Source: Acidobacteriota bacterium (GTDB taxonomy: Bacteria > Acidobacteriota > Polarisedimenticolia > J045). From it: a stretch of 36,413 bases of DNA. Numbering within the stretch: the stretch's first letter is position 1; every line of letters starts with the position of its first letter. The notes beneath the pieces were generated by a model that was not told the origin of the DNA, made no database searches, and saw only the letters and a program-made list of their open reading frames with translations. The stretch covers positions 1-36,413 of the forward strand of contig RFIB01000022.1 of assembly GCA_003695625.1 (NCBI GenBank), in the 5' to 3' direction. The translations under genes were made by a program, and so were the position numbers. Below, in pieces: positions 1 through 36,413 of the stretch.

Positions 1-21
1 CACATCTTCGAGCGGATCTGA
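1..21 (+). CDS. C-terminal end of an unidentified upstream gene
   Basis: The first 21 bases read as six codons ending in TGA (His-Ile-Phe-Glu-Arg-Ile-stop), 16 bases before the next start region. Six residues cannot identify a family. DUF35 proteins commonly follow a thiolase or HMG-CoA synthase gene, so a thiolase-fold enzyme is the most natural guess, but this is only context. Confidence 0.4.
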   Translation, partial: HIFERI

Positions 22-37
22 GTCCGAGGGAGACGCG

Positions 38-439
38 GTGATGATCGGTTCGCCACGCTACTGGAGAGAAATTCCGCAGCGGTACCGCTACGAGGCGGCG
101 CGCTGCCGCAGCTGCGGCAAGATCCACTTCCCGCCCCGCGACGTGTGCTCCGCCTGCCGCGGTCGCGAGTTCGAGACCACGACGCTCGCGCAGCAGGGAA
201 CGATCGAGACCTTCACCGTGATCCACGTCGCGCCGTCCGGATTCGAGGACGAGGTCCCCTACGCGGTGGCGGTCGTCCGGCTTGACGACGGCGTCAAGAT
301 CACCGCCCAGGTCGTCGACTGCGATCCGGAGCAGCTCGAGATCGGCCAGCCGGTCCGGCTCGAGTTCCGCAAGGTGACCGAGGACGGCAAGTCGGGAATC
401 ATCTGCTACGGATACAAGTTCGTGCCGATCGCGTCCTAG
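38..439 (+). CDS. DUF35 Zn-ribbon / OB-fold acyl-CoA-associated protein
   Basis: This 133-residue protein has the two-part layout of the DUF35 family: an N-terminal rubredoxin-like zinc ribbon with two CxxC pairs (CRSCGK near residue 23 and CSACRG near residue 38), then an OB-fold (TIETFTVIHVAP onward). Family members bind acyl-CoA and act as partner or scaffold of thiolases and HMG-CoA synthases. The length fits the family. The start may be GTG 38 or ATG 41; the purine-rich GAGGGAG at 26-32 suits either. It probably forms an operon with the gene that ends at 21. The HMG-CoA reductase on the opposite strand at 2234-3781 fits a mevalonate-pathway setting, which is an inference. Confidence 0.85.
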   Translation: MMIGSPRYWREIPQRYRYEAARCRSCGKIHFPPRDVCSACRGREFETTTLAQQGTIETFTVIHVAPSGFEDEVPYAVAVVRLDDGVKITAQVVDCDPEQLEIGQPVRLEFRKVTEDGKSGIICYGYKFVPIAS

Positions 440-451
440 GCCGGGCGTCGG

Positions 452-2155
452 TCAGCGCTCACCGCGGCGCAACGCGAGTACGAGAGCGAGCAGGAACAGC
501 ACGGACCACGCCGGCCAGGGCCCGCCGGTCGTCAGCACGATCGCCCCCGAGACGAGACACGCCGCGGCGATCACGCTGCCGCGCAGACCCGCGAGCGGAT
601 TCTCCGGCGGTCGCCGCGTCGTCTTCTCGAGCACGCGCAGGCCCTCGGTCACCAGCAGCGGCGCCTTGACCATCGCGTCGAAGATCTCGGGCGCCACGCG
701 CACGCCCTCCCGCACCAGGCGCAGCGGGTTGAACTGCGTGAGAAACAGGCGCCGGATGTGGGGCGTCGAGACCTCGACCACGTCGAAGCCGGGCAGCAGC
801 AGGTGCCCCACACCTTCGTAGGTCACCAGCGCCTTGACCATCAGCACCATCTCGACGGGAAAGTACACACGGAACTGGGCGCCGGCGGCGAGCGACTCGA
901 GGATCATCCGGCCGATCGAGTACTCGCGGAAGCTGGCGTGCAGGCGCCAGCGACGGGAGATCTCCTCGACCTCGCGCCGGAACCCGTGTGGATCGGAGCC
1001 GGCCCCGATCTCGGCCGCGTTGGCCAGGAACCGGGCCGCGTTCTCCGCGTCGCCGGAGACCAGACTGAAGTAGTAGTAGAGCAGCAGCCGGCGCAGCTCC
1101 TCGTCGATGCGCCCGACCATGCCGAGATCGATGAATCCGACGCGGAGCCGACCGGTCTCCGGATCGCGAAGCACGAGCAGGTTGCCCGGGTGCAGGTCGG
1201 CGTGAAAGAAGCCGTCCTGGTACAGCATCCGCAGGATCGCCGCGGCTCCGAGGTCGATCAGCCGGCGCCGCTCGGCGAGCGACAGGCTCTCGGCGGCCGG
1301 CGCATCAGGCCGGAACCCGTCGAGAAACTCCATGCACAGCACGCGCTCGCCGCTGTAGGCGCGGAAGATCCGGGGAAACACGATGTCCGGCTCATCGCGG
1401 AAGTTCGCCGAGAACGTCTCCGCGTTGTCCGCCTCCCGGCGCAGGTCCACCTCGCGCAGGGTGTAGTCGCAGAACTCGTCGATGATCCGGCGCGGCTGGT
1501 AGCGCGGGAGGAACGCCTGCAGCAGCCGACCCGACAGCCGCAGCAGCACGGCATCCCGCTCGAGGATCTCGCGGATCCCCGGCTTGACGACCTTGACGAT
1601 CACCCGGTCGCCCTCGCGGGTGACCGCGCGGTGGGCCTGCGCGATCGACGCCGAGCCGATCGGCTCCGGCTCGATCTCGGCGAACATCTCGTCGACCGTC
1701 CGGCCCAGATCGTCCGCGATCACCTGCCGGATCACCGGAAACGGCACGGCCGGAAGCCTGTCGAGAAGATTCGCCAGCTCGCCGGTGATCGAGCGCGGCA
1801 GGATGTCCTCGCGCAGGCTCATGATCTGGCCGAGCTTGACGTAGGTCGGTCCCATCACCTCGAGTCGGCGGCGCAGCTGGACCGGGAACGGCTCGTTGCG
1901 GAACTCCCGGTCGACGAACGGCCTGACGAGGAACGCGAACACCGCCACGGCGCGGTATGTCCAGCCGCGATTGCGCCCCTCCTCCCGCCGGTGCCTGACC
2001 CAGGCGATCGCTCCGCCCAGCGCGAGACCGACCAGGTGCCGCTGCGTGACGAGGAAGCGGCGCACGATCCCCTGGCGCCGCGCGGCGCGAAGGGCGGCCT
2101 CGACGCCGGCATCGCGGACGTCGGCCGGACTCCTGGCGTCCGGAGATCTCGCCAT
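452..2155 (-). CDS. UbiB/ABC1 (AarF) family atypical kinase
   Basis: A 567-residue member of the UbiB/ABC1/ADCK family, membrane-linked ATPase/kinase-like proteins needed for ubiquinone or other prenyl-lipid metabolism. Counting from the GTG one codon upstream, the KxGQ signature is seen as KLGQ at 108-111, the Ala-rich loop as GSASIAQAH at 168-176, the ATP lysine as VIVKVVKPG near 187-194, the catalytic loop as HADLHPGN at 319-326 and the metal site as FIDLGM at 342-347. Two hydrophobic segments near the C-terminus (VIAAACLVSGAIVLTTGG and WSVLFLLALVLAL) look like the usual membrane hairpin. ATG 2155 is preferred because GGAAGG lies 5 bases upstream; GTG 2158 is possible. It converges with the DUF35 gene. 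The substrate is unknown; a link to isoprenoid lipids through the adjacent HMG-CoA reductase is inference. Confidence 0.92.
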   Translation of the reverse strand: MARSPDARSPADVRDAGVEAALRAARRQGIVRRFLVTQRHLVGLALGGAIAWVRHRREEGRNRGWTYRAVAVFAFLVRPFVDREFRNEPFPVQLRRRLEVMGPTYVKLGQIMSLREDILPRSITGELANLLDRLPAVPFPVIRQVIADDLGRTVDEMFAEIEPEPIGSASIAQAHRAVTREGDRVIVKVVKPGIREILERDAVLLRLSGRLLQAFLPRYQPRRIIDEFCDYTLREVDLRREADNAETFSANFRDEPDIVFPRIFRAYSGERVLCMEFLDGFRPDAPAAESLSLAERRRLIDLGAAAILRMLYQDGFFHADLHPGNLLVLRDPETGRLRVGFIDLGMVGRIDEELRRLLLYYYFSLVSGDAENAARFLANAAEIGAGSDPHGFRREVEEISRRWRLHASFREYSIGRMILESLAAGAQFRVYFPVEMVLMVKALVTYEGVGHLLLPGFDVVEVSTPHIRRLFLTQFNPLRLVREGVRVAPEIFDAMVKAPLLVTEGLRVLEKTTRRPPENPLAGLRGSVIAAACLVSGAIVLTTGGPWPAWSVLFLLALVLALRRGER

Positions 2156-2233
2156 CACCCCTTCCGTCGGCGGGCGCGCGGGCCGGCCCCGCAGCCGGGA
2201 CCCGCTCCGCGCGCTCCGGAACGTCGGATGATA

Positions 2234-3781
2234 TCAGCGGTTACGACCGTACTCCTCGTGGCTGGACACCCAGTCGAGCGAGGAGATCGCGGCCCCGAGC
2301 GACAGCTCACCCGCCAGCGCGACGCCGGCGACGATCTCGGCCAGCTTGCGCACCTTGCCCTTGCCCCAGCACCCGAGCACCTCGAGACACTCGCGCTGGG
2401 TCGGCAGGCCGGTCCCCCCCCCGTAGGTGGCCACGATCAGCGACGGGATCGTCAGCGACATGTAGAAGTCGCCCTCCGCGGTCAGCTCGCTGTAGAAGAT
2501 CCCCGCCGAACTCTCCGAGACATTGGCCACGTCCTGGCCGGTGGCGATGAACATCGCCGTGATGGCGTTGGGCGAGTGGGCGCCGTTGTTGTTCGCGCCG
2601 GAGAGGATCGAGCCGACGTTGGCAACCTGGTTGTGGTAGACCAGCGCTTCCGGCTCGACGCGCATGTGCTGGACGAGCAGTTCGCGCTTGATCGTCGCCT
2701 CGGCGGTGACCCGCTTGCCCCGCGTCCGCATCACGTTGACCTGGGACGCCTTCTTGTCCGTCGCCAGGTTCGATTCGAGGAAGAACCGGCGCACCGACTT
2801 GTTGTTGTCGAGGATCCAGCTGCATGCAGCGAACGTCGCCCGGCCGACCATGTTCTGGCCGGCCGCGTCCCCCGTGGAGAAGTTGAACCGCAGGTAGGCG
2901 AACTTGCTGGCCAGGAACGTGTCGATGAACAGCAGTTTGCCGACGCTGGTCGTCGCCTCGGCAGCCTCGCGGATCGGCTCGATGTTCTCGTTGACCCAGT
3001 CACGGAACGCGCGCGCCTCGCGGGCCGAGTCGAACACGAACACCGGAGCCCGCTGCATGCAGTCGTCCTGCACCGTGCAGCGCACGCCGCCGCTGAGATT
3101 GACCACCTTGATGCCGCGGTTGTAGGAGGCGACGAGCGTGCCCTCGGTCGTCGCCAGCGGGATCAGGAATTCGCCCTGCGCGTGCTCGCCGTTCACGAGC
3201 AGCGGCCCGGCGAATCCGATCGGGATCTGCGCCACGCCGGTGAACGCCTCGATGTTGCCCCGCGTCAGCTCGGGATCGAACGAGTACTTGTCGAGGTGCC
3301 GGAACTTGACACCGGAGAACTTCTCGACGAACGCCCGGCGCTCGCGGATCACTTCCTCCGCGTAGTCGTTGTCCTTCGAGTACGGAATCCGCGTGCGCTG
3401 CTCGCGCTCCTCGACCAGCCCGTCCTTGACGCTGAACCGCAGCCGGCCGAACGGTTCCGCATCGACGTCGAAGGCCAGTTCGTGCTGTCCCTGCTCGAGC
3501 CGGGTCCCGGCGACGTGGAGCTGCAGCCGCTCGCGCAGCGGAAACGGCAGCGGGCCGTCCTGCTCGAGCTCCGCGGGCGACATGCGACGTCCGTCGGACA
3601 GCTCGATCGCGACGCGGTCGAGGGGGATCTCCTCACCGTCGATGCGCAGAGCGCGGATGCGGCGCAGGCGGGCGTCCGAGAGCCGGTTCTTCAGCGCGAA
3701 CGTCACGCCGTTGCCGGTGTTCTCCAGGCTGCCGAACGTGTAGAGCTGGCGGAGGATCAGCGAGGGGATCTTCATGAACAT
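2234..3781 (-). CDS. Class I HMG-CoA reductase with an extra N-terminal beta-rich domain
   Basis: This 515-residue enzyme should reduce HMG-CoA to mevalonate, the committed step of the mevalonate route to isoprenoids. Catalytic motifs are complete: ATTEG with Glu213, GDAAGQNM at 304-311, TDKK with Lys343, GQDVA with Asp417 and the C-terminal His508 in SSHEE. TDKK and the GGGTGLPTQ segment mark the class I (eukaryotic/archaeal) type rather than the class II type of many bacteria. Residues 1 to about 130 are not part of a normal reductase; they resemble the DUF6379/C-glycoside deglycosidase beta-subunit pattern (RIDGEEIP at 46-53, then a glycine-His-Glu strand). No membrane or sterol-sensing segments are present. 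Start ATG 3781 is chosen because the promoter at 3829-3857 would put an upstream GTG at 3817 almost on the transcription start; ATG 3775 is another option. Confidence 0.93.
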   Translation of the reverse strand: MFMKIPSLILRQLYTFGSLENTGNGVTFALKNRLSDARLRRIRALRIDGEEIPLDRVAIELSDGRRMSPAELEQDGPLPFPLRERLQLHVAGTRLEQGQHELAFDVDAEPFGRLRFSVKDGLVEEREQRTRIPYSKDNDYAEEVIRERRAFVEKFSGVKFRHLDKYSFDPELTRGNIEAFTGVAQIPIGFAGPLLVNGEHAQGEFLIPLATTEGTLVASYNRGIKVVNLSGGVRCTVQDDCMQRAPVFVFDSAREARAFRDWVNENIEPIREAAEATTSVGKLLFIDTFLASKFAYLRFNFSTGDAAGQNMVGRATFAACSWILDNNKSVRRFFLESNLATDKKASQVNVMRTRGKRVTAEATIKRELLVQHMRVEPEALVYHNQVANVGSILSGANNNGAHSPNAITAMFIATGQDVANVSESSAGIFYSELTAEGDFYMSLTIPSLIVATYGGGTGLPTQRECLEVLGCWGKGKVRKLAEIVAGVALAGELSLGAAISSLDWVSSHEEYGRNR

Positions 3782-3828
3782 CGTGTGCCCGTCCTGGCGC
3801 CCCGCGGGCGGGAGCACCGCAGGCGGGC

Positions 3829-3857
3829 TTTATACGCCCCGGCCGGCCGGTAATCAA
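3829..3857 (-). promoter_or_regulatory. Sigma-70 type promoter of the HMG-CoA reductase gene
   Basis: Reading the minus strand, TTGATT (3857-3852) and TATAAA (3834-3829) are separated by exactly 17 bases. Both boxes are AT-rich islands in very GC-rich DNA. Transcription would start near 3822, giving a leader of about 40 bases to ATG 3781. Confidence 0.65.
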
Positions 3858-4009
3858 AGACTGGCCCCCCGCGGCCGCTCCGCTGACCCGGGTCAGCGCC
3901 GGCCGTTCCGCTGCGGCTGGGCAGCGCGCCCGGCGCGGGCGATGATGTTCGCTGGATCAGGACGCCGGGCGCCGCGCCGGACCGCGGACCCGGCAAAGGA
4001 GTCGCCACG

Positions 4010-5710
4010 GTGAGCGAGAGCGCTGTCGAGACCCGCCTGCTCGATGCCGCCGCGCAGGAACTCGCGGCCCGGCGCGAGGCGTGGCGCCGGGTCGATGTCG
4101 ACGAACGGATCGCCCTGATCGACGAGCTGTCGCGCGGCTTCGCGCGCATCGCGGCACGATGGGCCGAGTCCGTGCTCGAGCTCGAGGGTCTCGATCCCGA
4201 GCGCCCGGAGGCCGGCGAGGAGTGGCTCGTCGGCCCCTATCTCGTGCTGCGCTATCTGCACTGCCTGCGACGGGCGCTCGTCGGCGTGCGCGACACCGGC
4301 CGGCCGAGGATTCCGGGGCCGATCACGACCCGGCCGGACGGGCAGGTCGTCGCCCGCGTGTTCCCGGAGACCATCTGGGACCGGCTGTTCTACCCGGGCG
4401 TCGCCGCCGAGGTGTGGATGCACCCTCACGTCACTCTCGACGACCTGCCGCGCACCCAGGCGCGCTGCTATCACGACCTCGAGTCTCCGGGGCGGACCTG
4501 TCTCGTGCTCGGCGGCGGGAACGTCTCGTCGATCGGCCCGCTCGACGCGCTGACCAAGCTGTTCCTCGACGACCGCGTCGTGCTGTTCAAGCTGCACCCG
4601 GTCAACAGTTTTCTCGCGCCGCTGTTCGAGGAGGCGATGGCGCCGCTGATCGACCGCGGCTTCCTGCGCATCGTCGTCGGCGGTGTGGCCGAGGGTGCGC
4701 ATCTGTGCCGGCATCCGCTCGTCGACGAGATCCACGTCACCGGCGCGGAGGAGACGTACCTCGCGATCGTGTTCGGCACCGGGGAGGACGGTGCGCGGCG
4801 GCGCGCCGAAGGGCGGCCGCTGATCGAGAAGCCGGTCACCGGCGAACTCGGGAACGTCTCGCCGGTGCTCGTCGTCCCCGGGGCCTGGTCACGCCGCGAC
4901 CTCGCCTACCAGGCGACGAACATCGTGTCGATGCTGGTCAACAACGCCGGGTTCAACTGCAACGCGGCCCGCGTCATCGTGCAGCATGCGGGCTGGAGCG
5001 GACGGTCGGCGCTGCTCGACGCGATCCGGCATCGTCTCGCCGCGACGCCGACGCGCCGCGCGTACTACCCCGGCGCGTTCGAGCGCCACAGGACGTTCGT
5101 CGAGGCGCATCCGGAGGCCGAGCGGTTCGGCGACCCCGCGTCCGACGAGCTGCCGTGGACGCTGATCCCCGGCGTGCCGTCCGACGCACGCGACGAGATC
5201 TGCTTCGAGGTCGAGGCGTTCTGCGGCCTCGTTGCCGAGACGACCCTCGAGGCGCCGGACGTGGAGAGCTATCTGCAGCGCGCGGTCGCGTTCTGCAACG
5301 ACACGCTCTACGGATCGCTCAACGTGACGCTGGTGGTCGACCGCGAGACCGCACGACACCCGCGGCTCGGACGGGCGGTCGAACGCGCGGTCGCCGACCT
5401 GCGCTACGGGACGGTGTGCGTCAACCACTGGGCCGCGCTCGGCTTCGCGCTCGGCATCACGCCGTGGGGCGCCTATCCCGGCAACGAGCCGCACGCGCCG
5501 GGCTCGGGAATCGGCGTCGTCCACAACGCGCTGATGTTCGAGGAGGTCGAGAAGGCGGTGATCAGGACGCGCTTCCGGGCGTTCCCCTACCCGCCGTGGT
5601 TCGTCGACCATCGCAGTGCCCACCGGCTGTGCGCCGAACTGACCGAGTTCGAGGCCCGTCCGTCGTGGGCGCGACTTCCGCGGGTGACCTGGCACGCGCT
5701 GCGGGCCTAG
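4010..5710 (+). CDS. Aldehyde dehydrogenase family protein, divergent member
   Basis: A 566-residue protein of the NAD(P)-dependent aldehyde dehydrogenase superfamily, which oxidises aldehydes or acyl groups through a cysteine thioester. The catalytic Cys317 lies in NNAGFNCNAAR, the general-base Glu279 in TGELGNVSP, the cofactor-binding lysine in VLFKLHPVNS (Lys194) and the turn around the cofactor in HVTGAEE (243-247). These motifs depart from the usual GQxC and ELGGK forms, and the protein is about 70 residues longer than typical members. GTG 4010 is supported by AAGGAG at 3996-4001, 8 bases away. Its stop codon overlaps the stop of the converging HAD gene in one CTAG. The substrate cannot be told; lipid or isoprenoid aldehydes are possible given the neighbours. 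Confidence 0.82.
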   Translation: MSESAVETRLLDAAAQELAARREAWRRVDVDERIALIDELSRGFARIAARWAESVLELEGLDPERPEAGEEWLVGPYLVLRYLHCLRRALVGVRDTGRPRIPGPITTRPDGQVVARVFPETIWDRLFYPGVAAEVWMHPHVTLDDLPRTQARCYHDLESPGRTCLVLGGGNVSSIGPLDALTKLFLDDRVVLFKLHPVNSFLAPLFEEAMAPLIDRGFLRIVVGGVAEGAHLCRHPLVDEIHVTGAEETYLAIVFGTGEDGARRRAEGRPLIEKPVTGELGNVSPVLVVPGAWSRRDLAYQATNIVSMLVNNAGFNCNAARVIVQHAGWSGRSALLDAIRHRLAATPTRRAYYPGAFERHRTFVEAHPEAERFGDPASDELPWTLIPGVPSDARDEICFEVEAFCGLVAETTLEAPDVESYLQRAVAFCNDTLYGSLNVTLVVDRETARHPRLGRAVERAVADLRYGTVCVNHWAALGFALGITPWGAYPGNEPHAPGSGIGVVHNALMFEEVEKAVIRTRFRAFPYPPWFVDHRSAHRLCAELTEFEARPSWARLPRVTWHALRA

Positions 5711-6438
5711 TCCTGTCGTTCCGCGACGAGTCGCGGCAGCGCGCGCAGGTCGGGCAGCGCGGCCCACAGCGGACCGAGCCGCCCGCGCCGATCGACGAGC
5801 CGGACCGCGCAGCCGGCGGCACGCGCACCGGACCAGTCGGTCTCCGGCAGGTCGCCGACGTGCAGTGCCCGGCGCGGCGCCACGCCGAGTCGGGCGAGCG
5901 CACAGTCGAACAGGCGCGGATCCGGCTTCTCGACGCCGGCGCGATGCGATCCGCAGATCACCGCGAAGTGCCGGGCGAGCCCGAGGCGGTCGAGCAGCGG
6001 CTCGAGACGCGAGTCCCAGTTGGACACGACGCCCAGCGCGACGCCGCACGCCTCGAGCCGCGCGAGCACCTCCGGGACCTCGTCGTAGATCCGCCACGCC
6101 CCGGGGGTCAGGAAATGCTCGTAGAGGCGTTCGGTCGCACGCCGTACCAGACCGTCGGCCGGCGGGCGCCCGACGATCTCCTCGACGACCGCGGCGACGA
6201 GCGCCTGCCAGAACGCGAGTTCCCCGCCGGCGAGCCGGTAGCGATCGGCGCCCGGAGGATGCGCCAGCGCCAGCCGCCGCCACTGGCGGCGCATCACCGC
6301 GTCCCACCTGGCGTCGGGGGCGTCGATCCCCAGCTCGCGGAAGTGCCGCGCATACGACGCGCCGAACGTCCCTGCCGGGCCGATCAGCGTCTCGCCGACA
6401 TCGAACAGGACGGCGTCGAATCGCGGCGCTCGCGCCAC
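5707..6438 (-). CDS. HAD-superfamily hydrolase, REG-2/HDHD3-like subfamily
   Basis: A 243-residue protein with the HAD fold: nucleophile motif FDVGETL with Asp13, motif II VVSNWDSRL, motif III lysine in GVEKPDPRLF and motif IV HVGDLPETD. The SNWDSRL and EKPDP signatures match the REG-2-like HAD-IA group. In this group the second aspartate of DxD is replaced, and here position 15 is glycine, so the usual general acid/base is absent and ordinary phosphatase activity is doubtful. Start GTG 6438 is preceded by AGGGGG about 7 bases upstream; the open frame continues further upstream, but without HAD homology. It is transcribed away from the HD-domain gene. Substrate unknown. Confidence 0.85.
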   Translation of the reverse strand: MARAPRFDAVLFDVGETLIGPAGTFGASYARHFRELGIDAPDARWDAVMRRQWRRLALAHPPGADRYRLAGGELAFWQALVAAVVEEIVGRPPADGLVRRATERLYEHFLTPGAWRIYDEVPEVLARLEACGVALGVVSNWDSRLEPLLDRLGLARHFAVICGSHRAGVEKPDPRLFDCALARLGVAPRRALHVGDLPETDWSGARAAGCAVRLVDRRGRLGPLWAALPDLRALPRLVAERQD

Positions 6439-6504
6439 GGCGTTCCCCCTTCGCCCGGGTCGGGCATAATCCGGACACGGACAGTCTGCGGAGGATCGCA
6501 CGTG

Positions 6505-7083
6505 ATGGCGAGGACGAGGCTCACCCGCGCGGAGGCGCAGGCGCTGCTGTTCGAGTGGACCGAGACCGAGGCGCTGCGCCGCCACGCCCGCGCGGTCGAG
6601 ATCGTGATGCGGGCCGCGGCGGACCGCTACGGGTCGGGAGAGGCCGACCGTGAGGTCTACGGCATCGCGGGACTGCTTCACGACGCCGACTACGAGAAGT
6701 GGCCCGAAGAGCACCCGCAGCGGATCGTCGGGTGGCTGCGCGAGCGCGGCGAGGACGAGCTGGCCCACGCGATCAGCGCCCATTACAGCAAGTGGGGTGT
6801 CGAGCCGCGCTCCACCCTGGACCGGTGCCTGCTCGCGTGCGACGAGCTGACCGGGTTCATCGGCGCGTGCTGCCTGGTCCGGCCGGACGGGATCGCGACG
6901 CTCGGCGCGCGCTCGGTGCGGAAGAAGCTCAAGGACAAGGCGTTCGCGGCGAAGGTCGATCGCGGGGAGATCCGCCTCGGCGCCGAGCTGCTCGGCGTCG
7001 ACCTGTCCGAGCACATCGAGTTCGTGATCTCCGCCCTGAGACCTCACGCCGCGGAACTCGGGCTCGAAGGCCCTCCACGATGA
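6505..7083 (+). CDS. HD-domain metal-dependent phosphohydrolase-like protein
   Basis: A 192-residue compact HD-superfamily protein. The expected metal ligands are visible: His27 in RRHARAVE, His59-Asp60 in GLLHDADYEKW, further histidines near 88-93 in AHAISAHYSK and Asp113 in LLACDELTGF. Such proteins hydrolyse phosphate esters, often of nucleotides, but small stand-alone members are rarely characterised. GGAGG at 6490-6494 lies 10 bases before ATG 6505 and 7 before GTG 6502, so either start is possible. CATAAT at 6465-6470 could be its -10 box, with no convincing -35. The Nudix gene follows after 7 bases, suggesting a nucleotide or cofactor house-cleaning unit. Confidence 0.85.
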   Translation: MARTRLTRAEAQALLFEWTETEALRRHARAVEIVMRAAADRYGSGEADREVYGIAGLLHDADYEKWPEEHPQRIVGWLRERGEDELAHAISAHYSKWGVEPRSTLDRCLLACDELTGFIGACCLVRPDGIATLGARSVRKKLKDKAFAAKVDRGEIRLGAELLGVDLSEHIEFVISALRPHAAELGLEGPPR

Positions 7084-7090
7084 CGGATCC

Positions 7091-7768
7091 GTGAGCAGGA
7101 CGCGCGCCTGGGCCGACACCGCGCGGCTGGTCGAGCACCTGCGCCGCGGGCTCGCCGGCCCGCTGCCGGGAGCGGACGCGCAGGCGCTGATGGCGCCCCG
7201 TCCGCGTCCGGGCTGGCGCCCGGGCCCGCCGCCGGGCGCGGCGCGGCCCGCCGGGGCCGTCCTGCTGCTCTACGGCTCGCCGCACGGCCCGCGCCTGGTG
7301 CTCACGCGCCGGGCGGCTCACCTGCCGACCCACCAGGGACAGATCAGTCTGCCGGGCGGCGCCTGCGAGCCAGGCGAGAGCCCGGAACAGGCCGCCCGGC
7401 GGGAACTCGCCGAGGAGCTCGGCGTCCCGCCCGCAGCCTATGACCTGCTCGGTGCCCTGTCGCCGCTGCACATCCCGGTGTCCGGATTCCTGCTGCACCC
7501 GTTCGTCGCGTTCGCACCGGCCCGTCCGCGGCTGACGCCCGATCCGGGCGAGGTCGCCGGGCTGCTCGAGCCGTCCCTGTCCGAGCTCGCCGACCCCGCG
7601 CGGCAACGGACGGTCTTTCGCGCGCACGAGGGCCGGCGCTACCGCGTGCCCCTGTTCGACGTCGACGGCGAGGTCGTCTGGGGGGCCACCGCGATGATCC
7701 TCGCCGAACTGCTGACCGTGCTCGGGGCGGCGCCGCGCCCCGCTCCGCTCGAGGAGGACGACCGATGA
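7091..7768 (+). CDS. Nudix hydrolase, CoA pyrophosphatase (NudL) type
   Basis: A 225-residue Nudix protein. The full Nudix box Gx5Ex7REUxEExGU is present from GACEPGE to RELAEELGV. Directly upstream is the NuCoA signature of CoA and acyl-CoA pyrophosphatases, seen as LTRRAAHLPTHQGQISLPGG. Family members split CoA or oxidised CoA into 3',5'-ADP and phosphopantetheine. Start GTG 7091 has only a weak ribosome site; the ATG at 7080 is in another frame and stops after four codons. The stop overlaps the start of the gamma-glutamyltransferase gene by 4 bases (ATGA), so the two are probably translationally coupled. The CoA assignment rests on motif form. Confidence 0.88.
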   Translation: MSRTRAWADTARLVEHLRRGLAGPLPGADAQALMAPRPRPGWRPGPPPGAARPAGAVLLLYGSPHGPRLVLTRRAAHLPTHQGQISLPGGACEPGESPEQAARRELAEELGVPPAAYDLLGALSPLHIPVSGFLLHPFVAFAPARPRLTPDPGEVAGLLEPSLSELADPARQRTVFRAHEGRRYRVPLFDVDGEVVWGATAMILAELLTVLGAAPRPAPLEEDDR

Positions 7769-9474
7769 GAACCACGACGAGACTCTGGCTCGCGCTCGCG
7801 GCGGCGATCGTCGCGGCGACCGGGGCCGCGAACGCGGCGGATCGGACGAGCGGACGGATGTTCGCCACGCGCTCGGTGAGCTGGGCGCGCCACGGGATGA
7901 TCGCCGCGGCACATCCGCTGGCGGTCCAGGCCGGGATCGAGGTGCTGCGGGCGGGGGGCAACGCGGTCGACGCGGCGATCGCGACCAACGCCGCGCTCGC
8001 CGTGGTCGAACCGGTGAGCTGCGGGCTCGGCGGCGACCTGTTCGCGATCGTGTGGGACCCCGCGTCGCAGCGGCTCTGGGGGCTCAACGCGTCGGGACGC
8101 GCGCCGCTGGCGCTGACGATCGACAAGGTCCCGCCGGCGGCCGACGGCACGATCCCGCTCTACAGTCCGTACGCGTGGACCGTCCCGGGCGCCGCGGACG
8201 GCTGGTTCGCGCTTCACGGAAAGTTCGGCCGGCTCCCGATGGCGCGTGTGCTCGCGCCGGCGATCCGGCTGGCGCGCGACGGAGCGCCCGTGCCGCAGGT
8301 GATCGCGGCGGCGTGGGCGCGCGCCGCGCGCGTGTTCGGCGACAAGCCGGGGTTCGCGGACGTGTTCCTGCCGGACGGTCGGGCGCCGCGCGAGGGGGAG
8401 GTGTTCCGCAACCCCGCGCTCGCGCGCACCCTCGAGCTGCTCGCGAAGGAGGGGCGTCGGGCGTTCTACGACGGGGAGATCGCCGAGACGATCGTGCGGT
8501 ACTCGAACGAGCACGGCGGGTTCTTCGCGCGCGAGGACTTCGCGCGGCACCGCTCGACGTGGGTCGAACCGGTCTCGACGAGCTACCGCGGCGTCGAGCT
8601 GTGGGAGCTGCCCCCCAACGGGCAGGGCATCGCTGCGCTCGAGATGCTCAACATGCTCGAGCTGTTCGACCTGCGGGCGCTCGGCCGGGACTCGGCCGAC
8701 TTCTGGCACCTGCTGATCGAGGCCAAGAAGCTCGCCTTCGCCGACCGCGCCCGGTGGTATGCCGATCCCGAGTTCGCGGACGTCCCGGTCGCCGGGCTGA
8801 TCGACAAGGACTACGCGCGGCGGCGCGCGGCCGCGATCGACATGGATCGCGCGGCGCGGGTCGACGCGCCGGGCGATCCGGCCCTCGACCGGGCCGAGAC
8901 GACCTACCTCGCGGCGGGTGACGGGTCGGGAATGCTCGTCTCGCTGATCCAGAGCAACTACACGGGATTCGGTTCGGGATACGTCGTTCCCGAGCTGGGC
9001 TTCGGCATCCAGAACCGCGGGGCGCTGTTCAATCTCGACCCGGAGCACCCCAACGCCCTCGCTCCCGGCAAGCGGCCGTTCCACACGATCATCCCGGCGT
9101 TCCTGACGCGCGGCGGCAAACCGTGGTGCGCCTTCGGCGTGATGGGTGGCGCAACGCAGCCCCAGGGGCACGTGCAGATCGTCGTCAACCTGGTCGACTT
9201 CGACATGAACATCCAGGAAGCGGGCGATGCGCCGCGCTTCGTGCACACCGGTTCGTCCCAGCCGACCGGCACGCGGATGTCCGCCGGCGGGTTCGTGCAC
9301 CTCGAGTCGGGCGTGCCGGCCGAGGTGCGCCGCGCGCTGGTGCGCCGCGGACACCGCCTGCTCGACGCGATCGGCCTGTACGGCGGCTACCAGGCGGTCT
9401 GTCGCGATCCGGAGACCGGCGTGCTGTCCGGAGCGACCGAGTCGCGCAAGGACGGCATGGCCGCGGGGTACTGA
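7765..9474 (+). CDS. Exported gamma-glutamyltransferase family protein
   Basis: A 569-residue Ntn-hydrolase. It begins with a signal peptide (hydrophobic WLALAAAIVAATGAANA, cleavage probably near residue 24), so it acts in the periplasm or outside. The family processes itself into two subunits at a threonine; here that residue is Thr379 in AETTYLAAGD. The N-terminal signature GGNAVDAAIATNAALAVVEP and the GLGGDLF loop (87-93) are typical. Family members cleave glutathione or other gamma-glutamyl compounds, while related ones act as cephalosporin acylases. The GRAPLAL segment near Arg112 is of the acylase/YwrD-like kind, so glutathione specificity is not certain. ATG 7765 overlaps the Nudix stop. 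Confidence 0.9.
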   Translation: MRTTTRLWLALAAAIVAATGAANAADRTSGRMFATRSVSWARHGMIAAAHPLAVQAGIEVLRAGGNAVDAAIATNAALAVVEPVSCGLGGDLFAIVWDPASQRLWGLNASGRAPLALTIDKVPPAADGTIPLYSPYAWTVPGAADGWFALHGKFGRLPMARVLAPAIRLARDGAPVPQVIAAAWARAARVFGDKPGFADVFLPDGRAPREGEVFRNPALARTLELLAKEGRRAFYDGEIAETIVRYSNEHGGFFAREDFARHRSTWVEPVSTSYRGVELWELPPNGQGIAALEMLNMLELFDLRALGRDSADFWHLLIEAKKLAFADRARWYADPEFADVPVAGLIDKDYARRRAAAIDMDRAARVDAPGDPALDRAETTYLAAGDGSGMLVSLIQSNYTGFGSGYVVPELGFGIQNRGALFNLDPEHPNALAPGKRPFHTIIPAFLTRGGKPWCAFGVMGGATQPQGHVQIVVNLVDFDMNIQEAGDAPRFVHTGSSQPTGTRMSAGGFVHLESGVPAEVRRALVRRGHRLLDAIGLYGGYQAVCRDPETGVLSGATESRKDGMAAGY

Positions 9475-9501
9475 GCCGGCCGGCGGCCGCGGACCGACCG
9501 T

Positions 9502-10275
9502 TCAGCCCCTCGCGCCGGCCGCCGCGCGTCCGAGCCGGCGTCGCCCGAGCCTCGACCCGACGAGCCATGCACCGATGCTCACGAACAGCGCCATGCGCGC
9601 CACCGCCCCTCCGAGCACGCCGGCCGCGCGAAGCGCGGCGTCCGCCCCGCCGCCGACGGAGAGGCACTCCTTGACGCTGTCCGACGATCCGAGCACGAAG
9701 CGCGCCAGCACGGCCAGCGGCCCGAAGGACTCGTCAAGCTCGCTGATGATGCCCAGGACGAGCATCAGCGCCATCAGGACCGCCACGTTCGACCAGCCCG
9801 GCAGGATCGTGGAGAGGAGGAACCCCAGGCCGAGCACGGGAAGCACCAGCACGGGGATGGCGAACGCGCCGCCGAGCGGACCGATGCCGTCGAGGCCCTT
9901 TCCGAGGTACCGCAGGCACAGGAACGCGAGCCCGAACGCCCAGCATCCGACGAGGTAGACCGTCAGCCATGCCGCGCAGGTCGCCAGGTAATGCTGTCGG
10001 CGGCCGACACCCCATCCGAGCAGGACGGCGGCCCGGCGCGAGGCGTACTCGCGAAAGATCGTCTCGCCCGCGCAGAGAAGTGCGAAATAGACCGCGAACT
10101 GCGTGATGACCAGGGAGACCGTCCGGTCGGTGGAGATGCGGCTCGCAACGACGCCGCTGAATGCCGCCAGAACCAGCCAGCCGCTCCTGACCAGCGGACC
10201 GCGCAGGGCCTCCTCGATGGCGACGCGCCAGGCGACGGCGAAGCGCTTGCGATCAACGGGACGAAACGAACTCAT
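9502..10275 (-). CDS. ABC-2 type transporter permease
   Basis: A 257-residue membrane protein with about six predicted membrane helices (roughly 32-45, 52-74, 96-122, 136-158, 162-180 and 219-241). The segment GETIFREYASRRAAVLLGWG after the second helix resembles the coupling region of ABC-2 permeases (ETIxxE...R). Its start overlaps the end of the ATPase gene by 23 bases, so the two surely form one transporter, probably an exporter. The substrate is not shown; the Cys-rich gene upstream of the ATPase is one candidate. The permease converges with the gamma-glutamyltransferase gene, leaving 27 bases between stops. Confidence 0.83.
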   Translation of the reverse strand: MSSFRPVDRKRFAVAWRVAIEEALRGPLVRSGWLVLAAFSGVVASRISTDRTVSLVITQFAVYFALLCAGETIFREYASRRAAVLLGWGVGRRQHYLATCAAWLTVYLVGCWAFGLAFLCLRYLGKGLDGIGPLGGAFAIPVLVLPVLGLGFLLSTILPGWSNVAVLMALMLVLGIISELDESFGPLAVLARFVLGSSDSVKECLSVGGGADAALRAAGVLGGAVARMALFVSIGAWLVGSRLGRRRLGRAAAGARG

Positions 10276-11158
10276 CGAACAGTTGCTCCAGGCTGGTGCC
10301 GGCCATGCCCGCCTCGTGCACCCCGACTCCCATCGCCGTCAGGTGCTGGACGACTTCGGGCAGGGTGACGCCGGCGTCCGCGGGAAGCCGGACCGTGACC
10401 CAGTCGCCACGGCCCGGCACCCGTTCCAGCTCGCCGCCCGGCCAGCGAAGCGCTGCCTCGCGCGGCCAGAAGGGCACCACGAGCCGGAGCCCTCCTCCGT
10501 GGCGCAGCTCGGACGCGTCGACGACGCGGCGCACCCGACCGTCGTCGAGGAACACGTAGCCATCCGCGATGCGCTCGAGTTCACCGAGCAGGTGCGAGCT
10601 GACCACCACCGCCGCCCCGTCATTCCGAAGCCGTTCGATCAGCGATCGCAGCGCGACGATGGCGTCCGGATCGAGCCACGCGGCCGGCTCGTCGAGCAGC
10701 GCGCAGTCCGCACCGCGGCCGAGCATCATTGCCAGCGCGACCCGGCGCGCCTGACCGCGCGAGAGCTGGTCGAGCGACCGGTCGCGCAACGGGGGGACAC
10801 CGAGTCGCTCGGCGATTCCGGGACCCGCCCCGGGCTCGGCCTCGCGCGCTGCGCGGCGCGCGGACGCGGCCAGATCGAGCCACGTCCCGACCTTCATTCG
10901 GCTCGCCGGCGGGAGGTTGTCCAGGCACAGCGCAAGCCCCCCGCGCGCGATGCAGTCTCCGACTGGGGCGCCGTCGAACGTGATGCTCCCGCGGTCGGGC
11001 ACGAGCAGGCCGGCGATGACCTGGAACAGGGTCGTCTTGCCGGATCCATTCGGGCCGACAAGCGCGGTGACTCTGCCCCGCGGAAACGCCAGCTCGTCCA
11101 CGGCGAGCCGGAATCGTGATCGGCGGTGCCGGAAATCGAGTTTCTCAATCAGCAGCAA
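10253..11158 (-). CDS. ABC transporter ATP-binding protein
   Basis: A 301-residue ATPase with Walker A GPNGSGKT at 35-42, signature LSRGQ at 132-136, Walker B CALLDEP at 152-158 and switch His189. The Q-loop glutamine is not seen where expected; the local text is LCLDNLPPASRM. After residue 200 there is an extra C-terminal domain of about 90 residues, as in ATPases of ABC-2 exporters. The start is an uncommon TTG at 11158, chosen because GGGAGG sits 9 bases upstream and the protein begins naturally there. It is followed by the permease with a 23-base overlap. A likely -10 box lies at 11216-11221. Confidence 0.9.
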   Translation of the reverse strand: MLLIEKLDFRHRRSRFRLAVDELAFPRGRVTALVGPNGSGKTTLFQVIAGLLVPDRGSITFDGAPVGDCIARGGLALCLDNLPPASRMKVGTWLDLAASARRAAREAEPGAGPGIAERLGVPPLRDRSLDQLSRGQARRVALAMMLGRGADCALLDEPAAWLDPDAIVALRSLIERLRNDGAAVVVSSHLLGELERIADGYVFLDDGRVRRVVDASELRHGGGLRLVVPFWPREAALRWPGGELERVPGRGDWVTVRLPADAGVTLPEVVQHLTAMGVGVHEAGMAGTSLEQLFDEFVSSR

Positions 11159-11215
11159 CGTGGATCGCCTCCCCGCCTCGCCGCCCTGCAGGAACTGGAA
11201 ACGGACACCGCCCGG

Positions 11216-11221
11216 AGTATA
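11216..11221 (-). promoter_or_regulatory. Candidate -10 box before the ABC transporter genes
   Basis: TATACT on the minus strand, about 58 bases before the TTG start, in an AT-richer patch between the Cys-rich gene and the ATPase. No good -35 box is visible 16-18 bases upstream. If real, the transporter has its own promoter besides any read-through from the Cys-rich gene. Confidence 0.35.
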
Positions 11222-11258
11222 CGAATCCGTCCGGCACCCCGTGGCTCCTGTCGGGAAA

Positions 11259-11645
11259 TCACGGAGTCCCCCAGCCCTTGAGCGGATTGTGCAGCTCGAA
11301 CCAGCAGACCTCGGCGAACATCAGGTAGCAGCCGGTCGATGCCATCTGCGCCCAGAAGGGGTCCTGCGGACAGCCGACACATCCCATGCCGATGTGTTCC
11401 CAGCACGCGTTGCACGTCGTGCACGTCTCCTGCAGGCACTGCAGGTACTCCTTGATTCCCAGTGACACGACACCACCGTCCACCGCGTGCGCTCCCAGCG
11501 CGGCGACGATGTCCAGCGGACCGACCGGCCCGTCCGGCGCGCCGTCGAGGATCTCCCGCACACGCGCGGCGGGACAGAATCCGGGCGACGCCGACACGGC
11601 GTCCCGGTACGCGGTCCAGTTCCGGGCCGCCGCGAGGTCCCGCAC
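11259..11645 (-). CDS. Cysteine-rich hypothetical protein upstream of an ABC exporter
   Basis: A 128-residue protein that I do not recognise. Nine cysteines occur at 24, 70, 75, 78, 81, 89, 92, 106 and 114. The densest part is a CxxxxCxxCxxC run (70-81) followed by a CxxC pair at 89-92, GCVGCP. This could bind Zn or an Fe-S cluster, or the cysteines could be modified or disulphide-linked. There is no signal peptide or membrane helix. Third-codon GC is high, supporting true coding. GTG 11645 is the only usable start; a stop lies 15 codons upstream (11688-11690) and the ribosome site is weak, so a lost or frameshifted N-terminus cannot be excluded. The ABC ATPase begins 100 bases downstream on the same strand. 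Confidence 0.6.
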   Translation of the reverse strand: MRDLAAARNWTAYRDAVSASPGFCPAARVREILDGAPDGPVGPLDIVAALGAHAVDGGVVSLGIKEYLQCLQETCTTCNACWEHIGMGCVGCPQDPFWAQMASTGCYLMFAEVCWFELHNPLKGWGTP

Positions 11646-11840
11646 GCCCCCATGGCGCGTGCCTGGCGGCGGCCTTCCGTCCCGGAGTCATCGTGGAGCA
11701 CGGGACCGGACCCGCTCCAGCGGTCGGCCCCGCGGCGATCCCGTGCGCGGGATCGCCCCGCGGCGGGCACGGATCTCCCGGTCGCCGCCCCGGTTTCCGC
11801 GGAGCACGAGATCAGGCCCCAGGGAGCGTCGGGCCGCCCG

Positions 11841-13328
11841 CTACGGAATCACGTCGCAGGCGTCGACGCCGGGGGCCGTGGACGGCGTGAAGAAGAACCG
11901 CTCGAGGGGCGGCTGCCCGGTGGCGGGCTGCCCCTGGCCCCACGACGTGAAGCGTGCGGAGCGCCGGACGAGGTAGAACAGCGAATCGCTGGCGTGGCCG
12001 TCCTCGGCGAGTGTCAGGTCCGTCGACGTGTGGCCCTGGGCGAGGCAGACCAGGCTGGTGAGCTGCACGCAGTCGAACGCCGGGTCGCAGCCGGGAACGA
12101 TCTGCAGGTCGTACAGCGAGCCCATCACGATGTCGAACGGACCGGCGCCCGGGCCCGGGGAGATGCAGGGACCGCGCGCGATGCGGATCTCCGGACAGGG
12201 GCCGGTGTCGTCGACGACGCGCAGGCAGCTCTCGGCGGGCACGCCGCTGGCTCGCGTCTGGATCGAGAACATCAGCCGCAGCGACGTCGTCGCCCCGGGC
12301 GCCAGGTCGCCGAGATCGAAGCGCATCGAGCCCGCGGCCTCGTCCTGGAACAGCGCCGTCTCCCCCGCGAGCGCCTCGTTCTCGATGTCGCAATGCTCGC
12401 CCTCGACCGGCTTCATGCCGCCGGTCGCCGGCAGGCCGGGATCGCCGGGACGATGCCCGCGGTAGCTCCCGAGACCGAACGCCGCCGGCATGATGTCCGC
12501 CGAGAACCCGACGTGATCGTGGAACGTGCTGCCGGTGGCGAACCCGTCGATCAACCCGGAGTTGTAGGAGAAGCCGGTGATGTCGTACTGGAACTGCTGG
12601 AAGTCGCCCGACGGGTACATCATCGGGTCCCAGCCGATGTCGACGATTCCCGTCTCGGTGTTGCCGGGATGGATGTGCGAGAGCTGGTAGAGCGCCAGCC
12701 CGGTCAGCGGCGCCATCGTCCGGTTGGTCAGCTCGTAGGTGACGAACAGCACGAACGGGTTGCTCGTCTCGAACTGTTCGACGTTGATCGCGTCCTTGCC
12801 CATCGCCACGCCGTCGGGCGCAATCTCCATGTCGTATTCGACACGGATGTCGAGGTGATCGTTCTGGATCCGCGACCAGCCCTCGTTCAGCCCGTCGCCG
12901 TCGGGATCGTCCGGAAACTGCGGCGGCTCGACGATCGTGAAGTTCGAGTTGGTCTTCCATTCCGGGTACCGGAAGCACCTCTCGAGCCAGATCGGGCCCA
13001 TGCCGTCGTAGCGCACGGCGGCCGCCCACTCGCCCGAGAGCATCTCGTGCAGCGGGGCGGGTCCCATCGGATCGCGGGGATCGCGGCGCGGGAACGGCGG
13101 ACGCGTGACGATCGCGAAGTCCGAGTACCCAGAGGGCGTGACCTGCATCAGCCAGTGCATGTTGGCGAGAGACGCGACCGGGATCGCGTCGATCTCCTCC
13201 TGCGTGCAGGCCGTGACGGCCGGGGCGCAACTCGTGTCCCCGGACAGGACGAACGCGGAACACGCCGTGAGCGCGAGCAGCGCGCAGGCTGCCCGGCGGG
13301 CGGCGCGCGGGGCGGCGTGGCGGAACAT
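11841..13328 (-). CDS. Predicted lipoprotein of unknown family
   Basis: A 495-residue protein with an N-terminal export signal: basic start, hydrophobic ALLALTAC and a lipobox LTAC with Cys23, so it is probably anchored to a membrane. The mature part is rich in aromatic residues, Gly and Asp, without membrane segments. DDPDGDGLNEGW near residue 140 is a calcium-loop-like motif. Several cysteines in the second half (for example GPCPEIRIARGPC and CDPAFDCVQL) could form disulphides. The look is of a beta-rich surface or secreted protein, but I cannot name a family. Start ATG 13328 is well supported by GGAGG 7 bases upstream. It is transcribed divergently from the secreted protease, and the 271 bases between them may hold shared control. 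Confidence 0.8.
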   Translation of the reverse strand: MFRHAAPRAARRAACALLALTACSAFVLSGDTSCAPAVTACTQEEIDAIPVASLANMHWLMQVTPSGYSDFAIVTRPPFPRRDPRDPMGPAPLHEMLSGEWAAAVRYDGMGPIWLERCFRYPEWKTNSNFTIVEPPQFPDDPDGDGLNEGWSRIQNDHLDIRVEYDMEIAPDGVAMGKDAINVEQFETSNPFVLFVTYELTNRTMAPLTGLALYQLSHIHPGNTETGIVDIGWDPMMYPSGDFQQFQYDITGFSYNSGLIDGFATGSTFHDHVGFSADIMPAAFGLGSYRGHRPGDPGLPATGGMKPVEGEHCDIENEALAGETALFQDEAAGSMRFDLGDLAPGATTSLRLMFSIQTRASGVPAESCLRVVDDTGPCPEIRIARGPCISPGPGAGPFDIVMGSLYDLQIVPGCDPAFDCVQLTSLVCLAQGHTSTDLTLAEDGHASDSLFYLVRRSARFTSWGQGQPATGQPPLERFFFTPSTAPGVDACDVIP

Positions 13329-13599
13329 CGGCTGTCCTCCCGGCCCGGGTCGCGGGACGACGCGCCACGCGTCCACGGACCCGGAAAGCTTACGCCGAAC
13401 AGAGCGACAATTAGCCGTCATCTGACGATTCCCTGAACGAGAACGGGTTTCTTTCGGGAAACATTCCGTGTTAGAAACTGCCCACCACGCCCTCGTCCAT
13501 GGCCGCGCCCGCTGGCCCCGGGGCCGTGACGGGCCGCGCGCGATTGGCCGGGGCCCCGCCGCGCCGTCCGTGCGGGGCGGCGCGCAGAGGAGGAGGTTC
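13329..13599. other. Divergent intergenic region between lipoprotein and protease genes
   Basis: No gene seen. It contains the AT-richest patch of this part of the window (about 13383-13480), which should hold the promoters of both flanking genes. Candidate boxes such as TTAGAA at 13471-13476 lack a convincing -35, so I do not assign exact promoters. Strong ribosome sites lie at both edges. Confidence 0.5.
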
Positions 13600-15537
13600 A
13601 TGCCACGAGGAACGTCTGGACTGCGCTGGCTCGCCGCGACACTGCTGGCCGTCGCCCTCGCCGGGGCGGCGTTCGCCCAGGTCTCGGTCCCTGCGGAGCG
13701 GGTGCCGGGCGCGCCGGCGCCGGCGGAGCGGATCGCCGCCGCGCGGGCGCTCGCCGCCGCGCTGACCGGAGACGAGGCGCCGCTGAGCCCCGCCGGGCTG
13801 CTCGTGCGGATCGCTCCGGACCGGCTCGACGCGCTGCATCGGGCCCCGGTGACGCCGGGCCCGCTGCAGGTCGGTCTGACCGAGCCCGTCGGCGCCCGCG
13901 TCGCCCTCACACCCCGCCTGGCGGCACGCGCCCGGGGCGGCGCCGTCGCCGCGGGCGCGGGGGTCGCGCACGTCGTCGGTGACCGGCTGGTCTGGTACAC
14001 GATCATCCGCGCCCCCGGCGCGGCGGGCCTGCGCCTGCACCTCGAGGACCTCGCGCTGCCCGGAGGGTCCGAGATCTACGTCTACACCGAGGCGGGCGAG
14101 GCGTTCGGTCCCTACAGGCCGGAGACCGCCGGCGAGTCGGGACTGTGGACGCACAGCCTGCGCGGGGACGCGCTCCGGCTGCAGGTGAGGATCCCCGCCG
14201 ATGCGCTGCGCGCGGCGGCCGGCTCGTCGCGCTTCGGGTTCGACATCGGGGAAATCGGCTTCCTCGGCGAACGATGGGCCGGGCTGTTCGGCGACCAGGC
14301 GGGCCAGAACGATGCAGGCTGTCCGGCCAACGCGAGCTGCGTGGAGAACGCCTCGTGCGTGTCGATCCCGTCGGCGATCCAGCCGGCGCAGGACGCGGTC
14401 GGCCGGATGCTCTACAGTTCGGGCGGCGGGCAGTTCCTCTGCTCGGGCGGTCTGCTCAACGACACGGACACCTCGACGACGATCCCCTACTTCCTGACCG
14501 CCAACCACTGCATCAGCACGCAGTCCGAGGCGAGCAGCCTCGAGGTCTACTTCCAGTACACGGCCCCCTGCGGCGGTCCGTGCCAGTCGCCGGGCGCCAA
14601 CGGAGAGCCGCGCGTCCTCGGCTCGACACTGCTCAGCTCGAGTTCGTCGAGCGACTACACGCTGCTCCAGCTCGACCAGCCGGCCCCCGCCGGCAGCACG
14701 CTGCTGGGCTGGACGACCAGTGCCGTCGCGTTCGCCAACGGCACGCCGCTCTATCGGATCAGTCACCCGAAGGGCCAGCCGCAGGCCTACAGCGAGCACG
14801 TCGTCGACACGAGCAAGGGGACGTGCGCTTCGTGGCCGCGCGGCGACTGGATCTACAGCCGCGACACGCTCGGCGCGACCGAGGGCGGCTCGAGCGGCTC
14901 GCCGGTGCTCAACGCCAGCGGCCAGGTCGTCGGACAGCTCTCCGGCGCCTGCGGGACGAATCCGAACAACCCGTGCGCCTCGAACGCCAACGCCACGGTC
15001 GACGGCGCGTTCGCGGCGTACTACTCGCAGATCTCGCAGTGGCTCGACCCCGGCCCCGGCAACTGCCACAACGGCTCCAACGGCTCGGGCAGCTACTGCT
15101 CGACGAGCTGCAAGTGCGACGCCGGCGAGGGTGACTGCGATTCCGACGCCGAGTGCAACGCCGGCCTCGTCTGCTCGACCGACGTCGGTCCGAACTACGG
15201 CTTCGCGAGCTGGGTCGACGTCTGTGAGGTCCCCGACTGCCACGTCGGCAGCCCGGGAAGCGGCAGCTACTGCTCGACGAGCTGCAAGTGCGACGCCGGC
15301 GAGGGCGACTGCGACTCCGACGCCGAGTGCAACGCCGGCCTGACCTGCGTGAGCAACGTCGGTCCGAACTACGGCTGGGCGAGCTGGGTCGACGTGTGCG
15401 AGGAGTCCGGCGGCGGATCGGACCCCAACTCCTGTGTCGGCCATTGCGGCACGCAGGCGCCCGGAGGCTGCTGGTGCGATTCGGCGTGCAGCTTCTACGG
15501 CGACTGCTGCCCCGACAAGACCTCCGTCTGCGGCTGA
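13600..15537 (+). CDS. Secreted trypsin-like serine protease with Cys-rich repeats and a somatomedin-B-like C-terminus
   Basis: A 645-residue exported protein. Residues 1-26 are a signal peptide ending AGAAFA. Residues to about 240 look like a prodomain (jelly-roll text such as LPGGSEIYVYTEAGE). The protease domain follows, of the lysyl-endopeptidase kind, with triad His303 (LTANHC), Asp352 (SSDYTLLQLD) and Ser432 (GGSSGSPVLN). After residue 489 come two nearly identical 58-residue Cys-rich modules (CKCDAGEGDCDSDAECNAGL in both), then residues 611-645 with the spacing of a somatomedin B domain: C..HC, CWCDSAC, DCC and a last Cys644. ATG 13600 has AGGAGG just upstream. A perfect hairpin follows the stop. 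The Cys-rich tail probably serves binding or stability; this is inference. Confidence 0.9.
   Translation: MPRGTSGLRWLAATLLAVALAGAAFAQVSVPAERVPGAPAPAERIAAARALAAALTGDEAPLSPAGLLVRIAPDRLDALHRAPVTPGPLQVGLTEPVGARVALTPRLAARARGGAVAAGAGVAHVVGDRLVWYTIIRAPGAAGLRLHLEDLALPGGSEIYVYTEAGEAFGPYRPETAGESGLWTHSLRGDALRLQVRIPADALRAAAGSSRFGFDIGEIGFLGERWAGLFGDQAGQNDAGCPANASCVENASCVSIPSAIQPAQDAVGRMLYSSGGGQFLCSGGLLNDTDTSTTIPYFLTANHCISTQSEASSLEVYFQYTAPCGGPCQSPGANGEPRVLGSTLLSSSSSSDYTLLQLDQPAPAGSTLLGWTTSAVAFANGTPLYRISHPKGQPQAYSEHVVDTSKGTCASWPRGDWIYSRDTLGATEGGSSGSPVLNASGQVVGQLSGACGTNPNNPCASNANATVDGAFAAYYSQISQWLDPGPGNCHNGSNGSGSYCSTSCKCDAGEGDCDSDAECNAGLVCSTDVGPNYGFASWVDVCEVPDCHVGSPGSGSYCSTSCKCDAGEGDCDSDAECNAGLTCVSNVGPNYGWASWVDVCEESGGGSDPNSCVGHCGTQAPGGCWCDSACSFYGDCCPDKTSVCG
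15088..15403 (+). repeat. Tandem 174-bp duplication inside the protease gene
   Basis: Copies at about 15088-15229 and 15262-15403, with period 174 bases (58 codons), are nearly identical at the DNA level, differing mostly at third positions and in a short variable stretch. This indicates a recent internal duplication, or one kept alike by recombination, of a Cys-rich module. Confidence 0.9.
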
Positions 15538-15565
15538 GCCGCGGCGGAGTCTTCCCCTTCCCCTC

Positions 15566-15593
15566 GAGGCCCGCGGCCCCGGCCGCGGGCCTC
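15566..15593. terminator. Perfect hairpin between converging genes
   Basis: A 13-bp perfect inverted repeat with a 2-base centre: GAGGCCCGCGGCC, CC, then its complement. It lies 29 bases after the protease stop and 18 bases before the stop of the converging PolX gene. There is no T-run, but the strength and place suggest a two-way terminator. Confidence 0.65.
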
Positions 15594-15611
15594 ACCTGTT
15601 CCGGACGGGCG

Positions 15612-17324
15612 TCACCTGCGGATCAGGGCCAGGAACTCCTTCAGGGAGCGCGTGTTCGCAACCTGGGCGGCCGAAAGCCAGGCGCGGCGCGCCTGGTCGA
15701 CGCCGTACCGGATCAGTTCGAGGTCGGCCGGCCGGTGGGCGTCGGTGCTGATCACGATCGACACGCCGGCCTCGGCGGCCTTGCGGGCGTGGACGTCATC
15801 GAGGTCGAGCCGCTCGGGGTGGCCGTCGATCTCGAGCAGCTTGCCCTCCCCCGCAGCCACGCGGACGATCTCGTCGAAATCGACCTCGTACGGAGCCCGC
15901 CGCCCGATCAGGCGTCCGGTCGGGTGACCGAGCGCGGTGACCAGCGGATGGCGCAGCGCCCGCGCGATCCGCCGCGTCATCTCCCGCCGCGACATCGTCA
16001 TCCGGGTGTGCACCGTGGCCAGCACGTAGTCGAGCCGCGAGAGGGTCGCATCCGGAAGATCGAGCGAGCCGTCCTCGAGGATGTCGGTCTCGACTCCCTT
16101 GAGCACGCGGATGCCGTCCAGCCTCTCGTTGACCGCGTCGATCTCCTTCGCCTGGCGCGCAAGGCGCTGCGCGTCGAGACCGCCGGTGACCCGCACGGTC
16201 GGTCCGTGGTCGGTGATCGCGATGTACTCGTGGCCGAGGTCCCGCGCTGCGCGGGCCATCTGCTCGATCGACGCCTCGCCGTCGCTCCAGTCGGTATGCA
16301 TCTGCAGGTCGCCGCGGATGTCGTCCAGCGTGACCAGCTCCGGCAGGTCGCCGGCGGCGGCGGCCTCGATCTCGCCACGGTTCTCGCGCAGCTCGGGCGG
16401 AATCCACGGCAGGTCGAGTGCGGCGTAGACCTCCTCCTCGGTCCGGCCGGCAACGCGCCGCGCGCCGCGGAACACGCCGTACTCGTTGAGCTTCAGCTCC
16501 CGCTCCTGGGCTCGGCGCCGCAGCACGATGCTGTGCTCCTTCGAGCCGGTGAAGTACTGCAACGCGGATCCGAACGACGCGCGCGGCACCACGCGCAGAT
16601 CGACCTGCAGGCCGGATGCGAGCACGACCGAGGCCCGCGTCTGCCCCGCGGCGAGCACCTCGCTCACGTCGTCCAGCTCCGTGAATCGCGTGATCAGCCC
16701 CCGGGTGGAGCCGGTGGCCAGCACATCGAGATCGCCGACCGTGTCGCGCCGGCGGCGCAGGCTGCCGGCGACGACGATCTCGATCCCGCGCCGCCCTCGG
16801 CTCAGGCGGTCGACGAGCGACGCGGCGACGCGGTCGGCCACGTCGAGCCGCACGCGCCGTGCGTGCTCGCGACGCTCGGCGAGTCCGCGGCGGACCTTGT
16901 CGATCAGCGTCGGACCGAAGCCCTCGAGACCCGCCAGCCGATCGGCGGCCAGCGCCTCCTCGAGGTCGTCGAGGGTCGTCACGCCGAGCTTCTTCCACAG
17001 CAGGCGCACCCGCTTCGGCCCGAGGCCCGGCACGCGAAGCAGCTCGGCAAGCGTCGCGGGCACCTCGTCGTGCAGACGATCGAGGAACGCGAGCCGTCCG
17101 GTCCGCGCGATCTCGAGGATCTTCAGCGCCAGATCGTGTCCGATGCCGGGCAGCGCGACGAGGGCCTGCTCACCCTGCGCGGCCAGCTCGTCGAGCGGCT
17201 CGGCCAGTCCCTCGACGGTGCGCGCGGCGTTGCGGTAGGCGCGCACACGGAACGGATTCTCGCCGCGGATCTCGAGCAGGTCGGCGATCTCGTCGAAGAT
17301 CCGCGCGTAGCCGGCGTTGTCCAT
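15612..17324 (-). CDS. polX: Family X DNA polymerase with PHP domain (PolX)
   Basis: A 570-residue DNA polymerase/3'-5' exonuclease for base excision and gap repair. Helix-hairpin-helix elements lie at about 57-63 (LPGIGHD) and 98-104 (VPGLGPK). The polymerase active site is GS at 187-188 with Asp198 and Asp200 in GDLDVL and Asp242 in VDLRVV. The C-terminal PHP nuclease domain shows HTDWSDG at 343-349, ITDHG at 370-374 and late metal ligands in LEIDGHPERLDL and ISTDAH. Length and order match bacterial PolX. It is the last gene of the minus-strand operon, 39 bases after the transporter gene, and converges with the protease gene. Confidence 0.95.
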   Translation of the reverse strand: MDNAGYARIFDEIADLLEIRGENPFRVRAYRNAARTVEGLAEPLDELAAQGEQALVALPGIGHDLALKILEIARTGRLAFLDRLHDEVPATLAELLRVPGLGPKRVRLLWKKLGVTTLDDLEEALAADRLAGLEGFGPTLIDKVRRGLAERREHARRVRLDVADRVAASLVDRLSRGRRGIEIVVAGSLRRRRDTVGDLDVLATGSTRGLITRFTELDDVSEVLAAGQTRASVVLASGLQVDLRVVPRASFGSALQYFTGSKEHSIVLRRRAQERELKLNEYGVFRGARRVAGRTEEEVYAALDLPWIPPELRENRGEIEAAAAGDLPELVTLDDIRGDLQMHTDWSDGEASIEQMARAARDLGHEYIAITDHGPTVRVTGGLDAQRLARQAKEIDAVNERLDGIRVLKGVETDILEDGSLDLPDATLSRLDYVLATVHTRMTMSRREMTRRIARALRHPLVTALGHPTGRLIGRRAPYEVDFDEIVRVAAGEGKLLEIDGHPERLDLDDVHARKAAEAGVSIVISTDAHRPADLELIRYGVDQARRAWLSAAQVANTRSLKEFLALIRR

Positions 17325-17363
17325 CGCGGCGGTCTCCGTCCGCCTCGCCCCCCGGGCCCGGGA

Positions 17364-18671
17364 TCATCCTGCCATGAGCACGCCCGACGCACCGTGCTCG
17401 AACAGCCCGGCCAGCGCGCCGGTCATCAGCGTGGCCAGGGTCGCTCCGACGAGCGCGCGCCAGGCGAGGCGCGCCAGGTCCTCGCGCCGCGACGGAGCCA
17501 GCGCCGCGACCCCGCCGACGAAGATTCCGAGCGACGCGAAGTGCGCGAATCCGCACAGCGCGTAGGACAGGACGAGCACGCTGCGCGGACCGAGCGTGCC
17601 GGCCGCCGCCGCTTCGCCGAGCTGGCGGTACGCCCAGACCTCGGTCAGCACGATGCGCCCGCCGAGCAGCCGCCCCGCCTCGGACAGCTCGCCGGGCTCG
17701 ATCCCGAGCAGGAAGGCGAGCGGCAGGAACAGCCACGACAGCAGACGCTCGATGCCGACGGGGGCGGCATCAGGGCCGAGCACCGCTCCGCTCGCGGCGA
17801 CGAGCACGCGGTCGAGCACGCCGACCAGGCCGAGCACCGCGATCAGCAGCCCGGCGATCCCGGCCGCCAGCCGCAGGCCGTCCCACGAACCCGCGATCAG
17901 CGCCGCCATCAGGCTGTCGTGGCGCGCCTCGCCGGTCTCGCGCGGGACCTCGCCGAGCGTGACCGGGTGCTCGCGCTCGGGCAGCATCAGCTTCGAGACC
18001 AGCACCGCGGCGGGAATCGACAGCACCGAGGCCGACACGAGGTGGCCGGCGATCGCGGGGAACGTCGCCCGCAGGAACATCACGTAGATCGCCAGCGTCG
18101 TCGAGGCGACCGTCGCCATCGACGCGGTGAGCAGCGTGAGCAGCTCGGAACGCGTCATCCGCTCCAGGAACGGCCGCACGGTCAGCGCCGCCTCGATGCC
18201 GACGACGATGTTCGACGCCGCCGCGAGCGCCTCCGCGCCGGACAGTCGCAGCGTGCGGCGCAACCCCCGGGCGAGCAGCCGGATCACCGGCTGGACGGCC
18301 CGCAGGTGGTACAGCCCGGCCATCACCGCGGCGAAGAACACGACGGCCGGGAGCACCTGCGCGGCGAGCACGAATCCGACCGACGGCTCGCCCGACGCGG
18401 TGCTCTCCCCCGGCCCGACGGCGAGCGGACCGAACAGGAACAGCGCCCCCTCGCGGCTGGCGTCGAGCAGGGAGACCACCGCGTCGTTGACCCACAGCAG
18501 CACGGTCCGCATCGGCGGCAGCCGGAACACGGCCAGCGCCAGCACGAGCATCAGCCCCGCCGATCCGAGCACGGGGCGCCAGGTCACGGGACGCCGGCAC
18601 CCGCCGGCAAGCCACGCCAGCGCGGCGAACGCGACCAGCCCCAGCGCCGAGACGAGGTTCCACAGGCTCAC
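17364..18671 (-). CDS. Concentrative nucleoside transporter (CNT) family protein with altered substrate motif
   Basis: A 435-residue integral membrane protein that matches CNT transporters along its length: N-terminal helices, a gate segment FLFGPL near 78, NIVVGIEAALTVRPF at 154-168, MTRSEL at 172-177, ALCGFAHFASLGI near 371-383 and APSRREDLA at 392-400. CNT proteins take up nucleosides with Na+ or H+. Compared with the canonical GQTEAP and CGFANFSS motifs, Gln and Thr before the key Glu160 are Gly158 and Ile159, and the Asn is His377. These positions contact nucleoside in the known structure, so the substrate may differ. GTG 18671 overlaps the pgl stop by 4 bases, which also fixes the start. 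Confidence 0.88.
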   Translation of the reverse strand: MSLWNLVSALGLVAFAALAWLAGGCRRPVTWRPVLGSAGLMLVLALAVFRLPPMRTVLLWVNDAVVSLLDASREGALFLFGPLAVGPGESTASGEPSVGFVLAAQVLPAVVFFAAVMAGLYHLRAVQPVIRLLARGLRRTLRLSGAEALAAASNIVVGIEAALTVRPFLERMTRSELLTLLTASMATVASTTLAIYVMFLRATFPAIAGHLVSASVLSIPAAVLVSKLMLPEREHPVTLGEVPRETGEARHDSLMAALIAGSWDGLRLAAGIAGLLIAVLGLVGVLDRVLVAASGAVLGPDAAPVGIERLLSWLFLPLAFLLGIEPGELSEAGRLLGGRIVLTEVWAYRQLGEAAAAGTLGPRSVLVLSYALCGFAHFASLGIFVGGVAALAPSRREDLARLAWRALVGATLATLMTGALAGLFEHGASGVLMAG

Positions 18672-19459
18672 GGCCGTCCCTCCCCGCGGGGCAGTCCGGC
18701 GGCGGCCGCGCCGTCCGCCGCGACGATCAGCCGGCCGGCCGGCCGCACGAGACGTGCCGGTGGCGCGGGCTCCGGCATCGCGCGCGCGACGAGCGCCGCC
18801 AACGCGTCGCGCTTGTCCGCCCCGCCGACGAAGAACAGCACCTCCCGGGCGGCACACAGCAGCGGAAGGGTCATCGTCACGCGCGCAGGGCCGCCGGCCG
18901 GACCGCGCGCCGGGACGAACCAGCGCGCCGTCTCGTCGACCGCCGCGTCGCCCGGAAACAGCGACGCGGTGTGGCCGTCGGCGCCGAGTCCGAGATGCAC
19001 GAGATCGAACACGGGTGGCGCGCCGCCCGGATCGGCGCCGGCGACGCGCGCCAGCTCGCGCTCCCAGCTCCGCGCGCGCGCGTCCGGATCCCCCGAGGGC
19101 GGCAGCGGATGAACCGCCGCGACAGGTGCGCCGACGGCCGCGAGCAGATGCTCGCGCGCGAGCCGCGCGTTGCTTCGCGGGTCGTCCGGCGCGACGACGC
19201 GCTCGTCGGCCCAGAACCAGGCGATCCGCGGATCATCGAGCGGCGGGGCGAGCCCCGCACGATGGCGACGGGCCAGCGCGTCAAACAGCGGCGCCGGGCT
19301 CGTGCCGCCCGACAGCGCGACGAGCGCGCGGTCGCGCGCGGCCAGCGCCTCGGCGATCGCGTCCGCGGCGACCCGCGCGGCGATGATCGCGACCTCCTCG
19401 AGCCGGGCGGCGACGAGCAGCGCGAGGTCGTCGCGCAGGCCGGTATCCCGCGCGCTCAT
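18668..19459 (-). CDS. pgl: 6-phosphogluconolactonase
   Basis: A 263-residue enzyme of the DevB/Pgl type, hydrolysing 6-phosphogluconolactone to 6-phosphogluconate. Seen motifs are LSGGTSPAPLF at 49-59 (phosphate loop), WADERVVAPDDPRSN at 83-97 and LGLGADGHTASLFPG at 156-170, all in the order and spacing of the family. Length is normal. ATG 19459 overlaps the glk stop by 4 bases (ATGA), and the gene's own stop overlaps the transporter start. It supplies the step between zwf and gnd in the same operon. Confidence 0.93.
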   Translation of the reverse strand: MSARDTGLRDDLALLVAARLEEVAIIAARVAADAIAEALAARDRALVALSGGTSPAPLFDALARRHRAGLAPPLDDPRIAWFWADERVVAPDDPRSNARLAREHLLAAVGAPVAAVHPLPPSGDPDARARSWERELARVAGADPGGAPPVFDLVHLGLGADGHTASLFPGDAAVDETARWFVPARGPAGGPARVTMTLPLLCAAREVLFFVGGADKRDALAALVARAMPEPAPPARLVRPAGRLIVAADGAAAAGLPRGEGRP

Positions 19460-20396
19460 GCCCCCTCCACCGCGAGCCGCGCCGCACCGAGCAGGCCGGC
19501 CCGCTCGTCGAGGACCACGCGCAGCGGCAGGCGACACGCCAGCTCCGTGAGCCGCCCCTTTGCGGTGAACGCCGCCAGCACGTCCGGCGCACGCAGCCGC
19601 GGCAGGATCGCCGGCGCGATCCCGCCACCGACGAACACGCCGCCGCGCGCGCGCAGCGCCAGCCCGAGGTCTCCGGCAAAGCGCGCCAGTGCGCGTGCGA
19701 ACAGTCCGAGCGCGCGCTCGGCGCGCTCGTCGCGCCGCTCGAGAGCCGCGCGCGAGATCTCCTCCGGAGAGCGCTCCCCGGTCGACTCGCCGGCGGCGAG
19801 CATCCGGTCGATCGCGGCCAGGCCCGGTCCCGACACGACGCGCTCCCAGCTCGCGCGGCCGTACCGTGCGGCGAGCGCGCGCGCGAGGTCGTACTCCTCC
19901 GGCTCCGCCGGCGCGAAGCCGAGATGTCCCGCCTCCGAGGCCAGCGCGAGCGGCCGCCCCGCGACCCGGACCGACCACGCCACGCCGAGTCCCGTGCCCG
20001 GAGCGACGATCACGCGCGGCGCATCCGTGTCGGGCTCTCCGTCGTGCAGTGTCGCGAGCGCGTCGTCGTCGAGTTCGTCGAGACCGCGGGCGTGGGCGAC
20101 CAGATCGTTGACCAGCCGCAGGCGGGCGACGCCGGCGGCCCGCGCCAGCGCCCGCGCGTCGAGCCGCCACGGCAGATTCGTCGTGCGCACCACGTCGCCT
20201 TCGACGGGTCCCGGCACGCCGATGCAGGCGACGTCGAACGGACCGTTGCGCTCCGCGAACACGCGCAGGAGCGCGGCGAGATCACCAGAAGGCTCGCTCG
20301 GCACGACGGTCGTGTGTACCGGGCGCGGGCGCCCGCGCTCGAGGACGCACACCGCCAGGCGGGTCGTCGTCCCGCCGACGTCGCCGGCGAGAATCC

Positions 20397-20400
<4 letters not shown>
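19456..20400 (-). CDS. glk: Glucokinase
   Basis: A 314-residue glucokinase of the E. coli Glk type. The phosphate motif is LAGDVGGTTTRLAV at 4-17, the catalytic Asp99 lies in LVNDL, the adenosine-side loop in APGTGLGVA at 133-141 and the sugar-binding Glu156/His159 in SEAGHLGFAP. The zinc motif of ROK kinases is absent. It phosphorylates glucose with ATP and so feeds zwf directly. The open frame extends far upstream inside zwf, but GTG 20400 starts the recognisable protein and overlaps the zwf stop (GTGA). A C-terminal GGGIAPAILPRLR segment matches the family. Confidence 0.93.
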
Positions 20401-21916
<1,516 letters not shown>

Positions 21917-21920
<4 letters not shown>

Positions 21921-22888
21921 AGCGGCTCCCGGTGCCCGCCGAACTCGGCACGCATCGCCGAGAGCAGCCGTGCCGCGAACGCGCGCTCCCGGCGCGAGGC
22001 GAAGCGGGCGAACAGCGCCGCCGCCAGCGCCGGCATCGGGATCGCACGGTCGACCGCCGCCTCGAGCGCCCAGCGTCCCTCGCCCGAGTCGGCGACGCGC
22101 CCCTCGAATCCGTCGAGCGCCGGGTCGCGCGCCAGCGCGGAGGCGGTCAGGTCGAGCAGCCACGAACCGATCACGCTGCCGCGACGCCACAGCTCGGCGA
22201 TCGCCGGCAGGTCGAGGTCGTACCGGTGCTCGGCGGGAACGCCGTCGCCGCGCGTGGCATCGAGCAGGTCGAACCCCTCGGCGTAGGCCTGCATCACGCC
22301 GTACTCGATCGCGTTGTGGACCATCTTGACGTAGTGGCCTGCCCCGGTCGGACCACAGTGCAGGTAGCCCGCGTCCTCGGGACGCGCCGGCGCGCCGCCC
22401 CGGGCGGGCGGCAGGTTCGACGGCCCCGGAGCCAGCGCCTCGAACACCGGCAGCAGGCGTTCGTACGCCGCACGCGGCCCGCCGATCATCAGGCAGTAGC
22501 CGCGCTGCTCGCCCCACACGCCGCCGCTCGTGCCGACGTCGAGGTACTCGATGCCGCGCTCGGCGAGCCGCGCGGCGCGCGGCGGATCGTCGACGAAGTG
22601 CGAGTTGCCGCCGTCGATCACCACATCGCCCGCGGCGAGCCGTGTTCCGAGTTCGTCGATCACGGCCGCGGTCGGCGCGCCGGCCGGCACCATCACCCAG
22701 ACTGCGCGCGGCGGCTCGAGCCGGACGACGAGGTCCTCGAGGCTCGACGCCGGCTCGGCGCCGTGTTCCGCGAGCGCGGCGGCGCGCGACGCGTCGACGT
22801 CGAACGCGACGACGCCGATCCTGCGCGCGAGCAGGCGCCGCGCCATCGCCGAGCCCATGCGACCGAGTCCGACCAGTCCGAGTTCCAT
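21917..22888 (-). CDS. gnd: 6-phosphogluconate dehydrogenase, short NAD-type (GndA/YqeC-like)
   Basis: A 323-residue decarboxylating dehydrogenase giving ribulose-5-phosphate. GLGRMG at 7-12 binds the cofactor; DGGNS (92-96), TSGGVWG (120-126) and GHYVKMVHNAIEYGVMQ (184-200) with Lys188, Asn192 and Glu195 form the active site. It is the short form of about 300-330 residues rather than the 470-residue form. An acidic residue ends the second beta strand (FDVDASR) where NADP enzymes carry NRT, which suggests NAD preference; this is inference. ATG 22888 has GGGAGG 8 bases upstream. It is the first gene of the operon. Confidence 0.94.
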
Positions 22889-22926
22889 CGCCAGGCCTCC
22901 CGTCGCTCAGCCGTGCACGACGGTCG

Positions 22927-22932
22927 AGAATA
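22927..22932 (-). promoter_or_regulatory. Candidate -10 box of the gnd-zwf-glk-pgl-CNT operon
   Basis: TATTCT on the minus strand in the 58-base gap after the carbamate kinase stop, giving a leader of about 32 bases to the gnd start. The -35 region is weak. It is the only AT-rich box in the gap. Confidence 0.4.
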
Positions 22933-22946
22933 GCACCGGCGCGGAA

Positions 22947-23897
22947 TCAGGCCGTGATCACGGTTCCCGTGCGGCCGGCGAGCGCCTCGCTCAGCTTGAA
23001 CGTGTCGGTGATCAGCACGCGGGATCCGCCGCCTTCGATGAAACGGCACGCTGCGTCGATCTTGGGGCCCATGCTGCCGGCAGGAAACTCTCCCGCCGAG
23101 AGGTACGACCGGGCCTCGCGCACCGACAGGCGGTCGAGCGGACGCTGGCGTTCGGTGCCGTAGTCGAGAAAGACCTTCTCCTCGCCGGTCAGGATGAACA
23201 GCTCGGCGGCGCCGATCGCCAGCGCGATCACCGCCGAGGCGAGGTCCTTGTCGATCACGCCCTCGACGCCGACCAGTTCGCCGGTCTCGGTACGGGCGAC
23301 CGGGATTCCGCCGCCTCCGCCGCTGATCACGACGACGCCGGCGTCGAGCAGCGCATTGAGTTCCTGCTGCTCGACCACCCGCAGCGGCTCGGGCGACGGA
23401 ACGACGCGACGCCAGCCCCGCCCGCGGTCCTCCTTGACGATCCACCCGCGGGCCTCGAGTTCCGGCACCTGGTCGCGCGTGTAGAACGGCCCGACGAACT
23501 TGGTCGGCTCCTCCATCGCCGGATCGTCCCAGTTGACCTCGACCATCGAGAGCATGCAGCACACGCGGGCCGTGATGCCGTGGGCGCGCAGCTTGTTGCG
23601 CAGCGTGCGCTCGATCATGTAGCCGAGACCGCCCTGGATGTCGGCTCCCATCAGGTCGAGCGGCAGATCGGGCGCCTCGCCGCGGGCCAGCTCGACGCGG
23701 ATCATCTGATTGCCGATCTGCGGCCCGTTGCCGTGGGTCAGCACCAGCTCGTAGCCGGCCTCGAGCAGCGCCACGATTCCCTCGAGGCTCTGCTCGAGGT
23801 TGCGGTAGTCCTCCTCGACCGTGCCCCGGTCCCCGGGCCGCGTGATCGCGTTGCCCCCGAGGGCGACGACGACGCGTCGCGCATGCCGACGTCCCAT
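22947..23897 (-). CDS. arcC: Carbamate kinase
   Basis: A 316-residue carbamate kinase, which makes ATP and carbamate from carbamoyl phosphate and ADP. Visible family motifs are VVVALGGNAI, LTHGNGPQIGNQ, DLMGADIQGGLGYMI, ISGGGGGIPV and the nucleotide part LTGEEKVFLDYG, with GEFPAGSMGPKI near the end. Length is standard. GAGGAG lies about 7 bases before ATG 23897. No arginine deiminase, agmatine deiminase or transcarbamoylase gene is in the window, so the source of carbamoyl phosphate is unknown. The downstream neighbour on the same strand is gnd. Confidence 0.95.
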   Translation of the reverse strand: MGRRHARRVVVALGGNAITRPGDRGTVEEDYRNLEQSLEGIVALLEAGYELVLTHGNGPQIGNQMIRVELARGEAPDLPLDLMGADIQGGLGYMIERTLRNKLRAHGITARVCCMLSMVEVNWDDPAMEEPTKFVGPFYTRDQVPELEARGWIVKEDRGRGWRRVVPSPEPLRVVEQQELNALLDAGVVVISGGGGGIPVARTETGELVGVEGVIDKDLASAVIALAIGAAELFILTGEEKVFLDYGTERQRPLDRLSVREARSYLSAGEFPAGSMGPKIDAACRFIEGGGSRVLITDTFKLSEALAGRTGTVITA

Positions 23898-23977
23898 CGG
23901 CGTCTCCTCGCGGCGGCGGGCCCTCCGGCCCGGCCGCAGGCGGGCATCCTACAGAAAACCGGCGCGACGCGGGTCGC

Positions 23978-24445
23978 TCACATCTCGTCGCCGAGCCGAC
24001 CCTGCTGGCGCAGGAAGCGCCCCTCGATGTCGCGGTGGTGCTGCGCCTCCTCGCGGGCGAGGCCCTCGAACAGCGAGACCAGCTCGGGGTGTCGCGCCGC
24101 CCGGGCCGCCTGCTCGAACAGCATGCGGGCGCGGTGCTCCCGGCGGATGGCGAACGCGAGCAGGGTGTCGAGCCCCGCGTCCGCCGGCACACCGTCCTCC
24201 CCGTGTGACGCCGACGGCGCCGCGAACAGGTCTTCGTCGTCGACCGGGACCGAGCCGTCCCAGATCGCCATCTCGCGCAGCTCGCGCAGGGTGCGCTCGT
24301 GCCCCTGCTCCTCCTCGATCAGCGACTCGAGGAACGCGCGGGCGGGACCGTCGGTCGTCCGCTCGAGAGCCCGGCGGTAGAGCCGCTGCGAGGCGATCTC
24401 GTGGTCGATGGCAACGCCGAGCAGGTCGTCGAGGGTGCGGCCCAT
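23978..24445 (-). CDS. Ferritin-like / rubrerythrin-type diiron protein
   Basis: A 155-residue four-helix protein with two halves, each with a helix bearing an acidic ligand and a following ExxH helix: DHEIASQRLYRRALE and EEEQGHE in the first, REHRARMLFEQA and REEAQHHRDIE in the second. That is the ligand pattern of ferritin-like diiron proteins. There is no rubredoxin tail, so it is not a full rubrerythrin. The linker between halves is acidic and loose. Likely roles are peroxide defence or iron handling. ATG 24445 has GGAG 6 bases upstream, and a promoter with good boxes lies at 24503-24532. It is divergent from nfnA. Confidence 0.82.
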   Translation of the reverse strand: MGRTLDDLLGVAIDHEIASQRLYRRALERTTDGPARAFLESLIEEEQGHERTLRELREMAIWDGSVPVDDEDLFAAPSASHGEDGVPADAGLDTLLAFAIRREHRARMLFEQAARAARHPELVSLFEGLAREEAQHHRDIEGRFLRQQGRLGDEM

Positions 24446-24502
24446 GGTCGTCTCCGGCCGCCGTCGTCGGGACCGCGGCCGTTCGGCGGGGAAGCGGTCC
24501 CG

Positions 24503-24532
24503 CTTATACCTCATTCGCTGAATTACCAGCAA
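24503..24532 (-). promoter_or_regulatory. Sigma-70 type promoter of the ferritin-like gene
   Basis: Minus strand TTGCTG (24532-24527), 18 bases, then TATAAG (24508-24503). Transcription would start near 24496, leaving a leader of about 50 bases to ATG 24445. Confidence 0.5.
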
Positions 24533-24590
24533 GGCAGAAAACCGTCCGGCCCGGGGTGACACCCGCCGAACCGGCACATAAAATTACCAG
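24521..24590 (+). repeat. Repeated 9-mer AATTACCAG in the divergent promoter region
   Basis: AATTACCAG occurs at 24521-24529, overlapping the -35 of the ferritin-like promoter, and at 24582-24590, next to the nfnA transcription start. The copies are 61 bases apart, about six helical turns. An AT-rich 9-mer is unlikely to recur by chance in such GC-rich DNA, so a shared regulator site is possible. Confidence 0.35.
24556..24584 (+). promoter_or_regulatory. Sigma-70 type promoter of the nfnAB operon
   Basis: GTGACA (24556-24561), a 17-base spacer and TAAAAT (24579-24584); both boxes differ from consensus at one base. The start would be near 24591, 57 bases before nfnA. It is one of the two best promoters in the window. 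Confidence 0.65.
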
Positions 24591-24647
24591 TCAGCCATGC
24601 ACCCGGCCGCCGGATGGCGAAGTCCCGGCGAAAATGGAGGCCGACCG

Positions 24648-25553
24648 ATGCATCGGATCCTCGAGGCCCGCTTTCTCGCGCCCGACATCAAGCTCTTCCG
24701 GATCGAGGCGCCGAAGATCGCCCGCAAGCGCCGCGCCGGGCAGTTCGTGATCGTCCGCGTCACGGCCGACGGCGAGCGCATCCCGCTGACGATCGCCGAC
24801 GGCGACCCCGAGGCCGGCTGGATCGCGCTGATCGTCCAGGGAGTCGGCAAGACGACCCGGCTGCTCAACACCCTGGAGGCCGGCGACGCGATCCAGGACG
24901 TGGCCGGCCCGCTCGGCGCCCCGTCGCACGTCGAGAATTTCGGCACCGCGGTGGTCATCGGCGGCGGGGTCGGCACGGCGATCGCCTGGCCGACGGCGGT
25001 CGCGCTCAAGCAGGCCGGCAACCGCGTGATCTCGATCATCGGGGGGCGGACCCGCGAGCTGGTGATCCTCGAGGACGAGATGCGCCGCGTCGCGGACGAG
25101 GTCCACCCGACGACGGACGACGGGTCGTACGGATTCCACGGCCTCGTCACCGACAAGCTCCAGCAGCTGCTCGACGAGGGCCGGACGATCGACTTCGTGC
25201 TCGCGATCGGGCCGGTGCCGATGATGCGGGCCGTCGCCGAGGTGACCCGGCCCCACGGGATCCGCACCGTGGTCAGTCTCAATCCGATCATGGTCGACGG
25301 CACCGGGATGTGCGGCGGATGCCGTGTCGAGGTCGGCGGCGAGACCCGGTTCGCCTGCGTCGACGGTCCGGAGTTCGACGCGCATCAGGTCGACTACGAA
25401 CTGCTCGCGCTGCGCAATCGCGCGTACGTCGAGTTCGAGAGGGCGCGGCTCGAGGAGTTCGAGCGTCGGCGCCACGAGGGGCCGTGCCGGCTCGAGCGTC
25501 AGCTCGAGGAGCTGGGCCGGGAGGATGCCGGATCCGCCACGCCGCGGGCGTGA
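24648..25553 (+). CDS. nfnA: NADH-dependent ferredoxin:NADP+ oxidoreductase small subunit (NfnA)
   Basis: A 301-residue ferredoxin-NADP reductase-like subunit with FAD and NAD domains (VVIGGGVGTAIAWP at 102-115, AIGPVPMM at 186-193). The C-terminal [2Fe-2S] site shows the unusual one-Asp/three-Cys pattern of NfnA: Asp217, Cys222 and Cys225 in MVDGTGMCGGC, and Cys237 in FACVDGPEFD. With NfnB it forms the electron-bifurcating transhydrogenase that couples NADPH oxidation to reduction of ferredoxin and NAD+. ATG 24648 has GGAGG 7 bases upstream. The C-terminus carries an extra charged tail of about 40 residues. Sulfide dehydrogenase subunit SudB is the alternative name for this family. Confidence 0.92.
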   Translation: MHRILEARFLAPDIKLFRIEAPKIARKRRAGQFVIVRVTADGERIPLTIADGDPEAGWIALIVQGVGKTTRLLNTLEAGDAIQDVAGPLGAPSHVENFGTAVVIGGGVGTAIAWPTAVALKQAGNRVISIIGGRTRELVILEDEMRRVADEVHPTTDDGSYGFHGLVTDKLQQLLDEGRTIDFVLAIGPVPMMRAVAEVTRPHGIRTVVSLNPIMVDGTGMCGGCRVEVGGETRFACVDGPEFDAHQVDYELLALRNRAYVEFERARLEEFERRRHEGPCRLERQLEELGREDAGSATPRA

Positions 25554-25570
25554 CTGCGAGGAGAACGACC

Positions 25571-27028
25571 ATGGCCGAGTTCCTGCCGCCGAAGGAACGC
25601 CGACTGATTCCCCGCCAGGAGATGCCCGAGCAGGATCCGCGCGAGCGGATCCGCAACTTCGCCGAGGTGAATCTCGGTCTGACGCCCGAGCTGGCGATCC
25701 GCGAGGCGCAGCGCTGTCTCGGCTGCAAGAACCCCAAGTGCGTCGAGGGCTGTCCGGTCGGGATCAGGATCCGCGACTTCATCTTCGCGATCGTCGAGGA
25801 GAAGTTCGACGAGGCGGCGCGGATCATCAAGCAGGACAACTCCCTGCCCGCGATCTGCGGCCGTGTCTGTCCCCAGGAAGAGCAGTGCGAGAAGCTCTGC
25901 ATCGTCGGCAAGCGCGACCGGCCGGTGGCGATCGGCTGGCTCGAGCGGTTCGTCGCCGACCACGAGCGGGAGCGCGGGATTCCGGATCCGGAGCCGCCGG
26001 CGCGCCGTTCGGGACGGCGCGTCGCGGTGGTCGGCAGCGGCCCGGCCGGGCTGTCGTGCGCGACCGACCTGGCGCGGATGGGGCACGAGGTGGTCGTGTT
26101 CGAGGCGCTCCACGAGCTGGGCGGCGTGCTGGTCTACGGCATCCCCGAATTCCGGCTGCCCAAGGAGATCGTCCGGGCCGAGATCGATCAGCTGCGCAAG
26201 ATGGGCGTGCGCTTCGAGACGAACACGGTGATCGGCCTGACCGCGACGGTCGACGAGCTGCTCGGATCGGAGGGCTTCGATGCGGTGTTCCTCGGCGTCG
26301 GCGCGGGCCTGCCGCGATTCCTCGGCGTGCCCGGCGAGAACCTGATCGGGATCTACTCGGCCAACGAGTTCCTGACGCGCGTCAACCTGATGCAGGCCTG
26401 GCGCGAGGACGCGGACACGCCCGTGCTCGACGTCGCCGGCCGCGACGTCGCCGTGTTCGGAGGCGGGAACACGGCCATGGATGCGGTGCGCACGTCGCTT
26501 CGCCTCGGCGCCCGCTCGGCGAAGATCATCTACCGTCGCTCCGAGGCGGAGATGCCGGCGCGCAACGAGGAGATCGCCCACGCCCGCGAGGAGGGCGTCG
26601 AGTTCGTGCTGCTGACCAACCCGCTGCGCTTCGACGGCGACGAGAACGGACGGGTCCGTTCGGTGACCCTGCAGCGGATGGAACTCGGCGAGCCGGACGA
26701 CAGCGGCCGGCGCAGGCCGGTGCCGGTCCCCGGCAGCGAGTACGTCGAGCCGATCGACCTGGCCGTGGTCGCGATCGGCAACAGCCCGAATCCGCTGATC
26801 GGACGCACGACGGGCGACATCGCGCATACCCGTTGGGGTACGATCGTCGCCGACGAGAAGACCGGCCGCACCACCCGGCGCGGCGTGTTCGCCGGAGGCG
26901 ACATCGTCACCGGTGGCGCGACGGTGATCCTGGCGATGGGTGCCGGGCGCCGCGCGGCCCGCGCGATCGACGAGTTCCTGACGACGGGCGTCTGGGACGA
27001 TCCGCAGGTGGCGCACGGGACGGGGTGA
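25571..27028 (+). CDS. nfnB: NADH-dependent ferredoxin:NADP+ oxidoreductase large subunit (NfnB), GltD-like
   Basis: A 485-residue flavoprotein of the glutamate-synthase small-subunit fold. Two [4Fe-4S] cysteine sets lie in the N-terminal domain: Cys49, 52, 57, 61 and Cys96, 100, 106, 110. The FAD motif GSGPAG is at 155-160, a NADPH motif AVFGGGNTAMD lies in the middle and FAGGDIVTGGATVILAMG closes the flavin site. It starts 17 bases after nfnA, with AGGAG about 8 bases before ATG 25571. The pairing with nfnA makes NfnB far more likely than GltD, whose large-subunit partner is absent. NfnAB is typical of anaerobic or fermentative metabolism. Confidence 0.93.
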   Translation: MAEFLPPKERRLIPRQEMPEQDPRERIRNFAEVNLGLTPELAIREAQRCLGCKNPKCVEGCPVGIRIRDFIFAIVEEKFDEAARIIKQDNSLPAICGRVCPQEEQCEKLCIVGKRDRPVAIGWLERFVADHERERGIPDPEPPARRSGRRVAVVGSGPAGLSCATDLARMGHEVVVFEALHELGGVLVYGIPEFRLPKEIVRAEIDQLRKMGVRFETNTVIGLTATVDELLGSEGFDAVFLGVGAGLPRFLGVPGENLIGIYSANEFLTRVNLMQAWREDADTPVLDVAGRDVAVFGGGNTAMDAVRTSLRLGARSAKIIYRRSEAEMPARNEEIAHAREEGVEFVLLTNPLRFDGDENGRVRSVTLQRMELGEPDDSGRRRPVPVPGSEYVEPIDLAVVAIGNSPNPLIGRTTGDIAHTRWGTIVADEKTGRTTRRGVFAGGDIVTGGATVILAMGAGRRAARAIDEFLTTGVWDDPQVAHGTG

Positions 27029-27051
27029 GCCGGGCCGGTCCGGGAGGCATC

Positions 27052-27648
27052 GTGGCCAGGGCGAGCAGGAAGAACCGCGCCGGTCGGCCCGGCAAGAAGG
27101 GCATGCTCTCGCGCTCCTCGGCGAAGCGAGAATTCGGCTCGAACAACTGGCTCGGTCCGGCGGTGGTCTTCGGCGGCATCGCGCTGATGGTGCTGTTCTT
27201 CCTGATGCGGGTGGCAACGACCGAGATTCCCGTCGAGGTTCCCGAGGTCCCGGCGCTGCGCGACTACCCGGCCGTGTCGGTCGCGTACCCGCGGGGCGCC
27301 CTCGAGCAGGCGGTGCCCCCCGCGGACGCCGAGCGGCTGCGCGACGAGCTGCTCGAGTGGCTGTTGCGCTGGGAGCCGGAGGGGACTGCCGGCGTGCGCC
27401 GCGAACTGTACGTCTTTCCGGACCAGCGCCGCGCGCTGATCGAGTTCCGCCGGCTCGGCGGCGAGCAGCGGCGCGACCCCGGCGAGGCGGCGCGGTTCCT
27501 GTCGGGCGGGACGGACGTCTGGTTCCTGCGCGGCCGGACCCTCGGTCGCGCGGTCGCGGTGGGCGAAGGCGTCGATCCGGCGGCTGTCGCGGCGGCTGCC
27601 GACGAGCTGGACCGCGCGGTGGTCAGGACCTGGGGCGCCCAGTCCTGA
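27052..27648 (+). CDS. Small membrane-anchored protein of unknown function
   Basis: About 198 residues, not recognised. The N-terminus is strongly basic (RASRKNRAGRPGKKG), followed by one membrane helix WLGPAVVFGGIALMVLFFLM near 33-52. A soluble domain of about 140 residues follows, with Arg/Glu-rich helices, and by the positive-inside rule should lie outside the cytoplasm. GTG 27052 is preferred for its GGAGG at 27043-27047; GTG 27025, which overlaps the nfnB stop as GTGA, would add nine residues. Location directly after nfnB suggests cotranscription. A link to electron transfer is not shown by any cofactor motif. Confidence 0.65.
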   Translation: MARASRKNRAGRPGKKGMLSRSSAKREFGSNNWLGPAVVFGGIALMVLFFLMRVATTEIPVEVPEVPALRDYPAVSVAYPRGALEQAVPPADAERLRDELLEWLLRWEPEGTAGVRRELYVFPDQRRALIEFRRLGGEQRRDPGEAARFLSGGTDVWFLRGRTLGRAVAVGEGVDPAAVAAAADELDRAVVRTWGAQS

Positions 27649-27709
27649 GCGCCCTCCGAGGTCGACGAGCGACGGCGGGACCCGGTCGCGGTCCCGCGGG
27701 AGATCTCCG

Positions 27710-30595
27710 ATGCGACGTACGATGGTGATCAGGACGTGGCCGGCCGTCCTCGGCGCGCTCGCGCTGCTGTCCGGGGCCGGGCCGGCGACGCCGCCCGAAC
27801 CGGCGCCGTGGGAGCTGCTGTCCGCCTCGGCGATCGGGGCGCGCGCGTTCGTCGCACAGCATCCCGCATGGGACGGGCGCGGCGTCGTCATCGCCGTGTG
27901 CGACACCGGCGTCGATCCCACCATCGCCGGCCTGCGCTTCACCTCGACCGGAGATCTCAAGGTGATCGACGTGCGGGACTTCTCGGGCGAGGGCGACGTC
28001 GCGCTCTCGCCCGCCGAACACGTCGCGGACGAGTCGGGACCGGCGATCCGCGCGGGAGACGGCCGCTGGCTGCGCGGTCTCGAGGCGCTCGCGCCGGCAC
28101 CCGACCCGGCGGACAGCGTGCTCGTCGGGTACCTCGACGAGTCGGCCCTGGCCGGATCCGCCGCGCGCGATCTCGACGGCAACGGCCGGACCGACGACGT
28201 CTACGGCGTCGTGGTCTGGCAGGCGCCCGAACGCCGCGGGGTCCATCGCGCGATTGTCGTCGACACCGATGCCGACGGACGGCTCGACGACGAGACGGTC
28301 CGCGCGGACTACGCCGACGAGCCGGTCGCCTTCACGCTGGGCAACCCGGAGGATCGCGGCGCGCGCCCCGCGACCGCGGTCGCGCTGAATCTCTGGGAGG
28401 ACGACGAGGAGCGCGTCACGTTCTTCTTCGACGACGGCGCCCACGGCTCCCACGTGGCCGGGATCGCCGCGGGCTGGCGGATCGGCGAGCAGCCTGACGC
28501 GCACGGGATCGCCCCCGGAGCCCGGCTGCTGGCGCTGAAGATCGGCAACAACCGGCTCAGCGGCGGCGCGACGACCACCGGATCGATGTGGCGCGCGTGG
28601 CGCTGGGCGGCGCGCTGGGCCCGCGAGAACGACACGCCGGTCGTGATCCAGATGTCGTACGGCGTCGGATCGGAGGACGAGGGCCGCGCGGTGATGGAGC
28701 GGGAGATCGACCGGCTGCTCGCCGAGAACCCGCGGCTCGCGGCCGCCGTGTCCAACGGCAACGAGGGACCGGGCCTGTCGACCGCGGGCCTCCCCTCGGC
28801 CGCCTCCCGGGTGATCGCCGCCGGCGCGGTGATGAACCGCACGACGGCCAGGGCGATCTACGGGGTCGACCTGCCCGTCGACCGCGTGTTCTTCTTCTCC
28901 TCGCGCGGAGCCGAGCTGGCCAAGCCGGACGTCGTCGCTCCGGGCTTCGCGGCGTCGACAGTGCCGGCGTACGAGGGGGGCGACGACGTGATGCGCGGGA
29001 CGTCGATGGCGTCCCCGCAGGCCGCCGGCGCGGCGGCGCTGCTGATCAGCGCAGCGCTCGGCGAAGGACTGCCGGTCGACGGCGCGTGGATCCGCGACGC
29101 GCTCCGTCGCGGCGCCCGGCCGATCCCCGGGCAGACCGTGCTCGACCAGGGCCCGGGAATGATCGACGTCGGACGCGCGTGGGAGATCTACCGGACGCTG
29201 GCCACCCGCGAAGGTCCCGAGCCGCGGCGCTGGGTCGTCGAGACCGTCTCCCCGGAGATGCGCGACGGTCGCGGGCCCGCGGCGCACTGGCGCGGGATCC
29301 TGCCGCCGCTGCCGCCGGAGCGCCAGGACGTCACGGTCACGCCGGAGTTCGCCGAGCAGGTCAGCGCGCGGCGCAGGGCGGAGTTCTTCCGGGCATTCGA
29401 CCTGCAGTCGACGGCCGACTGGGTCCGCCCCGACACCGGGCAGGTGCGTTCGCGCGCCGGCGAGGCGATCACGTTCGGACTGGTCTTCGACCCGGACCGG
29501 CTCGCCGAGCCCGGACTCCACACGGCGCGCATCCTGGCCTGGAACCACGCGCTGACCGCGGCGGAGCGGGAGCGGCTCGGTCCCGCGTGGGACGTGCCGG
29601 TCTCGGTCGTCGTGCCCTTCCGTCCCGGACCTGGCGAGACGCTCGAGCGGACCAGCCCGCCGCTCGAGCCGGCGACGCTGTGGCGGATGTTCGTCCGCGT
29701 GCCGGCCGGAGCCGGACAGATGTCGGTCGTCGCGAGCGCGGGAGACGACACGGATGCGCGTTTCTCAGCGTTCGTCCACGACCCGGAGGGCCGGCGGCAC
29801 GCGCTGGGCTCGTTCGGGGCGCGGCGGCCCGAGACGCGCTCGTTCGTGGCGGCCGGGCGCGACCTGTACCCGGGCACGTGGGAGATCGTGATCGTCGCCG
29901 ACCGGCGCAACGCCCGCGCCGCCGATGCCGGCGTCGCCGTCCGCTTCGACGGCATCGCGCCGCAGGCCGGCCCGCTCGCGCTCGAACATCGCGAGGCCGC
30001 TCCGCCCGCCGGTCGCGTGACGCTCGTCTCGCGCGCCGGACGGACGTGGCGCGGGACGGTGCGGGGCGAGATCGTCGGCTTCCGGCTTGCCGGGCGCGAG
30101 TCGCTCGACGCGGGCCGGCTCCGGTTGCCGGTGCGCTGGGGTCGGGGCGTGCGCGGCCTTCGCGCGCGGGTTGAGCTGTCCGCGGAGGACTGGGGACGCT
30201 TCACCGACGTCGCCGTCCGCGTGCTCGACGACGACGACGAGCCGGTCGTCTCGGACGGCATGGGGTACAGGATCCTGGAGACGGAGCACGTTCCCGGTCA
30301 GCCGGGTCCGTTCGAGGGAACGCTGGCGATCGACGCCGCGTTCGCCGATCCGGACGCGGTCGTGCCCGTGCCGGTCGACGTCGAGCGGACGTACCTGCTC
30401 GCCGAGCCGATTGCCATGACCGTCGACGGCGGCGACGCGCTCCGCCTGTGGCCCGACCGCGAGACCACGCTCGAGCTGACCGCCTCGGCGCTTCCGCCCG
30501 CCCTGCCCGAGGGGGCCGTCTACGTCGTGCGCCTCGTGTTCACCCCGGAATCGGGACGCATGCCCGATCTGGAGCTCGAGCTGGCCGCCCGTTGA
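27710..30595 (+). CDS. Exported tripeptidyl-peptidase II-like subtilase (S8)
   Basis: A 961-residue protease. A signal peptide is visible (VIRTWPAVLGALALLSGAG). The subtilisin triad is Asp65 (CDTGVDP), His245 (GAHGSHVAG) and Ser432 (GTSMASP), with oxyanion Asn351 in SNGNEGP. The 180-residue insertion between Asp and His, with the text VVWQAP near 168 and a DTDADGRLDDETV segment, is the hallmark of the TPPII branch. After residue 480 come beta-rich domains, including one like the TPPII C-terminal region. Classic TPPII is cytosolic; this one appears exported. ATG 27710 has GGGAG 7 bases upstream. The role is probably degrading proteins or peptides outside the cytoplasm. Confidence 0.88.
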   Translation: MRRTMVIRTWPAVLGALALLSGAGPATPPEPAPWELLSASAIGARAFVAQHPAWDGRGVVIAVCDTGVDPTIAGLRFTSTGDLKVIDVRDFSGEGDVALSPAEHVADESGPAIRAGDGRWLRGLEALAPAPDPADSVLVGYLDESALAGSAARDLDGNGRTDDVYGVVVWQAPERRGVHRAIVVDTDADGRLDDETVRADYADEPVAFTLGNPEDRGARPATAVALNLWEDDEERVTFFFDDGAHGSHVAGIAAGWRIGEQPDAHGIAPGARLLALKIGNNRLSGGATTTGSMWRAWRWAARWARENDTPVVIQMSYGVGSEDEGRAVMEREIDRLLAENPRLAAAVSNGNEGPGLSTAGLPSAASRVIAAGAVMNRTTARAIYGVDLPVDRVFFFSSRGAELAKPDVVAPGFAASTVPAYEGGDDVMRGTSMASPQAAGAAALLISAALGEGLPVDGAWIRDALRRGARPIPGQTVLDQGPGMIDVGRAWEIYRTLATREGPEPRRWVVETVSPEMRDGRGPAAHWRGILPPLPPERQDVTVTPEFAEQVSARRRAEFFRAFDLQSTADWVRPDTGQVRSRAGEAITFGLVFDPDRLAEPGLHTARILAWNHALTAAERERLGPAWDVPVSVVVPFRPGPGETLERTSPPLEPATLWRMFVRVPAGAGQMSVVASAGDDTDARFSAFVHDPEGRRHALGSFGARRPETRSFVAAGRDLYPGTWEIVIVADRRNARAADAGVAVRFDGIAPQAGPLALEHREAAPPAGRVTLVSRAGRTWRGTVRGEIVGFRLAGRESLDAGRLRLPVRWGRGVRGLRARVELSAEDWGRFTDVAVRVLDDDDEPVVSDGMGYRILETEHVPGQPGPFEGTLAIDAAFADPDAVVPVPVDVERTYLLAEPIAMTVDGGDALRLWPDRETTLELTASALPPALPEGAVYVVRLVFTPESGRMPDLELELAAR

Positions 30596-30613
30596 GGGCC
30601 GCGCCGGGGCGGG

Positions 30614-30787
30614 TCAGTCCTCGTCGTCGCGCTCGGCGTCGTCGACCGGCTCGTCGTCGACCAGCATCCGCAGCGCCGGCGTATCCAGGTCGTCGAACTG
30701 GCCGCGGCGCACGGCGACGACGAACAGCACGACGCCGATCAGCGCGAGCAGGACCGAGGCCGGCAGGACGATATAGACGACGTTCAC
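30614..30787 (-). CDS. ccoS: Cytochrome cbb3 oxidase maturation protein CcoS
   Basis: A 57-residue single-helix protein: N-terminal membrane helix (VYIVLPASVLLALIGVVLFVVAV) followed by the family signature RRGQFDDLDTPALRML and an acidic tail. CcoS is needed to insert cofactors into the cbb3-type oxidase. Start GTG 30787 has GGAG 6 bases upstream. It stands alone: no ccoN, ccoO, ccoG or ccoI is in the window. Its presence implies microaerobic respiration elsewhere in the genome. The acidic tail after position 45 is normal for the family. Confidence 0.9.
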   Translation of the reverse strand: MNVVYIVLPASVLLALIGVVLFVVAVRRGQFDDLDTPALRMLVDDEPVDDAERDDED

Positions 30788-30835
30788 TGGCTGCTCCGCG
30801 TCGATTATCGCTCCGATCGGGCTACACTGCCGCGG

Positions 30836-31732
30836 ATGCCTCGCACGCTGCTCCTCGCCGTCCTTGCCGTTGTCGCCTGCGCCGCGGCGCGCCCGGCGGC
30901 GTGCGCCGCGGCGAGCCTGCCGCTCGAGGTGGAGGTCCGCGCCCGGGAATTCGCGCCCGGAGAGCCGGTGCGGATCACGGTTCGCGCACCGGAACCGCTG
31001 GTCTCGGCCCGCGGCCGCTTCGGCGGACGGGAGATCCGGCTCGCGCCGGAGGACGGCCGGACGCCCTCCGCGAGCTGGACCGGCTGGTCTCTGGTCGGCC
31101 TCGACGATCCGCCGGGACCGGCGATCATCGAGATCACCGGACGCACCGCCGGCGGCCGCGCGGCGGCCGGAGCCCGCGCCGTCACCGTCGCGGCGCGCGA
31201 GTTTCCGGTCGAGCACCTGACCGTCGCCGCGAAATACGTCGAGCCGCCTGCCGACGTGGCGGCCCGGCTCGCCCGCGAGCGCGCCGCGCTCGACGCCGTC
31301 TATGCCCGGACAAGCCCCCCGCCGCCGGATCTGGGGCCGTTCGTGCCGCCGGTCCCCGGACCCCCGACGTCGACGTTCGGAAAACGCCGCGTGTTCAACG
31401 GAAAGCCGCGCGCTCCCCATCCCGGACTCGACCTGCGCGCCGCCGAGGGAGACACCGTGCGGTCCGCCGGTGCGGGCACGGTCGTCTGGGCGGGCGAACT
31501 CTACTACTCGGGCAACACCGTGATCGTCGACCACGGCCTCGGTCTGTTCACGATCTACGCGCACCTTTCGAGGATCGACGTGCGGGAAGGCCAGCCGGTG
31601 CGCGCGGGAGAGCGGCTGGGCCTGGCCGGGGCGACGGGGCGCGTCACGGGCCCGCACCTGCACTTCGGCGCCAAGATCGGGCGCGAACCGTTCGATCCGA
31701 GGGCCCTCTACGACCCGTCCCTGTTCGACTGA
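30836..31732 (+). CDS. Exported M23 (LytM-type) murein peptidase
   Basis: A 298-residue protein with a signal peptide (LLLAVLAVVACAAARPAACAA), an N-terminal beta domain of about 100 residues that could be Ig-like, a Pro-rich linker (PPPPDLGPFVPPVPGPP) and a C-terminal M23 domain. The zinc ligands are His195 and Asp199 in HPGLDL and His276 in GPHLHFG; His243 in IYAHLS and His274 complete the active site. So it is likely an active endopeptidase on peptidoglycan cross-bridges, not a divisome activator of the inactive type. TACACT at 30823-30828 lies only 8 bases before ATG 30836, so the transcript may be almost leaderless. Confidence 0.92.
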   Translation: MPRTLLLAVLAVVACAAARPAACAAASLPLEVEVRAREFAPGEPVRITVRAPEPLVSARGRFGGREIRLAPEDGRTPSASWTGWSLVGLDDPPGPAIIEITGRTAGGRAAAGARAVTVAAREFPVEHLTVAAKYVEPPADVAARLARERAALDAVYARTSPPPPDLGPFVPPVPGPPTSTFGKRRVFNGKPRAPHPGLDLRAAEGDTVRSAGAGTVVWAGELYYSGNTVIVDHGLGLFTIYAHLSRIDVREGQPVRAGERLGLAGATGRVTGPHLHFGAKIGREPFDPRALYDPSLFD

Positions 31733-31737
31733 GAGCT

Positions 31738-31759
31738 GGGGCACAATAGGCACTGCCCC
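31738..31759. other. Inverted repeat between the M23 and PLP-enzyme genes
   Basis: GGGGCA (31738-31743) and TGCCCC (31754-31759) flank 10 bases that include CACAAT. It begins 5 bases after the M23 stop. It could be a weak terminator or an operator around a -10 box of the next gene. Confidence 0.3.
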
Positions 31760-31785
31760 GCCCCCCCGCCCGACCGGAGACTGCG

Positions 31786-33084
31786 ATGGAACCGCGCGAA
31801 CCGCGACCGGCCCGCCACCCCGAGTCGCTGATGATGGGATACGGCTACGTCCCCGAATGGTCGGAGGGGGCGATCAAGCCGCCGCTGTTCCTGACGTCGA
31901 CGTTCGTGTTCAAGTCGGCCGAGGACGGCGAGGCGTACTTCCGGCAGGCGTACGGTCTGGACCCGGTCGATCCCAAGCGCCCGATGGGGCTGATCTACAG
32001 CCGGCTGAACAACCCGGTGCTCGAGATCCTCGAGGATCGGCTGCGCGTCTGGGAGGACGCCGACCTCGCGCTGAGCTTCGCCTCGGGGATGGCGGCGATC
32101 TCCACCACCATCCTCGCCCTGTGCCGCCCGGGAGACCAGATCGTCTACACGATCCCGGTCTACGGCGGCACGGACTACTTCTTCGAGCACATCGCGCCCA
32201 GCCTCGAGCTCGAGGCGATCCCCGTCGAGGCGGGCCCCGGTCTGGCCGAACGCGTCCGCAGCCTGCCGCTGCGCCGGCCGCGGATCCTGTACGTCGAGAC
32301 GCCGGCGAATCCGACGACGACCATGACGGACCTGGCCGAGGCGGCGCGGCTGGCGGGGGAACTGCAGTACGAGGCGCCGGCCGAGTCGCGCAACGACGTC
32401 GCACCGGTGGCGCCGGACGAGTGCCTGCTCGTCGTCGACAACACGTTCCTCGGGCCGGTGTGGCAGCAGCCGATCCGGCACGGGGCACACCTGTCGCTCT
32501 ATTCCGCGACCAAGTTCATCGGCGGACACTCGGACCTGATCGCAGGCGCCGTGCTCGGCCGACGGGACCTCGTCGAGCGGGTGAAGGTGTTCCGCACCAT
32601 TCTCGGATCGATCAGCGAGCCGTTCACCGCGTGGCTGATGCTCCGCTCGCTCGAGACGCTCAAGATCCGCATGGCCGCCCAGCAGGAGAACGCGATCGCC
32701 CTCGCCCGGTTCCTGGTCGACCATCCGGCGGTCTCGCGCGTCCACTTCCCGGGACTGCTCGATCCGTCGAGCGCCGAGGGTGCGATCTTCCGGCGGCAGT
32801 GCAGCGGGCCGGGCTCGCTGATCGCGTTCGAGATGAAGGACCCCGAGGACAAGGCCGCCGCGTTCCGGGTACTCAACCGCCTGAAGCTGGCCCACCTCGC
32901 GGTGAGCCTCGGCGGGACCGAGACGCTCGTCGAGCACCCGGCCGCGATGACCCATTCCGACGTGTCCCCCGAGCACCAGCTCCGCGCGGGCATCACGCCG
33001 GGGATGATCCGCGTCTCGTGCGGGATCGAGCACATCGACGACCTGATCGCCGACTTCCGGCAGGCGCTCGACCCGGAGGCATGA
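31786..33084 (+). CDS. Cys/Met metabolism PLP-dependent enzyme (cystathionine gamma-synthase / methionine gamma-lyase family)
   Basis: A 432-residue fold-type I PLP enzyme. Lys243 in SATKFIGGHSD should bind PLP, Asp218 in VVDNTF contacts the pyridine nitrogen and Tyr126 in PVYGGTDYFF is the stacking or acid/base tyrosine. The signature ETPANPTTT, LYSATK and the C-terminal LGGTETLVEHPAAMTH are clear family marks. An insertion of about 20 residues (around QYEAPAESRNDVAP, 194-207) sits in the middle. The branch cannot be fixed: gamma-synthase, gamma-lyase and O-acetylhomoserine sulfhydrylase are alternatives. GGAG lies 6 bases before ATG 31786. No other sulphur amino acid gene is near. Confidence 0.9.
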   Translation: MEPREPRPARHPESLMMGYGYVPEWSEGAIKPPLFLTSTFVFKSAEDGEAYFRQAYGLDPVDPKRPMGLIYSRLNNPVLEILEDRLRVWEDADLALSFASGMAAISTTILALCRPGDQIVYTIPVYGGTDYFFEHIAPSLELEAIPVEAGPGLAERVRSLPLRRPRILYVETPANPTTTMTDLAEAARLAGELQYEAPAESRNDVAPVAPDECLLVVDNTFLGPVWQQPIRHGAHLSLYSATKFIGGHSDLIAGAVLGRRDLVERVKVFRTILGSISEPFTAWLMLRSLETLKIRMAAQQENAIALARFLVDHPAVSRVHFPGLLDPSSAEGAIFRRQCSGPGSLIAFEMKDPEDKAAAFRVLNRLKLAHLAVSLGGTETLVEHPAAMTHSDVSPEHQLRAGITPGMIRVSCGIEHIDDLIADFRQALDPEA

Positions 33085-33180
33085 GGCCGCGCCCCGCCGG
33101 CGCTGCAGCCGTTCGGGCCCCGGGAATGACCGTCCATCCCTGATCGACGCGGTGCGGTGCGGCTCCGCGAAACCGGCGAG

Positions 33181-33209
33181 GCCTTTCCGGCAATGAGCCG
33201 GACGAAGGC
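33181..33209 (+). other. Interrupted 10-bp hairpin downstream of the PLP enzyme gene
   Basis: GCCTT and CCGGC pair with GCCGG and AAGGC around loop AATGA, with a small internal loop (T against ACG). It lies about 97 bases after the stop and has no T-run. It may be a terminator or a structured RNA element. Confidence 0.4.
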
Positions 33210-33412
33210 GGACACACGCCGTGCCCGCCGACGATCGAGCGACGCCGGAGGCCCGTTCATCCATGGCGGCACATGGCACGACCGTTCCGGGATCTCTCCC
33301 CTTCCTCCACCGAGAGGTGACCCTCCGGCGTCGCCACCCAACGTCCATCCGGGGCCGGTCCGCAGCCCTCCCCTCATTCCCCTGACACGCTTGATCCCCC
33401 CAGGGCCGGCCC

Positions 33413-33439
33413 CGGATGACGTCCAGCGGACGTCGTCCG
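33413..33439. promoter_or_regulatory. Palindrome at the -35 position of the VCBS gene pair
   Basis: GACGTCC AGC GGACGTC (33418-33434) is a perfect 7-bp inverted repeat; outward, four more of five bases match to 33413 and 33439. It sits where a -35 box would be for TATGAT at 33451, and no normal -35 is present. That arrangement fits a regulator site. Confidence 0.45.
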
Positions 33440-33450
33440 GCGCTCTTCGG

Positions 33451-33456
33451 TATGAT
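33451..33456 (+). promoter_or_regulatory. Candidate -10 box of the VCBS gene pair
   Basis: TATGAT, five of six bases to consensus, 24 bases before ATG 33480, with GGGGAG between them as ribosome site. Confidence 0.5.
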
Positions 33457-33479
33457 CGCGCAGGGGAGAGACCCGCCCG

Positions 33480-35048
33480 ATGCTGCCAGTTCTCGTGGCG
33501 CTCGCCGCCTCCGTCGTCCTTCCGGCCGAGCCGCGCATCGTCACGGCGGGGGACATCGACGCGGACGGGACGAGCGAGATCGTCGTCCTGGTCGTGTTCG
33601 CCGAACACGGCACCGTGACGGACCTCTCCTCGCCGGCGCCGGGACAGGTGGAACTCGACGTCCGGCCCGCGATCGAGGAGCGCCGCGAATTGTGGGTGCT
33701 GCGCGTCGACGGACGGCGTCTTGCACCGGTCGTCGAGCCGCTGGAGGTAGGACCCGAGCTGCTTGCGCTGGCCGCGGCGGCGCCGGACCAGCGGGTCTGG
33801 GCGCTTCGCGACGACGGCCCCGCACTGCTCGAGTTCGAGCGCGACGAGCGGGGACGTCCGACCGGCGTCGGCTTCCGGCAGATCGTCGCCGTCGAGCCGC
33901 TGATGGCACGCTCGCGCGTGCTCGCGCTCGGTTATCCGTTCCTGCACGACTTCGACGGCGTTCCGCCGGCCGAGATGCTGGTTCCCGTCTCCTCGGGCCT
34001 CGTGATCGTCTCCGAGCAGGGCGTCCGCGCCAGCCTCGACGCCCCGCTGCGCGAGGTCGACTCCGGCTCGTCGGGACGCATGAGGGTGACTCTGCCGCGG
34101 GTCACCGATGTCGACGGGGACGGCACGCTCGACCTGCTCGACGTCGCGGGACTCTCCGGGGACTGGAGCGAGACGCGAGTCGCCCTGCGCCGCGGACTCG
34201 GCCGATGGCGCTTTTCCGGCGCGACGATCTGGACGCTCACCCCCCTGCTCGAGGAGACTCCCGACGAGCGCAGGAAGGGGCTCGCCCGCGAAGCCTGGGA
34301 CGTGCTCGATCTCGACGGCGACGGCGAACTCGAGTTCGCGCTGGCGATCAGCCGCGTCGGCGCCGAGACGATCCGCGAGGGCCTGCGGCTGATCCGCGGC
34401 GAACCGCGCCGGATCGAACTCCACGAACTGGCGCGTGACGGGACCGTCGGCCGGAAGCCGGAGCGGACGCTCGAACTCGACGGGCATGCCTGGTGGCTGC
34501 GGCATCCCGGAGGATGGGTCAGCCCGTTCCGCGACCTCGACGGCGACCGTCGGCCGGAGCTGCTCGCACTGCGCATCGCGTTCGGCTACTTCGGAGCGCT
34601 GCGGGCCATCGCCTTCGGCTCGGTCAAGGCGACGTTGCGTCCCGTCGTGTGCACGATCGATCCGGACGGCCGCCTGCACCCGCTCGAGGGCTCGGTCCCG
34701 GAGGCGCGCTTCCGGATGGATCTCGAGGATCTCGACCTGTCCCGGTTCCGGTCCTTCCCCGGCGATCTCGACGGAGACGGCCGGCTCGACATGGTCGACG
34801 TGGATCGCGACGAGGTGCGGATCACCTGGGGCCGGCCGGGGCCGCGTTTTCCGGATGATCCGGATCGCGTGATTCCGCTCGGCGCCGCCGTGGACAGCTT
34901 CGACCAGGTCCGGTTCCTCGATGTCGACGGACGCGGCGCGCTCGACCTGCTGGCCATCGAGCCACAGAAGGCGGGCCGGGACGAGGATGACCGGCCGAGC
35001 CGGCCGGTGCGGCTCGAGCTGATCACGCTCGACACGGAGCGCCGATGA
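33480..35048 (+). CDS. Exported FG-GAP/VCBS-type repeat protein
   Basis: A 522-residue protein with a short hydrophobic N-terminus (LPVLVALAASVVL) that may be a signal sequence. Asp-rich calcium loops recur through the length: GDIDADGTSEIV, TDVDGDGTLDLL, LDLDGDGELEFA, RDLDGDRRPELL, GDLDGDGRLDMV and LDVDGRGALDLL. Spaced by tens of residues, they mark a beta-propeller of FG-GAP/VCBS type, as in integrin alpha chains and many bacterial surface proteins. No enzyme motif is seen. It probably acts outside the cytoplasm in binding. The stop overlaps the start of the next gene by 4 bases (ATGA), so the two are coupled and their products may work together. Confidence 0.82.
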   Translation: MLPVLVALAASVVLPAEPRIVTAGDIDADGTSEIVVLVVFAEHGTVTDLSSPAPGQVELDVRPAIEERRELWVLRVDGRRLAPVVEPLEVGPELLALAAAAPDQRVWALRDDGPALLEFERDERGRPTGVGFRQIVAVEPLMARSRVLALGYPFLHDFDGVPPAEMLVPVSSGLVIVSEQGVRASLDAPLREVDSGSSGRMRVTLPRVTDVDGDGTLDLLDVAGLSGDWSETRVALRRGLGRWRFSGATIWTLTPLLEETPDERRKGLAREAWDVLDLDGDGELEFALAISRVGAETIREGLRLIRGEPRRIELHELARDGTVGRKPERTLELDGHAWWLRHPGGWVSPFRDLDGDRRPELLALRIAFGYFGALRAIAFGSVKATLRPVVCTIDPDGRLHPLEGSVPEARFRMDLEDLDLSRFRSFPGDLDGDGRLDMVDVDRDEVRITWGRPGPRFPDDPDRVIPLGAAVDSFDQVRFLDVDGRGALDLLAIEPQKAGRDEDDRPSRPVRLELITLDTERR

Positions 35049-36413
35049 GGACCGCCCGCCGCGTCGTCGCGATCGCGCTCGTGGCGGGCGCCGCGCTGCT
35101 CGTTCCGGGTGACGCGTCCGCAGACGACGGGACGCTGCTCGCGATCCACGAACGGGGCGGCAGGCTGGAGACGTGGACCGCGCTCGAGGGCTCCGGCCGC
35201 GCCGGGCGATGCGGCGTTCTCGTCGAGCAGACGGCGTCGCCGCGACGCTGGGCCCTGTCTCTTGTCTGCCGCGACGGCGACGAACCGACCGTCCGTCCGC
35301 TCGAGGAGATCGCCGCCTCCCGGGCTCCGGCACTCGGCGCCGACCACGACACCGGCGGGCGGCCGCTGCTGCTGCTCGGCCTTCCGGGAGGACGGATCGT
35401 CGCCAGACGGGTGGACATCGACAGCGGGTCGCTCGGCCCCCCCTCGGTGCTTCTCGACGAACCGTCCCTCGGCCGGGCGGAGCTGGCGGACCGGACCGAC
35501 GTCGACGGGGACGGCACGGACGATCTCGTCGTCGCGACGCCTGACGGGCTGGCGGTCTGGCGCCGGCACGCGACGGGATTCTCCCGGCTCGGCGCGGTCA
35601 CGCTGCCCCGTCGCGCGGCGCTCAGCGTTCTCGGCCCGCAGGCGATCGTCCGGGGCCCCGCCTACGACCGGCGGGCGGACGCCGCTCCGCGCGTCCGGTG
35701 GATGCGACCGGAGCCGCGCCCCGGATCGCGGCTCGCGGTCCGCAGGGTCTCCCTCGCCGCCGGGGCGGCGATCGCGACGTGCGAGGCATGGATCCGCACG
35801 GACGAAGCCGTGTTCGTGGGGCCGATGCGGGTCGTTGCGGGACCCGACGGCCCGCTGCTCTTCGGCCTGACGCTGCCCACCGGACGCGTCTCGGTGCTCG
35901 GCAAGTGGTCGATCCTGCTTGCTCCGCTGGTGTGCGACCGCACGGCGCGGGGCATTGCGCCGCTCGCGACCGGCAGGACGCCGATCCCGATCTGGTCCTC
36001 GACGCGGTTCGCTGCGCGCGCCGACTTCGACGGCGACGGCACGGTCGACCTCGGCATCCAGGGGGTGTCGGGCCGGCGCCGCCCGCAGGCCGAGCTGCTG
36101 CTCTACGACGGGGCGGCGCTTCGCCGCGGAACGCTGCCGCAGCCGACGACGTTCTCGGTGGCGATGAAACGCGCCCCGCGCGGTCCCTGGCTGAACTGGG
36201 AGGCGGACCTCGACGACGACGGGCTTCCCGAACTCGTTTACACCCCGCGCCAGGGCGCGGTCGCCGTGATCCCGAGCCGGCGCGCCGAGGGTGGCGCGTT
36301 TCCGCTCGAGCGGAAGTCGGGCGCCGAACGGGCGCTGCCGGAAGGCGCGCTCCTGACCGCACCCCCGGCGGCCCTCCGGTTGCGGAACGGCGGCGACATC
36401 GTCCTGCTGCGCG
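35045..36413 (+). CDS. Exported FG-GAP/VCBS-like protein, cut by the window end
   Basis: At least 456 residues with no stop before the window ends. The N-terminus is a clear signal peptide (ARRVVAIALVAGAALLVPGDASA, cleavage near residue 26). Calcium-loop motifs TDVDGDGTDDLV, ADFDGDGTVDLG and ADLDDDGLPELV recall the preceding protein, but they are fewer and wider apart. Two or more cysteines in the first third (GRCGV, LVCRDG) could pair. ATG 35045 overlaps the previous stop. The same promoter and palindrome upstream of 33480 should control both genes. The C-terminal part lies beyond the window. Confidence 0.8.
   Translation, partial: MRTARRVVAIALVAGAALLVPGDASADDGTLLAIHERGGRLETWTALEGSGRAGRCGVLVEQTASPRRWALSLVCRDGDEPTVRPLEEIAASRAPALGADHDTGGRPLLLLGLPGGRIVARRVDIDSGSLGPPSVLLDEPSLGRAELADRTDVDGDGTDDLVVATPDGLAVWRRHATGFSRLGAVTLPRRAALSVLGPQAIVRGPAYDRRADAAPRVRWMRPEPRPGSRLAVRRVSLAAGAAIATCEAWIRTDEAVFVGPMRVVAGPDGPLLFGLTLPTGRVSVLGKWSILLAPLVCDRTARGIAPLATGRTPIPIWSSTRFAARADFDGDGTVDLGIQGVSGRRRPQAELLLYDGAALRRGTLPQPTTFSVAMKRAPRGPWLNWEADLDDDGLPELVYTPRQGAVAVIPSRRAEGGAFPLERKSGAERALPEGALLTAPPAALRLRNGGDIVLLR

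Follow-up and report, generated by a model that had tools for sequence, protein, structure and literature searches.

Gene locus and domain architecture

The window, the whole analysed stretch of 36,413 nucleotides from an Acidobacteriota genome (contig RFIB01000022.1), carries on its minus strand a gene that runs from an ATG at position 3781 to a stop at 2234 and encodes a protein of 515 amino acids (N-terminus MFMKIPSLIL). An in-frame GTG at 3817 is an alternative start and leads to a form of 527 amino acids, in which two Pfam domains were found: PF25653 (HMG-CoA_red_N, E=3.1e-37) at residues 21–133 and PF00368 (E=4.6e-125) at residues 157–525, corresponding to residues 145–513 of the 515-residue protein. 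The shorter form thus divides into an N-terminal domain predicted to be a beta sandwich (residues 1–122, 3416..3781, minus strand), a low-confidence linker (residues 123–144, 3350..3415, minus strand; pLDDT <50 across most of 127–144 in the domain model) and a class I HMG-CoA reductase (HMGR)-type domain (residues 145–513, 2243..3349, minus strand).

This architecture is already known. FcrA, an HMGR-like reductase of bacteria and archaea, was described to convert long-chain acyl-CoA to fatty alcohol for wax esters, and an extra N-terminal domain in certain FcrA proteins was named Lad and called 'as yet undescribed' (Grossi et al., ISME J 2025, PMC11948995). By this description, the all-beta PF25653 domain of the window protein was equated with Lad. 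The fusion, which the original prediction had taken as something not known before, is therefore published for FcrA (PMC11948995), and its N-terminal domain had already entered Pfam under another name.

In GTDB genomes (about 60 genomes), 63 relatives were identified, mostly full length and with 62–71% identity, from Acidobacteriota, Chloroflexota, Bacteroidota/Rhodothermota, Planctomycetota and others; none was found in viral contigs. A homologue from Promineifilum sp., the genus of the experimentally assayed enzyme, shares 67% identity with the window protein. The original prediction had placed the start of the reductase core well inside the chain, behind a separate beta-rich unit, and proposed a survey for the same N-terminus. 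Both features are real: by Pfam the core begins about 145 residues in, and the unit in front of it is a second Pfam domain that folds independently in an AlphaFold2 model and is kept across phyla. The landmarks GVTFAL, RIDGEEIP, the acidic helix and EQGQHEL are all present and align family-wide. Since the identical architecture recurs in about 60 genomes, 14 columns of the N-terminal domain are invariant in an alignment of 40 sequences and the domain has a modelled fold of its own, the N-terminal unit is neither a chance feature nor a start-site artefact.

One genome (G087) carries two Lad-reductases (C97 and C304; loci L074 and L065). In another (G053), the gene is split into two pieces 1.6 Mb apart (C1:636751–637434, plus strand, and 2251554–2252375, minus strand), the first piece (in locus L103) coding for Lad plus the beginning of the core and the second, on the opposite strand, for the remainder, reflecting either an inversion or a misassembly.

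The N-terminal Lad domain

Modelled alone by AlphaFold2 from the 40-sequence alignment, the N-terminal domain formed an all-beta unit with short helices (pLDDT 84.5, core >90). A Foldseek search against the PDB gave 17 matches with E<=0.001, every one a C-glycoside deglycosidase (CGD) structure, with 8qvc_B on top (E=2.9e-7) and 9m3b_B, 8umc_B, 7bvr_B and 7dre_B among the others. VIA-align 2 superposed the model on 7drd_B with a Z score of 14.4 and an rmsd of 2.5 over 116 residues; among the matches listed, Z ranged from 11.7 to 14.4 for CGD entries and was 8.7 for the first unrelated fold. At the profile level, hhalign aligned Lad with six CGDB sequences at 95.8% over 82 columns (E=7e-9, a pairwise value uncorrected for database size), bringing RIDGEEIP and EQGQHEL into register with VDGEKFE and PLGIHDV. 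Matches to polyubiquitin in a PDB profile search were discarded as a weak match summed over repeats. The DUF6379/CGDB-type fold that had been proposed from the sequence is borne out by these structural and profile comparisons, and, judged on its model, Lad adopts the fold of the CGD beta subunit (DUF6379/CGDB, PF19906).

Whether this likeness goes back to a common ancestor was considered separately. Lad and CGD beta share only 14–21% sequence identity, and the window domain by itself matches PF19906 with 16.5 bits (E=0.0076), below the Pfam gathering cut-off of 27.6 bits. Both values would suit a reading in which Lad is a structural or oligomerisation add-on that binds no ligand and resembles CGD beta as a convergent beta sandwich. 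However, PF19906 matches occur in 21 of the 40 family members (E up to 1), the best with E=6.7e-6, and this value, together with the gap of about 3 Z units to the first unrelated fold, the full-length coverage and the in-register profile match, makes convergence rather unlikely and shared ancestry of Lad and CGDB likely, though not proven. No PF19906 match was found in the window's genome, and in place of the TIM-barrel alpha subunit with which CGD beta pairs, an HMGR-type reductase is fused to the domain. In the literature searched, no earlier mention of a relation between Lad and CGD beta was found. The earlier suggestion that the domain might bind a lipid agrees with the hydrophobic pocket of Lad in the published AlphaFold 3 model, in which a long alkyl chain was placed inside (PMC11948995).

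The reductase core

All catalytic residues of HMGR are kept in the core as E213, K343, D417 and H508 (Glu559, Lys691, Asp767 and His866 in human numbering). The substrate pocket is changed. For FcrA, replacements were described at Ser684, at a lysine printed as 795 and at Leu862 (PMC11948995), and the printed Lys795 corresponds to Lys735 in the present alignment. All three substitutions are found in the window protein, namely E336 (S684E), A387 (K735A) and W504 (L862W), and they extend to the whole alignment, with Glu at 684 in 40/40, Trp at 862 in 40/40 and Ala, Ser or Gly at 735 in 40/40 sequences. By comparison, Ser684, Lys735 and Leu862 are found in human, plant, archaeal and one bacterial canonical HMGR, the pocket being judged against class I references alone. 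Paralogues first taken as 'canonical' were left out of this judgement, as most of them are class II enzymes.

In a FastTree phylogeny built on a small taxon set with a class II outgroup, the 40 Lad-reductases formed a clade (support 0.86; 1.0 together with locus L075), and canonical class I enzymes lay outside. The HMG-CoA reductase model TIGR00533 scored 358 bits, under its equivalog cut-off of 441.8. L075 (G024:C91:12300-13600) encodes a 425-residue FcrA-like reductase without Lad, in a Flavobacteriales genome that also has a Lad-reductase beside it. With Glu684, Ser735 and Phe862 in its pocket and a position beside the Lad-reductases in the tree, this protein probably represents a Lad-less FcrA and no longer counts against the argument from the pocket.

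The assayed FcrA, from Promineifilum breve, used NADPH and long-chain acyl-CoA, did not reduce HMG-CoA and was not inhibited by simvastatin (PMC11948995). Membership of the window protein in the FcrA family is well supported by its sequence. The label HMG-CoA reductase in the original prediction does not hold: the altered pocket, the separate clade and the presence of DXR in the genome all fit FcrA.

Isoprenoid route and wax ester synthesis

FcrA was reported from genomes without a mevalonate pathway (PMC11948995). The window genome contains DXR, WS/DGAT and a single HMGR-family gene. Its mevalonate pathway was judged by the markers DXR, mevalonate-PP decarboxylase and HMG-CoA synthase (HMGS), of which DXR and HMGS are present; neither a second HMGR nor mevalonate-PP decarboxylase was detected in this genome, and by these markers no mevalonate pathway is made out. 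HMG-CoA_synt_N (PF01154) was rejected as a mevalonate marker, because genomes with class II HMGR carry an archaeal-type HMGS that it does not detect, and it is thus not diagnostic. Across the family, genomes with a Lad-reductase as the sole HMGR-family gene had DXR in 19/20 and detectable mevalonate-PP decarboxylase in 0/20, where absence was called by a first-look filter from genomes that are incomplete. In contrast, clear DXR was found in 1/31 genomes with an additional HMGR (p=8e-12 against 19/20, the genomes not being independent), and this additional enzyme looks class II in six aligned Chloroflexota paralogues. The Lad-reductase does not track the isoprenoid route. Taken together with the replaced HMG-carboxylate residues, this distribution speaks against an isoprenoid HMGR.

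An argument for a true HMG-CoA reductase comes from the edge of the window. A gene for a DUF35/ChsH2-type Zn-ribbon/OB-fold protein (PF01796, PF12172) lies at 38..439 on the plus strand, and its start is duplicated on another contig of the genome, C368, the final 201 bases of which match positions 1–201 of the window at 98%. Besides PhaR, two phasins and a patatin, C368 encodes an archaeal-type HMGS (TIGR00748, 539 bits) and a thiolase and ends in the DUF35/ChsH2 gene; the stretch with HMGS, thiolase and DUF35 lies at 3447-5686 of locus L096 (G000:C368) and overlaps positions 1–201 of the window. The cell may therefore make HMG-CoA, which an enzyme with reductase fold and intact catalytic residues could reduce to mevalonate for isoprenoids or other uses. 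However, 20 relatives encode a close HMGS homologue while lacking any HMGR-family gene, so the HMGS is not bound to supply a reductase, and among the nine Lad-reductase relatives a close HMGS is confined to the window genome. The archaeal-type HMGS was thus ruled out as a sign of HMG-CoA reduction at this locus, and the one on C368 probably serves another route. Together with the replaced carboxylate residues, the sub-threshold TIGR00533 score, the DXR route and the failure of assayed FcrA to reduce HMG-CoA (PMC11948995), this makes a true HMG-CoA reductase very improbable.

A connection to wax esters was seen in the distribution of WS/DGAT, which is enriched among Lad-reductase carriers (37/58 vs 2/21, p=2e-5; G083 and G005, apparently one genome, were counted once) and lies physically near the reductase in three genomes (G002, G034 and G104). 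It is absent from many family genomes, including Bacteroidota outside Rhodothermota, and products other than wax esters are therefore likely in some carriers.

Neighbouring genes and the ABC1/UbiB kinase

Divergent to the reductase, a gene with weak similarity to aldehyde dehydrogenases (PF00171, 33 bits) lies at 4010..5707 on the plus strand, and in two relatives (L070 and L072) its homologues occupy an upstream position on the opposite strand. Elsewhere, the reductase is accompanied by an acyl-CoA ligase and WS/DGAT (L003) or by an aldehyde dehydrogenase and a GMC oxidoreductase (L059). Patatin, phasin and PhaR genes recur near Lad-reductases (L102, L107, L097, L011, L002 and L005), which suggests a neutral-lipid or PHA-granule setting. 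Bacteroidota loci (L042, L025, L038, L039, L049, L054 and L063) share a short phasin-like gene, a distant ABC1 kinase and DUF445 with the Lad-reductase, and DUF445 is also present at L059.

Immediately downstream of the reductase, at a distance of 75 bases and on the same strand, lies a gene for an ABC1/UbiB-family atypical kinase of 568 amino acids (455..2158, minus strand; PF03109, E=3.5e-64). Its score against the UbiB model TIGR01982 was 322 bits, under the equivalog cut-off of 488. Homologues of the same subfamily (50–63% identity, >500 bits) are neighbours of the reductase, adjacent to it or close by, in genomes of Acidobacteriota type and in one genome each of Planctomycetota and Rhodothermales. 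Among 60 relatives, the window genome included, the subfamily was present in 9/9 genomes with a Lad domain and 0/51 without (Fisher p=7e-11, a guide value, as the genomes are related and some incomplete), and this co-occurrence did not depend on proximity, as it held in G052, G053 and G070, where a long distance separates the two genes. The subfamily also occurs in Salinibacter-type genomes and was not found in the Chloroflexota searched; in several Bacteroidota, the ABC1 gene close to the reductase is a different and more distant one.

The kinase subfamily is probably a partner of the Lad-reductase. This association is absent from the FcrA paper, which mentions neither ABC1 kinases nor phasins nor the CGD-beta fold (PMC11948995), and no earlier report of it was found in the literature searched. 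In plastids, the lipid droplets known as plastoglobules contain ABC1 kinases among their core proteins (PMC4915526), and by analogy one might speculate about a plastoglobule-like lipid-body role for the window kinase. In the literature searched, nothing further was found on ABC1 kinases with wax esters or on FcrA after the 2025 paper.

Proposed function

The DXR/mevalonate pattern, the replaced HMG-carboxylate residues and the neutral-lipid neighbours point to a fatty acyl-CoA reductase. Very probably, the window protein is an NADPH-dependent FcrA of class I HMGR descent that makes fatty alcohol; Lad would be a hydrophobic-ligand module. The enzyme would reduce a long-chain acyl-CoA thioester to the fatty alcohol in a four-electron reduction, for wax esters or alkyl lipids, and the reaction chemistry of HMGR would be retained via Glu, Lys, Asp and His. 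In the altered carboxylate pocket, a linear acyl chain is expected to fit and HMG-CoA is not. Lad, on a flexible linker, may present the alkyl chain to the reductase or carry it to and from the active site, and the low-confidence linker of the model would permit such movement. This role is suggested by the CGD beta subunit, which supplies substrate-binding residues to the active site of its partner, and by the pocket modelled by Grossi et al. (PMC11948995). The reaction itself was shown by others for the P. breve enzyme; for this organism, reaction and Lad role are inferred.

A different thioester, such as a hydroxyacyl-, branched or diacid acyl-CoA, might be reduced instead, giving diols or alcohols for ether or membrane lipids and not for wax esters. 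The many carriers without WS/DGAT, the phasin and PhaR neighbours reminiscent of PHA granules and the ether-lipid roles proposed by the FcrA authors for some members (PMC11948995) would agree with such a substrate. However, the identity of 62–71% across phyla and the invariant active-site columns suggest a single shared substrate class, and WS/DGAT, enriched among carriers, is also encoded in this genome, so this alternative has perhaps a minor chance next to the long-chain acyl-CoA reading.

More tentatively, and with a somewhat less than even chance, Lad and CGD beta could form one superfamily of substrate-presenting beta-sandwich modules that was captured by a metal-dependent sugar lyase on one side and an NADPH reductase on the other, and Lad-FcrA could work with a dedicated ABC1/UbiB kinase that acts on the part of fatty alcohol and wax ester formation taking place at the membrane or lipid body.

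The enzyme family as such is already known as FcrA, and in the literature searched the new parts are the fold relation of Lad and the candidate kinase partner. A misleading annotation can be corrected, in that carriers of the Pfam 'HMG-CoA reductase N-terminal' domain fit FcrA and not mevalonate synthesis. The orphan Lad is placed in a structural family from which ligand-bound structures have been solved, so that its role can be tested, and a specific subfamily of the ABC1 kinases, a group with poorly known substrates, is flagged as a probable partner in bacterial fatty alcohol metabolism.

Comparison with known systems

With FcrA, the window protein shares the N-terminal domain and class I HMGR core, the catalytic set, the three pocket substitutions, the types of carrier organisms (Ca. 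Promineifilum being the assayed one) and the presence in genomes that lack the mevalonate pathway, and no difference was found in the protein when compared by the residue criteria and description of the paper. Canonical class I HMGR (6hr7, human 2q1l) has the same core fold, the Glu/Lys/Asp/His set and the C-terminal His helix, but lacks Lad, keeps Ser684, Lys735 and Leu862 and reduces HMG-CoA. The likeness of Lad to CGDB (PF19906, DUF6379; DgpB, DfgB, AgCarC2) covers the beta sandwich over the whole domain, the order and register of strands and a Leu-x-x-Gly-x-His motif ahead of a late strand. Whereas CGDB stands as a subunit by itself, or is joined to the sugar-isomerase-like portion in a longer chain (8qrz, 435 amino acids), and acts on glycosides, Lad is fused to a reductase, has low identity to CGDB and scores under the Pfam cut-off. 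With UbiB/ABC1 kinases, the neighbouring kinase has PF03109 in common, and within them it belongs to a subfamily of its own that is found with Lad-reductases.
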